Source: a virus
DNA length: 58,389 nt
Strand: one strand, 5' to 3'
Virus record (IMG/VR): IMGVR_UViG_3300031918_000028
Coordinates: 1-58,389 of that record
Shown piece by piece: positions 1-58,389 of this stretch. Made by a program: the position numbers and the translations under genes. The notes below the pieces were generated by a model, which was given only the letters and a program-made list of their open reading frames with translations, was not told where the DNA came from and did not search any database. Position 1 is the first letter of the stretch; each line of letters starts with the position of its first letter.

Positions 1-264
1 GCGGCCTCGGCCTCCGGGGACTACGGCGCGGCCACGGCCTCCGGGGACTACGGCGCGGCCACGGCCTCCGGGCGCGAGTCGGTCGCTGTCGCGACCGGGC
101 GAAACGGGAGAGCCCGCGGAGCCATCGGCTGCGTCCTCTTCCTCATCGAACGGGACGCGAACTGGCACATCGTCGCGCACGAGTCAGTCCTGGTCGACGG
201 CGAGCAGGTCAAGCCCGACACCTACTACACGCTCCGAGGCGGCCAGGTCGAAGTCGTCGCCTGA
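1..264 (+). CDS. DUF7666-type repeat protein, 3' part (continues from 57961)
   Basis: This is the end of a gene that starts at 57961 and runs across the window junction. Both parts share one reading frame and together give about 230 residues. The fragment opens with tandem copies of an ATASGDYGA repeat, then a compact C-terminal domain (GCVLFLIERD, HIVAHESVLVDG, TYYTLRGGQVE) and a TGA stop. The architecture, a DUF7666-like N-terminus followed by short Ala/Ser/Gly/Tyr repeats, is one I recall from phage proteins of unknown function. Copy number of the repeat could be wrong if the assembly collapsed it, because the contig break lies inside the repeats. Confidence 0.8.
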   Translation, partial: AASASGDYGAATASGDYGAATASGRESVAVATGRNGRARGAIGCVLFLIERDANWHIVAHESVLVDGEQVKPDTYYTLRGGQVEVVA

Positions 265-276
265 CCCCACCATCTC

Positions 277-319
277 GCGGCGGGGGCCGCTCTCCACCAC
301 AGATCCCGACCCCCGCCGC
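277..319 (+). terminator. GC-rich hairpin after the DUF7666-type gene
   Basis: A perfect 10-bp inverted repeat (GCGGCGGGGG at 277-286, CCCCCGCCGC at 310-319) encloses a 23-nt loop, 13 bases after the stop at 264 and before the gene at 347. There is no U-run, so this is a possible intrinsic terminator or attenuator rather than a classical one. Confidence 0.45.
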
Positions 320-346
320 CCTCACTCGCTAGAGAGGACTCGCACC

Positions 347-1048
347 ATGAACAGCACGAGCCGCAGCACCGTACCCCCACGCACGATCCACGACCACGGC
401 TCCAACCCGGCCCGGATGCTGGGCGGCGTCCTCGTCGTACTGTGCCTCGTCGTCCTGGGCATGTTCGTCGGCGTCATCACGGCCGCCATCGCCCTGGCCG
501 ACGCCCCGGACGAGGAGCCCGGCTACGTCACCGTCGTCTGGGCCATGCCGTCCTGGGCTGGTCCACAGACGCCGACGTGGCCGCAGACCCTCGTCGGCTC
601 CGTCACCACGTCGGCCCCGGACCTGACCGCCGCGGCGGAGCTCATCCCCTGCGGCGTCCCGGTGCAGGTGGACATCTACCTCGCCGGACCGACGACCGAC
701 GCGCTGCTCGCCGGCGGCGTGCTGTACGGGCCAGGGAACCCGCCCGAGTCACTCATCCCCGGCGGATGGGGCACGGCCTACACCGTCACCCAGGGCCCAG
801 CGTGCGAGCCCGAGCCATCCCCGACGCCCACCGTGACGCCTACGCCCACGCCTACCGAGACCGTCGCCCCGACGCCCAGCCCTGAACCGACACCCACCGT
901 CACCGTCATCAGCGACCCCGTGCCGGACGTCGCAGTCCTCGCCACCACCGGCATCGACGCCGGATGGGGCCTGCTCATCGCCCTGGCCACGATCGCCGCT
1001 GGTGTCGAGCTCGTGTGGTTCGTGCGCGCAGCGCGGACCCAGCGATGA
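347..1048 (+). CDS. membrane/surface protein with LAxTG-type sorting signal
   Basis: A 233-residue protein with a hydrophobic segment at about 25-51 (signal anchor or uncleaved signal peptide), an extracytoplasmic domain to about 150, and a Pro/Thr-rich stalk at about 152-190. It ends with LATTG at 198-202, a hydrophobic stretch at about 207-226 and a basic tail (RAARTQR). LAxTG, hydrophobic segment and positive tail is the layout of substrates of actinobacterial class E sortases. Only the motif layout is seen; anchoring by the host sortase is inference. An exposed wall protein from an early-side gene could change the host surface or block superinfection. Start ATG has a GAGAGGA-type ribosome site. 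Confidence 0.8.
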   Translation: MNSTSRSTVPPRTIHDHGSNPARMLGGVLVVLCLVVLGMFVGVITAAIALADAPDEEPGYVTVVWAMPSWAGPQTPTWPQTLVGSVTTSAPDLTAAAELIPCGVPVQVDIYLAGPTTDALLAGGVLYGPGNPPESLIPGGWGTAYTVTQGPACEPEPSPTPTVTPTPTPTETVAPTPSPEPTPTVTVISDPVPDVAVLATTGIDAGWGLLIALATIAAGVELVWFVRAARTQR

Positions 1049-1080
1049 CCGCCGACGACGACGAAGGGATGGTGGTCTAG

Positions 1081-1545
1081 GTGTTCTCGACGGAGACGAT
1101 GGGCCTGTCCGCACAGGCGATCGCTGGGGCTGGGCGTCATCACCCGCACGACCCGAGCGACCTGTTGCGGTGCATCAACTACTGCTCTCGCAGCGCCATC
1201 ACCACCGACGCGCTGCGCAAGCGGATGGCCGGGAAGTCGGTCCAGTGGGACCGGCTGCTGCCCGAGTGGGACCGCCTGGTCGCCCTCCTCCGGCACGAGA
1301 TGGACACGCGCACCGACGGGATAGCGCCGCAGACCTACGTCGAGATGAGGCGCCTGATCGATGCCGGGGTCTCGTGCGCATCCTGCGACGGCACCGGTCG
1401 GGGCGACATCTGCACGAGCTGCAATGGGACGGGGCGCCGCTCGGGAGGTCGCTGCCGGGCCGAGAACTGCCACCGTGGTGCTGACTTCTGCGGCGCCTGC
1501 CGAGGCAAGGGCTACACCGTCACCGCTGCCACGAAGGCGAGTTGA
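1081..1545 (+). CDS. DnaJ-type zinc-finger protein
   Basis: A 154-residue protein with a GTG start. Its C-terminal third has repeated CxxCxGxG-like modules (CASCDGTGRG, CTSCNGTGRR, CGACRGKGYT), the pattern of the DnaJ cysteine-rich zinc domain, but there is no J-domain. The N-terminal half is helical with no recognised domain. It sits in a run of small early genes just before the cytosine methyltransferase. A chaperone-like or nucleic-acid-binding role is possible; none is shown. Confidence 0.75.
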   Translation: MFSTETMGLSAQAIAGAGRHHPHDPSDLLRCINYCSRSAITTDALRKRMAGKSVQWDRLLPEWDRLVALLRHEMDTRTDGIAPQTYVEMRRLIDAGVSCASCDGTGRGDICTSCNGTGRRSGGRCRAENCHRGADFCGACRGKGYTVTAATKAS

Positions 1546-1551
1546 GCCCCC

Positions 1552-1854
1552 GTGGACCTGACAGCGGCCGTGGATGCTGGCATTAACGCAGCGTGGCCCG
1601 GACTGCCAGCGGGTATGCCCTGGGACCAAGCCAAGCGGCGGGCAACCGCGGCCGTCGAAGCAGCCGCCCCCATCATCGCCGCCCAGGTCGCCGAGCAGAT
1701 CGCAGCGGCCATCGAGGACTTGCAGGCCAGCGAGGGACTGCGGCTCGGGCGCAACCGTGAGAGCGATGGTGCGCGCGTCTATACGCCCACCGAAGAGGCG
1801 CGGATCGTCGCACTCCACGACGCCAAGGTGCTCGCCCGTGAGGCCATCCGATGA
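1552..1854 (+). CDS. hypothetical helical protein
   Basis: A 100-residue protein with a GTG start six bases after the previous stop; its end overlaps the next gene by four bases (ATGA). It is rich in Ala and Glu and probably all helix (AAPIIAAQVAEQIAAAIEDL). No family recognised. The tight coupling on both sides supports that it is translated. Confidence 0.65.
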   Translation: MDLTAAVDAGINAAWPGLPAGMPWDQAKRRATAAVEAAAPIIAAQVAEQIAAAIEDLQASEGLRLGRNRESDGARVYTPTEEARIVALHDAKVLAREAIR

Positions 1855-2105
1855 CCGCCCCGAAGCTCGCCCAGCCAACCGTCCTGACCCTGCCTCCCGA
1901 GGTCGCTGCAGCCCTCGGCTCCCCCGGCCCATGCGGCATATGCGGCGCCGGAGACGCGCGCCACCGCGTGCTCGACGCCATCACGGAGTGCTGCCGTGCA
2001 GGCGACACACCAGCTGACGTCGCCGCCGACTACGCGATGCCGCTGGCTGTCGTCGCCGAGATCGTCAAGCACTGGAACACCCGGCAGCAGAGGTGGCAGG
2101 CATGA
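1851..2105 (+). CDS. small Cys-containing HTH-like protein
   Basis: 84 residues. A CGICGAGDARH segment at the middle could bind zinc, and the C-terminal half (DTPADVAADYAMPLAVVAEIVKHW) reads like the helix-turn-helix of DUF433-type proteins, in which a short repeat of helices ends in a conserved aromatic. The stop overlaps the methyltransferase start (ATGA). Possible regulator or adaptor; function unknown. Confidence 0.6.
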   Translation: MTAPKLAQPTVLTLPPEVAAALGSPGPCGICGAGDARHRVLDAITECCRAGDTPADVAADYAMPLAVVAEIVKHWNTRQQRWQA

Positions 2106-3835
2106 GCGCGAACCTGACGATGACGGACCTGTTCTGTGGGGCCGGCGGATCCTCCACGGGCGCCGTGGCCGTCCCCGGCGTCCACGTCCGCCTCGCCGCG
2201 AACCACTGGGCCCTCGCCATCGAGACGCACAACGCGAACCACCCGGAGACCGACCACCTGCAAGCCGACATCTCACAGACCGACCCCCGGTACGTGCCCG
2301 CCACGGACATGCTCTGGGCGTCGCCCGAATGCACGAACCACTCCCGCGCGAAGGGCCGCAAGAAGATCTACCAGGCCGACCTGTTCGGCGACGGCCTACC
2401 CGACGAGGCCGCCGAGCGGTCCCGGGCGACCATGTGGGACGTCGTCCGCTTCACCGAGGTGCACCAGTACCGCGCGATCCTCGTGGAGAACGTCGTCGAG
2501 ATCGTCGACTGGGCGCCAGACGGGGCACCGATCGGCGTCCTGTTCGACTCGTGGCTGCGCACGATGCTCTCGATGGGGTACTCCCACCGGATCATCTCCA
2601 TGAACTCCATGCACGCGTCGGCCTACGGGCTACCGGCGCCGCAGTCCCGGGACCGCGTCTACATCGCGTTCTGGCGCAACGGTGAGCGGACGCCGGACTT
2701 CGAGCACATGCAGCGGCCCCGCGCCTACTGCCCAGTGTGCGGTGAGGTCGTCAGCTCGATCCAGTCGTGGAAGCGCGCCGGCACCAGGACGGGCCGCTAC
2801 CGGTCGCAGTACGTGTACCGCTGCCCGAAGGTCTCATGCCGCGGCCAGATCGTCGAGCCAGGGTGGCTGCCGGCGTCGTCGATCATCGACTGGTCCCTGC
2901 CAGGGCAGCGCATCGGCGACCGCGACAAGCCCCTCGCGGACAAGACGCTGCGCCGCATCCAGATGGGCATCGACCGCTACTGGGCGCCGTTCCTGCAGGA
3001 GACCGCCAACGGCTACGACGCCGCCGACCCGAAGCACACCCGGTACGGCGACCCCGACTCCTACTACCGGGTCTGGCCGCTGACCGAGCCCACCCAGGTC
3101 ATGCACACCCGGGAGTCGAAGGCCCTCGTCGTGCCACCGATCGCCGTCCCTGTTGAGGGCCGTGACGGGAAGCAGCCCGCGTCGATGCTCTACCCGATGC
3201 GGACCATGACCACCCGCTCCGAGACGGGCGTGGCGCTGCCCGCGTTCATGCTCGAGCGGCGGTTCGACTACCGGGTGCGGTCCCTTGATGACCCGATGTC
3301 GACCCTGACCGCGAACGACACGAGCAAGGCCGTCCTGAGCCCGCCGTTCATCGCCGAACTCCGCGGCGGCGGGTCGACCGCGCGTCTCGCGTCCGACCCG
3401 CTCGCCACCGTCACGGCGTCCGGTAACCACCACGGGCTCGTCGTGCCGTACTACGGAAACGGCCAGGCGACCCCGGACGGGAGACCGCTACCCACGGTCA
3501 CGACCCTCGCCCATCACGCGCTGATCATGCGGCACAACAACAACGGCGGCGAGGACCAGTCGTCGATGACCACGCCCGACTACGAGCCCGTCCGCACCAT
3601 GACCACCAAGGGCCAGCAGTCCGTCCTCCAGGGCCGCACCGTCAACATCGACGACGTCCGGTTCCGGATGCTCGAGCCGTCCGAGATCAAGCAGGCCATG
3701 GCGTTCCCCGCCGACTACACGATGCTCGGCAACCGCCGCGAGCAGGTCCGTCTCAGCGGCAATGCTGTCACCCCGCCGGCCGCGCGCGACCTGATCGCCA
3801 CCGTCGTGGCGGCCATCACGGGGGAAGCGGCATGA
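2102..3835 (+). CDS. DNA (cytosine-5) methyltransferase
   Basis: 577 residues from the ATG at 2102, which overlaps the previous stop as ATGA; an in-frame ATG nine bases earlier is the alternative. Motif I is DLFCGAGGSSTG near residue 9, the catalytic Cys is in ASPECTNHS at about 77, the ENVVEI motif is near 129, and the closing LSGNAVTPPAARDL gives motifs IX-X. The target-recognition region carries a four-Cys ribbon (YCPVCGE, YRCPKVSC) and then several related segments (DPMSTLTA, DPLATVTAS, RPLPTVTT, EPVRTMTT). It transfers a methyl group from AdoMet to cytosine C5, most likely to protect phage DNA. No nuclease lies beside it. Confidence 0.93.
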   Translation: MSANLTMTDLFCGAGGSSTGAVAVPGVHVRLAANHWALAIETHNANHPETDHLQADISQTDPRYVPATDMLWASPECTNHSRAKGRKKIYQADLFGDGLPDEAAERSRATMWDVVRFTEVHQYRAILVENVVEIVDWAPDGAPIGVLFDSWLRTMLSMGYSHRIISMNSMHASAYGLPAPQSRDRVYIAFWRNGERTPDFEHMQRPRAYCPVCGEVVSSIQSWKRAGTRTGRYRSQYVYRCPKVSCRGQIVEPGWLPASSIIDWSLPGQRIGDRDKPLADKTLRRIQMGIDRYWAPFLQETANGYDAADPKHTRYGDPDSYYRVWPLTEPTQVMHTRESKALVVPPIAVPVEGRDGKQPASMLYPMRTMTTRSETGVALPAFMLERRFDYRVRSLDDPMSTLTANDTSKAVLSPPFIAELRGGGSTARLASDPLATVTASGNHHGLVVPYYGNGQATPDGRPLPTVTTLAHHALIMRHNNNGGEDQSSMTTPDYEPVRTMTTKGQQSVLQGRTVNIDDVRFRMLEPSEIKQAMAFPADYTMLGNRREQVRLSGNAVTPPAARDLIATVVAAITGEAA

Positions 3836-4041
3836 GCCTTCTCCCCGACGTCCCAGGCATGGTCCACGGCATCGTCAGCCTCGACCCACCGATCATCCAG
3901 TGCGACGGGTGCGGGCGGACGCACACCGAGCGGACCATCGAGCTGGCCATCCTCCTGTCCGGCATCCAGTTCTCGCCCGCCCACCCGGGACGGCGCCTGT
4001 GCCTCGAGTGCCGGATCGCTGAGGGGTGGGACATCCGATGA
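3832..4041 (+). CDS. small zinc-ribbon protein
   Basis: 69 residues, overlapping the methyltransferase stop and the next gene start by four bases each. Two Cys pairs, CDGCGR at about 24 and CLEC at about 56, give a plausible zinc ribbon. Function unknown; translational coupling indicates it is expressed with its neighbours. Confidence 0.7.
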   Translation: MSLLPDVPGMVHGIVSLDPPIIQCDGCGRTHTERTIELAILLSGIQFSPAHPGRRLCLECRIAEGWDIR

Positions 4042-5030
4042 CGACCACCCCGGTGGGGTCACACGACCAGCTGGCGTGCCCAACCTGCCTGTACCGGACG
4101 TCCGCTTCGACGGCGCGCCTGGCTGAGTGGGCGTTCCGGCAGCACGTGTGCGCCCGTCACCAGCCGCCACAGCCGAAGCCTGGCGAGTCGATGCCGTGCA
4201 CGCATGGTGGGCGCCACCCTCACGGCAGCCCGGCGCGGTACAGCCACGACCGGTGCCGCTGCCGGGCGTGTCGGCGGGCGATCGCGCGGGTCAACGAGGT
4301 GCGGCGCGCGGCTCGTGCGGCCGGCGTCACGCCCTGGGTGGCTCCCGTGTTGGCGCGTCGCCACGTGCAGCGTCTGCGTGTGGCTGGGATGTCCATCGCG
4401 TTGATCGCTGACGCCGCCCGCTGTTCCACGCAGACCGTGGTCCATGTGCTCGCTGAGACCACGACCCGGATCAAGGCCACCACGGCGTCCAGGCTGCTCG
4501 CCATCAAGCCTGCGGTGCATCCGGGGCATCGGGTGACTGGCCCGGGCCCGGCGCGGCGGCTGCAGGCCCTCGCCGTGTTGGGATGGGGCCCTCCCGCGTT
4601 GTCGGAGCGGTCGGGGGTCGCCGCGAACACCCTGGCAGAGGTCCGGAGCGCTGTCCGCTGCCCGACCGCTCAGACCGCGGCCGTGATCCGTGTCCTGTTC
4701 GACGAGCTGTGGGATCAGCGTCCGCCGGTGGACACGTACGCCCGGCAGCAGTCGGTGCGGACGACTCTGGCGACGGCTCGCCGCCACCAGTGGGTGCCGG
4801 CACTCGCGTGGGACGACATCGACACCGACGCGTTCCCCGCGCAGGTCGTTGATGAGCGGGTCACGACCACGGAGGAGGCGAGTTTCCTCGCCAGGGCCGG
4901 TGTGGGCCTCACGGAGACCGCCCGGCGCCTGGGTGTGCAACCAGAGTCGGTGATGGAGGCCATGCGCCGCGCCGACCGCCCTGACCTTGCCGCGCTCCTG
5001 CGGCACAACGACACGAGGAGTGCCGCATGA
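4038..5030 (+). CDS. HTH DNA-binding protein with Cys/His N-terminal module
   Basis: 330 residues from the ATG at 4038 (ATGA overlap); an in-frame ATG at 4026 is less likely. The N-terminus has CPTCLYRT, then the module HGSPARYSHDRCRCRACRRA, which recurs in actinobacterial phage DNA-binding proteins. Two helix-turn-helix-like segments follow, VAGMSIALIADAARCSTQTV and AGVGLTETARRLGVQPESV. Probably a sequence-specific DNA-binding regulator made early; target unknown. Gene order before the WhiB-type regulator suggests a control role. Confidence 0.75.
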   Translation: MTTTPVGSHDQLACPTCLYRTSASTARLAEWAFRQHVCARHQPPQPKPGESMPCTHGGRHPHGSPARYSHDRCRCRACRRAIARVNEVRRAARAAGVTPWVAPVLARRHVQRLRVAGMSIALIADAARCSTQTVVHVLAETTTRIKATTASRLLAIKPAVHPGHRVTGPGPARRLQALAVLGWGPPALSERSGVAANTLAEVRSAVRCPTAQTAAVIRVLFDELWDQRPPVDTYARQQSVRTTLATARRHQWVPALAWDDIDTDAFPAQVVDERVTTTEEASFLARAGVGLTETARRLGVQPESVMEAMRRADRPDLAALLRHNDTRSAA

Positions 5031-5509
5031 CCAACGCCGCCTGCGCCCCAGAGAACCACCCAGGGGTCGACCTTGCCAGCATCGACGAACGCACGCCTGC
5101 CGCGGTGGTGGAGCGGGCGCGTGCGGTGTGCATGGGCTGCCCGGTGCGGACCCGCTGCGCGCCGCTGATGCGCCGCCTCGACGTCGCCGGCATGGCCGGG
5201 GCGATGACCAGGGCTGAGCGGGAGGCATGGCAGACGCAGCAGCGCATCGCCGTCGACCATGTCGACCTCGTGGACGTGACACCCGCCCGGCAGATCACGT
5301 CGCAGATGCTCGACGCCCTGCCCGCCCCGGATGTGAGCGGTGAGCTGCCGGAGCGGGTCCGGGGCCTGGTGCTGCGGATGACGCAGGCTGGCATGTCGGC
5401 CGAGCAGATCGTGGAGCGCCTGGCCCGGGAGGACGTGACGCAACGCACGGTGAACTACGTGCGGCGCACGTACATGAAGGGCTGGGCTCGTGTGGTCGAG
5501 GTGGTGTAA
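5027..5509 (+). CDS. WhiB-family Fe-S regulator with extra C-terminal HTH
   Basis: 160 residues. Four cysteines in the WhiB arrangement are C6, C35, C38 and C44 (CxxCx5C), followed by the turn AGMAGAMTRAER, which replaces the usual GVWGG. Wbl proteins bind a [4Fe-4S] cluster and contact the primary sigma factor. Beyond about residue 100 there is an added region (AGMSAEQIVERLAREDVTQRTV) that reads as a helix-turn-helix. Phage Wbl proteins such as WhiBTM4 have been linked to host-gene repression and superinfection exclusion. The stop codon lies inside a 22-bp palindrome. Confidence 0.88.
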   Translation: MTNAACAPENHPGVDLASIDERTPAAVVERARAVCMGCPVRTRCAPLMRRLDVAGMAGAMTRAEREAWQTQQRIAVDHVDLVDVTPARQITSQMLDALPAPDVSGELPERVRGLVLRMTQAGMSAEQIVERLAREDVTQRTVNYVRRTYMKGWARVVEVV

Positions 5510-5526
5510 CGTGGTTCCGCGTTACA
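5505..5526. promoter_or_regulatory. 22-bp palindromic operator-like site A
   Basis: TGTAACGTG-GTTC-CGCGTTACA, one mismatch between the arms. It overlaps the end of the WhiB-type gene and lies 22 bases before the ParB-like start. TACAAC at 5523-5528 could be a -10 element, as at the sister sites. Confidence 0.7.
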
Positions 5527-5548
5527 ACGATGGTGTGGGGGTGAGCAG

Positions 5549-6562
5549 GTGAGCACACGAGTCCTGCCGTTGCGGTCGATCCGCCCGCACCCGAACAACC
5601 CCAGGTTCGACCTGGGTGACCTGACGGACCTGACCGCGGACATCCGCGACAACGGCCTGATCGAACCCCTCGTCGTCGTCCCCGGCTCGTTCGGGAAGCG
5701 GACCGGCGAGTGCGGGTCCTGCGGCCGCGTCGTGGAACGCCACACCTCTGGGGTGATCGGTGAGCACCTGATCGACGGCCGACCATGCCCGGGTGGTGCG
5801 GAACCGGCCGCGGATGACTGGTTCGTCCTGGCGGGGCATCGCCGCCGGCAGGCCGCCCTCGACGCGGGCCTGGATGAGGTCCTGTGCGTGACCCGGTTCG
5901 ACCTGCGTGCCCAGGTGGATCAGGTCGCGGTGATGATGCGTGAGAACACGCACCGCCGTGACCTGACCGCCTTGGAGGAGGCGACCGGGTACGACATGCT
6001 GCGGGACCTGGGCTGGTCGTCGACCCGGATCGCGCAGCAGGTGAAGCGGTCGAAGAAGACGATCGACCGCAGGTTGGCGTTGATGCGGCTGCCGGAGCGG
6101 CAGCGGGCCCGGCTGATGCGGGGCACGATCACTCTCGCGGACGCGGAGGCCCTGTTGGACCTGCCGCCGGAGCGGGCAGCGCGGGCTTTGCGATCTGTTG
6201 GGACGACGGCGTTCCGGCAAGAGGTCGCGCGGGAACGGCTGGGTTCGGACGACCCGGACGTGATCGCGGCGGAGCTGCGGCGCGAGTTCCTGGCGCCGTT
6301 CCTGTCGGGTGAGCAGCGTCCACCGAGGCAGACGTGGCCGGCGGTGCGTCGTGCGACGGTCCGGGCGTTGGCTGACGGGTTGCCGCGGCGTCGGGTGGCT
6401 GCGTGGGTGAAGGCCCTGGGGTGCCCGGTGGAGTCTGCTGATCCTGACCGTGCACTCCTGGCCTTGGCGGCTTCGGAGGCTGACGAGGGTGTGCTGTACG
6501 GGCTGCTGGACGAGCTGGGGTATGTGCGGTCCCCGATCGAGGAGGCAGCCCCGTGCGCGTGA
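5549..6562 (+). CDS. ParB-like nuclease-domain protein with Cys-rich insertion
   Basis: 337 residues, GTG start. The N-terminal ParB/Sulfiredoxin fold begins with RSIRPHPNNPR and holds the nucleotide-binding box GHRRRQA at 96-102. A helix-turn-helix follows at about 155-180 (WSSTRIAQQVKRSKKTIDRR). Between the two halves of the ParB core there is an insertion (about 47-90) with C55, C58 and C80, which could be a partial zinc site. No ParA partner is present, so plasmid-type partition is unlikely. Phage ParB-like proteins are often DNA-binding or nuclease proteins of unclear role. Expression is likely governed by palindrome A. Confidence 0.85.
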   Translation: MSTRVLPLRSIRPHPNNPRFDLGDLTDLTADIRDNGLIEPLVVVPGSFGKRTGECGSCGRVVERHTSGVIGEHLIDGRPCPGGAEPAADDWFVLAGHRRRQAALDAGLDEVLCVTRFDLRAQVDQVAVMMRENTHRRDLTALEEATGYDMLRDLGWSSTRIAQQVKRSKKTIDRRLALMRLPERQRARLMRGTITLADAEALLDLPPERAARALRSVGTTAFRQEVARERLGSDDPDVIAAELRREFLAPFLSGEQRPPRQTWPAVRRATVRALADGLPRRRVAAWVKALGCPVESADPDRALLALAASEADEGVLYGLLDELGYVRSPIEEAAPCA

Positions 6563-7056
6563 CGCGTTCCGGTGGGACGAGCGCCCGGGCGGGTGCTGTG
6601 GCTGATGACCTTCGTGTTCTGACGGTGCGTCAGCCGTGGGCATGGGCGATCATCCACGGCGGCAAGGACGTCGAGAACCGGACCCGGAACATCGCCGGGG
6701 CATGGCGGGGTTTGGTAGCGATCCATGCCGGGCTGCACCCGTACGAGCAGGACAACGCGTCGAGCCGGGCGCACCGTGCGGCCCGCGGGACCAAGGTCGA
6801 CACGCGCATCGTGTTCGGCGCCGTCATCGGCGTGGTGGACCTCACGCACGTGCACCCGGACTGCACCGAGATCGTCATGGGCTACGGAGAGACGCCGGTC
6901 TGCTCGGCGTGGGCCATGAGCGACAACTGGCACCTGTGCTTCGCCAACCCGCGCCCCCTCGCCCAGCCGATCCCCGCGAAGGGCCGCCTGGGACTCTGGC
7001 GCCCGGACGAGGAGCTGCGCGCCGCGATTCTCGACCAGGTTGGGGCGGTGGCCTGA
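6553..7056 (+). CDS. ASCH-domain protein
   Basis: 167 residues, GTG start overlapping the ParB-like gene. After a short leader the ASCH/PUA-like fold begins (VLTVRQPWAWAIIHGGKDVE, then ENRTRN), with AGLHPY and VIGVVDL typical of the family. ASCH domains bind RNA or modified nucleotides; some hydrolyse N4-acetylcytidine or act as coactivators. Operon position suggests an early host-interaction or nucleic-acid role, not proven. Confidence 0.85.
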   Translation: MRVTRSGGTSARAGAVADDLRVLTVRQPWAWAIIHGGKDVENRTRNIAGAWRGLVAIHAGLHPYEQDNASSRAHRAARGTKVDTRIVFGAVIGVVDLTHVHPDCTEIVMGYGETPVCSAWAMSDNWHLCFANPRPLAQPIPAKGRLGLWRPDEELRAAILDQVGAVA

Positions 7057-7367
7057 TGGACATCACCTGGACGTACAAGCTCACGACGCACCGGGAGCCA
7101 CCACTCCCACACCCGTTCGAGCGCATAGCGGAGCCGGGGACGGGCTACCGCGGATACGCCCGCGGCCACGTCTACAAGGCTGGCGGCGCCTGGTACTTCG
7201 AGGTGCTCGTCAACGGCCGCCGCATCCACGCCGACAACACCGGCCACTGGCGGACCATCTACGACGCCTGTCGCGAGTCCACCGCCGCGTTCGACCTCGT
7301 GCTCGCCACGGGGCACCGCCTCAAGGACAAGACGTGGGCCGCCGTCGTCGATCGGAGCGCCGACTGA
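7056..7367 (+). CDS. hypothetical protein
   Basis: 103 residues from an ATG that overlaps the preceding TGA by one base. Beta-rich sequence with several aromatics (GHVYKAGGAWYFEVLVNGRRIH, broken as GHVYKAGG and WYFEVLVNGRR). It resembles a small AP2/Arm-binding-like three-strand domain, but I do not assign a family. Its stop overlaps the next start. Confidence 0.65.
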   Translation: MDITWTYKLTTHREPPLPHPFERIAEPGTGYRGYARGHVYKAGGAWYFEVLVNGRRIHADNTGHWRTIYDACRESTAAFDLVLATGHRLKDKTWAAVVDRSAD

Positions 7368-7504
7368 TGGCCGTCACCGCCGCGGACCTCCGCGCCCTGG
7401 CCGACGAGATCGACGCAGACCTCACGCTCGGCTGGATGGCCCGACTGCTCACGTGCGCGATCCTGCGTGGGCTCGCCGCCAAAACCGAGAGGGGCGAGCG
7501 CTGA
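7367..7504 (+). CDS. small hypothetical protein
   Basis: 45 residues (MAVTAADLRALADEIDAD at the N-terminus, then a hydrophobic stretch LGWMARLLTCAILRGLA). Start and stop both overlap the neighbouring genes by one base, which is good evidence for coupled translation. Helical; function unknown. Confidence 0.55.
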   Translation: MAVTAADLRALADEIDADLTLGWMARLLTCAILRGLAAKTERGER

Positions 7505-8382
7505 TGGCCGGCGACCGTGCGATCACTCAGGACCTCATGGCCCGCCTGGAGCGGCACTACATCAAGCCCTCCGAGCCCATGCCGGGCGGGATCTTCCTCC
7601 CCGAGGTCGGCTTCAACGGCGCATGGGGCGCCAGCGTCCGCGCCGACGCACTCTACGTGGGCTTCACCTCCACGTCGGGGCGGCTCCTGATCGGCCACGA
7701 GGTCAAGGCCTCACGCGCCGACTGGCTGCACGAGCTCGACCAGTCCGGCAAGGCCGACGCCTGGGCCGACCAGTGCCACGAGTGGTGGCTCGTCACCGTC
7801 CCGGGCGTCATCCACGACGGCGAGCTGCCCGCCGGCTGGGGCCTGATGCTGCCCGGCCGCTCCACCACCCGCATGGACATCAAGGTTCGGCCCCAGCGGC
7901 ATCACGACCGGACGCCGTCCTGGGAGGCCGTGCGGTCCATCATGGCCCGCCAGGACACCCTGCGCGCCGCGGCCATCGCCGACGGCGTGCGCAAGGCCTC
8001 GGAGAAGATCCGCGCCGACGTCGAGGCTGAGATCGAACGCCGTGTCCAGGCGCGCTCCGGCGACTCGCAGTACGAGCGGGAGCGGCGCGAGCGTGAGCGC
8101 ACCGAGCTGGAGGGCTACCGGCGTGCTCTGGGTGTCGTACTCCTCGAGGAGCCCGACGGCTACGGGCGGACGGCCGGGCGCGTCACCGCCGACGAGCTGG
8201 CCGACCTCGCGGCGCTCCTACGCACCAGCGGCGAGCTGGCGGAGGCCACGCAAGCCCTCGTCGGGCGGTACGGGCCCATCTCCAGCATGCGCCGCCACTG
8301 GGAAGACCTCGACCAGGCCCTCCGCGACGCCGCGGCGGCGGCCACCGCCCCAGGCCAGCACGAGGCGGGAGGTGCGGCGTGA
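7504..8382 (+). CDS. MmcB-like PD-(D/E)XK nuclease
   Basis: 292 residues. RADAL at 46-50 followed by a beta strand and HEVKASRADW at 65-74 gives the D-x(17)-ExK arrangement of the restriction-endonuclease fold (D48, E66, K68). Then DQCHEWWLV matches the MmcB-type pattern in which a Cys and aromatics follow. A charged coiled coil (about 170-225, RERRERERTELEGYRR) leads to a helical C-terminus. MmcB-like proteins are DNA-repair-associated nucleases. The four-base overlap with a DNA methyltransferase raises the alternative that the pair is a phage restriction-modification unit. Confidence 0.75.
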   Translation: MAGDRAITQDLMARLERHYIKPSEPMPGGIFLPEVGFNGAWGASVRADALYVGFTSTSGRLLIGHEVKASRADWLHELDQSGKADAWADQCHEWWLVTVPGVIHDGELPAGWGLMLPGRSTTRMDIKVRPQRHHDRTPSWEAVRSIMARQDTLRAAAIADGVRKASEKIRADVEAEIERRVQARSGDSQYERERRERERTELEGYRRALGVVLLEEPDGYGRTAGRVTADELADLAALLRTSGELAEATQALVGRYGPISSMRRHWEDLDQALRDAAAAATAPGQHEAGGAA

Positions 8383-9176
8383 ACGGCCCCTACTACTCCG
8401 ACGACTCCGTGACGCTCTACCACGGAGACTTCCGCGACGTTCTGCCGGCGCTGGACATCACGCCCGACGCCATCTGCACGGACCCGCCCTACGGCGAGAC
8501 GTCGCTCGCCTGGGACGTGTGGCCAACGGGCTGGCCGCTGTTCGTGGCACCCTTCGTCCGCTCGATGTGGTGCTTCGGCTCGATGCGCATGTTCCTCGAC
8601 CAACGCGACGAGTTCGCCGGATGGAAGCTCAGCCAGGACATCGTTGGCGCCCGGGATGACGACCACGAGGGCGTCGTGACGTGGGAGAAGCACAACGGAT
8701 CATCGCTCGCCAACGACCGGTTCTCACGGGTGCACGAGTTCGCCCTCCACTGGTACCGGGGTGCGTGGGGCGACATCTACCACGAGACACCGACGACGCC
8801 CGACGCGACGCCACGAGCGGTTCACCGCAAGGCGCTACCGCCGCAACACCAGGGCGCGCGCGGCCCGTCCGTGTACGTCTCGCAGGACGGTGGGCCGCGC
8901 CTCATGCGCTCGGTCATCCGCGCCCGCTCGATGCACGGCCGGAAGCCCACGAACGAGACCGAGAAGCCAACCGGCATCCTCGAGCCCCTGATCGCCTACG
9001 CCGTGCCGCCTGGCGGGCTAGTGCTCGACATCTTCGCCGGGTCCGGCTCGACGGGCCGAGCCGCCCGTGCCATCGGACGGCGCGCGGTGCTCATCGAGAA
9101 GCGCGAGAGCCAGTGTGAGGCGGCAGCGCTACGGCTCACCCAGGGCGTCCTCGATCTCTCCGGGGGCGCCGCGTGA
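8379..9176 (+). CDS. DPPY-type DNA methyltransferase
   Basis: 265 residues, GTG start overlapping the nuclease stop. The catalytic motif IV DPPYGE is at 35-40 and the AdoMet-binding motif I comes late (LVLDIFAGSGSTG near 214-226). This order (IV before I) is that of beta-class N6-adenine or N4-cytosine methyltransferases; DPPY favours N6-adenine. KPTGILEPLI is the conserved helix before motif I. Likely modifies phage DNA, working with the preceding nuclease or protecting against host restriction. Confidence 0.92.
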   Translation: MNGPYYSDDSVTLYHGDFRDVLPALDITPDAICTDPPYGETSLAWDVWPTGWPLFVAPFVRSMWCFGSMRMFLDQRDEFAGWKLSQDIVGARDDDHEGVVTWEKHNGSSLANDRFSRVHEFALHWYRGAWGDIYHETPTTPDATPRAVHRKALPPQHQGARGPSVYVSQDGGPRLMRSVIRARSMHGRKPTNETEKPTGILEPLIAYAVPPGGLVLDIFAGSGSTGRAARAIGRRAVLIEKRESQCEAAALRLTQGVLDLSGGAA

Positions 9177-9283
9177 CCACCGACCCGGCTGGCGCGGTGA
9201 CCTGCGCGCGACGTCACCACCGATCCGACGTGCTGACCATCGTCGCCGGCGTCCGAGCCACCGAACGGAGCAGAGCAGCATGA
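9173..9283 (+). CDS. tiny coupled ORF between two methyltransferases
   Basis: 36 residues (MTTDPAGAVTCARRHHRSD at the start, VLTIVAGVRATERSRAA at the end). The GTG overlaps the upstream stop (GTGA) and the TGA overlaps the downstream ATG (ATGA), so a ribosome could pass through all three genes. No family recognised. It may serve mainly to couple translation. Confidence 0.45.
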   Translation: MTTDPAGAVTCARRHHRSDVLTIVAGVRATERSRAA

Positions 9284-10479
9284 GCCTCCCCTACTACGAG
9301 GACACCACGGTGACCCTCCATCACGGGGACTCGCTCACCGTCCTGCGTACCCTGCCGTCCGGATCGGTCGACTGCTGCGTCACGTTTCCGCCGTACTTCG
9401 GTCTGCGCGACTACGGCGTGGACGGTCAGCTCGGCGCCGAGTCATCCCCCGCCGAGTATGTCGATGCGATGCGTGCCGTGTTCGCCGAGGTACGCCGGGT
9501 GCTCGCCGACGACGGGACGCTGTGGCTGAACCTCGGGGACTCGTACAGCGGCTCATGGGGCAACCAGGGCCGCAAGCCGGAGCGCGGCACTCAGCGCCCG
9601 ATCACCACCGGCATGATCCAGCCCGTCGCTGACGGTCGGTACGGCGACCCCGGAGCGAGCAACACGGGCGCCATGAAGCCCGGGGCGCCGCCCGCGAAGA
9701 ACCTCCTCGGGATGCCCTGGCGCGTGGCGTTCGCCCTCCAGGACGACGGCTGGATCCTCCGCAACGACATCATCTGGGCCAAGCCGAACGGGATGCCCGA
9801 GTCCATCACTGACCGGCTCAGCACGAAGCACGAGCACGTGTTCATGCTCAGCAAGGCGCGGAGGTACTGGTTCGACCTCGAACCCCTGAGGGAGCCCGCT
9901 GTCACCACCCGGCCCGGCGCGCTGTCTTGGTCGCGCGACTCCAAGGAGGCCGACGTGCCGGGGCATTCGATGCGGCAGCACCGAGCCGACCGCCCGCAGA
10001 AGCGCCGAGCAGCGGAGTTGTTCGCAGAGGCCGGGCTGACCGATGCCCACCTCGTGGCGATGCGCGCGGTCGGCATGGGCGATGCCGGGAAGGCCCAGAC
10101 CACGCAGTCTGGCACGGGGAAGAACGCGCCCGAGATGCAGCGGCTCGCGGACGAAGCGAAGGCTGCCCTCGGCGGCTACTACCGCGAGTTCCTGTACGAC
10201 GGCGGACGCAACCCTGGCGACGTGTGGACCATCGCCACGCAGCCCTTCGCCGAGGCGCACTTCGCCACCATGCCGCCAGCCCTCGCCGAGCGGTGCATCC
10301 TCGCGGGCTGTAAGCCGGGCGGGACCGTCCTCGACCCGTTCTCCGGCTCCGGCACCACTGGACTCGCGGCCACGAAGCACGGGCGCCGCTACGTCGGCAT
10401 CGACCTGAACGCCGAGTACCTGGACCTGTCACTACGGACGCGGCTCGCGCAAGGCGTGCTGCTGGATGGGGGCGTGTAG
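9280..10479 (+). CDS. FPPY-type DNA methyltransferase
   Basis: 399 residues from the ATG at 9280; an open frame extends upstream without a ribosome site. Motif IV is TFPPYFGLRDYG near 35-46 and motif I is LDPFSGSGTTG near 351-361, again beta-class order. FPPY/SPPY variants occur in N4-cytosine and N6-adenine enzymes and are common in actinobacterial phages. The long middle region (about 90-330) would hold target recognition. This is the third methyltransferase in the genome. Confidence 0.92.
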   Translation: MSLPYYEDTTVTLHHGDSLTVLRTLPSGSVDCCVTFPPYFGLRDYGVDGQLGAESSPAEYVDAMRAVFAEVRRVLADDGTLWLNLGDSYSGSWGNQGRKPERGTQRPITTGMIQPVADGRYGDPGASNTGAMKPGAPPAKNLLGMPWRVAFALQDDGWILRNDIIWAKPNGMPESITDRLSTKHEHVFMLSKARRYWFDLEPLREPAVTTRPGALSWSRDSKEADVPGHSMRQHRADRPQKRRAAELFAEAGLTDAHLVAMRAVGMGDAGKAQTTQSGTGKNAPEMQRLADEAKAALGGYYREFLYDGGRNPGDVWTIATQPFAEAHFATMPPALAERCILAGCKPGGTVLDPFSGSGTTGLAATKHGRRYVGIDLNAEYLDLSLRTRLAQGVLLDGGV

Positions 10480-11384
10480 TGGCCAGGTCCCATGGCCGGA
10501 TCCTGTCCGCGATCTGGACCGACACGGAGTTCACGGCGTTGCCGTGCGGGCCTCAGCGGCTCTACCTGTTCCTGCTGTCCCAGTCGGACCTGTCGCACGC
10601 CGGCCTCCTGCCGCTGCGTGCACGCAGGTGGGCGGCGAAGGTCGGCGGCGCTACAGCGGACAGCATCGAGGCTGATCTGGACGTCCTGGCCGGGGCCCGG
10701 TTCGTCGTCATCGACCGGGACACCGAGGAGGTGCTGATCCGCACCTTCGTCCGCAACGACGGCGTGTACAAGCAGCCGCGGGTGATGCAGCGGATGCGTG
10801 AGGACGCCCAGCAGATCGAGTCGCCGGCGCTGCGGGGGGCGTTCCTTGCGGAGCTGGATCGGCTTCCGTTGGACGAGCTGAGTGATCAGCCGGGTGGTCC
10901 GCGCGGTGATCAGCCGTCTGTGCGGGAGATCGTCGCGGGGGTTGTCGCTACCCTCCGGGAGGACTTCCGTGGGGGTCCCGTAGAGGCTCCGGCAGGGGTA
11001 TCGGATACCCCTGCGGATGGGTATCGGGGACCCTCACGTGTGCGCGCGGGCGCGCTCCCCCATCCCCCTACCCCCATCCCCCAGCCCCCAGCCCCCGTTC
11101 CGCCTACGGCGGCGCAGGCGCTCGTCGCGGAGTGGATCGACCACTGCCCCGGCGGTCGACCACCCGGGCGCGTCGTCGGCCAGGTGTCCCGGGAGATCGG
11201 CTTGATGCTCACCGAGGGCCTCCCTGTCGACGACGTGCGCCGGGGCCTGGCTGAGTGGCACCGCAAGGGCCTGCACCCCTCCGCCCTGGCGTCGGTGGTG
11301 CATGAGGTCCGCACAGCCCCGGCCCGGGGGTCCACCGCGGACGAGCGGGTGGCCTCAGTCCAGGCCCTGAAGGACGCGCCGTGA
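10479..11384 (+). CDS. replication initiator / helicase-recruiting protein (winged-helix type)
   Basis: 301 residues, GTG start overlapping the preceding TAG. The N-terminal 120 residues (SAIWTDTEFTALPCGPQRLY, HAGLLPLRARRWAAK) match the winged-helix module found in phage replisome organisers, which read like replication protein O/DnaD-type N-termini. A Pro-rich linker at about 188-206 separates a helical C-terminal domain. Position directly before a helicase-loader-like gene and SSB supports origin binding or helicase recruitment. No obvious iteron cluster was seen inside the gene. Confidence 0.7.
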   Translation: MARSHGRILSAIWTDTEFTALPCGPQRLYLFLLSQSDLSHAGLLPLRARRWAAKVGGATADSIEADLDVLAGARFVVIDRDTEEVLIRTFVRNDGVYKQPRVMQRMREDAQQIESPALRGAFLAELDRLPLDELSDQPGGPRGDQPSVREIVAGVVATLREDFRGGPVEAPAGVSDTPADGYRGPSRVRAGALPHPPTPIPQPPAPVPPTAAQALVAEWIDHCPGGRPPGRVVGQVSREIGLMLTEGLPVDDVRRGLAEWHRKGLHPSALASVVHEVRTAPARGSTADERVASVQALKDAP

Positions 11385-11734
11385 CACGCGACGAGGTGAT
11401 CGACCTGCTGACGATCGTCGCGGCGACGGACAAGCGGACCGTCGGCCGGTCCGACGTGACGCTGTGGTGCGGCTACGTCGGCGACCTGGAGTTCGACGAC
11501 GCGAAGACCGCGGTGATCGAGCACTACCGCTCGACACGGGACTGGCTGATGCCGGTCGACGTGCGGACCCGGGTGCACGGGATGCGCACCGCCCGGATGG
11601 CTGGTGTCCGCCTGGAAGCGCCGGGGGTGGACCCGGATGACACGGCCGCGTACTTGGCGGCTCGTAGGACCCAGATCGCTGCTGTGGCGTCTGGGCGTGG
11701 CGTGCGACAGATTGGAGATGGGCATGTCGGGTGA
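11381..11734 (+). CDS. helicase loader/inhibitor-like protein (G39P type)
   Basis: 117 residues, GTG start overlapping the initiator stop. The helical core ([58 protein letters not shown]) resembles the SPP1 G39P family, which binds the replicative helicase and delivers it to the origin-bound initiator. Context between an initiator-like protein and SSB, with a DnaB-type helicase farther along, fits that job. Confidence 0.65.
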
Positions 11735-12182
11735 GACGACGATCACGGTGATCGGGTCGCTGACCGGGCCGCCGGAGCTGAAGTACACGGCTTCGGGTGC
11801 GGCGGTGGCGACGTTCACGGTGGCGAGCAACGCGCGCAAGTTCGACAAGGCGAAGAACGAGTGGGTGGATGAGCCGCCGCTGTTCCTGCGCTGCTCGATC
11901 TGGCGGGAGGCGGCCGAGTCGGTCGCCGAGTCGCTGACCAAGGGCATGCGCGTGGTCGCGGTCGGCCGGCTGGTTCAGCGGTCGTACGAGAACCGCGAGG
12001 GCGAGAAGCGCACGGTGTACGAGCTCCAGGTCGACGAAGTCGGCCCGTCGCTGCGGTACGCCACGGCGAAGGTCACCCGCACCCAGCGCTCCGGCGCCGG
12101 CGGCGGTGGCGGTTCGGCGCCGACGGAGGACGCGTGGGCGACGCCGGCGGGCTCGTCGTACTCGGATGAGCCGCCGTTCTGA
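11724..12182 (+). CDS. ssb: single-stranded DNA-binding protein
   Basis: 152 residues. The OB fold is clear ([61 protein letters not shown]), followed by a Gly/Ser-rich linker and the acidic tip SDEPPF that recruits partners. The ATG at 11724 has GGAG six bases upstream; an ATG at 11718 is too close to that site. It coats single strands during phage replication and recombination. Confidence 0.95.
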
Positions 12183-12577
12183 TGCTCGAGCGGTTCGTTG
12201 CGGGCACCCCGGCCCCTCAGGGATCGAAGCGGTTCCTGGGGGTGCGGGGTGGCCACGCGGTCCTGGTGGAGTCGTCTAGGGCCCTGGGGTCGTGGCGTGC
12301 TGATGTGCGGGCCGCGTTCACTGGTGCGGGGACCATCGCCGGGCCGGTGGTCGTGGAGGTGGTGTTCAGGTTGCCGCGGCCGGCGTCGGTGAGTGTGAAG
12401 CGGCGGCCGTTGCCGACGGTGCGGCCGGACGTGGACAAGCTGTGCCGTGCGGTGTTGGACGCGTTGACGTCGGCTGGCGTGTATGGGGATGACGCGCAGG
12501 TGGTGCGGCTGGTGGCGTCGAAGGAGTACGTGACGCCGGGGTTGCAGGGGGCGTTGGTTCGGGTGTCTGGTGTGTAA
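12182..12577 (+). CDS. RusA-family Holliday junction resolvase
   Basis: 131 residues; start overlaps the SSB stop by one base. RPDVDKLCRAVLDAL (near 82-96) and VYGDDAQVVRLVASKEY (near 101-117) hold the conserved acidic residues of RusA, which cuts four-way junctions as a dimer. It probably resolves branched concatemers before packaging. It is the last gene before palindrome B, which starts immediately at its stop codon. Confidence 0.93.
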   Translation: MLERFVAGTPAPQGSKRFLGVRGGHAVLVESSRALGSWRADVRAAFTGAGTIAGPVVVEVVFRLPRPASVSVKRRPLPTVRPDVDKLCRAVLDALTSAGVYGDDAQVVRLVASKEYVTPGLQGALVRVSGV

Positions 12578-12592
12578 CGCGTTTTCGCGTTA
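12571..12592. promoter_or_regulatory. 22-bp palindromic operator-like site B
   Basis: TGTAACGCG-TTTT-CGCGTTACA, perfect 9-bp arms, overlapping the end of the resolvase gene. It is followed by the same GTCAGAT octamer-like stretch as site C, and TACAGT at 12589-12594 may be a -10 element for the operon beginning at 12619. Confidence 0.75.
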
Positions 12593-12618
12593 CAGTCAGA
12601 TATGGGAAGGGGAGAACG

Positions 12619-12738
12619 ATGACGTGGATGGTGTACGGGGCCCGGACGGGTCGGCTGGTCGCGCAGACCGCGGATCCGGTGACGGCTGCGGTGTACCAGG
12701 AGCAGGGGTACGTCGTGGAACTGGGAGGGGCGCGATGA
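12619..12738 (+). CDS. small hypothetical protein
   Basis: 39 residues (MTWMVYGARTGRLVAQTADP, VTAAVYQEQGYVVELGGAR). Preceded by a good ribosome site (GGAAGGGGAG) 15 bases downstream of palindrome B, and its stop overlaps the next ATG. First gene of the transcript presumed to start at site B. Function unknown. Confidence 0.65.
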   Translation: MTWMVYGARTGRLVAQTADPVTAAVYQEQGYVVELGGAR

Positions 12739-14108
12739 GCGACGAGGGGCCGCACGCAGACGCAGTGAGCGCGAGCGCTGGCCGGATCGAGGCGGCGGCC
12801 GACTTGGACGCGCTACCCGTGGACGACGCCCGGACGGCCTGGGAGCGCGAGGCTCTGCGGCGGTTCCTGGTGTCGGCGCCGGACATCCCGGAGCACATCG
12901 TCAAAGACTTCGAGGTGGCGTTGTGGGGTGCGTGCCACGTCCTGCGGCTCATGCGCGACACGCCACCGCCCGCCCGTGTGACGCCGAGCGCGGAGGACGC
13001 CGAGCGCCGGATCGCGGAGTACGAGGCGCGCGGCGAGGAGCCGCTGACCGAGGCCGAGCGTGAATCGATCATGCTGGGGCGCTGCGGGCCCCTCCTGTAC
13101 GGCGGCCCGTGCTGGCTGATGCCGGGTCACAAGCCGGACCACCACTGCTACCGCGAGGACATCGACGCGGTCACCGGGGCGTCCGTGGCGCAGGTCCGAG
13201 AGCAGGTAGCGCTGGACATCCTGACGGCCGGCTGCGCGGCAGCCGAAGCGCAACGGGCATCTGACATCAAGGCCGGGCTGCCGGTCATCGGGACGAGCAC
13301 CGCCCTGGAGGCCGAGTGGTACCAGTACAGCAACTGGGCCGCCGGCGTCGCCCGTACTGAGACGAAGGGGGGCGTGGACGCGGTGAGCGAGGCGACGATG
13401 CCCGACATCGATGAGGCCGCGATCCGGGCGAGGGCGATGAACCCATACACGAGGATCCATGGCGCCGACGTCTTCGCCCTCCTGGACGCTCTCGCCGCCG
13501 CCCGTGCCGAGGCGACAGAGGCGCAGATCGAGTACGCCGACCTCCTGATCGAGCGGGACCGCCTGGCCGCTGAGGTCGAGCGGCTGACGGCGCTGGACGG
13601 TGCGACCGAGCTCGGCGAACAGGGTGCGTGGCCCTCCGACGCCGGCCAGTTCGCCGCCCGCTGGAACGCCCGGGACGTTGAGCAGCGGAACGGGTTGCTG
13701 CAGCTCATGGTCTCCGAGGCGGCTACCGCTGAGCGGTGCCTCGTGATGGACCACGACGGGTGTGTGACCGAGCGTGACGAGGCCCGTGCCGAACTGGCCG
13801 CGCTGCGGCAGTTGGCACTCAACGCGGCATCTGCACTGAACGTGGCGCTCGCTCACGTGGACGGCCGGATGAAGGCCCCAGACGTCGAGGCGCTTGGCGG
13901 CGCACGGTTTGTGCTCGGTGACCTGGTGACCGCTCAGAAACCAGGTGGAGTCCTCGCCACCACCCCCAGCGAGCGTGCTGCGGCTGAGCACGGCGAGACG
14001 GGGGCGGGGTTGCCCGTGACCATCCGCGACCCTCGCATGGCCGTGCTGCTGCGCTGCATCGCCAAGATGCCAACCCGCCCCACCCCCACCGACCCGAAGG
14101 AGGCATGA
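12735..14108 (+). CDS. hypothetical coiled-coil protein with possible zinc knuckle
   Basis: 457 residues from the ATGA-coupled start at 12735. A Cys/His cluster (C117, C126, H132, H136, H137, C138) could bind zinc. Two coiled-coil stretches follow, at about 250-300 (EIYADLLIER-type heptads around RDRLAAEVERL) and about 338-360 (ERDEARAELAALRQL). The mosaic of short recognisable pieces is typical of large accessory proteins in actinobacterial phages. No enzymatic motif seen. Confidence 0.7.
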   Translation: MSDEGPHADAVSASAGRIEAAADLDALPVDDARTAWEREALRRFLVSAPDIPEHIVKDFEVALWGACHVLRLMRDTPPPARVTPSAEDAERRIAEYEARGEEPLTEAERESIMLGRCGPLLYGGPCWLMPGHKPDHHCYREDIDAVTGASVAQVREQVALDILTAGCAAAEAQRASDIKAGLPVIGTSTALEAEWYQYSNWAAGVARTETKGGVDAVSEATMPDIDEAAIRARAMNPYTRIHGADVFALLDALAAARAEATEAQIEYADLLIERDRLAAEVERLTALDGATELGEQGAWPSDAGQFAARWNARDVEQRNGLLQLMVSEAATAERCLVMDHDGCVTERDEARAELAALRQLALNAASALNVALAHVDGRMKAPDVEALGGARFVLGDLVTAQKPGGVLATTPSERAAAEHGETGAGLPVTIRDPRMAVLLRCIAKMPTRPTPTDPKEA

Positions 14109-14111
14109 CCG

Positions 14112-14690
14112 ATGGACGAGGCCCTGACATGCCGGACGTTCTCGGAGGACGGGCGCGAGGTGATCTGCACCGCGCCCGCCCGGTGGATCGTGTGGGGGCA
14201 CCTGTACGAGAAGCGTGACAAGGGGCCGAAGTGCAGCAGGCACCTCCCGGCCAAGGTACGCGAGCAGGGCATGGTGCACCTGACCGGCCTGGGCATCTTC
14301 ACGGAGGCGATCTACGCGATCCCGGACCTGGCCGAGCACGACCGGCAGGTGGCCGAGCGGGCGCTCAGGGACGCGGCGGATGCCGCTGACCTCATGGGCG
14401 AGGAGCCGCTGAGCGGGACGGCCATCGCGGCAATCCTCAAGGGACGTGGCGACTGGCTCCGTGCCAGCGCCGACGCCATCGCCCCTCGCCCTGTCGCGCC
14501 TGGGGTGAGCGTGAGCGCGCTGGCTGGTCTGCTGAGGAAGCGCCAGCCGATCATCCGTGCGGGCTACATCGTCGGGTGCGAGTGCGGATGGACCGGCGAC
14601 AAGGCGCAGCGAGACATCACGCCCGTGGACTTCACGGAGCACCAGGCCAGGGTTGCTCTCGGCGTCACCGTGACGGACGGGGGCGCGTGA
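14112..14690 (+). CDS. hypothetical protein with Cys pairs
   Basis: 192 residues. An N-terminal region with C7, C19 and C41 (KCSRHLPAK) resembles a small zinc site. The middle is helical (AERALRDAADAADLM). The C-terminal part (GCECGWTGDKAQRDITPVDF) looks like a WxCxCGW-type module common in actinobacterial phage proteins that end with EHQARVAL. Function unknown. The stop overlaps the next start. Confidence 0.65.
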   Translation: MDEALTCRTFSEDGREVICTAPARWIVWGHLYEKRDKGPKCSRHLPAKVREQGMVHLTGLGIFTEAIYAIPDLAEHDRQVAERALRDAADAADLMGEEPLSGTAIAAILKGRGDWLRASADAIAPRPVAPGVSVSALAGLLRKRQPIIRAGYIVGCECGWTGDKAQRDITPVDFTEHQARVALGVTVTDGGA

Positions 14691-15181
14691 TGGGCACCTA
14701 TGCCGCCGGCACGAGCGTCGGCTCTGACGCGTCGCGGTCGGAGATCGCCCGCACAGTGACCCGCTACGGGGCCGACCAGTTCGCCCACATGGAGTCAGCC
14801 GACCGGGCGATGGTGGCGTTCGTCTACCAGGGCCGTCACGTCCGACTGTCGCTGCCCCTGCCGGATCGCCGCTCGGACGAATTCACCGCCTACGAGGACC
14901 GGTATGGCCACCCGAAGCGCCGCACGGAGTCGGCCGCGGCGCAGCTGTACGAGCAGGCGATCCGTCAGCGGTGGCGGGCCCTCGCGCTCGTCGTGAAGGC
15001 CAACCTCGAGGCGGTCGAGGCGGGGATCTTCACCTTCGAGGAGGCGTTCCTCGGCGCGCTGGTGCTGCCGGGTGGCCGCTCGGTCTACGAGGAGGTCATG
15101 CCAGCGGTCGCGGCCGCGATCGAGTCCGGCGGCCCCCTCCGCCTGGCTATCGGGCCGAGCCGCGCGGGCCGGGGCGCGTGA
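14690..15181 (+). CDS. conserved-type phage protein of unknown function
   Basis: 163 residues; start and stop overlap neighbours by one base. The core RRTESAAAQLYEQAIRQRWR with ALALVVKANLEAVEAGI and FEEAFLGALVLPGGR is one I recall seeing in diverse phage genomes without a known function. No catalytic residues stand out. It belongs to the unknown run between site B and the helicase. Confidence 0.65.
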   Translation: MGTYAAGTSVGSDASRSEIARTVTRYGADQFAHMESADRAMVAFVYQGRHVRLSLPLPDRRSDEFTAYEDRYGHPKRRTESAAAQLYEQAIRQRWRALALVVKANLEAVEAGIFTFEEAFLGALVLPGGRSVYEEVMPAVAAAIESGGPLRLAIGPSRAGRGA

Positions 15182-15534
15182 TGCTCACTCTGCGATCCGC
15201 GCGACCGACCGCCCGCAAGGCCCACCGCTGCGACCTCTGCGGCAGCCGGATCGAGCCCGGAGAGACCTACGACCGGCAGACGAACATCTACGACGGCCAC
15301 CTCTACGACTGGCTGACCTGCCAGCCCTGCCTCCCCGTGTTCGGCGCCGTCATCACCTGGCTCGACGGCTACTGGGACGACGAGGGCGTGGGGGTCGACC
15401 AGGCGGATGAGTGGGCGCGCGAGTGCACCGACGACCCGCTGGCCGTCGCGTACCTCGCCCGCCGTGAAGCCGCCAACGCCGAGTGGCTGGCACGAGTGGC
15501 GTCGTCCGATGAGCGGGAGGCGGATCGTGGCTGA
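15181..15534 (+). CDS. small zinc-binding protein
   Basis: 117 residues. Two Cys pairs, CDLCGSRI near 17 and CQPC near 47, flank GETYDRQ, the layout of small treble-clef or ribbon domains in phage proteins. The C-terminus is acidic and helical. It overlaps the next gene by eight bases. Confidence 0.65.
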   Translation: MLTLRSARPTARKAHRCDLCGSRIEPGETYDRQTNIYDGHLYDWLTCQPCLPVFGAVITWLDGYWDDEGVGVDQADEWARECTDDPLAVAYLARREAANAEWLARVASSDEREADRG

Positions 15535-16039
15535 GCGCACGACGGTGGTCTCGCAGGAGGGGTACCGGTACCGGCTCACACGCTCGGACGCGGACGTCAG
15601 CGACAAGCTCGCCATCCACCAGCCCACGCTGCTGTGGATCATGCTCAACCCGTCCACCGCCGACGACCAGCTGGATGACCCGACGATCCGCCGGGTGATC
15701 GGGTTCACGCGACGCCTCGGGTACATGCACCTGACGGTCGTCAACCTCTACGCCAAGCGAGCCACGAAGCCCGCCGACCTGTGGCGCGCCGACGATCCCG
15801 TGGGGCCGGACAACGACCAGGTCATCGCGGAGGAGGCATGGGCCGCGGCAGTCGATGGCGTCCCGATCCTCGCCGCATGGGGCGCCAACGCCCGCCCTGA
15901 CCGGGTCGCCCAGGTGCTCTCGATCCCCCACCTCGCCCCGCGGCTGCATTGCCTCGGGACGACGCTGGCCGGAGCGCCCCGACACCCGCTGTACCTGCCC
16001 TGGAGCGCCCCGCTCGTGCGCTGGGAGGCGTCCCGATGA
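15527..16039 (+). CDS. DUF1643-family protein
   Basis: 170 residues, GTG start. LLWIMLNPSTADDQLDDPTI followed by RRVIGFTRRLGYMHLTVVNL and YAKRATKPADL is the DUF1643 signature. The family is widespread in phages and mobile elements and its activity is not established. The domain fills nearly the whole protein, so it is complete. Confidence 0.9.
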   Translation: MAERTTVVSQEGYRYRLTRSDADVSDKLAIHQPTLLWIMLNPSTADDQLDDPTIRRVIGFTRRLGYMHLTVVNLYAKRATKPADLWRADDPVGPDNDQVIAEEAWAAAVDGVPILAAWGANARPDRVAQVLSIPHLAPRLHCLGTTLAGAPRHPLYLPWSAPLVRWEASR

Positions 16040-16449
16040 CCACCCCCGACGTGAAGGAGCAGGCGCTGACGCCGACAGAGGACCTGTTCATGGAGGTGCT
16101 CGCCGGGCGGTACCGCTGTGGCGAGAACACGTGGACGTTCGAGGCGCGGCACTCTCGGGTCGCCGAGGTGCTGAGCCGTCGCGGCCTCATCTGGTGGAAG
16201 AGCGGCGTCATCGAGCGCACGATCCTCGCCGGACTCACTGACGCCGGGCGGGCCGTGGTGCTGAGTGCCACGTACACGCCGCCCGCGCTGGGGCAGGCCA
16301 CTGACGAGACTGGGCCGACGATGGAGACCGAAGCCGCACACGGCGCTCTGTGCGACGACGACGACCTGATGTGCCCGAACTGTGTGACGCCGTGGAAGTG
16401 CAACGGGCCGCACATCCTGGACGAGCCGACGGGTCAGGTCCGTGGCTGA
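16036..16449 (+). CDS. hypothetical protein
   Basis: 137 residues from the ATGA-coupled start at 16036. An N-terminal winged-helix-like part (FEARHSRVAEVLSRRGLIWW) is followed by an acidic C-terminus with CPNC and a nearby Cys. It overlaps the helicase start by eight bases, so it is probably co-translated with it. Function unknown. Confidence 0.6.
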   Translation: MTTPDVKEQALTPTEDLFMEVLAGRYRCGENTWTFEARHSRVAEVLSRRGLIWWKSGVIERTILAGLTDAGRAVVLSATYTPPALGQATDETGPTMETEAAHGALCDDDDLMCPNCVTPWKCNGPHILDEPTGQVRG

Positions 16450-17713
16450 CCTGTTCGACCACGCAGCTGAGCGAGCAGTCATCGGCGCCGCCCTCACCTC
16501 CCCCACCTCAGTCCGTGACGCCTGCGCCATCCTCACCCCAGAGGCGTTCCATCACCTGCCACACGAGTGGGCGTGGGCCGCGATCCGCGGCCTGTACGAC
16601 CAGGGCTCCCCCGTTGACGCGATCACCGTCGCTGCAGCGATGCGCCGCGACGGCACCCTCACGAAGGCACCACCAACGCTCCTGCCGGACTGCATCGGCG
16701 AGGGCCGATCAGAGGCCGTCCGGGCCTACGCACGGATCGTCGCCGACTGCCACACCCGGCGCCGCATCGTCACCGCCGCGACCCGCAGCATCCTCCTCGC
16801 CGAAGGCATGGAAGCCGCACCGAAAGACCTCCTGAACACCGTCATCGACGAGCTCGCCGCCGCCGGCCAGTCAGCCATCGGAGACGCCCCAACCCTGCCC
16901 GAACAGGTCACGGACGCAGTCGACGCGATCGAAGGCACCCAGACCGCCGGCTGGTCCTGGCCCTGGCCTGACCTGGGCCGCATCCTCCTCCCAGCAGCCC
17001 CCGGCCAGTTCATCCTCGTGGCCGCCCGCCCCGGCGTCGGCAAGAGCGTGTGCCTGGTCGACATCGCCCGCCACGTCGCCATCGACCAGAACCAGCCGGT
17101 CGTCCTGCACACCCTGGAGATGTCGACCCGTGAGGTCATCCACCGGATCCTCGCCGCGGAGGGCCGCGTCCAACTGGACCACATCAAGCGCAGCATCCTC
17201 ACCGAGGACGAGTGGGGGCGGCTCGCGCAGGCGTCGCAGCGCCTCTCCGCGGCGCCGCTAACGATCATCGACAGCCCGACCGCGGGCTTGGGCGACGTCA
17301 GGGCGTCGATCCGCCAGCACAAGCCAGTCGTGGTGCTGTTCGACTACTTCCAGCTGGGCCGCACGAACCCGGACGTGCGGGACCGTCGCCTCGCCCTCGA
17401 GGAGCTGTCCCGCGGCTTGAAGATCACCGCGAAGGAGACTGGGGTGCCGATCGTCGCCGCGGCGCAGGTGCGCCGCAAGCCCCAGGGCCATGAGGCGGAA
17501 CCACCGGTCCTGTCGGACCTGCGTGAGACCGGGTCACTCGAACAGGACTGCGACGTCGCGGTGATGCTGCACCGCCTGGACGTGGAGGACCCGGTCTGTG
17601 AACGGGCCGGGGAGATCGACCTCACGGTGGCGAAGCAGCGCAACGGCCCGACGGGGACCGCGACGCTGGTGCATCAGCTGCACTACTCGCGGTTCGCCGA
17701 CATGGCCCACTAG
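16442..17713 (+). CDS. dnaB: DnaB-type replicative helicase
   Basis: 423 residues, GTG start. The N-terminal DnaB domain (AERAVIGAALTSP, FHHLPHEWAWAAI) is followed by a RecA-fold motor with Walker A ARPGVGKS at 195-202, LHTLEMSTRE, Walker B VVLFDYFQL and the arginine region VAKQRNGPTGT. The length is near the lower end for DnaB. It unwinds DNA at the fork, loaded presumably by the products of 10479 and 11381. It lacks an intein. Confidence 0.95.
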   Translation: MADLFDHAAERAVIGAALTSPTSVRDACAILTPEAFHHLPHEWAWAAIRGLYDQGSPVDAITVAAAMRRDGTLTKAPPTLLPDCIGEGRSEAVRAYARIVADCHTRRRIVTAATRSILLAEGMEAAPKDLLNTVIDELAAAGQSAIGDAPTLPEQVTDAVDAIEGTQTAGWSWPWPDLGRILLPAAPGQFILVAARPGVGKSVCLVDIARHVAIDQNQPVVLHTLEMSTREVIHRILAAEGRVQLDHIKRSILTEDEWGRLAQASQRLSAAPLTIIDSPTAGLGDVRASIRQHKPVVVLFDYFQLGRTNPDVRDRRLALEELSRGLKITAKETGVPIVAAAQVRRKPQGHEAEPPVLSDLRETGSLEQDCDVAVMLHRLDVEDPVCERAGEIDLTVAKQRNGPTGTATLVHQLHYSRFADMAH

Positions 17714-17715
17714 GG

Positions 17716-17916
17716 CGACACCCCCACGGTCACAGTGGCGGCACGCAGACAGCCGTCTCGGTGGTGATCCCCTGGCGGCCCCAGACGGGTTCGTTCTACC
17801 CGGTGCACTGGCGAGACAAGACCCCCCACTGCAGCGACGATCTTCGGGCTGAGCATCCGTGGGCGTTCGGCTGGCATCACTACGCAGCGTCCTGGCCGGG
17901 GTCCTACCAGGGCTGA
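17716..17916 (+). promoter_or_regulatory. leader region with a degenerate start-associated motif
   Basis: CGACACCCCCACGG begins three bases after the helicase stop and resembles the recurring late-region element, but no start codon sits at the usual 27-base distance. The stretch also contains the short frame described next. Confidence 0.3.
17761..17916 (+). CDS. short ORF resembling the start of a family-2 glycosyltransferase
   Basis: 51 residues from a GTG. It begins VVIPWRPQTGSFYPVHW, like the first strand and loop of GT-A glycosyltransferases, then ends after WHHYAASWPGSYQG. There is no rest of the enzyme. It may be a small independent protein rich in Trp/His, or a truncated gene left beside the intact glycosyltransferase. 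Start is uncertain because in-frame codons upstream are open but hold no start. Confidence 0.35.
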   Translation: MVIPWRPQTGSFYPVHWRDKTPHCSDDLRAEHPWAFGWHHYAASWPGSYQG

Positions 17917-17939
17917 CACCCCCCGCCGCACCATGACCT
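17914..17939 (+). promoter_or_regulatory. start-associated element, copy 1
   Basis: TGACACCCCCCGCCGCACC then ATGACCT, ending at the ATG of the glycosyltransferase (26 bases from TGA to ATG). No Shine-Dalgarno sequence is present. Confidence 0.6.
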
Positions 17940-18848
17940 ATGCGCGTGGCGACCCTGACCCTGTCGTACCCGCCGACGCGACGCATCGGCGCCGAGCTCG
18001 CCCTCCACGCCCTCAACCGTCACATGCTCGACGCGGGGCACACGGTGACGGCGCGGACCACGACACAGGTGCCCCGCACACAGCTGGATGGGGTGCGTGT
18101 CCAGACCGCGACCAGTCCGCAGCCGGCCGCTGACGTGGTCATCGCGAACGCCGGCCTGGGCGTCAAGGCCCGCACCCTGTGGCCCCGCTCCCCGCTGGCC
18201 GTGTGGGCGCACAACATGCAGCTGCCGACCCTGCTGGATCTGCGCACCGCTCACACCAGGGGCGCGAGCCTGATGATCGCGAACACCCGGCACATGCGTG
18301 ACGTCCTGAGCTCGACCCTGGGGATCCGCGCCGTCGTGCTGCATCCCCCGATCGCGCCGGCGGCACCGGTCACGGGTGGGGACGCGATCACGCTGATCAA
18401 CCTGACCCACGCGAAGGGTTCGAGCGTCTTCTGGGACTTGGCGGCCGCGTACCCGGACCGGCGGTTCATCGCCGTCGAGGGCGGCTACGGCTCCCAGGAC
18501 CAACGGGAGGCGCTGCCCAACGTGGACGTCGTCGAGCATGGCGATCTCGACGCAGTCTGGGCGCAGACCCGGATCCTCCTCGTCCCGTCCGAACATGAGT
18601 CCTACAGCATGGTGGCCGCCGAAGCCGGCGCCCGCGGCATCCCCGTCGTCGCGTCGGATCTGCCGGGCATCCGGGAGGCCGCCGGCCACGGCGCCCTCTA
18701 CACCACCAGCGACTGGCCGGCCGCACTCACGCAGGCGGATGAGCAGTGGGATGACCTGTCGGGCAACGCGCTCATCCACGCCGCCTGCCGCAACCAGGCC
18801 GCCGAGCTCGACCACATCCGGGCGCTTCTGGAGCGTGTTTCCGCGTGA
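17940..18848 (+). CDS. GT4-like glycosyltransferase
   Basis: 302 residues. It opens with a Rossmann strand (MRVATLTLSYPPTRRIGAEL), has WAHNMQ and HPPI in the middle, and ends with LLVPSEHESYSMVAAEAGA plus GIPVVASDLPGI, the donor-sugar binding signature of GT-B/GT4 enzymes (E-x7-E pattern). It is shorter than typical bacterial GT4 proteins (350-400). Its position immediately before the packaging genes suggests sugar addition to virion protein, DNA or host wall polymer; the acceptor is unknown. Confidence 0.87.
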   Translation: MRVATLTLSYPPTRRIGAELALHALNRHMLDAGHTVTARTTTQVPRTQLDGVRVQTATSPQPAADVVIANAGLGVKARTLWPRSPLAVWAHNMQLPTLLDLRTAHTRGASLMIANTRHMRDVLSSTLGIRAVVLHPPIAPAAPVTGGDAITLINLTHAKGSSVFWDLAAAYPDRRFIAVEGGYGSQDQREALPNVDVVEHGDLDAVWAQTRILLVPSEHESYSMVAAEAGARGIPVVASDLPGIREAAGHGALYTTSDWPAALTQADEQWDDLSGNALIHAACRNQAAELDHIRALLERVSA

Positions 18849-18872
18849 CACCCCAGCCCGGAGCATGGGCTC
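18846..18872 (+). promoter_or_regulatory. start-associated element, copy 2
   Basis: TTTCCGCG then TGACACCCCAGCCCGGAGC and ATGGGCTC, 27 bases from TGA to the ATG at 18873. The TGA is also the glycosyltransferase stop. Confidence 0.6.
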
Positions 18873-19046
18873 ATGCCTCGCAAGTCTGATGGCCGTCAGG
18901 CCCGCACGATCACCGTCCATGTCCGCTTCACCCCAGATGGTGTGGCGGCCCTCGACCTGGCCCGCGGCCCCCAGGGACGCTCCGAGTATGTGAGGGACCT
19001 CGTCGCCCGGGACGTGCAGGCCAAGCAGCGCGGAACGCAGCGGTGA
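18873..19046 (+). CDS. small ribbon-helix-helix-like protein
   Basis: 57 residues. TITVHVRFTPDGVAALDLAR followed by RSEYVRDLVARDVQ has the strand-helix-helix pattern of Arc/MetJ-type DNA-binding proteins, with a basic N-terminus (MPRKSDGR). Start is set by element copy 2 and the stop overlaps the next gene's GTG. A candidate regulator of late genes; target unknown. Confidence 0.7.
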   Translation: MPRKSDGRQARTITVHVRFTPDGVAALDLARGPQGRSEYVRDLVARDVQAKQRGTQR

Positions 19047-19252
19047 TCTGCTCCTGCGGGACCCAGTCGAACGGGACAGCCCTGTGCACGCACTGCGATC
19101 AGCCGCAGCGCTGCCCTCCGGGCTGCGTGCCCTGCAACACCCGGGACTCGTACTGCCCGATCTGCCGCACCAACTGCGGCTCCGTGACCGCTGCCCGCTA
19201 CCACGAGGCCGCGTGCCGTCAGGTGGAGAAGACGAGAGGACGGAACCCGTGA
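19043..19252 (+). CDS. Cys-rich zinc-finger protein
   Basis: 69 residues, GTG overlapping the previous stop. Repeated Cys pairs (CSCG, CTHC, CPPGCVPC, CPIC, then H and C) suggest two zinc sites. It ends in a basic tail. It belongs to a cluster of tiny zinc proteins just before the terminase small subunit. Function unknown. Confidence 0.65.
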   Translation: MICSCGTQSNGTALCTHCDQPQRCPPGCVPCNTRDSYCPICRTNCGSVTAARYHEAACRQVEKTRGRNP

Positions 19253-19350
19253 TCCGCTACTGCCGGGCCTGCGGCTGCTTCTGGGCGCTGTTCCCCACGC
19301 ACCGCCGCGTCACCAAGGCACCCCCGGAGCCCTGCCCGGACTGCCGATGA
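19249..19350 (+). CDS. 33-residue zinc-ribbon peptide
   Basis: MIRYCRACGCFWALFPTHRR then VTKAPPEPCPDCR. CxxC at 5-8 and CPDC at the C-terminus make a minimal zinc ribbon. GTG and TGA overlap the adjacent genes, supporting translation despite the size. Confidence 0.55.
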   Translation: MIRYCRACGCFWALFPTHRRVTKAPPEPCPDCR

Positions 19351-19640
19351 CCGCCACCCAGCTGCGCCAGGCCGCCCAGGCTCTCCGTGAGCCCGGCGTG
19401 ATCCTGGGCCGTGCCGCAACCCTCGCCGTGGCTGTCTGGCTGGACGCGGAGGCCGACATCGTCGAGTCCCTCCCGGCCCTGACCCAGGCCGTGACCATCC
19501 GCGTCGGCGCCGCGACCTACACGGTCGGCAGCACCGCTGACGGGGAACCGGACCTGCGAGCCTCATCGACCCCGCAGGCCCTGGCCCTGGTCTACCTCAT
19601 CGCCGGCCCACCCATTCCGCGTGACGAAACCCCCCGATGA
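19347..19640 (+). CDS. hypothetical protein
   Basis: 97 residues. N-terminal helices (TQLRQAAQALREPG, LAVAVWLDAEADIVE) resemble a short phage helical module, followed by a beta hairpin (VTIRVGAATYTVG). The 3' end of the gene carries the first copy of a 21-bp tandem repeat. Function unknown. Confidence 0.65.
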   Translation: MTATQLRQAAQALREPGVILGRAATLAVAVWLDAEADIVESLPALTQAVTIRVGAATYTVGSTADGEPDLRASSTPQALALVYLIAGPPIPRDETPR

Positions 19641-19664
19641 CCGATTCCGCGCGACGAAACCCCC
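19614..19664 (+). repeat. two 21-bp direct repeats with 30-base period
   Basis: ATTCCGCGTGACGAAACCCC at 19614 and ATTCCGCGCGACGAAACCCC at 19644, each followed by one more C. They are variants of the start-associated element (TTCCGCGTGACACCCCC). The second copy lies 27 bases (from its CGACG) before the ATG at 19679. Confidence 0.65.
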
Positions 19665-19678
19665 ACCACCCCACACCC

Positions 19679-20395
19679 ATGTGGAACGACGACCCCAAGG
19701 ACTGCTCAACCTGCACCCGTCCCCATGTAACCCGCTGGGGACATCCGTCGTGCTGTGGACACAACCGGCACGGCAACCCGTGCCTGAAGCCGCCGATGCA
19801 CCACCAGCGGGTCTGCGCGCTGCACGGCGGGAAGGCACCCAGAGCCCTGGCCGCGGCTGAGCGCCGCGGGCAGGAGCTCGTGGCACGGGAGGCTGTCGCA
19901 ACGTACGGCCTCCCGGTGGACGTGTCGCCCACGGAGGCGCTGCTCGAGGAGGTGCGGTGGACCGCGGGGCATGTGCGGTGGCTGCGGGATCGGGTGCAGG
20001 AGTTGGAGCAGTCGCAGCTGGTGTGGGGCACGGTCCGCACGGAACGTGAGGCTGACGGGGAGGTGATCACGTTCGGCGGCGTGGAGGCTGACGACGAGGA
20101 CCAGACGGGCCTAGTCGACGTGGGTTCCCTGCCGGCGTCGAAGGTCATCCAGGCCGCGGGACCCGCGGTGTGGCTGGACTTGTACGACCGGGAGCGTAAG
20201 CACCTGGTCGGTGTGTGCACGGCCGCGCTGCGCGCCGGCGTGGAGGAGCGGCGGGTGCGGCTGGCCGAGCAGCAGGGCGCACTAGTCGCGCAGGCGATCC
20301 GCGCGATCCTCGCCGACCTGCATCTGTCGCCGGAGCAGGAGGTCCGGGTCGGGGAGATCGTCCCCCGGCACCTGCGGGCGTTGGCGGCCGACTGA
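19679..20395 (+). CDS. terS: terminase small subunit-like protein
   Basis: 238 residues from the ATG at 19679, chosen because it lies exactly 27 bases after the second repeat copy; the ATG at 19637 would add 14 residues encoded by the repeat. A Cys/His N-terminus (CSTCTRPH, CCGHNRHGNPC, CALHGG) is typical of the small terminase subunit of many actinobacterial phages, followed by helical oligomerisation segments. It should recognise the packaging site and regulate the large subunit encoded next. Confidence 0.75.
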   Translation: MWNDDPKDCSTCTRPHVTRWGHPSCCGHNRHGNPCLKPPMHHQRVCALHGGKAPRALAAAERRGQELVAREAVATYGLPVDVSPTEALLEEVRWTAGHVRWLRDRVQELEQSQLVWGTVRTEREADGEVITFGGVEADDEDQTGLVDVGSLPASKVIQAAGPAVWLDLYDRERKHLVGVCTAALRAGVEERRVRLAEQQGALVAQAIRAILADLHLSPEQEVRVGEIVPRHLRALAAD

Positions 20396-20402
20396 TCGTC
20401 CC

Positions 20403-20429
20403 TGGCACCCCTGGCGTGATGGTGGCGAG
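20403..20429 (+). promoter_or_regulatory. start-associated element, copy 4
   Basis: TGGCACCCCTGGCGTGATGG then TGGCGAG, 27 bases before the GTG start of the terminase large subunit. The first G-to-A position differs from the consensus TGACACCCC. Confidence 0.5.
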
Positions 20430-22895
20430 GTGACGGCTGACGCGGGGTGGATCGAGGCTGCCGCGCGCCTGTTCGAACCCCCGCCCCCGCCACGCTGGTC
20501 CACCCCGGGTGGCCTCGCCCAGGCCCTCGATCCGCGGACCGTGCAGACCCCCGCCCTGGACCTGATCGACCAGGCCCTCGTCGCCGCGTACACCACGCCG
20601 GACGCACGCCTGATCATCTCCATGCCCCCGCAGGAGGGCAAGTTGGTCGCGGACGACACCATCGTCCCGACCCCGACCGGGTGGACGAGGCACGGCGACC
20701 TCCGCGCCGGCGACTGGGTGATCCACCCCTCCGGTCAGCCCGTGCGAGTGGTCGAGGTCCATGAGCCCGCGGACGCGACGCTGCGTGTCCACTTCTCCGA
20801 CCACAGCCACATCGACGTACACCCGGCACACGAGTGGACCGTCTACGACTCACTGGCCAGGGCGTCGAAGACCGTTGAGACCCGGTACCTGCACGACGTC
20901 AGGCTCAGCCACGGGATCCCGGGACGCCGCGGCCACAAGTACCGGTTCCACCTGCCCCTCCGTGAAGCGTTCAACCTGCCTACGGCCCCGCTGCCCGTCG
21001 ATCCCTACACGCTCGGCGTGTGGCTCGGCGACGGGTCAACATCGAAGGCCGCCATCACCCACCACCCCGACGACACCTACGTGCTGCCCTACCCCGAATC
21101 CGCCCACTGCGTACATCCCACGACGGGCGTCGTGACGACGTACTACCGCGGCGGGTTGCGCACCGCACTGCGTGAGCTCGGAGTCCTCCACGCCAAGCAC
21201 ATCCCGTCGACCTACCTGCGCGGCAGTGAGACCCAGCGGCGCGACCTCCTCGCCGGACTGATCGACACCGACGGGCATGTGTCCTCGTCCGGGCAGGTGA
21301 CGTTCGACAACGCCAACGCCGGCCTCGTCCAGTCCGTCGCTGAACTGCTACGGACCCTCGGGTACCGCGCCCATGTTCACAAGCCCACCCCACCCAAGCT
21401 GTCAACGTCGGGCATCCAGGGCGTCCAGGAGATGTGGCGCGTCACCTACACGCCTCATGACCAGGGGCCGGCGCGACTGCCCCGGAAGGCGGCCGTCCGC
21501 CTCGGTCGCCGTGAGCGGATCGCGATCACCCACACCGAGCGCATCGACCCGCGACCCGGACGCTGCATCACCGTGGACTCCGCTGACGGCATGTACCTCG
21601 TCGGTGAGCACATGACGCCGACCCACAACAGTCAGCGTGCCAGCCGGCGGTTCCCCCTGTGGGCGTTGACGCAGAACCCGGACCTGCGGGTCGCGATCAC
21701 GTCCTACGAGCTGGGTGTGGCACGCAGGTGGGGCCGCGCGATCCGTGACGACATCACCCAGCACGCCGACGACCTGGGCCTGCGGGTTCGTGATGACGTG
21801 TCCGCGCAGCATGAGTGGCAGCTCGCCGGCCGTGAGGGTGGCGTGTACTCCGCTGGTGTCGGCGGCGCCCTGACCGGCCGGCCCGTGGATCTGCTGATCA
21901 TCGACGACCCCGTGAAGGACCGTGAGCAGGCCGACTCCCCGACCTATCGGGAGCGGGTGTGGGACTGGTGGATGGAGACCGCCCGCACCCGTCTGGCCCC
22001 CGGGGCGCCCGTGATCCTGATCCTGACCCGCTGGCATGAGGATGACCTCGCGGGCCGCCTGTTGGCCGCGGATGACGGCGCGCAGTGGACGGTCCTGTCG
22101 ATCCCCGCCCAGGCTGAGGCCGACGACGACGTGCTGGGCCGGGCACGCGGCGAGTTCATGCAGTCTGCGCGTGGCCGCACGCAGGCGCAGTGGGGGCGGA
22201 TCAAGGCCGGCGCCACGTCCCGCACCTGGGCTGCGCTCTACCAGCAGCACCCGGCACCCGTCGAGGGCGCCGTGTGGAAGGCCCCGTGGATCGACCTCAA
22301 CCGGGCCCGCACCGGCGACGTCTGGCACCAGCTCGTCCGCATCGTCGTGTCCGTAGACCCCGCCGCGAAGTCCAAGACCACCAGCGACCTCACCGGCATC
22401 ATCGTCGCCGGCCTCGACAAGGCCGGGCACGCATGGGTCCTGGACGACCGGACCCTGCGCGGCACCCCCGCCGAGTGGGGCATGGCCGCCTGGGATGCGC
22501 TCCTCGACTGGCACGCCGGCGAGCTGATCGTCGAAGACAACCAGGGCGGGGAGATGGTGCAGGAGGTCATGCGCACCGCCTGGCTCGCGGTGCAGGGCCG
22601 GCGCCGCATCGCCCAACTCGCGCCGAAGGTCACGACGGTCACAGCCCGCCAGTCGAAGCGCGTCCGCGCCGAGAGCGTCGCCGCCTACTACGAGACCGCC
22701 CGCGTGCACCACGCCGCCGACGGCACCGACCGACTCAGCCTCCTCGAGCAGCAGATGCTCACCTGGACCGGTGACGGTGACAGCCCGGACCGCATCGACG
22801 CCCTCGTCCATGCCCTCACCGTCTTGTTCCTGCCGCAGCACTCCGCTGACGCTGTCCGCCCCCCGCCACGCCGCGCCGCGGCGGGGTTCCGCTGA
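20430..22895 (+). CDS. terL: terminase large subunit, interrupted by an intein
   Basis: 821 residues before splicing; about 492 after. The ATPase domain has its Walker A split by the intein: SMPPQEGK at 64-71, then S401 and QRASRRFPLWAL. Walker B is VDLLIIDDPVKD. The RNase H-like nuclease follows, with SVDPAAKSKTTSDLTG, ELIVEDNQGG and PDRIDALVHAL holding the acidic residues. It cuts concatemers and pumps DNA through the portal. Because the intein sits inside the P-loop, unspliced protein cannot bind ATP properly, so packaging depends on splicing. Confidence 0.95.
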   Translation: MTADAGWIEAAARLFEPPPPPRWSTPGGLAQALDPRTVQTPALDLIDQALVAAYTTPDARLIISMPPQEGKLVADDTIVPTPTGWTRHGDLRAGDWVIHPSGQPVRVVEVHEPADATLRVHFSDHSHIDVHPAHEWTVYDSLARASKTVETRYLHDVRLSHGIPGRRGHKYRFHLPLREAFNLPTAPLPVDPYTLGVWLGDGSTSKAAITHHPDDTYVLPYPESAHCVHPTTGVVTTYYRGGLRTALRELGVLHAKHIPSTYLRGSETQRRDLLAGLIDTDGHVSSSGQVTFDNANAGLVQSVAELLRTLGYRAHVHKPTPPKLSTSGIQGVQEMWRVTYTPHDQGPARLPRKAAVRLGRRERIAITHTERIDPRPGRCITVDSADGMYLVGEHMTPTHNSQRASRRFPLWALTQNPDLRVAITSYELGVARRWGRAIRDDITQHADDLGLRVRDDVSAQHEWQLAGREGGVYSAGVGGALTGRPVDLLIIDDPVKDREQADSPTYRERVWDWWMETARTRLAPGAPVILILTRWHEDDLAGRLLAADDGAQWTVLSIPAQAEADDDVLGRARGEFMQSARGRTQAQWGRIKAGATSRTWAALYQQHPAPVEGAVWKAPWIDLNRARTGDVWHQLVRIVVSVDPAAKSKTTSDLTGIIVAGLDKAGHAWVLDDRTLRGTPAEWGMAAWDALLDWHAGELIVEDNQGGEMVQEVMRTAWLAVQGRRRIAQLAPKVTTVTARQSKRVRAESVAAYYETARVHHAADGTDRLSLLEQQMLTWTGDGDSPDRIDALVHALTVLFLPQHSADAVRPPPRRAAAGFR
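20643..21629 (+). other. intein (class 3 type) with LAGLIDADG endonuclease
   Basis: 329 residues (72-400 of the precursor), from Leu72 (VADDTIVPTPTGW) to Asn400 before Ser401. Block B ends HPAHEW with Trp two residues after the block B His, block F has Cys (RCITVDS), and block G is TPTHN with Thr before the penultimate His. Together these are the WCT signature of class 3 inteins, which lack Cys1 and start splicing at the block F Cys; here residue 1 is Leu. The endonuclease motifs LGVWLGDG and LLAGLIDTDG are both present, so the element may still home. Confidence 0.9.
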
Positions 22896-22920
22896 CACCC
22901 CCGGCCGGACCATCACCAGG
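22893..22920 (+). promoter_or_regulatory. start-associated element, portal copy
   Basis: GGTTCCGC then TGACACCCCCGGCCGGACC. The portal start is 52 bases from the TGA and has its own ribosome site (GGGAAGGGA), so here the element and the start are uncoupled. Confidence 0.5.
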
Positions 22921-22944
22921 GACGCGCAACCGGGAAGGGACACG

Positions 22945-24540
22945 ATGCAGCCGTACACGCATGATGAGTGGGCGGCGCTGAGCTACGTGCCCGACCTGAC
23001 CGAGACGCGTCCGCCTGGGCATCCCACCTGGGTCGACGACGTGGACGCCCGCCGCCTGACGGCGTACCGGATCCTCGCGGCCTACCGGGACGGCACCCGA
23101 CGCTTCTGGCTGCCGCAGACACAGTGGGACCAGTCGGTCGAGAACACGGACGGCGTGATCCGCGTCCACAAGGCGCCCGGGTCGAACATCCGCGAGTACG
23201 GCGATGCAGCGCTCGTCGTCGACACGGCACGCGCCCTCGTCCTCGGTGAGGACCAGTCCATCGTCATCCCCGACAAGACCCCGCAGGGCCCCGCGGACTG
23301 GGTGCAGGAGTGGGCGGCCCGGGAACGGCTCACGCAGAAGCTCCTCACCGCAGAGACCGACGCGGTGACCCTCGGCGACTCCGTGTACGTCCTGGCGCCC
23401 GACCCCGGGAAGGCCCGCCCCCGGCTGCGGACCTACGACCCGGGCTTCTACTTCCCCGACACCCTCACCCCAGTGCAGGGCTGGGCGGATGACGACTTCC
23501 CGCCGATCGTGCACATCGCCTGGGAGGAGACCGACCCGCAGGGTCTGACGTGGATGGTGCGGTCCACGTGGCAGATGAGTCGGCTCGAGCAGACCAGGCC
23601 GGCGCCGTGGGGTGGCGTGCAGGAGTGGGCGTGCTGGTTCCGGAAGGTCCGGTACCGGGTCGACCGGATGCGGCGCCGCGCCAGCGTGTACGACCAGGAG
23701 CCCGGTGAGGGTGTGGTCATGCAGGACTGGACGGACCTGGGTGTGGACTTCGTGCCGGTCGTGCACGTCCCGAACACGCCCACGGCGACGTGGGGGCAGT
23801 CGATCCTGGTGTCGGTCGGGCAGATCCTTGACGACCTGATGGGCGCTGACACGGACCTGGCGACGGGCGCGCAGCACGCATCCCCGACCCTCGTCACCAC
23901 CGGGACCGCCGCGGCGCTGACGGGTCTGCCTGGTGAGCAGCTCGGCCTGCCGGACGGCGGATCCGCATCCTGGACAGACACCTCCAAGAACCTCACGGCC
24001 CTGACGGCGTACACGACGGGGCTGCTGGACCGCGTCGCCATCAACTCGCGGCTGGCGCAGTCGCTGCTGGGCCGTGTGCAGCCGAACGACGTGCCGTCCG
24101 GGTATGCGCTGCAGCTGGGGTTCCATCCGGCGCGGCAGCTGATGCGGGAGGCCCGCACGGTCCGCGACGAGAAGTTCCCGCTGATCCTGCGGTTCGCGGT
24201 CCGGTTGGCGCAGGTCAACGGCTGGCTGGCCTCCGGGGCGACGCCGGCGTTCACGGTGGCTCTGGGTGCGTCCCTGCCCGCGGACCTGCCGTCCGCGGTG
24301 GAGACCGTGACGGCTCTCCTGCCCGTGCATGGCCTGTCCACGGCGACCGCGGTGAAGATCCTCACCACCGCCGGCCTGCCCATCGACGACGCTGTGGCTG
24401 AGGTGGAGGCGATCCGCAAGGAGCGGTTCGAGGATGCGGTGCGGCTGTTCGAGGCCACAGGGAACGCTGCGGCGGCCGCGGAGATGCTGGGCGTGACCCC
24501 GGCGGCCGTGCAGCTCATCACCGACCAGGTGCAGGCGTGA
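22945..24540 (+). CDS. portal protein
   Basis: 531 residues from the ATG at 22945. SPP1 gp6-like layout: an N-terminal wing region, the clip-type helix region around ILDDLMGADTDLATG, and a C-terminal helical crown with LFEATGNAAAAAEMLGVTP. It forms the dodecameric vertex ring through which the terminase packages DNA. Position after terminase and before scaffold fits. Its end overlaps the next gene by four bases. Confidence 0.92.
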   Translation: MQPYTHDEWAALSYVPDLTETRPPGHPTWVDDVDARRLTAYRILAAYRDGTRRFWLPQTQWDQSVENTDGVIRVHKAPGSNIREYGDAALVVDTARALVLGEDQSIVIPDKTPQGPADWVQEWAARERLTQKLLTAETDAVTLGDSVYVLAPDPGKARPRLRTYDPGFYFPDTLTPVQGWADDDFPPIVHIAWEETDPQGLTWMVRSTWQMSRLEQTRPAPWGGVQEWACWFRKVRYRVDRMRRRASVYDQEPGEGVVMQDWTDLGVDFVPVVHVPNTPTATWGQSILVSVGQILDDLMGADTDLATGAQHASPTLVTTGTAAALTGLPGEQLGLPDGGSASWTDTSKNLTALTAYTTGLLDRVAINSRLAQSLLGRVQPNDVPSGYALQLGFHPARQLMREARTVRDEKFPLILRFAVRLAQVNGWLASGATPAFTVALGASLPADLPSAVETVTALLPVHGLSTATAVKILTTAGLPIDDAVAEVEAIRKERFEDAVRLFEATGNAAAAAEMLGVTPAAVQLITDQVQA

Positions 24541-24959
24541 GCCGACGATCCGACCTGACGGCGTCGCAGGCGCGCGCCACGCAGGCGTACATCACGCAGC
24601 TGCGGGACCTGATGGGCCTGCACCACTGGGAGGTGTACCTCGCCGCCGACGCCGCACCGAAGGACGCGAACGCGTCAATCCACCCGGTCGACGGCCGGTA
24701 CGTCGCGCCACTGTTCGTGTCGCGGCACTGGTGGAAGCGCAGCGCGGACGACAAGCGCAACGACATCGTGCATGAGCTGCTGCACCTGACGCATCGCGCG
24801 CAGACCGACGTGGTGCGCACGGGCGTGATCAACCCTGGGGTGCTGCCGGCCCGTTCCCGGCTGGTGGTGTGGGCGCTGTTCAGTGAGGAGACCGAACGGA
24901 TGGTCGACCACCTCGCTGGTGTGCTCGCGCCGCTGATGCCCGAGTTCCCCGGGCCGTGA
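24537..24959 (+). CDS. HExxH zincin-like protein 1
   Basis: 140 residues, GTG start. DIVHELLHLTH at 77-86 is an HExxH metal site, and a later Glu in FSEETERMVDHLAG could be the third ligand. The N-terminus (QLRDLMGLHHWEVYLAADAA) is a strand-helix unit seen in small phage zincins. A metallopeptidase role in head maturation is possible but not shown; the next gene has the same motif. Confidence 0.7.
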   Translation: MSRRSDLTASQARATQAYITQLRDLMGLHHWEVYLAADAAPKDANASIHPVDGRYVAPLFVSRHWWKRSADDKRNDIVHELLHLTHRAQTDVVRTGVINPGVLPARSRLVVWALFSEETERMVDHLAGVLAPLMPEFPGP

Positions 24960-25375
24960 TCCGTTTCGCGGCCCGTACGACGCATCCGTGGGCGCTGCGC
25001 GGCTGGATCTGGGTCACTGTCCACGACACCGTGGAGGAACTGCGCATCGCCGCACGCAACGGGCAGGACCACTCGACTGCTCTGGCGGTGTTCCAGCCTG
25101 CGCCGATCCGGATCTCCGTGGGCCCCGCCGATGAGACGCTCCCCCAGCAGTACGCGGGCCTGATGCGCGTCACCCGTGACGTGGACGCGACGATCCTGGC
25201 CCACGAGTGCGTGCACGCCGCCGCAGCACTGTGGCGCCGGCAGCGCGGCCTCGTCGTGGACCTCGGTGACGGCGTGGCCGAGCCTGAGGAGGCGTTCGCG
25301 TACGTCGTCGGGGATCTCGTCGGCGCGGTCGTCGGCGGCTTGTACCGGGCTGGTGTGTGGCCGCGTTCCGCGTGA
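24956..25375 (+). CDS. HExxH zincin-like protein 2
   Basis: 139 residues, GTG start. ILAHECVHAAAALWR places His83, Glu84 and His87 in an HExxH motif, with PEEAFAYVVGDLVG giving a possible third ligand. It differs in sequence from the preceding zincin. Both lie between portal and scaffold, where prohead proteases are usually encoded, so they are candidate maturation proteases; a non-proteolytic structural role is equally open. Confidence 0.7.
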   Translation: MIRFAARTTHPWALRGWIWVTVHDTVEELRIAARNGQDHSTALAVFQPAPIRISVGPADETLPQQYAGLMRVTRDVDATILAHECVHAAAALWRRQRGLVVDLGDGVAEPEEAFAYVVGDLVGAVVGGLYRAGVWPRSA

Positions 25376-25400
25376 CACCCCCACCCGGAGGGTGACGCCC
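25373..25400 (+). promoter_or_regulatory. start-associated element, scaffold copy
   Basis: CGTTCCGCG then TGACACCCCCACCCGGAGGG and TGACGCCC, 28 bases from TGA to ATG. This copy also contains a real Shine-Dalgarno sequence (GGAGGG). Confidence 0.6.
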
Positions 25401-26003
25401 ATGAAGAACCGACTCCGCATCCCGCTCCGTCTCCGCTTCGTCGTCGAGCCCGGTGAGGAGGGTGGTGGGACGTTCACGCAGAAGCAGGTCGACGAGGTCG
25501 CCGCGAGGACCCGTGCGGAGGCCGCGAAGCAGGCGAAGAAGGCCGAGCAGGAGGCCCTCACGGCGAAGCTCGGGGGCCGCACCATCGAGGAGCTGCTGGC
25601 CCTGGCCGAGTCTGCGAAGGCCGCGGAGGACGCCGCGAAGACCGAGGCGCAGAAGGCTCTCGACGCCGCTCAGGCCGACAAGGCTGAGGCTGCGAAGGAC
25701 CGCCTGGCCGCGAAGGTCGAGCTGCACTCGACGCGTGTGCGGGCAGCGCTCCTCGCCGCCGGGGTTCCCGAGGCTGGGGTGGCTGCGGTCGCGGTCCCGG
25801 GTGTCACGGTGGACTCCACACCGGAGGAGATCACCGCCGCGGTCGAGACGCTGAAGACGGCCCTGCCGGGCCTGTTCGCCACCGCGGCGGCCACGGCTGG
25901 CGGGGACCCGGGGAAGGGTCCCGCGCCGAAGCCCCCGGTCGGGTCGTTCGGTGAGGGCGGCGCGAAGGAGTTCGAACGCAGGTTCGGCGGCAAGAAGTCC
26001 TGA
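25401..26003 (+). CDS. scaffolding protein
   Basis: 200 residues. After a basic N-terminus there is a long Ala/Glu/Lys coiled coil (about 28-110, AARTRAEAAKQAKKAEQEA), and the C-terminus is basic (KEFERRFGGKKS). Length, charge pattern and position before the decoration and capsid genes are those of internal scaffolds, which direct capsid assembly and then leave or are degraded, possibly by the preceding zincins. Confidence 0.8.
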   Translation: MKNRLRIPLRLRFVVEPGEEGGGTFTQKQVDEVAARTRAEAAKQAKKAEQEALTAKLGGRTIEELLALAESAKAAEDAAKTEAQKALDAAQADKAEAAKDRLAAKVELHSTRVRAALLAAGVPEAGVAAVAVPGVTVDSTPEEITAAVETLKTALPGLFATAAATAGGDPGKGPAPKPPVGSFGEGGAKEFERRFGGKKS

Positions 26004-26006
26004 GCT

Positions 26007-26165
26007 GGTTGTGCAGGGCCCGTCAACACCGCGAAGCACGGCCCCCTGGTGGCGCTCCTAGTGGTGAAGGCGGACTGGGGGGTCCGTGGCGGGTAACGCC
26101 GCGCCCTGGGGCCGTGCGCGCCCTTTCTGCCCCCTGCAGCGGACGACCTGCGGGCCCGCACAACC
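26007..26165 (+). other. structured intergenic region with nested inverted repeats
   Basis: GGTTGTGCAGGGCCCG (26007-26022) pairs with CGGGCCCGCACAACC (26151-26165) with one bulged base. Inside it GCACGGCCCC (26036-26045) pairs with GGGGCCGTGC (26108-26117), a perfect 10-bp stem. Smaller hairpins lie in the centre (GGAC/GTCC, GGCG/CGCC). The whole 206-base gap between scaffold and the next gene therefore folds as one long imperfect hairpin. Possible roles: terminator or attenuator, RNA processing site, or a small RNA. Confidence 0.5.
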
Positions 26166-26209
26166 CCCCGACCTGATGAACGACTAGACCTCATGAAGGG
26201 TGCGAGGGG

Positions 26210-26935
26210 ATGCGCGTCTACATCGCGGGCCCGATGACAGGCCGGCCGGAGTTCAACTTCCCGGCGTTCGACGACGCCGCTGAGCGGTGGCGCCGCCAGG
26301 GCTTCGACGTCGTGTCCCCCGCTGAGCATGACCGGGAGACCGGCCTGGACGTGACGGGCACGACGGGGCGTGAGTCGCTCGAGGAGCTCGGTTTCGACCT
26401 GCGGGCCGCGCTGCTGTGGGACCTGCAGCAGGTCGCCGCCTGCGATGGGCTGGTGCTCCTGACCGGGTGGGAGACGTCCAGTGGTGTGCGTGCCGAGCTG
26501 GCCCTGGCGGCCGCCCTGGGCATGTGGGTCATCGAGGACGCGTTCGGTGGGGAGCCGATCCAGGCCGCGACGATGATCGCGGCGACCCCCCGCACCGGTG
26601 AGGTGCGGGTGACGAACCCCGACACGGGTGGGCAGAAGGGCTCCAAGCCGGCCAGGTTCGACCTGATCCCCCCGCGGCCCCTGTGGCTCCTGGCTGAGCA
26701 CTACGGGAAGGGTGCCGCGAAGTACGCGGACCGCAACTGGGAACGCGGCACTGCCTGGTCCCTGAACTTCGCGGCCCTGCAGCGGCACGCGTGGGCGTTC
26801 TGGTCGGGTGAGACCACCGACCCGGAGACCGGCTCACCGTCGATGATCGCGGTCGCGTGGCACGCCATGGCCCTGGTGGAGTTCGCGCAGACGCACCCGG
26901 AGCTGGACGACAGGCCGACACGCGGAACCGTGTGA
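26210..26935 (+). CDS. DUF4406-DUF5664 fusion (predicted nucleotide-pool enzyme)
   Basis: 241 residues. Residues 1 to about 120 (MRVYIAGPMTGRPEFNFPAF, TSSGVRAELALAAALG) match DUF4406, related to nucleoside deoxyribosyltransferases and dNMP N-glycosidases. Residues about 140-235 (KPARFDLIPPRPLWLLAEHY, GKGAAKYADRNWERG, HAMALVEFAQTHPELDDR) match the dATP/dGTP diphosphohydrolase domain DUF5664. Fusion would allow dNTP to dNMP to free base. The gene sits alone between scaffold and decoration protein, preceded by a structured gap and a GAGGGG ribosome site. Confidence 0.82.
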   Translation: MRVYIAGPMTGRPEFNFPAFDDAAERWRRQGFDVVSPAEHDRETGLDVTGTTGRESLEELGFDLRAALLWDLQQVAACDGLVLLTGWETSSGVRAELALAAALGMWVIEDAFGGEPIQAATMIAATPRTGEVRVTNPDTGGQKGSKPARFDLIPPRPLWLLAEHYGKGAAKYADRNWERGTAWSLNFAALQRHAWAFWSGETTDPETGSPSMIAVAWHAMALVEFAQTHPELDDRPTRGTV

Positions 26936-27062
26936 CACCCCTCCTCTCACGATCATGGCACGGCCCCCTCTGGGGGTGTGGCCCTGACCGCGGGGGTAAT
27001 CGGCGGGCAGGCCCCTGCGCCTGATCCCATGCATCACCCACACACGAACCGGAGGTTCAGCG
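26933..27062 (+). promoter_or_regulatory. leader of the decoration-capsid unit: start-associated element and hairpin
   Basis: TGACACCCCTCC begins at the stop of the previous gene. It is followed by GGCACGGCCCCC-TCT-GGGGGTGTGGCC (26957-26982 region), a short GC hairpin that repeats the CACGGCCCCCT string of the preceding gap. A GGAGG ribosome site precedes the ATG at 27063. A promoter, attenuator or processing site is plausible. Confidence 0.45.
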
Positions 27063-27458
27063 ATGGTCAGCATCGCCCCCCAGTCCAGTGACCCGGGATG
27101 GGTCACGGACGACCCGTCGTGGCTGGGCTCGGCGCACGGCACGGACTCCCCGGAGACCGGCACTGTCGACGTCGCCCTGTTCACGGCCGGCACGCACTAC
27201 CCGGACGGCTACCTGCCGTCGGGCCTGCCCCTGGGCAAGGTCACGGCGACCGGCCTGTACGGGCCCTACGACAACGCTGAGGACGACGGCCGTCAGGTCT
27301 TCGTCGGCCACCTCGTCGGCCCCCGTCACGTGGCGTCCTCCACGCAGAAGATCGCGGTCGGGATCCTCACCCACGGCCGCGTCGTCGAGGCCAACCTGCC
27401 CGTGTCCATCGACGCCGCCGGCAAGGCCGACGCCGCCGGCCGCATCCGGTACGTCTGA
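27063..27458 (+). CDS. head decoration protein
   Basis: 131 residues with a strong GGAGG ribosome site. The pattern (FTAGTHYPDGYLPSGLPLG, KVTATGLYGPYDNAEDDGRQ, GFLVGP-like repeats ending ILTHGRV) is that of lambda gpD-type decoration proteins, which trimerise on the capsid. It lies directly before the major capsid gene, as usual. Confidence 0.85.
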   Translation: MVSIAPQSSDPGWVTDDPSWLGSAHGTDSPETGTVDVALFTAGTHYPDGYLPSGLPLGKVTATGLYGPYDNAEDDGRQVFVGHLVGPRHVASSTQKIAVGILTHGRVVEANLPVSIDAAGKADAAGRIRYV

Positions 27459-27471
27459 GAGGAGCTGACCG

Positions 27472-28497
27472 ATGAGTGAGATCCTCTTCGAGGGTGTCAA
27501 GCCCGCCGATGTGACGGTGTTCGCGTCGAAGCTGGCCGCACTGGAGACCGACCCGCTGACCGCGATCCTGCCCAACCGCAACATCACGGGCTTCCGCAGC
27601 CGGTCGACGAAGGTGTCCCGCACGACCACGGCCGCGAAGTTCCGGTCGTTCGACGCGGAGACCCCGATCGGCAAGCGGCCCGTCGCTGCGACCGTGCAGT
27701 CCGTCGAGCTGGCTCCGCTGGGTCAGAAGCTCCCCCTGCGGGAGATGGAGATCCTGACGAAGTACCTGGCCGACCAGACGAACGAGCTGGCGCCGGTCGT
27801 GCAGGCCATCTACGACGACACGGAGAACAACGTGTCGTCGATCAAGAACCGGGCCCTGCAGCTTCGTGGCGAGTTCCTGTTCTCCGGTGCGATCAGCATC
27901 GAGGAGAACGGGTTCATCCAGGAGGCCGACTACGGCCTGCCGGCCGGCCACGACCTGTCGGTCGGTGACCTCGAGGCGCCGTGGGACAACGGCGGCGACG
28001 CGCTCAGCGACGAGCTGGCGTGGATCGAGCGTGTGCAGGAGGCGTCCGGGGAGACCGTCGTGGCCCTGGTGACGTCGTCCAAGGTCGCTCGGTCGCTGCA
28101 GACGAACGCGGCGTACGTGCAGGCGTCGGGGACGGTCGCGTCCCGGATCACGCCGGCGGAGGTCCGGTCGGTCCGTGAGGCGTACGACCTGCCGCCGCTG
28201 GTGATCTGCGACGCGAAGGTCGGCGGGGTGCGCGTCACCCCGGTCGACAAGGTGGCTCTGGTCACCAGCACCGTCGGGGAGTTCCAGTGGGGCGACACCG
28301 TCGAGGGTCTGGAGCTCATCGGCTCCAAGGCTGTCGAGGAGGCGTTCGAGACGAACCCGAAGATCGTCGCGTCGGCGTGGAAGACCACGGACCCGGTGAA
28401 CATCTGGTCCAAGGCCAACGCGACCGGTCTCGTCGTCGCCGGCGACATCAACGGCCTGCTAGTGGCCGAGGTGCTGGTGGGCTCGGTCGAGTCCTGA
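27472..28497 (+). CDS. major capsid protein (lambda gpE-like HK97 fold)
   Basis: 341 residues. Typical features are ETPIGKRPVAATVQSVELAP, the E-loop region, ENGFIQEADYGLPAGH and a C-terminal KTTDPVNIWSKANATGLVVA segment, as in the Phage_cap_E family. It forms the icosahedral shell with the decoration protein. It has a GAGGAG ribosome site and is followed within eight bases by a very strong hairpin, fitting its high expression. Confidence 0.92.
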   Translation: MSEILFEGVKPADVTVFASKLAALETDPLTAILPNRNITGFRSRSTKVSRTTTAAKFRSFDAETPIGKRPVAATVQSVELAPLGQKLPLREMEILTKYLADQTNELAPVVQAIYDDTENNVSSIKNRALQLRGEFLFSGAISIEENGFIQEADYGLPAGHDLSVGDLEAPWDNGGDALSDELAWIERVQEASGETVVALVTSSKVARSLQTNAAYVQASGTVASRITPAEVRSVREAYDLPPLVICDAKVGGVRVTPVDKVALVTSTVGEFQWGDTVEGLELIGSKAVEEAFETNPKIVASAWKTTDPVNIWSKANATGLVVAGDINGLLVAEVLVGSVES

Positions 28498-28504
28498 GCG
28501 TGAG

Positions 28505-28552
28505 GTGATGGTGGCCCGGCCCTGGGTGAGCGCGGGGCCGGGCCACCATCAC
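28505..28552 (+). terminator. strong hairpin after the capsid gene
   Basis: A perfect 18-bp stem (GTGATGGTGGCCCGGCCC at 28505-28522 and its complement at 28535-28552) with a 12-base loop, eight bases after the capsid stop. No T-run follows, as is common in actinobacteria. It would reduce read-through into the fibre genes or protect the capsid mRNA 3' end. Confidence 0.75.
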
Positions 28553-28604
28553 GTCTGGCACCTGTCTGGTGAAGATGCACGCACGTAGAGCGGAGGTGGT
28601 TGGT

Positions 28605-29012
28605 GTGGCGTCTGGGCTGGCTGCCCTCGTGCAGTCCCCCCTGGGGGACCTCGTGATCTCTCAGGGCGCGGACAACACGTACGCGTACCGGTACGGGATC
28701 GACGACGGCGAGACTGTGACCTGGGTCGACCTGACCGGGTGGGACGCGCGTGCGCAGATCCGCTCCCGCCCCGGCGCCGAAATCTGGCTGTCCCTGGGCG
28801 TCGACCCGGCCGAGGCCTCGCGGATCATCCTCGACGCCCAGGGGTACGTGACCATCCACCTCGACCACACCACGACCGAGGCGCCCGAATGGAACAGTCC
28901 GGCGCGCGCGCAGGGTGTGTGGGACCTCGAGCTCGTCAACCCGGGCGGTGAGGTCATCCGTCTCGTCATGGGCGCCGTGCTCGTGTCCGCGGACGTGACG
29001 CGCGATGACTGA
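28605..29012 (+). CDS. beta-rich structural protein, function unknown
   Basis: 135 residues from a GTG with GGAGG eight bases upstream; an earlier GTG (28569) and ATG (28575) are in frame. The alternating hydrophobic pattern (VTWVDLTGWDARAQIRSRPG, AQGYVTIHLDHTTTE, GVWDLELVNPGG) suggests a small beta sandwich like those attached to tail fibres. It starts the fibre module. Confidence 0.65.
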   Translation: MASGLAALVQSPLGDLVISQGADNTYAYRYGIDDGETVTWVDLTGWDARAQIRSRPGAEIWLSLGVDPAEASRIILDAQGYVTIHLDHTTTEAPEWNSPARAQGVWDLELVNPGGEVIRLVMGAVLVSADVTRDD

Positions 29013-29442
29013 GGTCGTCGAAGTCGTCGCCACCAGCGTTCCGGTGGTCCAGATCGTCGCGACCCCAGTCCCGGTCGTCCAGATCGTCGCGCCCGAACTC
29101 AGGGTCGTGGAGGTCGTCGCGGCCCCAGTCCCTGTGGTCCAGGTCATCGCGCCCGCATCCAGAGTGGTCGAGGTCGTCCGCGCGGTCGGCCCCGTCGGTC
29201 CTCAGGGGTTGATCGGTCCGAGGGGGTTGAACGGCGGGGACGTCGGCACCGTGGCCTATGTCCACCACGAGCCCACACCACAGCAGACGTGGACGATCAC
29301 GCACCCCTTGGAGTTCTTCCCGTCCATCACGGTCGTGGATTCGGCAGGAAGCGTGGTCGAAGGCGACGTCACCTACCCCAGCATGTCCACCGTCATGGTC
29401 ACGTTCTCCGGTGCCTTCTCGGGCACCGCCTACCTGAGTTGA
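29005..29442 (+). CDS. fibre protein with 10-residue repeats and collagen-like segment
   Basis: 145 residues. Residues 4-63 are six tandem copies of a ten-residue unit, VV(E/Q)(V/I)(V/I)A followed by four residues usually ending in Pro or Arg. A collagen-like GPVGPQGLIGPRG run (about 62-75) follows, then a beta-rich C-terminus (TWTITHPLEFFPSITVVDSA) similar to fibre tip or attachment domains. Probably a trimeric spike or fibre. Its start overlaps the preceding gene by eight bases. Confidence 0.75.
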   Translation: MTEVVEVVATSVPVVQIVATPVPVVQIVAPELRVVEVVAAPVPVVQVIAPASRVVEVVRAVGPVGPQGLIGPRGLNGGDVGTVAYVHHEPTPQQTWTITHPLEFFPSITVVDSAGSVVEGDVTYPSMSTVMVTFSGAFSGTAYLS

Positions 29443-29455
29443 GAGGCCCGCAGTC

Positions 29456-30718
29456 ATGGCGAAGACGTTCCTGACCGCAGTAGACCTGGCTGGCAACGAA
29501 CTCCTCAACGTCCGTCTTCAGAACCTGGCGACCGCCCCTGCTGCGACAGAGGGTCGCATCTACTACGACACGGTGCTGAAGAAGGTCCGCTTCTACGACG
29601 GAACCTCCTGGGTGGACGCTGGTGGCTCGTCGCTGAGCACAGAGGCCCTTCAGGACATCGTGGGGGCGATGGTCGGCACGCAGACCGGCATCACGGTCGC
29701 CTACGACGACGTGGCAGGCACACTGACCTTCGCCGTCCCGGCGGCGTCCGAGACCGTGGTGGGAAGCGTCGAACTGGCTACGGCGGCAGAGACGACCACG
29801 GGTACGGACAACACGCGTGCGGTCCACCCGGCTGGGCTGAAGGTCGAGTTGGACAAGAAGGCTGCGGTCAACCACACGCAGACCTCTTCGACCATCACCG
29901 ACCTCGCCGCCGTCGTCAAGGCATACCGCCTGGACGAGTTCGCCGCTCCTACGGCGTCCGTCCCCCTGAACAACCAGAAGATCACGGGTCTCGGCACTCC
30001 CACGTCGGCAACGGACGCGGCGACCAAGGCGTACGTCGATGCGACCGCGCAGGGGCTGGAGGTCAAGGCGTCCGTTCGAGTCGCCTCGACCGCCAACGTC
30101 GCCTCGATCACGGGCCTACTGGTGGTTGATGGCGTGACCACGGTGGCGGGCGACCGTGTCCTGCTCAAGAACCAGACCACGGCCTCGCAGAACGGCATCT
30201 ACGTCGCAGCTGCCGCTGCCTGGGCGCGGTCGGCCGACGCTGACGCCGCAGGGGAACTGACCGGTGGCACGTTCGTCTTCGTGGAGGAGGGGTCTACCCA
30301 GTCCGACACGGGGTGGGTCATCACGACCAACGGTGCGATCACCCCCGGCACCACCGCTCACGTCTGGACGCAGTTCTCCGGAGCTGGCGCGTACGTGGCC
30401 GGCGCCGGTCTGACCCAGAGCGGGACGACGTTCGATGTCGGCGCAGGGACTGGCATCACCGTCGCCGCGGACTCTGTTGGCGTGGACACGGCTGTGGTGG
30501 CTCGCAAGTTCGGGGCGCTGATCGGCGATGGTGCGGCTACCTCGTTCGTCGTGACCCACAGCCTCAACACCAGAGACGTGATGGTCCAGGTCTACCTGAA
30601 CTCAGGCACGTACGAAGAGGTCGAGGTGGACATCGAGAGGACGTCGGTCAACACCGTGACAGTCAGGTTCGCCACTGCTCCTGCGGCCAGTGCATACCGT
30701 GTTGCCGTGGTCGGCTGA
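29456..30718 (+). CDS. tail-fibre-like protein
   Basis: 420 residues. KTFLTAVDLAGNELLNVRLQ, the DGTSWVDAGG turn, DAATKAYVDA and GDRVLLKNQTTASQNGIYVA are all pieces common in modular phage fibre proteins. The C-terminus (SFVVTHSLNTRDVMVQVYLN) repeats the fold of the preceding protein's tip. Probably binds the host surface. It overlaps the tail-collar gene by one base. Confidence 0.85.
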   Translation: MAKTFLTAVDLAGNELLNVRLQNLATAPAATEGRIYYDTVLKKVRFYDGTSWVDAGGSSLSTEALQDIVGAMVGTQTGITVAYDDVAGTLTFAVPAASETVVGSVELATAAETTTGTDNTRAVHPAGLKVELDKKAAVNHTQTSSTITDLAAVVKAYRLDEFAAPTASVPLNNQKITGLGTPTSATDAATKAYVDATAQGLEVKASVRVASTANVASITGLLVVDGVTTVAGDRVLLKNQTTASQNGIYVAAAAAWARSADADAAGELTGGTFVFVEEGSTQSDTGWVITTNGAITPGTTAHVWTQFSGAGAYVAGAGLTQSGTTFDVGAGTGITVAADSVGVDTAVVARKFGALIGDGAATSFVVTHSLNTRDVMVQVYLNSGTYEEVEVDIERTSVNTVTVRFATAPAASAYRVAVVG

Positions 30719-31272
30719 TGGCGCGCAAGCAACTCGGCGCAGCGCCCTCTGGGTCCACCGACGCCGCGACTAAGGGGTACGTGGACGGACGTGCCGTCCC
30801 CTCTGGCGCCATCCTCGACTTCGCTGGGAGTGCGGCGCCGACAGGGTGGCTGCTGTGCGACGGAACGGCTGTCTCCCGCGCGACGTACGCGGCCCTGTAC
30901 GCCGTCATCTCGACGACGTACGGGGCAGGGGACGGCTCGTCCACGTTCAACCTGCCGAACTTCAAGGGGCGTGTCGCTCTCGGCGTCGGTGACTCCACCG
31001 CGGCAGGACACACCAGCCACACGCTCGCATCTTCGGGCGGCGAAGAGACCCACGTTCTGACGAAGGCGGAACTCCCGGCCAGCCGCCTGAACGTGATGGT
31101 GAACCCCACCCCAGACGCCCTCTACCTCGACAACGTGGCCTCCGGGGTCGGAAAGTTCGGCATCAACTCCGCCACCACCGGCCCCGCGCTTCTCACCGAG
31201 CCGATGGGCTCCGGCACGGCGCACAACAACCTCCCCCCGTTCCTCACCGTCACCAAGATCATCAAAACCTGA
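30718..31272 (+). CDS. phage tail-collar domain protein
   Basis: 184 residues. STDAATKGYVDGR is a short linker shared with the preceding fibre, then a tail-collar domain (PSGAILDFAGSAAPTGWLLC, DGTAVSRATYAALYAVI, FNLPNFKGRVALG). The C-terminus LPPFLTVTKIIK is the standard end of this domain. Likely the distal receptor-binding part of the fibre. Confidence 0.92.
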   Translation: MARKQLGAAPSGSTDAATKGYVDGRAVPSGAILDFAGSAAPTGWLLCDGTAVSRATYAALYAVISTTYGAGDGSSTFNLPNFKGRVALGVGDSTAAGHTSHTLASSGGEETHVLTKAELPASRLNVMVNPTPDALYLDNVASGVGKFGINSATTGPALLTEPMGSGTAHNNLPPFLTVTKIIKT

Positions 31273-31289
31273 CGCCATAGGTGGCGTCA
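31270..31289 (+). terminator. small hairpin after the tail-collar gene
   Basis: TGACGCC-ATAGGT-GGCGTCA: a 7-bp stem and 6-base loop beginning at the stop codon. Weak terminator at best. Confidence 0.4.
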
Positions 31290-31321
31290 GAAAGTCACCC
31301 GCCTCGGGTAAGGACCCCAGA

Positions 31322-31867
31322 ATGAACAAACGCCAGAGCGTTCTCGCGGCCGTCGGAATCGCCGCAGTGCTCGCCATCGGGCAGGGCGTCGCGGACGCTG
31401 CGAGCGTCACCACCTGCGCCACCACCCCGGGGCAGGTCATCGCCCACGTCAACCTGACCACCGACGTGCAGATCACGGGCACCACGTCTGCGCCGCAGAC
31501 CCTCATGACCACCGTTCCGGCGTGCTTCGACGGTGGCCCGACGGTCGTCGAGTTCGACGCCTCCTACCTCAACCACCTGCCCGCTGCCGGGACGCAGTTG
31601 AACGGGATCGGGTTCGACCTCGTGATCGACGGCGTCCGCATGGAGCGGATGAGTATGGCCGGAACGCACAGCACGAACAACGACTTCTGGCCGATCAACC
31701 TGCGGGACTACCTGGACTCCTCGCCCCGGCTGATCCCTGCCGGGACGCACACCGTGGGGATCGTGGTGTGGCGTTGGTCCCCGAACCAGGACGGCTACCT
31801 GACGAGTGCCGCAGGGTACGTGACGGGTTGGGGTATGCCGATCCGTCTGACCGTCATCGACATGTGA
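31322..31867 (+). CDS. secreted protein with signal peptide
   Basis: 181 residues. A clear Sec signal (MNKRQSVLAAVGIAAVLAIG, cleavage likely after GVADA) precedes a beta-rich domain with two Cys (TTCATTPG, VPACFDGG) that could form a disulphide. The rest (GFDLVIDGVRMERM, AGTHTVGIVVWRWSPN) resembles a jelly-roll fold. A secreted product in the middle of virion genes is unusual: it may be a surface decoy, exclusion factor or virulence-type protein. No family named. Confidence 0.75.
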   Translation: MNKRQSVLAAVGIAAVLAIGQGVADAASVTTCATTPGQVIAHVNLTTDVQITGTTSAPQTLMTTVPACFDGGPTVVEFDASYLNHLPAAGTQLNGIGFDLVIDGVRMERMSMAGTHSTNNDFWPINLRDYLDSSPRLIPAGTHTVGIVVWRWSPNQDGYLTSAAGYVTGWGMPIRLTVIDM

Positions 31868-31906
31868 CGGATCCGGGCTAGACCCCCGCATCTGACCCAG
31901 GTCGCA

Positions 31907-31933
31907 TGGCACCCCGCACCACACCATGACCGC
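31907..31933 (+). promoter_or_regulatory. start-associated element, connector copy
   Basis: TGGCACCCCGCACCACACC then ATGACCGC, 27 bases before the ATG at 31934. No Shine-Dalgarno sequence is present. Confidence 0.5.
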
Positions 31934-32266
31934 ATGGACCTGACCGACCGCGACCTCGCCCACGTGCGGGACTACGTCGGCACCACCCCCGACGACTCGG
32001 CCCTCTACACCCTCGCCGACGAAGCCACCTGGTGGCAGCAGATCGCACTCCGGGTGCTCATGCGGCGCCGCGCCGACGCCACCGCTGGTGGCCAGCAGAC
32101 CACCAGCTTCAGCCTCGAAGGCGTCCTGTCCGTCGGCATGAGCAAGGCCGACCTCGCAGGCCTCGACGCCCTCATCACGGACCTGCAAGCACAGATCGCC
32201 GCCCTCACCGGCACCCCCACGGGGGCGACCGTGCGGGTCATGCGACGCCCGGACCGGCCCCGGTGA
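31934..32266 (+). CDS. head-tail connector-like protein
   Basis: 110 residues. DRDLAHVRDYVGTTPDDSAL then YTLADEATWWQQIALRVLMR resembles the helical adaptor proteins that bind below the portal (gp6/gp15 type), with a Gly-rich turn and a basic end (VMRRPDRPR). It overlaps the MuF-type gene by four bases. Assignment rests on pattern and position. Confidence 0.6.
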   Translation: MDLTDRDLAHVRDYVGTTPDDSALYTLADEATWWQQIALRVLMRRRADATAGGQQTTSFSLEGVLSVGMSKADLAGLDALITDLQAQIAALTGTPTGATVRVMRRPDRPR

Positions 32267-33249
32267 CCCAGCCCCCCCAGATCGAAGCCCTGACCGCGCA
32301 ACTCCTGACGGACCTGACCGCGGCACACCAGCGCATCCTGACCCTCCTCGACGACCTCGCCCAGGCATGGCCCGGCCTGTCCGTGACCGCCCGACGCGCA
32401 CGCCTCACGGCCCTGGACGCGCAGGTGCGGACCCTCATGGCCAACGCTGACGCCCTCGCTGCCCGCCACGTCATGACCGCCACCGCGGCGGTCTACCAGA
32501 TGGGCGCCACCGTCACCGCCCTGACCGTGGGGGCTGGTGTGGGCTTCACCGCCGTCGACACGTCCGCGGTGACCGCCCTCGCCGCGGACATGATGAGCGA
32601 CCTCCTCACCGCCACGAAGGGCGTCCGCCTCGACGTGAAAGCCCTGATCCGGGACCTGACCCGTCAGCATGTGCGCGACAAGATCATCACCGGGCAGACC
32701 GCCATGCAGGCCGCCGCCGACCTGACCCGTGAGCTCCAGGCTCGCGGCATCACCGCCATCACCTATGTCAACGGCGCCCGCATGCCCCTGCCCGCGTACG
32801 CGGAGATGGTGGTCCGCACGAAGAGCGCCACCACCTACCAGGAGGGCGGCCTCAACCAGGGCGCCCGTCTCGGCATCGAGTGGTGGGAGGTCATGGATGG
32901 ACCTGGGTGTGGCTGGCTGAGCCACACCGACCCCGACCTGGCGAACGGGAAGATCGTGAACCTCGCCGATGCGCGAGAGCATCCCCTCAGCCATCCCCAT
33001 TGCCGACGCGTGACCACGCCCCGCCCGGACATCCAGTCCGCTGAGGACGCAGCTGGGGCTTCCCCGGTGGGCCCGAAGGCCACGGAGGCCGTGTGGGATG
33101 CGGCGGCCCGTCAGTACGTCGGCTACCCCGTCACCGCCAGCACCACAGCAGCACGCACCACCGCGGCAGTGTCGACCAGTACGGGCACGCTGCCGAACAC
33201 GGCGGCCGGCCGCCGCCACGCCGCGACCCTGGCGCGGCACTCCGCGTGA
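32263..33249 (+). CDS. minor head protein, MuF/SPP1 gp7-like
   Basis: 328 residues, GTG start overlapping the preceding stop. A helical N-terminus leads to the conserved end EVMDGPGCGWLSHTDPDLAN then HPLSHPHCRRVTTPRPD, the Cys/His-rich signature of the MuF family. These proteins sit in the head near the portal and can enter the host with DNA. It lies unusually far from the portal gene (about 8 kb). Confidence 0.85.
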   Translation: MTQPPQIEALTAQLLTDLTAAHQRILTLLDDLAQAWPGLSVTARRARLTALDAQVRTLMANADALAARHVMTATAAVYQMGATVTALTVGAGVGFTAVDTSAVTALAADMMSDLLTATKGVRLDVKALIRDLTRQHVRDKIITGQTAMQAAADLTRELQARGITAITYVNGARMPLPAYAEMVVRTKSATTYQEGGLNQGARLGIEWWEVMDGPGCGWLSHTDPDLANGKIVNLADAREHPLSHPHCRRVTTPRPDIQSAEDAAGASPVGPKATEAVWDAAARQYVGYPVTASTTAARTTAAVSTSTGTLPNTAAGRRHAATLARHSA

Positions 33250-33274
33250 CACACCCCGCCGCACCCTGACCGGC
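33247..33274 (+). promoter_or_regulatory. start-associated element, copy at 33247
   Basis: CTCCGCG then TGACACACCCCGCCGCACCC and TGACCGGC, 28 bases from TGA to ATG. No Shine-Dalgarno sequence is present. Nearly the same as the glycosyltransferase copy. Confidence 0.65.
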
Positions 33275-33613
33275 ATGAGCCTGTTCGCGGTCGAGGTGCA
33301 TTCTGGCCGGTCGAGTGTGCGCGTCAACGGCGTCCACATCGACGCGTCGCGCATCGCCCTGGACGTCATCCCGGGTGAGCCTGCGGTGCTGACCGTGTGG
33401 ACGTGCGGCTCCGGGGACGTGACCGGTGAGGGCATCGTCCACGTGGTGCGTGAGCCCACACCAGCTGAGGTCGACGAGGCCGCGATCGCCGCCGTGGCCG
33501 CCATCAGCCCCGCCGCGTTGGAGGCGCGCTGCGCCCGTGTGCTGCGCGCGAGCGCGCGCCGAGACGTGTACGCGGTGGTGCTGCAGCAGATCGCGGAGAT
33601 GGCCCGTGCCTGA
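33275..33613 (+). CDS. hypothetical protein
   Basis: 112 residues. A beta-rich N-terminal half (LFAVEVHSGRSSVRVNGVHI, ALDVIPGEPAVLTVWTCG) and a helical, Ala-rich C-terminus (EVDEAAIAAVAAISPAALEA). Position between MuF and head-closure genes suggests a minor head or neck role. No family recognised. Confidence 0.6.
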   Translation: MSLFAVEVHSGRSSVRVNGVHIDASRIALDVIPGEPAVLTVWTCGSGDVTGEGIVHVVREPTPAEVDEAAIAAVAAISPAALEARCARVLRASARRDVYAVVLQQIAEMARA

Positions 33614-34004
33614 CCTCGGACCCCTGTTCGCCCTGGGGCAGAGCCTGGCCGCGTCGGCCATCACGACGTCGGGGACGACGGTGCGCGTGGAGACCCGCGT
33701 CACCGCCACCGACCCCGACACGCTCGCACCCTCCACGACCGCGACACCACTGGGCTCGTACGCGGCGATCGTCGCACCCGCCGGCATGAACGTCATGCAC
33801 GAGCTCCTGCCCGGGGTGGAAGTGCACGCCACGGACTGGAGGGTCGTGCTCCTGCCCGACACCCCCATGCCGCCGGTGGGGTCGTGGATCGTCTGCGAGG
33901 CCTCCCTCGACCCGCACCTGTCCGGCGCGGACGCGCGGGTCCTGGGCGCTGTCGTCTCGTCCGCCGGCGCGGTGCTCACCGTGTACGCGAGGCCGACCCG
34001 ATGA
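33606..34004 (+). CDS. head-closure protein (DUF6093-like)
   Basis: 132 residues, GTG start. TTVRVETRVTATDPDTLAPS, a central AIVAPAGMNVMHELLPGVEV and WRVVLLPDTPMPPVGSWIVC give the beta-barrel pattern of phage head-closure (stopper) proteins, and I recall this family as DUF6093. It would plug the connector after packaging. It overlaps the next gene by four bases. Confidence 0.7.
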   Translation: MPDLGPLFALGQSLAASAITTSGTTVRVETRVTATDPDTLAPSTTATPLGSYAAIVAPAGMNVMHELLPGVEVHATDWRVVLLPDTPMPPVGSWIVCEASLDPHLSGADARVLGAVVSSAGAVLTVYARPTR

Positions 34005-34441
34005 TCCAGATCCACGTCTCGACGCCACCCACCTTGACGGCCCTCGCGGACCGGGCGCAGGACGCCGTGAGCCGGGTCGTGTACGACGCCGGAGCGACGC
34101 TCCTGACGCGGATCCGCGCGAACGCGTCAACGGGGTTCCACCGGCGGGGCCTGCCGCACATCCCCGGCACCGGTCCGGGCCCGAACGTCGCCACAGGCGA
34201 CTACCGGCGCACCTGGGCTCTAGCCACCGGCAGGGACGCGGCCGGCAACGCCTCCGCGGTGGTGTCGACGAACAGTCCGCAGGCACGTCGCCTCGAGTAC
34301 GGGTTCACGGACGTCGACTCCCTGGGTCGGGCGTTCACGCAGCCGCCGTACCCGCATGTGCGGCCCGCGGTGGATGCGACCCGACCCGAGCTGATCGCCG
34401 ACCTCCGGGTCGCTGTTCTGCGCCTGACCAGGGGGGCTTGA
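34001..34441 (+). CDS. HK97 gp10-like neck/tail-completion protein
   Basis: 146 residues. GDYRRTWALATG, STNSPQARRLEYGFT and PPYPHVRPAVDATRPEL are the core of the HK97 gp10 family (also called minor tail or tail-completion protein). It bridges head-closure and tail terminator proteins. The order of neighbours matches the usual neck cassette. Confidence 0.85.
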   Translation: MIQIHVSTPPTLTALADRAQDAVSRVVYDAGATLLTRIRANASTGFHRRGLPHIPGTGPGPNVATGDYRRTWALATGRDAAGNASAVVSTNSPQARRLEYGFTDVDSLGRAFTQPPYPHVRPAVDATRPELIADLRVAVLRLTRGA

Positions 34442-34442
34442 C

Positions 34443-34877
34443 GTGTCCTTGACCCGCACCGCGGTACCGCTCGAAGCCGCCAAGACCCTCCTGGCCTCCA
34501 TGCTTCCTCAGGGCCTGACGGTCAGCATTGACGCCGACACCATCACCGTCGGCACGGTGTCCCTGACGCCCGTCACCACCCCGATCCCGGTCGCGGTGAC
34601 GATGGGCGCGCCGGAGCGCGCGGACTTCCTCATGCAGGTGACGATCCGTGGCCACGACCGCACGCATGCGCGCCTCGCCGGAGACGCGGTCCGCGACATC
34701 CTGTCCGCCCGCGCCCGCGGTGGCCCCACCAACCCCTTGACCGCTGAGGACTACCGGTTCGACCCGGTGACCAGCCAGCGCGACGGCCACGGCGACACCC
34801 TCGACGGCGTGCACACCTGGGTCGAGACCTACCGCATCGGCTGGCAGCACCGAGTGACACCCCCAGACGCACCCTGA
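34443..34877 (+). CDS. tail terminator protein
   Basis: 144 residues, GTG start. Sequence pattern (EAAKTLLASMLPQGL, VAVTMGAPERADFLMQVTIR, RLAGDAVRDILSA, WVETYRIGWQ) and position just before the major tail protein fit the lambda gpU/HK97 gp10-next family that ends tail growth. Its last codons lie inside a start-associated element (TGACACCCCCAGACGCACCC at 34855). Confidence 0.75.
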   Translation: MSLTRTAVPLEAAKTLLASMLPQGLTVSIDADTITVGTVSLTPVTTPIPVAVTMGAPERADFLMQVTIRGHDRTHARLAGDAVRDILSARARGGPTNPLTAEDYRFDPVTSQRDGHGDTLDGVHTWVETYRIGWQHRVTPPDAP

Positions 34878-34880
34878 CGG
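34855..34880 (+). promoter_or_regulatory. start-associated element inside a gene end
   Basis: TGACACCCCCAGACGCACCC then TGACGG. Here the first TGA is out of frame and the second is the stop codon of the tail terminator gene, which shows that the DNA sequence itself is kept, not just a stop codon. The major tail gene starts 72 bases from the first TGA with its own AAGGAGA site. Confidence 0.55.
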
Positions 34881-34926
34881 TCGAGCGCAGCACCCCCGCT
34901 GCCTGACCGATCAAGGAGACAAGCAC

Positions 34927-35433
34927 ATGGCTCTCTACATGTGGCGCGGCACGGGGAGCGCGTACTGGCTGCCCGGAACCATCGAGGTCGACGCCGCCGG
35001 CCCCACCTACGACCAGCTGACCGCTGACGGAGTCCTGGACCTGACGGACTCCACCACGGGCCTGACCGGCCTGGACACCACGCCGAACAACATCAACGTC
35101 CCGATCCTCCGCAGCCGCACGTCGTACCAGATCGCCGGCGAGTCGACGATGGGCACCCCCGTCCTGACCGTGGTCGACGACGACGGCACCGACTCCATCG
35201 CGGAGCTGCGGCAGCTCGTCATCGACAACCTGGTCGCCGACGAGGAGGGCACGCTGGTGTTCTTCCTGCACACGCAGGACCCGGAGCCGGGCGCGAAGTG
35301 CTACTGGCAGCGGGAGAAGGTCTCGGCGCAGATGCCGACCCTGTCGCTGGACGCCGCGGCGTCGACCGTCGGCATCACGTTCGCGGCGCAGCACCCCCTC
35401 AGGAAGGGCGTGCTCAGCGCAGCCACCTCCTGA
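34927..35433 (+). CDS. major tail protein
   Basis: 168 residues with a strong AAGGAGA ribosome site. MWRGTGSAYWLPGTIEVDAA, TTPNNINVPILRSRTSYQIA and GTLVFFLHTQDPEPGAKCYW give the two-sheet fold of tube proteins. It forms the tail tube around the tape measure. A very strong hairpin follows, in keeping with high expression. Confidence 0.87.
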   Translation: MALYMWRGTGSAYWLPGTIEVDAAGPTYDQLTADGVLDLTDSTTGLTGLDTTPNNINVPILRSRTSYQIAGESTMGTPVLTVVDDDGTDSIAELRQLVIDNLVADEEGTLVFFLHTQDPEPGAKCYWQREKVSAQMPTLSLDAAASTVGITFAAQHPLRKGVLSAATS

Positions 35434-35455
35434 CCCGTCGGGAGTCCCCCAAACC

Positions 35456-35502
35456 GGCGCCCACCCCACCCGTAAACCCCCACCCCGGGTGGGGTGGGCG
35501 CC
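35456..35502 (+). terminator. strong hairpin after the major tail gene
   Basis: A perfect 16-bp stem (GGCGCCCACCCCACCC at 35456-35471 with its complement at 35487-35502) and a 15-base loop. It lies 22 bases after the major tail stop. Probably a partial terminator that lowers chaperone and tape measure expression relative to the tube protein. Confidence 0.75.
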
Positions 35503-35531
35503 TCCACCTGTAGGGAAGGGAACGCTCACCC

Positions 35532-36038
35532 GTGGACAAGAAGCCCCGCCTCATCGAAGTCCCGATCTGCCTGGACGCGACCCTGGAGGACACGGTCGCC
35601 GCGGCGAAGATCGCCCTGGACCACACCGCGCACCAGCTGCTCGAGTCGTTCACCGCCCGGGTGCGTCAGCAGCAGGCCCTCCACTCCGGCATCCCGGCTG
35701 ACGACGTCGCCGCCCAAGTCGCCGCCGCGGACGAGGCCGACCTTGAGGCGCTGAAGGCCCAGGTCGACCACGCCAACCAGGCCCTCACGGACGGCTGCCA
35801 GGTGTACTCGTTCCGGCCCCTCGGCTGGAAGGCGTGGAAGGCGCTGAAGGCCGCGTACCCGTCGAAGGACAAGGATCTGCTCTTCGACGTGGACGCCATG
35901 ACGCCCACGATCCTGCGCGACGCATCCCACGAGCCGAAGATGTCCGCCGCGGTCGTGGAGGACATGCTCAACGACCCGGCGTGGTCGGCCGGGGAGATCG
36001 AGATGCTGGTGAACGCCGCGATCAGAGTCCAGGTCTGA
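35532..36038 (+). CDS. tail assembly chaperone 1
   Basis: 168 residues, GTG start. FRPLGWKAWKALKAAYPSKD and the acidic helical ends are typical of the lambda gpG-like chaperone placed between tube and tape measure genes. It keeps the tape measure soluble while the tube forms around it. The next gene reads in the -1 frame relative to this one. Confidence 0.8.
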   Translation: MDKKPRLIEVPICLDATLEDTVAAAKIALDHTAHQLLESFTARVRQQQALHSGIPADDVAAQVAAADEADLEALKAQVDHANQALTDGCQVYSFRPLGWKAWKALKAAYPSKDKDLLFDVDAMTPTILRDASHEPKMSAAVVEDMLNDPAWSAGEIEMLVNAAIRVQV

Positions 36039-36040
36039 TC

Positions 36041-36562
36041 GTGGAGCCTCGACGCGCGGTGTGGTTCAGGCTCCGCCAGGACCACCCCGCCGTCGACCCC
36101 AAGGACCCCAGCGACGACTTCGCGCAGGCCGTCCTGGCCGCAGCCGGCATGGACCCGCTCGTGTGGGAGACCGGCACGGAGACTGAGGCGCTGCGCGCCT
36201 ACAACCGGGCCCTGACCGTCGTGCTCCCCGATCACACGTGGGCTGCTGACCTGATCGACCAGGACCCGGTCATCGCCGTCGAGGCCTCGGTGTGCGTCGA
36301 CATGGGCATCTCGCACGCGCAGTTCCTGACGTGGCCGGAAGCGTCGCAGGATCTCGCGATCGCTACCGTCCTGGCCCGCCGCGACCTGTGCCCCGCCGGG
36401 AAGCACCCCCGGGCTGCCATGACTGACCCGGACGCCGTGACCATCACCCGCGCGTACTGCGCGGCCTGCGCCCACGAACACCACCTCGAGGAGCAGTACC
36501 ACGACGCCCCCCCGGACCTGCGTGTCGGCTGGGCGTTGGAGGTGACGCGTGTCCCTCGGTGA
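36041..36562 (+). CDS. tail assembly chaperone 2 (possible frameshift product)
   Basis: 173 residues from a GTG two bases after the first chaperone's stop. The N-terminal part (WFRLRQDHPAVDPKDPSDDF, ALRAYNRALTVVLPDHTW) and a small Cys/His site (DLCPAGKH, YCAACAHEHH) resemble gpT-type second chaperones. Its frame is -1 relative to chaperone 1 and open upstream, so it could be made as an extension by frameshifting, but I found no clear slippery heptamer. Independent start is the simpler reading. Confidence 0.7.
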   Translation: MEPRRAVWFRLRQDHPAVDPKDPSDDFAQAVLAAAGMDPLVWETGTETEALRAYNRALTVVLPDHTWAADLIDQDPVIAVEASVCVDMGISHAQFLTWPEASQDLAIATVLARRDLCPAGKHPRAAMTDPDAVTITRAYCAACAHEHHLEEQYHDAPPDLRVGWALEVTRVPR

Positions 36563-39500
36563 GGCGTACACCCTCGGCGTCCAGGTCACCGGTGACATCG
36601 CGTCCCTGCGCGCGGAGCTCGCCGCAGGCAACAAGGTCATCGCCGACTTCGCGAACCAGAGCGCGTCGAGCATGGCGCGTGCTGCGGCGGCGATGGAGCA
36701 GTCCGCGGCGACCATGCAGCGCGCCGCCAACCGCAGTACCACGGGCACGAAGACACAGCAGACCCAGGTCACGGCCTCCTCCCGGCAGATCGCCGCCGAT
36801 CAGCAGGCCATGGCCACCCGGTGGGTGGAGGCGCAGCGCCGCGCCCAGTCGTCCACCGAGCAGACCACCGCGGCCGTGAGGTCGTCGGGGTCGTCGATCA
36901 TGGCCACCCTCGGCCAGCTCACCGGGTACGCCGGCCTGGCGCTGCTGGTCAAGCAGGTCTGGGATGTCGGCTTCGGCTTCAACACGTTCACGCAGAACAC
37001 GCAGATCGCCCTGACGACTCTCCTGGGCTCGCAGGGGGCGGCGAAGTCGTTCCTCGCCGACATCCTCGAGTTCGCGAAGGAGACGCCGTACGCGTTCACG
37101 GACCTGACGGATCAGGCGCAGAAGCTCGTCACCTACGGCTTCGCCACGAAGGACGTCATCCCGATCCTGCGCAGTGTGGGTGACGCCGCGACTGCGATGG
37201 GCAAGGGTCAGGAGGGTGTGAGCAGCCTCGTCCGCGCACTGGGGCAGATCAACGCGAAGGGCCGCCTGAGCAGCCAGGAGCTGATGCAGCTCTCGGAGAT
37301 CGGCGTCAACGGCTTGAAGATCCTCGCCAACCAGGCGGGCATGACGACCGGTGAGTACCAGAAGCTCATCGAGAAGGGCCTGATCCCGGCGGACGTCGCT
37401 GTGGAGGGCCTGGTCAACGGCATCAACAACGGCACCGACGGTGTGAACGGCGCCACGGTGGCGTTCGGTGGGATGATGGCGCAGATCAAGGGCGCCGGCG
37501 GCATCACCGCGACCCTGGACTCCACGCGCACCGCGTTCCGCAACATGGCGGGCGCCATCACCGAGAACCTCGTGCCGGCGGCCCTGTCGGGGCTGCGTGG
37601 CCTGCAGGACCTGATGGGCGTCGTGAAGTCGGGCGCGCAGACGTTCGGTGCTCTGCCGGCGCCGGTGCAGTCGGCGGCGATCGCGATGCTCGCCGCTGGC
37701 GCGGCAGCGCACTTCCTGGGCCCACGGCTCGAGTCCGTCGCCTCGAGCACCACGACGGCCATCTCCGAACAGGTGCGCTACCAGCGGACCCTCGCCGCGA
37801 TGAGCGTCTCCTCAGATCGCGCCTACAGTCGGGTCGGACGGTTCAGCACCGCGATTACCACCGCGGGTTCTGTGACCCGTACGGCAGCGTCGTCGATCGG
37901 GTCTGGTCTGCTGGGCGCGTTCGGTGGCGGCTGGGGCCTGGCCATCACCGGTGTGACGATGGCGATCGCGGCGTTCTCCTCCGCGCAGGCGCAAGCGCAG
38001 GCGGCCATCCAGGAGGTCTCCGCCACCCTGGACGAGCAGACGGGTGCCGTGACCGACAACACCCGCGAATGGGTGAAGAACCAGCTGTCGGAGAAGCAGA
38101 CTGGGATCGGACCCTCCGAGTCGGCGTACGACCAAGCCACGAAGCTCGGCCTGGGCCTCGATGTCGTCACGGACGCCGCCCTCGGGAATGTCGCCGCACT
38201 GGAGAAGGTGCAGGACGCGACGAAGCGGTGGCAGACCGACTCCGACTACGAGCAACTGCAGACCCGGCTGAAGGCGCTCGGCATCTCGGAGGCCGAGTAC
38301 GCGGCAGCAGCCGACATCGTCAGCCAGCGGGTCGCCGGCTCGAACGGGACCATCGAGGAAGCGATCCGGGTCGGGAAGCAGAAGGCTGCCGCCGACAATC
38401 AGGGCACCGACGCGTTGACGCTGCAGACGTCCGCTGTGTCCGCGAACGCGAACGCGTGGGTCACCTGGTCGGAGGATCAGCAGAAGGCCATCGACGAGGC
38501 TGGTGAGGCGGCACGGAAGGCCGCCGACGCGTCGTTCACGACGCAGAAGCTCGACATTGCCTCCGCTGATGAGGTCGCCTCAGCGCGGGACAAGGTGACC
38601 GACGCGACGAAGTCCCTGCGGGACGCGGAAGCCGACCGGGAGGACACGTACGCCCGGAAGGGTGTGAGCGTCAACGACAAGGTCCGTGCTGAGGAGTCCG
38701 TCGCTGATGCCCGCAAGGCCCTGCAGGACGCCACAGAGTCCCTCACGGACACCGAAACCCGGTCGGACCCGGTGGCGCAGTACCGCGCCAAGGTGCAGGG
38801 GATCATCGACACCACCAGCACGTTCGTATCGGACATCCAGACTCTCGCATCCAAGGGCTTGAACGCTACCGACCTGTCGCAGCTCATCGCGCAGGGCCCG
38901 GAGGCCTCCGCGGACACCCGCAAGGCCCTCCTCGGCGACCCCACGGCGATCGACTTCACGAACGACGCCCGCGTCACCATCGACAACCTCACGGGCACGC
39001 TGACCACGCAGGCGGAGGTCACGCAGGCCGGTGTGCTGTCCGGGAAGGCCATCGGCGGGAACCTGGGCTTGGGCATCCAGATCGCCCTGCAGGAGGGCTC
39101 CGCGAACACCATCCAGGAGATCGCCGACAGCCTGGGCGTGAGCGGTTACCAGATCTACAACGTGGGCCAATCCCTGGGTCTGCAGTTCCTGCAGGGCTTC
39201 AACGACGCGTCGAAGTTCGACCTGACGAAGCAGGAGCGGTGGGCGACCGGCATGGGCGGCGGCGGTGGCTTGACCGCGTACGCGTCCGGTGGGGTCTACC
39301 CGGGGTACACGCCGGGTCGTGACATCGGGCACATCGGGGTGTCTGGTGGTGAGGCCATCATGCGGCCCGAGTGGACCGTCGCTGTCGGGAAGGGCTTCGT
39401 GGACCACATGAACCGCATCGCCCGGACCCTCGGGGTGGGTGGGGTGCGCGCTGAGATGGGCCGCTACCTCGGCGGCTTCGCCGGTGGTGGGACGGTGCCG

Positions 39501-39650
39501 CAGGTCGTCACAGTGCCGGTGCACTCCACGAACGAGCGGTACTCGCCGGTGACGGTGCAGCGCGCGTACGTGGTGAACGCGGAGTCCTTGGGTGTGTACG
39601 GGGACCGGACGAAGCAGATGCGGCGACTCGGCGGAGGCTCTCATGGCTGA
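36549..39650 (+). CDS. tape measure protein
   Basis: 1033 residues, the longest gene, GTG start overlapping the chaperone gene. An N-terminal coiled coil (about 15-95) leads to hydrophobic segments (GYAGLALLVKQVWDVGFGF near 120-140) and the conserved TMP core (TNAFLADILEFAKETPYAFT-like, KLVTYGFATKDVIPILRSVG, LSSQELMQLSEIGVNGLKIL). A second helical region with Asp/Lys-rich repeats (about 660-760) precedes a Gly-rich end. Length sets tail length. The conserved order around it supports the call. Confidence 0.93.
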   Translation: MSLGEAYTLGVQVTGDIASLRAELAAGNKVIADFANQSASSMARAAAAMEQSAATMQRAANRSTTGTKTQQTQVTASSRQIAADQQAMATRWVEAQRRAQSSTEQTTAAVRSSGSSIMATLGQLTGYAGLALLVKQVWDVGFGFNTFTQNTQIALTTLLGSQGAAKSFLADILEFAKETPYAFTDLTDQAQKLVTYGFATKDVIPILRSVGDAATAMGKGQEGVSSLVRALGQINAKGRLSSQELMQLSEIGVNGLKILANQAGMTTGEYQKLIEKGLIPADVAVEGLVNGINNGTDGVNGATVAFGGMMAQIKGAGGITATLDSTRTAFRNMAGAITENLVPAALSGLRGLQDLMGVVKSGAQTFGALPAPVQSAAIAMLAAGAAAHFLGPRLESVASSTTTAISEQVRYQRTLAAMSVSSDRAYSRVGRFSTAITTAGSVTRTAASSIGSGLLGAFGGGWGLAITGVTMAIAAFSSAQAQAQAAIQEVSATLDEQTGAVTDNTREWVKNQLSEKQTGIGPSESAYDQATKLGLGLDVVTDAALGNVAALEKVQDATKRWQTDSDYEQLQTRLKALGISEAEYAAAADIVSQRVAGSNGTIEEAIRVGKQKAAADNQGTDALTLQTSAVSANANAWVTWSEDQQKAIDEAGEAARKAADASFTTQKLDIASADEVASARDKVTDATKSLRDAEADREDTYARKGVSVNDKVRAEESVADARKALQDATESLTDTETRSDPVAQYRAKVQGIIDTTSTFVSDIQTLASKGLNATDLSQLIAQGPEASADTRKALLGDPTAIDFTNDARVTIDNLTGTLTTQAEVTQAGVLSGKAIGGNLGLGIQIALQEGSANTIQEIADSLGVSGYQIYNVGQSLGLQFLQGFNDASKFDLTKQERWATGMGGGGGLTAYASGGVYPGYTPGRDIGHIGVSGGEAIMRPEWTVAVGKGFVDHMNRIARTLGVGGVRAEMGRYLGGFAGGGTVPQVVTVPVHSTNERYSPVTVQRAYVVNAESLGVYGDRTKQMRRLGGGSHG

Positions 39651-40059
39651 TCTCGACGCACAGGTGACGTTCAGCGGTGACACGGATCTGACGATCACCG
39701 ACGGCGACGACTACGAGCTTGTGTCGGTCGTCGCCACCGGCCGTTCCTGGCGGCGCCGCACCGTCGAGGGCACCTACATGCACGGCCGGGCGCTGCTCGG
39801 TGCGGTCCTCGACGCCGGCACCCTGACGGTGCAGGTCCGATGCAAGGGCGACTCGTGGGTGTCGACGGCGAACCGCTACCAGGAGCTGCTGCCCTACGTC
39901 ACGCCACTGTCCTATGAGGTGACGGTGACCATCGAGGGCGTGGCGACCACGTACACGTGCGAGCCGGCCGACGTGGAGGCCCCGCTCGAGAAGTTCTCGG
40001 CCATGGCCAAGCTGCTGGACGTGACCTTGACGATCCCGGTGTCCCCCCTCGTCGCGTGA
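39643..40059 (+). CDS. distal tail / minor tail protein
   Basis: 138 residues. Overlaps the tape measure end by eight bases. Beta-rich throughout (DLTITDGDDYELVSVVATGR, TLTVQVRCKGDSWVSTANRY, YEVTVTIEGVATTYTCEPAD). Position immediately after the tape measure is that of the distal tail protein or a small tail-tip component; the sequence alone does not decide. Confidence 0.65.
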   Translation: MADLDAQVTFSGDTDLTITDGDDYELVSVVATGRSWRRRTVEGTYMHGRALLGAVLDAGTLTVQVRCKGDSWVSTANRYQELLPYVTPLSYEVTVTIEGVATTYTCEPADVEAPLEKFSAMAKLLDVTLTIPVSPLVA

Positions 40060-40070
40060 CACGAACCGGG

Positions 40071-40097
40071 TGACACGCCCAGACCGACCCTGGGCAG
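40071..40097 (+). promoter_or_regulatory. start-associated element, copy at 40071
   Basis: GTCGCG-TGACACG at 40057 is followed at 40071 by TGACACGCCCAGACCGACCC then TGGGCAG, 27 bases before the GTG at 40098. A doubled copy of the element. Confidence 0.55.
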
Positions 40098-40484
40098 GTG
40101 ACCATAGGTGCTGGGTACCTCTCCGTCGCGGCTCAGGCGATCCTGGGGCCGTCGCATAGTGACCTCGTGCCGTCCGTGCTGTGGCTGGGCTGGCTCGATG
40201 ATGCTGGCGCCCTGATCGCCACCACCGGCACCTCAGTCACCCATGCGGTGTTCGGGCCGGCCACGGACGGGGTGACGACCCTCGTCGAGCTCGACGCCGG
40301 TGTCGCCGGCGACGGCTGGCACATCGCAGCCCTGGCCCTGCTCGACGCCGCCACGGACGGACAGGTCATCATCTCCGCCGGCCTCGTCGACACGTCCGGG
40401 GATCCCACGATCATCAGCCCCGACGTGGACACGCCGCTGAGCCTTGAGCCGGGCGCCGTGACGTTCAGGACGACCAGTGGCTGA
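40098..40484 (+). CDS. minor tail-associated protein
   Basis: 128 residues; the GTG start is weakly marked by ribosome-site criteria but sits exactly at the spacing seen for other start-associated elements. Beta-rich (SVLWLGWLDDAGALIATTGT, VTHAVFGPATDGVTTLVELD, GWHIAALALLDAATDGQVII), similar in feel to the small beta-sandwich domains of tail tips. It overlaps the next gene by eight bases. Confidence 0.6.
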   Translation: MTIGAGYLSVAAQAILGPSHSDLVPSVLWLGWLDDAGALIATTGTSVTHAVFGPATDGVTTLVELDAGVAGDGWHIAALALLDAATDGQVIISAGLVDTSGDPTIISPDVDTPLSLEPGAVTFRTTSG

Positions 40485-43239
40485 CCTGGTCTGGTCGACC
40501 GCCCTGGACGACCTGCCCCTCGGCGCCGTCGAGACGATCCCCCTGGCCGTCGACACCAACCTGTCCCGGGACAGCGTCGATGCCGGGCAGGTGGCCGCGT
40601 CCGGGTCCCATCAGATCCTGACGGTCCCGGCCGGCAGCGACATCGTGAGCTACACGTACACCGACGCGGGGACGCCCGCACCAGTGCAGGGTGCGGCCGG
40701 GTTCGTGTTGCGCGCAGCGACCGGGTTGCAGCAGTGGGTGTTCTGCCATGGGCGTGCCGCGGGCTTCACGACCTCCGCCCTGTCGGTGATCGGCGCCGAG
40801 TTCCAGACCGTGTCGCGGCCGGGTGGGGAGTGGCTGGCGGGCGTCCTCGCGTTCGACGGCGCCGACCTGACCCTGTACCTCGACGGTGTCTTGGCCGGTT
40901 CGTGGACGGACATGGTCGACCAGACGCAGATGTTCCAGCTGGTGCTCAACCCGGGCGACGCGCTGATGTGGGCGGGTGTGTGGACGGGTGACGCGGACTG
41001 GGCTGCTGTGTCGGCGCAGTTGCGCGCGGACTGGCTAGGTGCACCGGCGCTCACTGCTGTCGGCTCGTGGGCGCTGCACGGCGCCGCCATGGTCAGTGAG
41101 GGTGAGCCGGACATCCCGGACGTGCCGGAGGGCACCCCGGGCGGGTCCGTGATCCCACCGGAGCCGCCTGAGCCGGCGCTCCCGCCCGCCGGTGTGCCCG
41201 ACCCGGTGCTGTGGAGGGTGTCGGAGATCATGCCCTCCCCCGTCCTGGATGCGCACGGGAACCCCATCGACTGGCTGCCCGACGAGGTGGTCCGTGAGGA
41301 GGTGGGGCGCCTTCAGATCGTCGTCGAGGGCGTCGACATCACCTACTGGGACGGGGCTCCGACGCCGGTGCCGACGTGGACCCGGACCGAGCCTTTCGGT
41401 TCCCAGACTGCGGTCATCCAACTGCCGCAGATCACACCGTTCCATCTGCTGCCTGCGTGGTGTGTCGCCGGCGCGAACGTCGACATCCGCCTGGCCGTGA
41501 CCGGTGGGGCCGTGGTGCAGAGGTTCTCCGGTGTCGTCAGCTCGTTCGGGCATCGCGCCGACGCTGGCGTGTTCACCGTGGAGTGCGCCGGCGTCGTGTA
41601 CGTGTCCGACTGGCAACTGCGTACCCCCGCGTTCCTGACCAGCCCCCGGGACGTCGGGGTGGTCATCGCCGACACCATGAACTCGGCGGTCTCCCGACGC
41701 CACACCGAAGTGCCGTCGGTGAACATGGGCTGTGTGACGTCAGTCCTGGGCGGTTGGGAGCCCAGGATCACCGGCTTCGTCCAGCAGCTCCTGGCGACGG
41801 CCGTCACCGGTGGCCGTCAGTGGACCGTGAAGTGCGCGGACCGCGCACCCGTGCTCGAGCAGAAGGACACGACGACGGTGTCGTGGTCGACGCACAACGG
41901 GCAGCGTGGCGTGACCATCGACCTGACCCGCGACTACTCGCAGGCGCCGAACGTGATCTTCGGGGAGGGCATCTCCCCGGATGGGGGCCGGTGGCGCAAC
42001 GCCATGTTCCCGAACTGGCGGCCGGACGACACGCCGCCGTATCCGCTGGCTCCGTCAGCGTCGATCGGGCTCGGCACCCGGGATGCTTCGACCACGACCG
42101 GTAGTGGTGTGTCGGATTGGCAGCGGAAGGTCGGGCTGCCGGTCACTGGCGTGTACGGCCGGGCCGACCGGGCTCGCTGCCTGGAGGTTCAGACCGCCGC
42201 GGGCATCCAGCGTGACGGCTACGTGGGGCCGCAGACGTGGGCGGCGACGTTCGGCACCGGGTCGAACACGGGCACCCTGGACTGCTTCTACCTGCCGTTG
42301 GCGTGGGCGTCGAACGTCATGCCCCGCCGGTACGGCCCCGACGGTGACGACCTGGGCCCCAACCCGGCCTACGACCCGAGCGTGCTGCGGGTGGAGGAGA
42401 AGATCGACTTCGGGCAGGGCGTGACGAAGGCGGAGGGCCGGCAGGGCGCATCGGACTACCTGGCGCGGGAGATCAACCCCGGCTGGGTCGGGACGGTCGC
42501 GTTCGAGACCGACCCGCAGGAGCACAGCCGCTACCTGATCGACGAGGGCACGAACGGGATCATCCGGGGGTTCCGCGGGGAGGACCTGCTGGTGCATGTC
42601 GCGCAGGTCGACTACGGCCCCGATCAGGTCACGGCGACGGTCGACACGAACGCGCGGGACTTCCCCCGCCTGGATGCGATCCGGGAGCGGGAGCGTAACG
42701 CGACAGACCCGGCGAAGGCGTACCAGAAGCGCCTCAACCAGGGATCGATCACGGAGGCCAGGTCGACGTTCGACGCGGAGTCTCCCGCCGGGCAGGTACC
42801 CCGGTTCGCCCTGTTCTCCAACCTGTGGAGCGTGGTGCGGATCCCGTTCGGCGCCTACGGGTCCGTGTCGCGCACCGAGCTGACCACGTCGGGGCCGGCC
42901 CGCCAGTTCTCCGCCGCGGTGTTCGACCGACCAATCACCGCGGCCCGGCTGCTGAGCGTGGTGGGGAACCCGTTGACGGCGTCGAACAACCCCTGGTCGA
43001 CTGACGAGGTTGATCAGGCTGGTCTGCTCATGTCGTGGGGGTGGGCGACGCAGCCCGCCGGCTACTACCCCGGTGAGGCTACGAGCCCCGACGGTGAGAC
43101 TGAGGCGCCCGTCACTGGGCGCCTGGTCGACGATTCCGGGTGGGACTTCGCGTCCACGCAGCCGCCGTGGTTGTGGGTGGCGTTCATCGCTGCGGGCGGC
43201 TGCTACGTGCAGGGCCGGTTCTGGCCCGGGGTGGACTGA
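40477..43239 (+). CDS. tail-tip protein with LamG-like head and embedded peptidoglycan-binding domain
   Basis: 920 residues, GTG start. Residues 1 to about 190 look like a concanavalin/LamG lectin fold (HGRAAGFTTSALSVIGAEFQ, LYLDGVLAGSWTDMVD). A Pro-rich linker (about 208-245) leads to a tail-hub region (gpD/Tal type). A PG_binding_1-like module is inserted at about 545-592 (WQRKVGLPVTGVYGRADRAR, DGYVGPQTW). The C-terminal part resumes the hub fold. It probably contacts the wall during adsorption and helps DNA entry. Confidence 0.83.
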   Translation: MADLVWSTALDDLPLGAVETIPLAVDTNLSRDSVDAGQVAASGSHQILTVPAGSDIVSYTYTDAGTPAPVQGAAGFVLRAATGLQQWVFCHGRAAGFTTSALSVIGAEFQTVSRPGGEWLAGVLAFDGADLTLYLDGVLAGSWTDMVDQTQMFQLVLNPGDALMWAGVWTGDADWAAVSAQLRADWLGAPALTAVGSWALHGAAMVSEGEPDIPDVPEGTPGGSVIPPEPPEPALPPAGVPDPVLWRVSEIMPSPVLDAHGNPIDWLPDEVVREEVGRLQIVVEGVDITYWDGAPTPVPTWTRTEPFGSQTAVIQLPQITPFHLLPAWCVAGANVDIRLAVTGGAVVQRFSGVVSSFGHRADAGVFTVECAGVVYVSDWQLRTPAFLTSPRDVGVVIADTMNSAVSRRHTEVPSVNMGCVTSVLGGWEPRITGFVQQLLATAVTGGRQWTVKCADRAPVLEQKDTTTVSWSTHNGQRGVTIDLTRDYSQAPNVIFGEGISPDGGRWRNAMFPNWRPDDTPPYPLAPSASIGLGTRDASTTTGSGVSDWQRKVGLPVTGVYGRADRARCLEVQTAAGIQRDGYVGPQTWAATFGTGSNTGTLDCFYLPLAWASNVMPRRYGPDGDDLGPNPAYDPSVLRVEEKIDFGQGVTKAEGRQGASDYLAREINPGWVGTVAFETDPQEHSRYLIDEGTNGIIRGFRGEDLLVHVAQVDYGPDQVTATVDTNARDFPRLDAIRERERNATDPAKAYQKRLNQGSITEARSTFDAESPAGQVPRFALFSNLWSVVRIPFGAYGSVSRTELTTSGPARQFSAAVFDRPITAARLLSVVGNPLTASNNPWSTDEVDQAGLLMSWGWATQPAGYYPGEATSPDGETEAPVTGRLVDDSGWDFASTQPPWLWVAFIAAGGCYVQGRFWPGVD

Positions 43240-44201
43240 TGGGCAAGGGCCCATGGGTGCAGCCCCCGGATCAGACGCTGCCGGTGGACGCTGCGCTCAC
43301 GGCTGGTGTCGAGCAGAGACTGTTCTCCGGAGACACCTTCCCGGGCGGCTGGGTTGGCCTGTACAACCCGATGATGCTGTCGTGGTCGCAGGTCCGCTCC
43401 GGGGCCGCCGGGTCGGTGGAAGGTGTCATTCCCGCGTCGACTCTGGCGTGGTTCGGCCGGGCCGGGTTGACGCGCGCCACGTCGGGTGGCCTGACCGGGG
43501 ATGGTCCGCCGTGGTATGAGCTCCACCGCGGGATCGGCTGGGTCACAGCCTCACCCGCCTCCTATCCGCAGGTCGGACCCGATACGGCTCCTGACGGGGC
43601 GACCGTCGAGTTCGAGGGTGACGGCCAGTACGTGTCGGATGCGACCGTGGTGGTCTCCTGCGAGACGATCGCTGAGGTCCAGGAGACCTGGGTGTCGGGG
43701 ATCTTGAGCAGCTTCGCCATCACCGGGTCAGTGCGGCGTGTGGCCAGCCTGGATGGGGCCGACCCGGGGTCGATCGGGGTGGGGTCGTTCCCGGATGTCG
43801 GGACCCTGCTGGGTGGGTCGCTGATCGCTCAGGCCAGCGTGATCAGCGACGGCAGTGATGTCGCCAGCGGTGAGTGCGTGCTGCCGTTGGGGCAGCCGTC
43901 GGCGTTCACGGTGTCGTCCGCCTGGGAGGGTGGGGGGCCGCCGGCGCTGTTTGAGTATCCGGCGCCGGAGTCCGGGGATCGCGCCGTCACGGCGTATCAG
44001 ACGATCGTGGAGTTCGCCGTCGTTGAGGCGTCGGCGGTGTACCGGCCACCCCGGTACCGGGTCGTGACACCGGGTGGAGGGCAGTGGCGGCTGCGGCAGC
44101 GTCAGTCCCTGTCCGGTGCGGATGGGTGGCCGCTGCGGCAGCGTCAGGCCGGTGGCCATGGTGGCTCGTGGCCACTGCGGCAGCGGCAAGGGGGCGTGTG
44201 A
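43239..44201 (+). CDS. minor tail protein with LRQRQ repeats
   Basis: 320 residues from an ATG overlapping the previous stop. The main body is beta-rich with no family name. The C-terminus has three copies of WxLRQRQ (QWRLRQRQ, GWPLRQRQ, SWPLRQRQ) separated by Gly/Ser-rich spacers, a feature I recall from minor tail proteins of actinobacterial phages. Repeats may be trimerisation or host-binding elements. The stop opens another start-associated element. Confidence 0.78.
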   Translation: MGKGPWVQPPDQTLPVDAALTAGVEQRLFSGDTFPGGWVGLYNPMMLSWSQVRSGAAGSVEGVIPASTLAWFGRAGLTRATSGGLTGDGPPWYELHRGIGWVTASPASYPQVGPDTAPDGATVEFEGDGQYVSDATVVVSCETIAEVQETWVSGILSSFAITGSVRRVASLDGADPGSIGVGSFPDVGTLLGGSLIAQASVISDGSDVASGECVLPLGQPSAFTVSSAWEGGGPPALFEYPAPESGDRAVTAYQTIVEFAVVEASAVYRPPRYRVVTPGGGQWRLRQRQSLSGADGWPLRQRQAGGHGGSWPLRQRQGGV

Positions 44202-44255
44202 CACCCACCCCCACATGGTGTGCGTCAGGAAGCACACAGCATGTGGAGGGCCACC
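44199..44255 (+). promoter_or_regulatory. start-associated element and leader of the endolysin gene
   Basis: TGACACCCACCCCCAC starts at the stop of the tail gene. The endolysin start is 57 bases from the TGA and has a strong GGAGGG site, so this copy is not coupled to the start codon. Confidence 0.4.
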
Positions 44256-45398
44256 GTGACGTACTTGCTCTGGATGCCAGAGGCCATCCGCAAGGAGATC
44301 CCCAAGCACCACCGTGGCCCGCGGCCCTTCCACAACCGGGTCAACGACCACGTCGCCGTGTCCGAGGCGTCCAGCCTGTTCGGCTACTTCTCCGGCGCCG
44401 GCGTCTGCTCCCACGCCTACGTCCGCAAGAGCACCGCTGAGCAGCTCGCCGCCGGCGCGATGGCGACCATCGAGCAGTACCTCCCGCTGGACAACTACTC
44501 CGCAGCCGACCTGGACGGCAACGACGGGACGTTCTCGGTCGAGACCCAGGGCGGCGTGAACAACGCCCAGGCTGAGCCGTGGGACGACGGCCAGCTCCGC
44601 GCCCTCGCGTACATCGCCTGGTGGGTCCACCAGCAGACCCCGCAGGTGCCGCTCCGGCTCGCCACGTCCTCGAAGGTCGGCGAGGAGTCGAAGGGCCTGT
44701 CCTGGCACCGCCTCGGCATCAACGGCAACTTCCCGGCCCTGCCGTCCATCCTCGCCGGTCGTGAGCAGCGTGGCGGCGGGATGCGCTACTCGAAGTCGGC
44801 CGGGAAGATCTGCCCCGGGAACGCGAAGATCGGGCAGATGCCGCGCGTCCTGGAGTTGGCGCTGGCGCTCGCAGGTGGGACGACGACCCCTGTCACCACC
44901 ACACCCGCTACCACGGCCCCCGTCGGCAACGGTGGCGGCGTCAAGAACTGGCTCCAGCAGGGCGACACCGGTCCCGCGGTCCTGGCGCTCCAGACCGGCC
45001 TCAAGACGCTCGGCTACTACACGGGCGCGCTCGACAGTTCCTTCGGCCCGGCGACTCTCGCCGCGGTGCGCGCCTTCCAGCTCGCCAACGGCCTCGTCAT
45101 CGACGGCCTCGCCGGGCCCGCAACCCAGACCGAGCTCGCACGCGACCTCGCCGCCAACAAGCCCGCGCCGGCCCCCGCTGCTTCCGGTGCCGTGCTGCGA
45201 CGCGGATCCAGCGGCGCCGAGGTGTCGGCGCTCCAGCGGGTCCTCAACAAGAACTACCCCGCCTACTCCCGCCTCACGGTCGACGGTCTCTACGGACCGG
45301 CGACCGAGGCCGTCGTCCGCGAGTTCCAGCGCCGCGCCGTTCTCGAGGTCGACGGCATCTGCGGACCCAAGACGCGTCGCGCTCTGGGCATCTCGTGA
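44256..45398 (+). CDS. lysA: endolysin: amidase with two peptidoglycan-binding domains
   Basis: 380 residues from the GTG at 44256, which has GGAGGG five bases upstream; ATG 44241 is in frame but lies before that site. The N-terminal 200 residues look like an amidase_2/PGRP domain (PFHNRVNDHVAVSEASSLFG, WHRLGINGNFPALPS, GKICPGNAKIGQ). A Thr/Pro linker precedes two PG_binding_1 repeats at about 228-292 (VLALQTGLKTLGYYTGALD) and 311-380. It cleaves the bond between muramic acid and the stem peptide to release virions. Confidence 0.9.
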   Translation: MTYLLWMPEAIRKEIPKHHRGPRPFHNRVNDHVAVSEASSLFGYFSGAGVCSHAYVRKSTAEQLAAGAMATIEQYLPLDNYSAADLDGNDGTFSVETQGGVNNAQAEPWDDGQLRALAYIAWWVHQQTPQVPLRLATSSKVGEESKGLSWHRLGINGNFPALPSILAGREQRGGGMRYSKSAGKICPGNAKIGQMPRVLELALALAGGTTTPVTTTPATTAPVGNGGGVKNWLQQGDTGPAVLALQTGLKTLGYYTGALDSSFGPATLAAVRAFQLANGLVIDGLAGPATQTELARDLAANKPAPAPAASGAVLRRGSSGAEVSALQRVLNKNYPAYSRLTVDGLYGPATEAVVREFQRRAVLEVDGICGPKTRRALGIS

Positions 45399-45535
45399 TC
45401 CGCGACATGGCCGCCATCGCCGCCGGCGTACTGCTCGGCGCCCTGCTGTCCGCGGTGGCGCTCGCGGGCGTGGTCTGGCTGGTGCTGGACCCGATCCGTG
45501 ACGCAACCATCAGCTGGGGATGGGGGTGCCCGTGA
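45395..45535 (+). CDS. small single-pass membrane protein (lysis cassette)
   Basis: 46 residues with one long hydrophobic helix (AAIAAGVLLGALLSAVALAG then VVWLVL) between a short N-terminus and SWGWGCP. GTG overlaps the endolysin stop (GTGA) and the TGA overlaps the next start. Possible holin partner or antiholin; small size and position are the only evidence. Confidence 0.65.
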   Translation: MIRDMAAIAAGVLLGALLSAVALAGVVWLVLDPIRDATISWGWGCP

Positions 45536-45972
45536 CCATGCCCGACTCGGGGCTGCCCCGCTGGGCTCAGGTCGCGGGCCGGCTCGCCCGTGTCGCGATC
45601 TACGCCCTCGGTGTGGTCGTGGGCATCGGTGACGTGTGGGTCCGCTCCGACGTCATCGCGGACGCCGTGGGTGTGCCGTGGGTGCTGGTGTGGGGTTGGC
45701 TCGCGCTCGCTTCCGGGACGATCGGGGCCCTGGCCGTCATCGCGTGGCGCTGGCGCTGGGAACTCGTCGCCTCCGCCGCGCTGGCGTTCGCGTTCGCGGC
45801 CCGAGCCGTCGGCGTGTGGGCCACCGTGGACGACCTGCCGAGTCGCATCGCCCCCGCGGCCGTCATGACCATCGCCGCGCTGTCCTGCCTGCTGCGCGCC
45901 CTGGACCTGAGCGTCTTCGCCAGCCGCACCTCAGCGATGGCGATCCGAGTCCGCCGACGAGCTCGATCGTGA
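45532..45972 (+). CDS. multi-pass membrane protein, holin-like
   Basis: 146 residues from the GTG overlapping the previous TGA; ATG 45538 is the alternative. Four hydrophobic segments (IYALGVVVGIGDVW, WVLVWGWLALASGTIGALAV, LVASAALAFAFAARAVGVW, AAVMTIAALSCLLRAL) and a basic tail (RVRRRARS). Holin or holin-accessory role inferred from the cassette position. Confidence 0.7.
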   Translation: MTMPDSGLPRWAQVAGRLARVAIYALGVVVGIGDVWVRSDVIADAVGVPWVLVWGWLALASGTIGALAVIAWRWRWELVASAALAFAFAARAVGVWATVDDLPSRIAPAAVMTIAALSCLLRALDLSVFASRTSAMAIRVRRRARS

Positions 45973-46325
45973 GCGGCGTCCAGATCGCCCTCGCGGCCCT
46001 CGCCGCGCTCCTCGGTTCGACGGTCCTCGCCGCCGCGATCACCGCCGGCGTCTCGTACCGCCTTGGGGTCCGCGCCGATGAGCGGGGCGCACGCCAGGAC
46101 GAGGCGTCGGGACGCCGCGACACCATCGCCGACCGCGACGCACTGATCGACCAGCTGAGCGATGGCCTGGCCGATGAGCGCACCGCGCGCGAGGCGCTGG
46201 CCGTGCGTGTGGATGCGCTTGAGCGGCAGCGGGAGGCCGACCGCGTGTACATCGACGAACTCCGCGCGCACATCTGGGCGGGCAAGCCCCCGCCCCCACC
46301 CGACCGTCACACCCTCACCGACTGA
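45969..46325 (+). CDS. membrane-anchored coiled-coil protein (lysis cassette)
   Basis: 118 residues, GTG overlapping the previous stop. One N-terminal transmembrane helix (ALAALAALLGSTVLAAAITA) followed by a long charged coiled coil (about 45-100) and a Pro-rich end (KPPPPPD). The topology resembles Rz-like or spanin proteins, but the host has no outer membrane in the usual sense unless it is mycolate-bearing; a holin-regulator role is equally possible. Confidence 0.6.
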   Translation: MSGVQIALAALAALLGSTVLAAAITAGVSYRLGVRADERGARQDEASGRRDTIADRDALIDQLSDGLADERTAREALAVRVDALERQREADRVYIDELRAHIWAGKPPPPPDRHTLTD

Positions 46326-46340
46326 CCTGAGGAGGTCACC

Positions 46341-46721
46341 ATGTCCCACATCGCCGTCACCGACCGGTGGAAGACCATCCGGGAGTCGACCAAGCGTGCT
46401 CTGCGCACCGGTCTGCAGGGCCTGACCGCGACCGCCCTGGCGGTGACCGTGCTGGCGATCCCACCGGTGGAGTCCGCGGTGAACGCGTGGCTCACGCAGA
46501 TCAACCCAGGCATGTCCCTGCCGGCTGGCCTGGTGGCTGCGATCGGCGTCGTGGGCGCCGCGACGGTGGCCCTGGTGTCGAAGCTGCAGAACCTGATCGA
46601 GGGCCGCGACAAGCCGACCACGGTCGTCGACTGGGCCGCCTACGCGGAGCTCCTGTCCGAGCAGGTGACGACTCTGCGGGCTGCGCTCGATGAGGCCCGC
46701 TCCGCTGCCTCGGGGAAGTGA
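46341..46721 (+). CDS. holin
   Basis: 126 residues with a good GAGGAGG ribosome site. Two transmembrane helices (about 25-48, LTATALAVTVLAIPP; and about 62-82, LVAAIGVVGAATVALV) flank a short loop, with a cytoplasmic coiled-coil tail. This two-helix layout is that of many actinobacterial phage holins. It should form membrane lesions that release the endolysin. Confidence 0.75.
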   Translation: MSHIAVTDRWKTIRESTKRALRTGLQGLTATALAVTVLAIPPVESAVNAWLTQINPGMSLPAGLVAAIGVVGAATVALVSKLQNLIEGRDKPTTVVDWAAYAELLSEQVTTLRAALDEARSAASGK

Positions 46722-46834
46722 ACGCCGAGGAGACGATCGAGGCCCTGGTGGCGTGGGTGTGCAGGCTCACGGGCCTGCCGGCCAGTGTGGTGCGGTTGAC
46801 GGTGGGGTTGCCCTTGATGAGGGAGGACTCGTGA
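46718..46834 (+). CDS. small coupled ORF
   Basis: 38 residues (MNAEETIEALVAWVCRLTGL, PASVVRLTVGLPLMREDS). GTG overlaps the holin stop and the TGA overlaps the next GTG. Amphipathic; function unknown. Confidence 0.5.
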   Translation: MNAEETIEALVAWVCRLTGLPASVVRLTVGLPLMREDS

Positions 46835-47067
46835 GCCTGCGAGATCGCGTCCAGTCGGCGCAGAGAGACCCTGGCTTCGCCTGTTCGATCGCGCTCATCC
46901 AGGACCAGCTGAGCGGGTCCGACCGGGCTGAGCTCGACACTGTCCTCGCGGATCGCGCGCTCTCAGCGGCGGCGATCGCGCGGGTTCTGACAGCTGAGGG
47001 CCACGTGGTGCGACAGCAGACCGTCGCGCGTCACCGCAGGGGGGACTGCTCCTGTGGGACTCGCTGA
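46831..47067 (+). CDS. small helix-turn-helix-like protein
   Basis: 78 residues, GTG start. ALSAAAIARVLTAEGHVVRQ then QTVARHRRGDCSCG resembles the short DNA-binding proteins found directly before the phosphoesterase in several actinobacterial phages (HRRG-x-C-x-C ending). It overlaps the next gene by 14 bases. Function unknown. Confidence 0.65.
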   Translation: MSLRDRVQSAQRDPGFACSIALIQDQLSGSDRAELDTVLADRALSAAAIARVLTAEGHVVRQQTVARHRRGDCSCGTR

Positions 47068-48235
47068 CGACGTCCGGGCCGCGCAGGTCGCACCCCACAT
47101 CAGCCCGATCCGCTCCGCCCCCTCGGGCTTCGAGCCGGGGGTGCGGTATGAGGCTGGTGAGCCCGTCGAGGTCACCGTGCAGGTCACGGAGATCCCCGAG
47201 GATGAGGCCGCGTGGCGGGCCGAGATCAAGCGCGTCACCACCCTGGACATCCCCGAGGCGCGGCGGGTGGAGATCCAGCAGGTCCGCTACTGGGGCAACC
47301 CTGAGCAGCCGCTGGTGTACGTGCGGTTCGGCATCCGTGACCGTGAGTCCGTCCGGGCTGACGGTGACCTGCCTGGCCTCGTCCGGGTCGTGCGCGGCAA
47401 CCGCCGGCGCCCCACCAAGGCCACGGCCAGCAGGACCCGGGTGGTCGTGGTGTCGGATGCGCAGGTCGGGAAGGTCGACCATCGGGGCGGGACTCCGGCG
47501 TTCCTCGCCCGCGTCGAGCAGCTGCTGGCTGGGCTCGAGGTCGTGATGCGGCAGGAGCGGTGCGAGGACGCGCTGGTGCTTGACCCGGGCGATCTGACGG
47601 AGGGCTTCGAGAACACCGGGAGCCAGCTGCACACCGACGACTTGTCCCTGCCGGATCAGCTGGACCTCGCACAGGTCGTCCTCACCGAGATCGTCTCCAT
47701 GGTCGCGGCCAAGCACACCTGGACCCGTGTGGCCACGGTGCCGTCGAACCACGGTGCCTGGCGACGCGGGAAGGACCGATTGGGGCGCCCGGGCGACGAC
47801 TTCGGGATCCTCACCCACAAGACCGTCGCCCGCGCCATGCGCATGGCCGGCCGTGATGACGTGACGTTCGTCATCCCGGACCCGTGGGTGGAGTCTCTGG
47901 CCCTGCAGGTCCGCGGCGCGGTCGTGGGCATGGCGCACGGCCACCAGGCCAACACCCCGGACCGGCTGCCCGACTGGTGGGCCAAGCAGACGCACGGCGG
48001 TGGGCCCCTCGCCGCCGCCAGCATCCTCGTCTCCGGGCACTTCCATCATCTGCGCGTGCAGCCGTCCGGAGCGATCGACGGCAAGGCCCGATGGTGGATG
48101 CAGGCCCCCACCCTGGACAACGGCTCAGCCTGGTGGGCGAACGGACAAGGCGGCGCCGACGTGGAGGCCGGCCTACTGACGTTCACGGTCGACGACCAGG
48201 GCCGTTGGGACGGGCTGCGGCTCATCACCGAGTGA
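47054..48235 (+). CDS. calcineurin-like metallophosphoesterase
   Basis: 393 residues, GTG start. After about 120 residues without a known domain, the metal-binding motifs appear in order: VVVVSDAQVGK, VLDPGDLTEG, PSNHG, MAHGHQ and VSGHFHH. These bind two metal ions and hydrolyse phosphate esters or DNA/RNA ends. It is the last gene of the late transcript, directly before the tmRNA-like RNA on the other strand. Confidence 0.88.
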   Translation: MGLADDVRAAQVAPHISPIRSAPSGFEPGVRYEAGEPVEVTVQVTEIPEDEAAWRAEIKRVTTLDIPEARRVEIQQVRYWGNPEQPLVYVRFGIRDRESVRADGDLPGLVRVVRGNRRRPTKATASRTRVVVVSDAQVGKVDHRGGTPAFLARVEQLLAGLEVVMRQERCEDALVLDPGDLTEGFENTGSQLHTDDLSLPDQLDLAQVVLTEIVSMVAAKHTWTRVATVPSNHGAWRRGKDRLGRPGDDFGILTHKTVARAMRMAGRDDVTFVIPDPWVESLALQVRGAVVGMAHGHQANTPDRLPDWWAKQTHGGGPLAAASILVSGHFHHLRVQPSGAIDGKARWWMQAPTLDNGSAWWANGQGGADVEAGLLTFTVDDQGRWDGLRLITE

Positions 48236-48236
48236 G

Positions 48237-48315
48237 TGGAGCTGCCGGGAGTCGAACCCGAGTCCGGCCCACGTCCGCATGCGGTTGTCGGTGACCGTCG
48301 AAACCGTCCAGCCCC
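48237..48315 (-). ncRNA. tmRNA-like RNA reduced to the tRNA-like domain; alternative attachment site
   Basis: On the minus strand the RNA starts GGGGCUGGACGGUUUCGACG, matching the 5' end of actinobacterial tmRNA, and ends with UCGGG-UUCGACU-CCCGG (T arm), CAGCUCC and discriminator A. The 7-bp acceptor stem GGGGCUG/CAGCUCC has a G3-U70 pair, the alanyl-tRNA synthetase identity element. The mRNA-like part with the tag codons and pseudoknots (about 250-300 nt) is missing; a short P2-like stem (CGGUC/GGCCG) joins the halves. CCA is not encoded. It may be a charged tRNA mimic, an attP core, or a remnant. Confidence 0.75.
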
Positions 48316-48329
48316 TCGCTGACCCGACT

Positions 48330-48578
48330 CTACGGACGGGGTGCGACCCGCCGGCGGATGGCCCGCCACAGCACCTCGTCGACCATCCGCGACGCCGGAT
48401 GCGCCAGCACCGCCGCCAGGTCCATCCGGTCCGGCCAGGGGCCCTGCTCCCACCAGGCGTCCCGTGCTGCGAGCATCGTCGCCAGCAGTTCGTCCGGCAG
48501 GCCCTCGGCGCGGGCCCGGTCCATCGCCGCCGCAGCGGAGAGAACCTGCTCGGCGGGCCTGTCGGGGGCGCTCATCAT
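48330..48578 (-). CDS. hypothetical protein
   Basis: 82 residues from the ATG with GGAG five bases upstream (a second ATG follows at once). Helical with several Trp (DAWWEQGPWPDRMDLAAVL, DEVLWRAIRRRV). It lies between the tmRNA-like RNA and the integrase on the same strand. No family recognised. Confidence 0.55.
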   Translation of the reverse strand: MMSAPDRPAEQVLSAAAAMDRARAEGLPDELLATMLAARDAWWEQGPWPDRMDLAAVLAHPASRMVDEVLWRAIRRRVAPRP

Positions 48579-48716
48579 GGTGGCTCCACGGAGGCTAGAA
48601 GACACAGCAAGAGACAGAAAGCCCAGGTCAGCGGCTACGGACAGATGTTCGACCAGCCCCCATCACCCGGCGCGCGCGGCGGTGAATGTGCAGGTCCGGG
48701 CCCCTATGGTGCGGAT

Positions 48717-48741
48717 GAGTCAGTCGATACGCCGGGTTCTG
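48717..48741 (-). other. segment like the 3' end of RNase P RNA; candidate attP core
   Basis: On the minus strand CAGAACCCGGCGTATCGACT then GACTC. CAGAACCCGGCGTA is the conserved 3' strand of helix P4 in bacterial RNase P RNA (rnpB) and the rest fits the P1 3' strand. Only this 25-base piece is present. It lies 25 bases past the integrase stop, where attachment cores are often found, so integration into the 3' end of a host rnpB is a reasonable guess. Confidence 0.55.
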
Positions 48742-48766
48742 CGCGAACGGCCTCTGACCTGCGCCT

Positions 48767-49930
48767 CTACGCCGCCGGTGGCTCTGCGGAGGCTGCGAGA
48801 TCGTCCTCAGACCTGGGTAGGAGCACGACGCCGTCCGCCGTGTCACGCATGCGCTCATCGTCGTCGGGCCACAGGTGGGCGTAGGTCTGCAGCGTCTCCG
48901 CCGGATTCCGGTGGCCGAGGCGATGCGCCACAGCGACCGGGGAGGCGCCGCCGGCGATGAGGAGCGACGCGTGGAAGTGCCGCAGCGCATGCCACGCCTC
49001 TCCCGCGGGTATCCCGGCCGGGTCCGCCGCAGCGTGCCAGACCTGCCACGTGACCTTCGGCATCATGGCCCCGCCGCGGCGGGTGGTGAACACCAGGCCC
49101 TCGCCACGGTCACCCAACACGGCGCGGGTGGTCTTGCCGATGGGCACCGTCCGCACGCTCCCGGGGGTCTTGGGCGGCCCCCACTTCGGCGCCGTGGCCG
49201 ACCCTGAACGCAGCAGCTGCCGGTCGACGCGCAGCGCCGCGGTGCCGTCTTCGCCATCGACGACCCGGTCCCAGGTGAGCCCGACGAGCTCGCCGATCCG
49301 CAGGCCCGACGCCGCCGCGAGGATGAACAGCGGCCGGTAGCGCGGGTCAGCCCCGTCCACGACCTTCTGCACGGTCGACACGCTGAGCGGGACGATCGGC
49401 CCGGCTTCCACCGGCGGCAGGTTGATCCGCCGGCACGGGCTGGTGTGGATGCGCCGCTCCTCGACAGCCAGAGTGCAGATCCCCGCCAGGTAGACGTAGG
49501 TCACGCGCACGGTCGACGGCGCGAGCTTGCCCGCCCACACCGTGACAGCGGCCTGCACGCGGCCCCGGGTCATCGCCGACCAGGGCACATCGCCGAGCGT
49601 CGGCAGGATGTACCGGTCGAGCCGGCCCCGGACTTGCCGCAGTGACGTCGCCCGCTGGTGCACCTGCTCGAGGTACCAGCGTTCCGCCACCGCGCGGACC
49701 GTGGTCGAGCTGGCCGCCGGGGAGATGTAGGTGCCGGTCCGCTGCTGAACACCGACGTCTTCGAGCCATGCAAGAGCGGCGTTCTTCGTGGTGAAGGCCT
49801 TGCGCCGGCGGACGCCGTCGGCTTCGGCCCACGTCGCCAGCCACCGCTTGCCCACGCCGTAGCGGTCGGTGCGGGTGCGTCCGTTCCCGGCGGGGCTCGG
49901 CGTGGTCCATCGGTCCTCAACATGCGCCAT
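48767..49930 (-). CDS. int: tyrosine integrase
   Basis: 387 residues from the ATG at 49930. An N-terminal arm-binding domain (about 1-60), a core-binding domain (about 75-165, RWYLEQVHQRATSLRQVRGR) and the catalytic domain follow. The full active site is present: R211 (ASGLRIGEL), K254, H314 and R317 (HALRH), H340 (LGHRN) and Y350. It catalyses integration and, with an excisionase, excision. An excisionase-like gene is at 52002. Cotranscribed with the lipoprotein gene five bases upstream. Confidence 0.95.
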   Translation of the reverse strand: MAHVEDRWTTPSPAGNGRTRTDRYGVGKRWLATWAEADGVRRRKAFTTKNAALAWLEDVGVQQRTGTYISPAASSTTVRAVAERWYLEQVHQRATSLRQVRGRLDRYILPTLGDVPWSAMTRGRVQAAVTVWAGKLAPSTVRVTYVYLAGICTLAVEERRIHTSPCRRINLPPVEAGPIVPLSVSTVQKVVDGADPRYRPLFILAAASGLRIGELVGLTWDRVVDGEDGTAALRVDRQLLRSGSATAPKWGPPKTPGSVRTVPIGKTTRAVLGDRGEGLVFTTRRGGAMMPKVTWQVWHAAADPAGIPAGEAWHALRHFHASLLIAGGASPVAVAHRLGHRNPAETLQTYAHLWPDDDERMRDTADGVVLLPRSEDDLAASAEPPAA

Positions 49931-49935
49931 CGACG

Positions 49936-50274
49936 TCAGTCCAGGCCGACGAGGCAGGAGCGCATCGTCTTCCCGCCAGCGGACTCGATGATGACGACCT
50001 CCACCGGGTCGAGGTCGTCGGTGATCGCGATCGTGTCGCACATTCCGATGGCCGGCCCGTAGTCGAGGTCGTCAGTGCTGCTGAGGGTCGTCTCGACGAC
50101 AGCCGTGATCTCGCTCTGCTGCGTCACGTCGGTGATGAACTCGGCCCACGGGTCGAGGGCCTGGAGGATCGCCGGCTTCTGCGGCGACTCGGGCCGCGGG
50201 CTGCTGCAGGCGCCGAACCCCATCGCGACCGCCGCTACGACAGCCACGGTGGCGATGCTTCGTCCGGCGTTCAT
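49936..50274 (-). CDS. lipoprotein, possible superinfection exclusion factor
   Basis: 112 residues with a strong GGGAGGGG ribosome site. The N-terminus (AGRSIATVAVVAAVAMGFGA then CSSP) is a lipoprotein signal with Cys23 as the lipid-attached residue. The mature part is acidic (SSTDDLDYGPAIGMCDTIAI). It is encoded with the integrase and repressor genes, so it is likely made in lysogens, where surface lipoproteins often exclude other phages. That role is inferred from context. Confidence 0.75.
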   Translation of the reverse strand: MNAGRSIATVAVVAAVAMGFGACSSPRPESPQKPAILQALDPWAEFITDVTQQSEITAVVETTLSSTDDLDYGPAIGMCDTIAITDDLDPVEVVIIESAGGKTMRSCLVGLD

Positions 50275-50486
50275 CGTGTGCCCCTCCCTCGGATCCGGCG
50301 CAGTCGGTTGACCGTCACCGGGTCGTACTCCAACGCGTCCGCTCGGTCGAGCAGCGCGTTCAGCATCTGGTAGTAGCGGGTCGGCGACAGACCCGTCTCC
50401 GCGCGGATCGCCCCGACCTTCGCCCCCTGGTGCACCCACAGGCGCCGCTCCACACCCAGGACCGCCCTCTCGGCGTCGGTCAGCAT
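50271..50486 (-). CDS. DUF3263-family protein
   Basis: 71 residues from the ATG at 50486 (a GTG at 50492 is in frame). LTDAERAVLGVERRLWVHQG then AKVGAIRAETGLSPTRYYQM and LNALLDRADALEYDPVTVNR is the DUF3263 signature, found in actinobacteria and their phages. The fold is probably a short helix-turn-helix. Role unknown; here it belongs to the lysogeny operon. Confidence 0.9.
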   Translation of the reverse strand: MLTDAERAVLGVERRLWVHQGAKVGAIRAETGLSPTRYYQMLNALLDRADALEYDPVTVNRLRRIRGRGTR

Positions 50487-50917
50487 CCCCACTCCACCTC
50501 CGCGTGCAGCGCAGCGATCTGTGCCCGCTCCCCATCGGTCAGTCCGTCAAGACGCGCCATGAGCGTCTCCTCGTCAACCCAGCACTCGTCCGCAACGGTC
50601 GCCAGGTCGTCAGCCCACCGCAGCGCCGCCAGGAGCTGGTCCAGGTCAACGAGCCACCGGGCCGCCAGCATCCGTGCCGCCCGCTCCTGCGCCGGCGACG
50701 CGCCATCGGTGTGCCCGAGCTCCACGTGCGCCAGTTCGTGCGCGAGGGTGCAGCGGCGCTGCACCTGCAGCTGGTCGGGGTGCAGGCGGATCACCTGCGC
50801 CCCGTCGGTCTCCCCCAGCCGGCCGGGTGTGCGCCGCCACGACAAGTCGATGTTCGACAGCGACCTCAGTCGATGCCACGGATGGAAGACCGACCCCTGC
50901 GCCCCCTGCTGTGTCAT
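50480..50917 (-). CDS. ImmA/IrrE-type metallopeptidase
   Basis: 145 residues from the ATG at 50917; an earlier in-frame start at 50947 lacks a ribosome site. CTLAHELAHVELGH at 56-69 is the zinc-binding HExxH site (H60, E61, H64) of ImmA/IrrE, and the C-terminus is helical. Such peptidases cleave the cognate repressor to trigger induction. It lies directly downstream of the HTH repressor gene on the same strand, which fits that pair. Confidence 0.87.
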   Translation of the reverse strand: MTQQGAQGSVFHPWHRLRSLSNIDLSWRRTPGRLGETDGAQVIRLHPDQLQVQRRCTLAHELAHVELGHTDGASPAQERAARMLAARWLVDLDQLLAALRWADDLATVADECWVDEETLMARLDGLTDGERAQIAALHAEVEWGC

Positions 50918-50947
50918 GGCCAGGACGGTAGCGGCCGCCTCGGACAC

Positions 50948-51565
50948 TCAGGCCGGGTCGAAGCCCCCGTCGTCCTGGGACTCCTCCCCTGGCTGCTTCG
51001 GGCCCGGGCGGGGTTCACCAGATCGAGCAGCCAGCCTCAGCGTCGACTGGTCCTGCCGGCGTCGGGGCTTCGGCTGCAGCAGCGGGTCGTCGGAGTCTCC
51101 GGTGATCACTCGCGCGTTGGTCTTCACGTCCCCCACGGTGGTCGTGTCCGGCGCGTCCATCAGCAACGCGAGGACCGCCGACTGCGCCATCGACATCCCG
51201 GAGGTCGTTGAGCTCGTCCTCCCTTCGAGGCGCTGCCGCAGCTCGTCGACCAGGGTCGAGTCGGAGACGGCCGCCAGGCCCTGACCGCGTAGCACCTCGA
51301 GCCGTGCGGCGACTTCCTCCTCCAGCCGCCCACCGGTGATCTCGGTGGGCTTCATCTGGGCGGCGAACGCCATCCACGCGATCGTGTCGGTCTTGTAGCG
51401 GGTCGGGGTGATCTGGCCGCGGGTCTCACGCCAACCGCGGGTGTAGAGGCGCCATTGGTCGGGGCCGATGCCGGCTCGGCGGGCTGCCTCGGCGATCGTG
51501 ATGCCGAGGAGGTCTCGCCGGGCTTCGATGGCCCGGACCACTGGTGGCGGATTCGGTCTCGTCAT
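50948..51565 (-). CDS. HTH repressor (probable immunity repressor)
   Basis: 205 residues. The N-terminal XRE-type helix-turn-helix is at about 15-40 (DLLGITIAEAARRAGIGPDQ); a long helical and disordered C-terminus follows, with a charged end (SQDDGGFDPA). It is transcribed away from the Cro-like gene, as expected for a genetic switch. I infer that it controls the divergent region at 51566-51756 and perhaps the 22-bp palindromes. The following ImmA-type gene suggests proteolytic induction. Confidence 0.75.
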   Translation of the reverse strand: MTRPNPPPVVRAIEARRDLLGITIAEAARRAGIGPDQWRLYTRGWRETRGQITPTRYKTDTIAWMAFAAQMKPTEITGGRLEEEVAARLEVLRGQGLAAVSDSTLVDELRQRLEGRTSSTTSGMSMAQSAVLALLMDAPDTTTVGDVKTNARVITGDSDDPLLQPKPRRRQDQSTLRLAARSGEPRPGPKQPGEESQDDGGFDPA

Positions 51566-51720
51566 GTCGCCCACCCTGCCCAGCGTAGGGCTGCGAACGC
51601 TAGTCCGCGTGCAGGCTCGACCTTTCGCAATCACACGGCTGTAGTTGTCGAACATCGCAGGTCAGTGACGTGGACGCGCGTCCGACTCGTCCGGCCGGGG
51701 GACTTCGCTGAGATTCGCTG

Positions 51721-51749
51721 TTGCGTGTAACGCGCTTCCGCGTTACAGT
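51721..51749 (+). promoter_or_regulatory. promoter for the Cro-like gene, giving a leaderless mRNA
   Basis: TTGCGT (51721-51726), 17-base spacer, TACAGT (51744-51749). A start seven bases downstream falls on the ATG at 51757, so the transcript would have no leader, and no Shine-Dalgarno sequence is present. The palindrome overlaps the spacer and the -10 element. Confidence 0.6.
51726..51747. promoter_or_regulatory. 22-bp palindromic operator-like site C
   Basis: TGTAACGCG-CTTC-CGCGTTACA, perfect 9-bp arms, placed so that a bound protein would block the promoter of the Cro-like gene. Confidence 0.8.
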
Positions 51750-51756
51750 CAGATCC

Positions 51757-52005
51757 ATGAAGCAGCCGAAGCAGCCGGTCGTCTGGTGGGAGCTGCGGGT
51801 GATCCGGGAGAAGGACGGGCACTCGCTGACCTCGCTCGCGCGGGTCGTCCCGCCGGCGCCCGGACAGAAGAGGCCGCCGGGGATGTCGCTCGGGTACCTG
51901 TGTGACCTGGAGAACGGGCGCCGTGAGCCGTCGCCGGAGATCACCGCTCGCCTGGCGAAGGCGCTGCGGGTGCCGGTGTCGGTCCTGACGAAGGAGGCGG
52001 CGTGA
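51757..52005 (+). CDS. Cro-like XRE helix-turn-helix protein
   Basis: 82 residues. WWELRVIREKDGHSLTSLAR, GMSLGYLCDLENGRREPSPE and ITARLAKALRVPVSVL cover an XRE HTH domain with little else. It is divergent from the repressor and starts the early rightward operon with the excisionase-like gene, overlapping it by four bases. A Cro-type lytic switch protein by position; it is also a candidate binder of the palindromes. Confidence 0.82.
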   Translation: MKQPKQPVVWWELRVIREKDGHSLTSLARVVPPAPGQKRPPGMSLGYLCDLENGRREPSPEITARLAKALRVPVSVLTKEAA

Positions 52006-52196
52006 AGGCGCTCATGACGGTCTGGGACGTGGCCGACAGGCTCCGGCTGAACCCCGAGACGGTGCGCACGAAGACGCGCCGCAAGGAGATCCCGGCCATG
52101 AAGACCGGGTCGGGTCGGACGTGCGCGTACCGGTACGACCCCGCCGACATCGAGGAGTACATCGCACGTCTGAAGCGCCAGCAGCAGACGGCATGA
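52002..52196 (+). CDS. xis: excisionase-like HTH protein
   Basis: 64 residues, GTG start. LMTVWDVADRLRLNPETVRT then KTRRKEIPAMKTGSG and YRYDPADIEEYIARLKRQQ is the MerR-like winged-helix of small excisionases and recombination directionality factors. It would bias the integrase toward excision after induction, in keeping with its place behind the Cro-like gene. Palindrome D begins three bases after the stop. Confidence 0.8.
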   Translation: MKALMTVWDVADRLRLNPETVRTKTRRKEIPAMKTGSGRTCAYRYDPADIEEYIARLKRQQQTA

Positions 52197-52198
52197 CG

Positions 52199-52220
52199 TG
52201 TAACGCGACCGGGCGTTACC
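52199..52220. promoter_or_regulatory. 22-bp palindromic operator-like site D (diverged)
   Basis: TGTAACGCG-ACCG-GGCGTTACC. The left arm is perfect and the right arm has two changes. It precedes the recombination operon. No clear -10 element is present here. Confidence 0.55.
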
Positions 52221-52312
52221 GGCCCACCCGGGGGCCTGACCCGGGAGCCCCGGCGGGTGTCGAAGCCCACCGGGGCACTCAGCAAAAGCCGTACCGAGAT
52301 GAGGGAGCGCAC

Positions 52313-52480
52313 GTGATGTTCGGGTGGAGGAAGCGCCGCAGCAGCGGCGAGGAGGACGCGGGGCTGCTCGACGCGGCTGCGTCAGCGGTGGTGCGTGAGT
52401 GCCGCAGCGACGACGTCGACTACGACGACCTGCGCGCCCTCGTGGACGCGACCCAGGGCACCCGTGGAGGCCTGCGGTGA
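52313..52480 (+). CDS. small acidic protein
   Basis: 54 residues from the ATG at 52316, or 55 if the overlapping GTG at 52313 is used; a GAGGGAG ribosome site precedes it. MFGWRKRRSSGEEDAGLLDA then an acidic helical region (DDVDYDDLRALVDAT). The stop overlaps the exonuclease start. Perhaps an accessory factor of the recombination pair. Confidence 0.55.
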   Translation: MMFGWRKRRSSGEEDAGLLDAAASAVVRECRSDDVDYDDLRALVDATQGTRGGLR

Positions 52481-53493
52481 GCGGCCCCTGGTCGGCGCCC
52501 GCCGGCCGCCTGGTCCTGCCCGTCGGAGCGGACCGGGCCGAGTGGCTCCGGGTCCGCACCCGGGGGATCGGCGGGTCGGACATCGCCACGATCCTGGGCC
52601 ACAACAAGTACGGCAACGCGTTCGGGGTGTGGCAGGACAAGACCGACCCGCGGATCGTGGAGGAGCCGTCGGAGGCGCAGTGGTGGGGCCAGCAGACCGA
52701 GGCCCTGACCACGGAACGCTTCGAGGCCATCACGGGGATCGCTACGCGCCGCGCCGGCACCTACGCCCACCGGGTGCACCCGCACCACATGGTCAACCCG
52801 GACCGGTTCACCGCCGACGGCGGCGTGCTCGAGGTCAAGGACCACGAGTCGCTGTCCGACGCAGGCAAGACGGTCCTGCGGGGCGACATCACCGACCACG
52901 CGTACGTGCAGCTGATGTGGGCGTGCCACGTGACGGGCCGCACGCACGGATGGTTCGCCGCGAAGGTCGGCAAGCAGACGCGCGTGCTGGGCCCGTTCCC
53001 CGCCGATGAGGCCGTGATCGCGCACCTGGTGGCAGCGGCGGACGAGTTCTGGGCGCTGGTGGAGTCCCGCACTCCCCCGCCGGTGGACTACGCGTCGGTG
53101 ACCGCTGACGAGGTCGCGGCCCGGTTCCCCACGGTCACGCCCGAGTCCGCGGCGGAGGTCTACGACCTGCCGATCCCGGACATGGTGCTCGATGACCTTG
53201 ACCGCCTCGCGGAGATCCGGGACCTCGGTGTGCAGTACGCGGCCGAGCGGGAGGCGATCGAGACGCGACTGAAGGCGCGGATCGGGGAACGGGAGTTCCT
53301 GACCGTGCACGGGCGTCCGGTGCTCCGGTGGCAGCAGGTCGCGGGCCGGCGGCAGTTCGACAAGGCCGCGGCGGTGGGTCGGCTCGCGGAGCTGACGGGC
53401 CGCCCGCGGGTCGAGGTGGAGGCGGAGCTCACGGTGCAGGGGTCTCCCACGCGCCGGTTCGCTCCGGTCGAGTCGAAGGAGAAGGTGGCGTGA
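52477..53493 (+). CDS. YqaJ-type viral exonuclease
   Basis: 338 residues, GTG start. GIGGSDIATILGHNKYGNAF is the YqaJ entry motif; the nuclease residues follow in QWWGQQTEALTTERFEAITG, DGGVLEVKDHE and YVQLMWACHVTGR. These belong to the lambda exonuclease fold. It resects double-strand ends to give 3' overhangs for the annealing protein encoded next, with which it forms a recombination pair. The C-terminal third is a charged coiled coil. Confidence 0.92.
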   Translation: MSGPWSAPAGRLVLPVGADRAEWLRVRTRGIGGSDIATILGHNKYGNAFGVWQDKTDPRIVEEPSEAQWWGQQTEALTTERFEAITGIATRRAGTYAHRVHPHHMVNPDRFTADGGVLEVKDHESLSDAGKTVLRGDITDHAYVQLMWACHVTGRTHGWFAAKVGKQTRVLGPFPADEAVIAHLVAAADEFWALVESRTPPPVDYASVTADEVAARFPTVTPESAAEVYDLPIPDMVLDDLDRLAEIRDLGVQYAAEREAIETRLKARIGEREFLTVHGRPVLRWQQVAGRRQFDKAAAVGRLAELTGRPRVEVEAELTVQGSPTRRFAPVESKEKVA

Positions 53494-54395
53494 ACGCACG
53501 GGCAGCAGCGGTGACGCGTCTGGACGAGGGCGCGCAGGTGATCCAGCATCCCGCCTCGTCGGCGCTGGCCGTCGTGCCGGGGCAGGCGGAGTGGACGGCG
53601 GCACAGGTGGCCGCGCTCGCACAGATCGGCGTCGGCGCGGCCCCTCCGGGTGACCAGCTGGTGTTCCTGAACTTCGCGCAGCGCACCGGCCTGGACCCGT
53701 TCGCGCGGCAGATCTACATGATCGGCCGCAACGACAGGTCGACGGGAACGACGAAGTGGACGATCCAGGCGTCGATCGACGGACTGCGGATCGTCGCGCA
53801 GCGGTCCGGGGAGTACACCGGTCAGGTCGGCCCCGAGTGGTGCGGCCCGGACGGGGCGTGGCGGGACGTCTGGTTGGAGGCGGAACCGCCGACCGCGGCC
53901 CGCGTCGGTGTGCTGCGGAGGGGCTTCGCGCAGCCGCTGTACGCGGTCGCGTTGTTCCGGGAGTACGCGTCGACTCGGTGGGACAGGGAGTCCCGTGGGC
54001 AGGTCCTGACGGGGCTGTGGGCGTCGAAGCCTGCGGTGATGATCGCGAAGTGCGCGGAGGCGTTGGCGCTGCGCAAGGCGTTCCCCATGGATCTGTCGGG
54101 CCTCTACACGGCTGAGGAGATGTCCCAGGTCGACGTCGAGGCGCCGGCGCCGGTGGCTGCGCCTCAGGTCGTCCCGGCCGCCTCACCGGGCCGCGACTGG
54201 CTTGCCGAGGTGGCTGCTCTCACGGATGCCGATGCGCTGCGTGCGCTCTACACGGAGGCCGTCGCGTCGATCCCGAAGGGCCCGGAGCGCACGCGTGTGC
54301 AGGCGGCGATCACTGACCGTGCGGCTGCTGTCGCGCAGCCCCAGCAGCACGGCGACTCCGGCGATGTCGTGGACGCGGAGGTCGTCGAGGACTGA
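53490..54395 (+). CDS. RecT/Bet-family single-strand annealing protein
   Basis: 301 residues, GTG start overlapping the exonuclease. The Bet/RecT core is seen in GDQLVFLNFAQRTGLDPFAR then QIYMIGRND, WTIQASIDGLRIVAQRSGEY and KPAVMIAKCAEALALRKAFP. The C-terminus is acidic and Ala-rich (about 210-301). It anneals complementary single strands and drives phage recombination with the YqaJ nuclease. Confidence 0.93.
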   Translation: MNARAAAVTRLDEGAQVIQHPASSALAVVPGQAEWTAAQVAALAQIGVGAAPPGDQLVFLNFAQRTGLDPFARQIYMIGRNDRSTGTTKWTIQASIDGLRIVAQRSGEYTGQVGPEWCGPDGAWRDVWLEAEPPTAARVGVLRRGFAQPLYAVALFREYASTRWDRESRGQVLTGLWASKPAVMIAKCAEALALRKAFPMDLSGLYTAEEMSQVDVEAPAPVAAPQVVPAASPGRDWLAEVAALTDADALRALYTEAVASIPKGPERTRVQAAITDRAAAVAQPQQHGDSGDVVDAEVVED

Positions 54396-54434
54396 GCCTC
54401 CGCACCTCTCCCCCCCTATCGAAGGAGCATCACG

Positions 54435-54710
54435 ATGACCCCCATCAGCATCCGCCGGCGGCGCACGCAGAGCCCGTCGGGTCGCCCAGCCCACGGTGTC
54501 ACGGCCTGGCTCGCGCAGATCCCCCACCGCACCACCGAGACCCTGGTGCGGCACGCTGACCCGCTCGCCGACGGCAAGCTCGACAGCATCGGGCAGCCGG
54601 TCAAGCCCCGCATCGAGTACATGGGCCGCGCGGAGCGTCGCGCCTACGGGCGCGCCCACCACATCCCGACGCCGCCATCGGCGCTCGTCACCTACCGCCG
54701 GGAGCCCTGA
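54435..54710 (+). CDS. hypothetical basic protein
   Basis: 91 residues with an AAGGAG ribosome site. Very basic (ISIRRRRTQSPSGRPAHGVT), with a conserved-looking end (PRIEYMGRAERRAYGRAHHI). Possibly nucleic-acid-binding. The stop overlaps the next ATG. No family recognised. Confidence 0.65.
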   Translation: MTPISIRRRRTQSPSGRPAHGVTAWLAQIPHRTTETLVRHADPLADGKLDSIGQPVKPRIEYMGRAERRAYGRAHHIPTPPSALVTYRREP

Positions 54711-55129
54711 TGGTCACGCGTCTCCTGACCCCGATGGAGGAGGTCGAGCTCCGCCTGGAAGCGACCGAGCCGCGCGTGGTCACCCGCTCCGTCGACCTCC
54801 TCAACGTCCTGACGTTGACGGCGACGTACCGGACGGCACCGCACGCGCACACCGCGGCCCTCGCGTTCGGTGGCAAGAAGCCCGCCTATGTCACCCCGAC
54901 CGCGTACGTGGCGTACCCGCTGCCGGGCGTGGTGATCGAGTTCCGGGTGGACATGCCGGTGCCAAGCCATCGGGCGCCCGGCCGGGCCGCCATGGGCCCG
55001 CGGGTCCGCAACGTCCTGTCCGGTCGGCACGCCGCCGCCATGCCCAAGCCGGGAACGGCCTGCGGCGGCGTCCTCCCGGGTTGGCGGCCCGTGAGCCGGG
55101 TCGAGTTCGAGTCGGGCGGTGCTGCCTGA
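54710..55129 (+). CDS. hypothetical protein
   Basis: 139 residues. A mixed fold with VVTRSVDLLNVLTLTATYRT and AYVAYPLPGVVIEFRVDMPV; a Gly/Ala-rich C-terminus. ATGA-type overlap on both sides. No family recognised. Confidence 0.6.
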   Translation: MVTRLLTPMEEVELRLEATEPRVVTRSVDLLNVLTLTATYRTAPHAHTAALAFGGKKPAYVTPTAYVAYPLPGVVIEFRVDMPVPSHRAPGRAAMGPRVRNVLSGRHAAAMPKPGTACGGVLPGWRPVSRVEFESGGAA

Positions 55130-55734
55130 TGTCCGCGGACTTGATCACCGTGAGCGAAGCGGATGCTCTCTGGATCGACCTCCGAACGACCTTGGGGAAC
55201 TTCGAGCGGGCGCTCCGCCGCATTGTGGAGACGAGGGCGTGGGAGCCGCTGGGTTACGCGTCGTTCTCCGAGGCGTGGCAGGACCGGATGCGCGGAACCC
55301 GGCTGCTGACCGCCGAGGCGCAGGGGTGGGCCGTCGCGGCGATGCGCGCCGAGGGCATGGCGCCGACGGACATGGTCACTGTGCTGGGTGCTGGATCTGG
55401 TGTGGGACCGGAGCGGGCCGTGCTTATCGCCCGCCAGATCGACAACGGTGTGCCGCCACGGTTCGTGACGACCGTGGCCCCACGGCCTCGTCCTTTGTCT
55501 CTCGATCCCGAGCCGACGAGGGTTGCCCCTCGCGCCGATGGGCCGACCATCGTCCGTGAGCACACACGGGAGTCCCCGAGCGCGCCGCGATTCGTGCACG
55601 TCGAGCTGACCGAGGACGAGTACGTGCACTTTCGGGCCGTGGCTGAGGGTCGCGGTCTTGACCTGACCACCGAGGGCGCGAAGGCAATCCGCGCCTGGTT
55701 TGGCCGGTTGGAGCGGGTCGATGGCACTTTCTAG
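55129..55734 (+). CDS. hypothetical protein
   Basis: 201 residues. The N-terminal half (LWIDLRTTLGNFERALRRIV, WEPLGYASFSEAWQDRM) is helical and resembles the small coupling domains of phage replication accessory proteins; the C-terminus (RFVHVELTEDEYVHFRAVAE, GRGLDLTTEGAKAIRAWF) has a beta-alpha-alpha pattern. It overlaps the next gene by 14 bases. Function unknown. Confidence 0.6.
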   Translation: MSADLITVSEADALWIDLRTTLGNFERALRRIVETRAWEPLGYASFSEAWQDRMRGTRLLTAEAQGWAVAAMRAEGMAPTDMVTVLGAGSGVGPERAVLIARQIDNGVPPRFVTTVAPRPRPLSLDPEPTRVAPRADGPTIVREHTRESPSAPRFVHVELTEDEYVHFRAVAEGRGLDLTTEGAKAIRAWFGRLERVDGTF

Positions 55735-56194
55735 CGCTGAGAGAAACCGTCGATACCGCGCGCGGATGAGTCCTGAAAGGCGCGCAGAGCAACTAGAGCG
55801 CGCCCGCGCGCGCGTCAGGGAGTGGAAGTTAGCACACCCGACGCAGGCGCGCGAGTTGAAGCGCAAGAGCGCCGCCAAGAGGCGGGCTGAGGACCCCGAA
55901 CGAGAGAGGCTCGCGCAACGTACCTACCGAGAGCGGAACCGTGCGGCGTTCCTCGCCGCCGCTGCCGCACGGGATCAGAGACCTGAGGTTGCGTCCGCTC
56001 GCCGGACTCGGAATGCGGACCTCGCCGCCTACACCCGGGCCAATGCTTACCGAGCACGGGCTCGATGGACGCCATCTGAGCGCGAAATAGCTGCGCGTTC
56101 CGATCTCACACTGGTAGAAATCGCGCTGATCCTGGGGCGGACCCGCAGTTCGATCATAGATCAACGCCGCGCGCTCAGGAGGGCTGACCAATGA
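55721..56194 (+). CDS. basic helical protein with C-terminal HTH; base composition unlike neighbours
   Basis: 157 residues. A Lys/Arg/Ala-rich helical region (about 10-105, with ERERLAQRTYRERNR) precedes WTPSEREIAARSDLTLVEIA and LILGRTRSSIIDQRR, a helix-turn-helix. GC and codon choice are visibly lower than in the neighbours (GAA, AAA, AGA and ATA occur), suggesting a recent acquisition. Similar basic helical plus HTH proteins can be homing or DNA-binding factors; no nuclease motif is seen. Confidence 0.65.
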   Translation: MALSSAERNRRYRARMSPERRAEQLERARARVREWKLAHPTQARELKRKSAAKRRAEDPERERLAQRTYRERNRAAFLAAAAARDQRPEVASARRTRNADLAAYTRANAYRARARWTPSEREIAARSDLTLVEIALILGRTRSSIIDQRRALRRADQ

Positions 56195-56325
56195 GTGACA
56201 CCTTCCGTGACGTCCTGGCCGTTGAGCGCCACGACCGTGAGGCTGCCGCCGTCGCGGACCCGGCGTGGGAGGCCGCGATGGAGGCCGCCGACACCGAGTG
56301 GCATGAGCGGCGGCTGGACCAGTGA
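56191..56325 (+). CDS. small acidic protein
   Basis: 44 residues (MSDTFRDVLAVERHDREAAA, VADPAWEAAMEAADTEWHER). An AGGAGGG ribosome site precedes it and the stop overlaps the next gene's GTG. Helical and acidic; function unknown. Confidence 0.6.
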   Translation: MSDTFRDVLAVERHDREAAAVADPAWEAAMEAADTEWHERRLDQ

Positions 56326-56696
56326 CCGCCGGCCCATCGACGGGCACTCAGGTCGCGTCCCTGTGCCGCGATCTGGAGATGAAGACCCGCGAGTACGACC
56401 AGCTCGCGCAGGCGCGTGCGAACGCGGAGGTCGACTACAAGTCGGCGCGGGCCCGGCGGATCCTGCGGGCCCGCGCGGAGGGTTCGAAGTCCATCGCGGA
56501 GGCTGAGACGATCGCCGCCGCTGATCCGGCGCTCGAGACGCTGTGGCGTCAGTCGCTGATCGCGGACGCGATGGTCGACGCTGCGCAGAAGTCGATCTGG
56601 GCGCTTCGGGAGCGGATCGGCTACGGCCGGTCCCTGATCGCTACGGAGCGGGCTGCTGATCTTCTGCAGGCCGGCGGCTATGGAGGCTCGGCGTGA
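56322..56696 (+). CDS. hypothetical helical protein
   Basis: 124 residues, GTG start. Nearly all helix (ARRILRARAEGSKSIAEAET, RQSLIADAMVDAAQKSIWAL), reminiscent of small phage proteins next to HNH genes. ATGA-type overlap with the HNH gene. Function unknown. Confidence 0.6.
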   Translation: MTAGPSTGTQVASLCRDLEMKTREYDQLAQARANAEVDYKSARARRILRARAEGSKSIAEAETIAAADPALETLWRQSLIADAMVDAAQKSIWALRERIGYGRSLIATERAADLLQAGGYGGSA

Positions 56697-57208
56697 GCGG
56701 GGCGTTCACGCCGGCCACGGTGCGGCTCATCCTCGCGCGCGACGACAACCGGTGCGCGCGCTGCGGCCGGCCCGTGCGGGTCGAGGACCGTGGACGCGGC
56801 TGGTCTGTGCAGCATCGGCGGCCGCGTGGGATGGGCGGGTCGAAGGACCCTGTCACGGCCTCCCCCGTCAACGCGGTCATCTTGTGCGGCTCGGCGACGA
56901 CGTTGTGCCACGGCTGGGTGGAGACGCACCGGGCTGAGGCGCGCACTCATGGGTGGCTGGTGCCGCAGTGGCGTGACCCGGCTGACGTGCCGGTGCTGCA
57001 TCACAGCCAGGGGTGGGTGTGGATCACGCCCGCTGGGTACCGGGCGTGCACGACCGCGGAGCGGTGGCTGCTGGCTGGTCAGTGGCTGGCCGACGAGCTG
57101 CGGTCCAGTGGCATCCCGGATGACGACGTGGACGGCGTGCAGCGTCTCTCGGTGGCGGCGTCCGACCTGTTCGCAGTGATGGCCGGCGATGTCAGGAGGA
57201 CAGCATGA
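56693..57208 (+). CDS. HNH endonuclease
   Basis: 171 residues, GTG start. RCARCGRPVRVED begins a Cys-paired HNH domain; VQHRRPRGMGGSK holds the first His, and NAVILCGSATTLCHGWVETH has the Asn, two Cys and last His. A C-terminal helical region follows. Many phage HNH proteins sit beside the terminase and help packaging, but this one is about 22 kb away on the circle, so a different job (restriction-like or homing) is more likely. Confidence 0.87.
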   Translation: MSGAFTPATVRLILARDDNRCARCGRPVRVEDRGRGWSVQHRRPRGMGGSKDPVTASPVNAVILCGSATTLCHGWVETHRAEARTHGWLVPQWRDPADVPVLHHSQGWVWITPAGYRACTTAERWLLAGQWLADELRSSGIPDDDVDGVQRLSVAASDLFAVMAGDVRRTA

Positions 57209-57405
57209 AGCGACCGAACGACCCGAGGGCGGGTTCCCTGTGCACGGCGTGCAACCGGCCTCGTGCGGTCATGCCGCTGGTGCGTAGGCACTGTGCGTCG
57301 CCGACGTGTCACTGGTGGGTGTGCCCTGTGTGTGGGGCGACGAACGACGCGACGGGCGCGAACTCGAAGACGTGTCGGGACGGCACGCCGAAGTCGCTTC
57401 CGTGA
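57205..57405 (+). CDS. small zinc-binding protein
   Basis: 66 residues, start overlapping the HNH stop. Cys pairs CTACNR near 14 and CPVC near 41, plus C31 and C36, allow two zinc sites. Ends just before palindrome E. Function unknown. Confidence 0.65.
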   Translation: MKRPNDPRAGSLCTACNRPRAVMPLVRRHCASPTCHWWVCPVCGATNDATGANSKTCRDGTPKSLP

Positions 57406-57411
57406 CTGTTG

Positions 57412-57433
57412 TGTAACACGCTTCCGCGTTACA
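57412..57433. promoter_or_regulatory. 22-bp palindromic operator-like site E
   Basis: TGTAACACG-CTTC-CGCGTTACA, one mismatch between the arms. TACACT at 57430-57435 could be the -10 element. It precedes the small operon that starts at 57468. Confidence 0.7.
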
Positions 57434-57467
57434 CTGGTTGGACTGGGATCGAGAAGGGGTTGGGGAC

Positions 57468-57545
57468 ATGACGCAGGACGTGATGGTGCGGACGCAGCTG
57501 GATGAGGCGGTCGCTGGCGGCCGGGTCGCCGCGGTGACCCCATGA
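57468..57545 (+). CDS. 25-residue peptide, first gene after site E
   Basis: MTQDVMVRTQLDEAVAGGRV then AAVTP. It has a good AAGGGGTTGGGG leader and its stop overlaps the next ATG. Too short to assign; it may couple translation. Confidence 0.45.
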   Translation: MTQDVMVRTQLDEAVAGGRVAAVTP

Positions 57546-57817
57546 CCGACGAGGAGCGTGCGGCCTTCGAGGCCCTGGGTCGTGAGCGGAACACGTGGGC
57601 CCGGCAGATGGCGGACCTGCGCGACGACCTCGACACGGCTCGAAGCGAGGTGAAGGCCGAGGCGGAGAAGCGTCGCGACGCCGAGTCCGAGCGTGACCAG
57701 CTGGAGCGGGCGTTGGAGCAGTTCTGCGGTGACGCCGTGACGGCTGTGGTGGCGGTGGATTCGGTGCGGCTGGTCTTGACGCGGTGGCGTGAGTCCGTGT
57801 GGGGGGTGCCGGCATGA
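57542..57817 (+). CDS. small coiled-coil protein
   Basis: 91 residues. A coiled coil runs from about 8 to 62 (MADLRDDLDTARSEVKAEAE, KRRDAESERDQLERALEQF), followed by a hydrophobic end (VVAVDSVRLVLTRW). Overlaps both neighbours by four bases. Function unknown. Confidence 0.65.
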   Translation: MTDEERAAFEALGRERNTWARQMADLRDDLDTARSEVKAEAEKRRDAESERDQLERALEQFCGDAVTAVVAVDSVRLVLTRWRESVWGVPA

Positions 57818-57948
57818 GCACGGAGATCCGGTGCGCTGCGCTCGGACACGAGGAGACCGTGCAGATCGGAAACCTGGCGGGCTACGACGACCCGCGCCTC
57901 TACCTCCTCGTGATGGCTACGTCCCACCTGACCCGACCCTGCGACTGA
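57814..57948 (+). CDS. small hypothetical protein
   Basis: 44 residues (MSTEIRCAALGHEETVQIGN, LAGYDDPRLYLLVMATSHLT). One Cys near each end. ATGA overlap at the start; 12 bases before the repeat-protein gene. Function unknown. Confidence 0.55.
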   Translation: MSTEIRCAALGHEETVQIGNLAGYDDPRLYLLVMATSHLTRPCD

Positions 57949-57960
57949 AAGGCCTGTGCC

Positions 57961-58389
57961 ATGACCACCAAGAAGGCCGCCGAGCCGGCCGCAACCACCG
58001 TCCACGCCATCAAGGGCTTCAACCCGGACCTGACCTGCCGCGGCTTCCAGTTCGCCGAGGGCCAGACCTACGAGCACGACGGACCGGTGAGCCTGTGCCA
58101 CTCGGGCTTCCACGCGGTCACCCAGCCGATCGACGTGCTCCGCTACTACCCGCCCACCCGATCGATCTACCACGAGGTCGACCTCGAGGAGACCGTCGGT
58201 CCTGACGGCGACGACTCGAAAGTCGCAGCCCGGGTCATCAAGATCGGCGTCAAGGTCGAGCTTCCGGCGCTGATCAAGGCGCAGGTGGACTTCGTGTTCG
58301 CCCACGCCAAGAAGCCGACGGCGGGAGGCGTGTCCAAGGCTGACCACGGCTGCGCTGTGGCGAAGACCGAGAACGGCGCGGCCACGGCC
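57961..58389 (+). CDS. DUF7666-type repeat protein, 5' part (continues at 1)
   Basis: 143 residues up to the window end. The DUF7666-like domain is clear: IKGFNPDLTCRGFQFAEGQT, HDGPVSLCHSGFHAVTQPID and LRYYPPTRSIYHEVDLEE, then VAARVIKIGVKVELPALIK. The last residues (GCAVAKTENGAATA) enter the ATASGDYGA repeat that continues at position 1. The family is common in phages and its function is not known. Confidence 0.87.
   Translation, partial: MTTKKAAEPAATTVHAIKGFNPDLTCRGFQFAEGQTYEHDGPVSLCHSGFHAVTQPIDVLRYYPPTRSIYHEVDLEETVGPDGDDSKVAARVIKIGVKVELPALIKAQVDFVFAHAKKPTAGGVSKADHGCAVAKTENGAATA

Follow-up and report, generated by a model that had tools for sequence, protein, structure and literature searches.

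The locus studied here raises the question of whether a short phage segment that carries both ends of a tmRNA, and nothing of the tag region, is a copy of host DNA left by an attachment site or a gene for an RNA with its own function. The window (the whole stretch of DNA that was analyzed) covers a 58,389-bp virus record of IMG/VR. A first-pass annotation had described the segment as a 79-nt minus-strand piece with a complete acceptor stem including G3-U70 and a short P2-like stem, and had named as the refuting case that all of it is an attachment core copied from the host.

The RNA encoded in the window

Read on the minus strand from 48315 to 48237, the segment is GGGGCUG GAC GGUUUCGAC GGUCACCGACAACCGCAUGCGGACGUGGGCC GGAC UCGGG UUCGACU CCCGG CAGCUCC A. 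CCA is not encoded, C74 being at 48236. The Rfam tmRNA model RF00023 matches it end to end, from model position 1 to 374, with 59.3 bits versus a gathering score of 47, and about 300 middle positions are absent from the alignment, which agrees with the missing tag region of the first-pass annotation. No mRNA-like domain, tag reading frame or stop codon was found with the RF00023 alignment or with ARAGORN, which reported no tmRNA in the window, and the alignments to RF00023 and to our own covariance model R1 have no pseudoknots around a reading frame. What the segment does contain are the elements of the RF00023 tRNA-like domain: a 7-bp acceptor stem, with all 7 of 7 pairs, G3-U70 and A73, a stemless reduced D region GGNUUCGAC, and a T arm. 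The P2-like stem is likewise real, having 6 bp with a bulged G, and to it the present analysis adds a hairpin cap, CCGCAUGCGG. Judged by its sequence, this mini-tmRNA is a complete one-piece tmRNA tRNA-like domain without the tag region. It has the same ends, G3-U70, A73, reduced D region and T arm as the standard one-piece tmRNA (ssrA, RF00023), whereas its 79 nt stand against about 365 nt, without pseudoknots or tag frame. Its folding energy (z −0.41) is uninformative taken alone. Coordinates of the parts and of neighboring features are given in Table 1.

Table 1. The mini-tmRNA, its structural parts and neighboring features of the window
Feature	Position	Strand	Basis or remark
Mini-tmRNA (tmRNA tRNA-like domain with capped P2)	48237..48315	-	79 nt, G1 to A73; RF00023 59.3 bits; R1 81.7 bits
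Acceptor stem, 5' strand GGGGCUG (G3 at 48313)	48309..48315	-	7/7 pairs with 48244-48238
Reduced D region GAC-GGUUUCGAC	48297..48308	-	Sequence; tmRNA signature, SmpB contact known from structures (PMC3968760)
P2 stem GGUCAC/GU-GGCC, 6 pairs, bulged G at 48270	48266..48296	-	R1 alignment; compensatory changes in the family
P2 cap hairpin CCG-CAUG-CGG (CCGCAUGCGG)	48284-48275	-	R1 alignment
T arm UCGGG-UUCGACU-CCCGG	48245..48261	-	Sequence, R1 alignment
Acceptor 3' strand CAGCUCC (U70 at 48240) and discriminator A73 (48237)	48237..48244	-	Sequence, R1 alignment
91-aa ORF, stop codon 14 nt upstream of the mini-tmRNA	48330..48605	-	Possible co-transcript
Likely attP core, rnpB 3'-end element CAGAACCCGGCGTATCGACTGACTCATCCGC	48711..48741	-	29/31 to actinobacterial rnpB 3' end
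Tyrosine integrase	48767..50041	-	PF00589 58.8 bits, phrog_1; closest named phages TripleJ and Kukla, 42%

Comparison with ssrA genes, which had been proposed as a check, gave near matches at both ends. The 5' end is one base off the actinobacterial ssrA sequence GGGGCTGAACGGTTTCGAC, and the 3' 30 nt are one base off the ssrA 3' end in 16 of 397 sampled Actinomycetota genomes, with an exact match in none. The mini-tmRNA region of the window recurs with 100% identity in two more contigs, which come from other samples. A sigma-70 promoter match was looked for at the window copy and none was found, and a search for relatives of the 91-aa ORF likewise gave none.

Integrase and attachment site

One account of such a segment would be an attP copied from the 3' end of host ssrA, with no RNA function. 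An integrase gene lies 450 nt away, ssrA is a common attB, and a single base separates the 3' 30 nt from actinobacterial ssrA. We nevertheless regard this account as extremely improbable, since a better attP, an element resembling an rnpB 3' end, lies directly behind int, about 400 nt from the mini-tmRNA. The actinobacterial rnpB that matches the window at 29 of 31 positions (locus L258) scores 286 bits with RF00010. Arthrobacter phage TripleJ has CAGAACCCGGCGTATCGGTCAACCCATCCAC at the same place behind int (L255, about 3651-3682), and another rnpB matches this TripleJ element in 31 of 31 bases. The 17-mer core of the element, allowing at most one mismatch, was found in 21 of 297 Actinomycetota genomes (reversed control, 0), and all four of the core-bearing loci that were scanned are RNase P RNA genes with the match at the 3' end. 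The Rfam scan of the window reported no rnpB piece; the core is only 31 nt long. These matches at rnpB 3' ends indicate that attB is likely rnpB and that the mini-tmRNA is a separate gene. If the phage does integrate at rnpB, the 91-aa ORF and the mini-tmRNA would come to lie downstream of that gene and share its strand.

No identical ssrA core was found in the 397 Actinomycetota genomes, and a tyrosine integrase was found in only 7 of 50 family records and, in several of these, is kilobases away from the mini-tmRNA. An attP derived from ssrA was rejected on the strength of the rnpB-type core and the scarcity of int in the family; it would also leave the 5' half, the internal hairpin and the covariation unexplained. 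The refuting case of the first-pass annotation thus fails at the likely attP, and it fails again on the hairpin and G8-A9 signature shared across the family and on the compensatory changes described below. A deletion product of host ssrA was also rejected, as host ssrA lacks the P2 hairpin cap, which is a family feature.

In tRNA-dependent lysogeny of actinobacteriophages (PMC10865867), a temperate phage likewise carries a host-like small RNA gene near int. There, however, the RNA stands in for a host tRNA that integration has disrupted, whereas the likely attB of the window phage is rnpB and not ssrA. This explanation was set aside because of the rnpB-type attachment site and because an RNA without a tag could not replace ssrA function. 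As a side observation, an rnpB 3'-end element stands behind int in both the window and TripleJ, which points to RNase P RNA as the attachment site for integrases of this group.

A family of phage mini-tmRNAs

A viral collection was searched with the pattern GGNTTCGAC, gap, GGGTTCGANTCCC, and narrower variants gave 84, 59 and 2 loci. Matches were screened for pairing of the acceptor and T stems, with at least 6 of 7 acceptor pairs and with G-C and G-U accepted alike at position 3. At least 173 viral-contig loci, comprising at least 112 distinct sequences, remained after this screen, nearly all of 74-81 nt. Among the matches listed, G3-U70 is found in 110 of 112 distinct sequences and A73 in all 112, with 37 versions of the acceptor stem; both positions had been left free by the search pattern. 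The invariance of GGNTTCGAC (GG-N-TTCGAC) and of part of the T arm is uninformative, since the pattern fixed them.

The acceptor screen was also turned off for a test set of 103 distinct viral sequences whose two tmRNA end motifs are spaced as closely as in the window (pattern GGTTTCGAC). At least 6 of 7 acceptor pairs form in 101 of them (null 3%), G3-U70 being present in 99 of the 101. The same pattern gave 14 matches in 85,000 prokaryote genomes (257 Gb), 7 of them real and all 7 in MAGs. Phages without a detected integrase also have the internal hairpin and the G8-A9 signature, both of which are features of the family. CCA is mostly not encoded, as is the case for actinobacterial ssrA. The mini-tmRNAs thus form a conserved, phage-specific family, found nearly exclusively in viral contigs and in many unrelated phages. 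SmpB (PF01668) was absent in the 50 family records searched, so host SmpB would be used.

Copies are present in nine named phages, in none of which they are annotated as tmRNA: the Streptomyces phages LuckySocke, GiJojo, pSt2308, BRock, Alone3, Shaeky and Riptide, and Pontimonas phiPsal1 and Stenotrophomonas Jojan60. The copy of Riptide (L272, 1477-1553), which lies in a tRNA array, is a variant with GGU-UAGAU in place of GGUUUCGAC. Contexts vary within the family. Many copies are found within phage tRNA arrays and others are solitary; further settings are beside a replication-initiation gene and inside a helicase/primase module. The phiPsal1 copy lies between the head protease and major capsid genes, and one group of contigs has its copies near these genes. 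At five loci (L007, L029, L035, L102 and L271) the mini-tmRNA immediately precedes the major capsid gene, whose expression it could influence.

Of 116 distinct upstream regions, those from related phages not being independent, 23 have a −10 box of the form TANNNT whose end is exactly 6 nt ahead of G1, compared with about 1 per position elsewhere. This fixed spacing makes it probable that some of the phages start transcription at the mature 5' end.

Of one-piece sequences without a tag frame, the 2025 tmRNA database holds, all sources combined, only 9 unique examples, and our scans add at least 112 distinct phage sequences, structurally conserved and with a near-perfect alanine identity element. 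In the literature searched, from which subscription journals and preprints mostly fell outside, no phage family of this kind is described, the sole phage precedent being mycobacteriophage DS6A.

Covariation and limits of the family

A first MAFFT alignment misplaced the acceptor stems of members with 4-5-nt spacers; the covariance model R1 was built from 30 members with a spacer of 3, and the others were realigned. In the structure-blind alignment of the 30 members, 95.6% of cells pair, and there are 153 double changes versus 46 in shuffles. With 98 members aligned to R1, an alignment that leans towards structure, 96.2% pair, double-change cells number 582 versus 176 in shuffles, and the covariation score is 0.697 versus 0.07-0.12 for slid partners. 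Compensatory changes are seen in the acceptor stem, P2, the hairpin cap and the T stem.

A full tmRNA in decay, without function, would account for the missing tag domain and for the varied places in which copies are found. Compensatory changes in three helices, near-invariant G3-U70 and A73, and the positioning of the promoter motif are contrary to decay, and we give this explanation next to no credence.

R1 also defines the limits of the family. The window copy, itself among the 30 training sequences, scores 81.7 bits, the next match in the window 14.4 bits, and other members 47.7-94.5 bits. Ordinary tRNAs reach no more than about 23 bits, and tRNAs together with full tmRNAs are mostly below 30 bits; the full tmRNA of Kumao scores 28 bits and permuted tmRNAs less than 27. 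Matches in Lactococcus 936, RpAliso, S-CAM1 and CcrBL9 were excluded from the family by their R1 scores, the last three being permuted tmRNAs, and Synechococcus S-CRM01, with 21.4 bits, also falls outside.

Possible function

G3-U70 together with A73 specifies charging by AlaRS, and binding of SmpB needs D/T-loop interactions (PMC3968760). A complex of the tRNA-like domain (TLD) with SmpB was observed pre-accommodated on the ribosome (PDB 4ABR; PMC3968760). A charged or SmpB-binding tagless tmRNA, as the first-pass annotation had proposed, is the best-supported reading of the window RNA. The sequence, fold and conservation show it to be an intact member of the widespread mini-tmRNA family, in which a small hairpin closing P2 stands in place of the pseudoknots and the tag frame. 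For its function, we lean towards the view that the RNA is alanylated, is bound by host SmpB and, adding no tag, competes with host tmRNA on stalled ribosomes.

The mechanism that we infer would begin with transcription, from the RNA's own −10 box in some phages and within tRNA arrays or operons in others, followed by trimming and addition of CCA. Host AlaRS would then charge the RNA with alanine through G3-U70 and A73, the charged form would be bound by host SmpB and EF-Tu, and it would be a rival of host tmRNA for both SmpB and the ribosomes stalled on non-stop mRNA. Because the mini-tmRNA carries no reading frame, the nascent chain would be left untagged for proteolysis. As a net effect, host trans-translation may be damped or bypassed during infection or, the window phage being temperate, in the lysogen.

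The closest precedent is the TLD-only RNA of mycobacteriophage DS6A, which, as summarized in PMC4131195 and PMC11915505, inhibits the endogenous tmRNA when expressed in E. coli (Mao et al. 2009). According to the same two accounts, a similar molecule inhibits tmRNA whether it is chargeable or not. The window RNA, like that of DS6A as described there, is phage-encoded and has little beyond the tRNA-like domain. As far as these accounts go, however, DS6A is a single reported case, whereas the window RNA is one of many related members that share a conserved P2 hairpin cap, the two being compared by description only. If DS6A-like inhibition is independent of charging, the strict retention of G3-U70 suggests selection for more than titration of SmpB. 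Near-invariance of this pair argues for selection of charging, and transfer of the peptide to the RNA, be it by trapping or by tagless rescue, is likely part of the function.

Active rescue is a possible variant, to which we give a minor share of belief. Ala-mini-tmRNA and SmpB would accept the chain, which gains one alanine, the ribosome would dissociate and the peptidyl-RNA would be hydrolyzed, so that phage proteins are released from non-stop ribosomes without a degradation tag. That G3-U70 and A73 are kept almost without exception, though inhibition alone is reportedly charging-independent, fits such rescue, as does the persistence of tag-less tmRNAs in organelles. Jakobid and oomycete mitochondrial tmRNAs, and plastid tmRNAs of about 65 bp in Mallomonadaceae, also lack the coding part (PMC11915505), and the tag-less mitochondrial forms are believed to work together with SmpB (PMC11915505). 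The mitochondrial genes, however, are mostly permuted (PMC11915505), and these reductions presumably took place independently of the phage RNA. Against rescue, the RNA has no stop codon and so lacks the normal step of release, Pth or drop-off would be a hypothetical substitute, and the activity so far reported for a TLD-only RNA is inhibition. If it is true that the mini-tmRNA rescues ribosomes without tagging, this would be a further mode of ribosome rescue.

An unlikely alternative places the RNA in the tRNA arms race, as a decoy or substitute countering host enzymes that attack or sense tRNA, tmRNA or stalled ribosomes; having no anticodon loop, it would be resistant. The many copies inside phage tRNA arrays, which are thought to counter tRNA-cleaving defenses, would be in keeping with this role, but many others are solitary or beside capsid or replication genes. 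The search pattern fixed the conserved tmRNA D-region signature, yet this signature is a pointer to SmpB and not to generic tRNA mimicry.

Returning to competition with host tmRNA, and taking the family as a whole, we think it quite probable that phages repeatedly carry an alanine-charged tag-less tmRNA that enters non-stop ribosomes with the aid of host SmpB and blocks or replaces degradative rescue. The occurrence of a conserved family in many unrelated phages suggests that interference with bacterial ribosome rescue, or a bypass of it, is common among phages. Phage manipulation of trans-translation can now be tested in culturable systems such as the Streptomyces phages LuckySocke, Alone3, BRock and Shaeky.

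Related observations

Microbacterium phage Armstrong has a possible divergent mini-tmRNA (L270, 1438-1527; 39.5 bits) with the D region GGCAUCGCC, located upstream of two tRNA genes; its 3' piece is common to several Microbacterium phages. An Eremiobacterota MAG (L217) has paired weak R1 matches of 33-34 bits at 1423-1494 and 1645-1714. In Lactococcus phage CB14 (L273, 716-1024), two unannotated tRNA-like matches and a tmRNA-like 3' half lie near the right end of 936-group phages. Positions 1-100 of the window form a repeat array in which its last 15 bases (58375-58389) recur, which indicates that the assembly probably broke in a repetitive gene.
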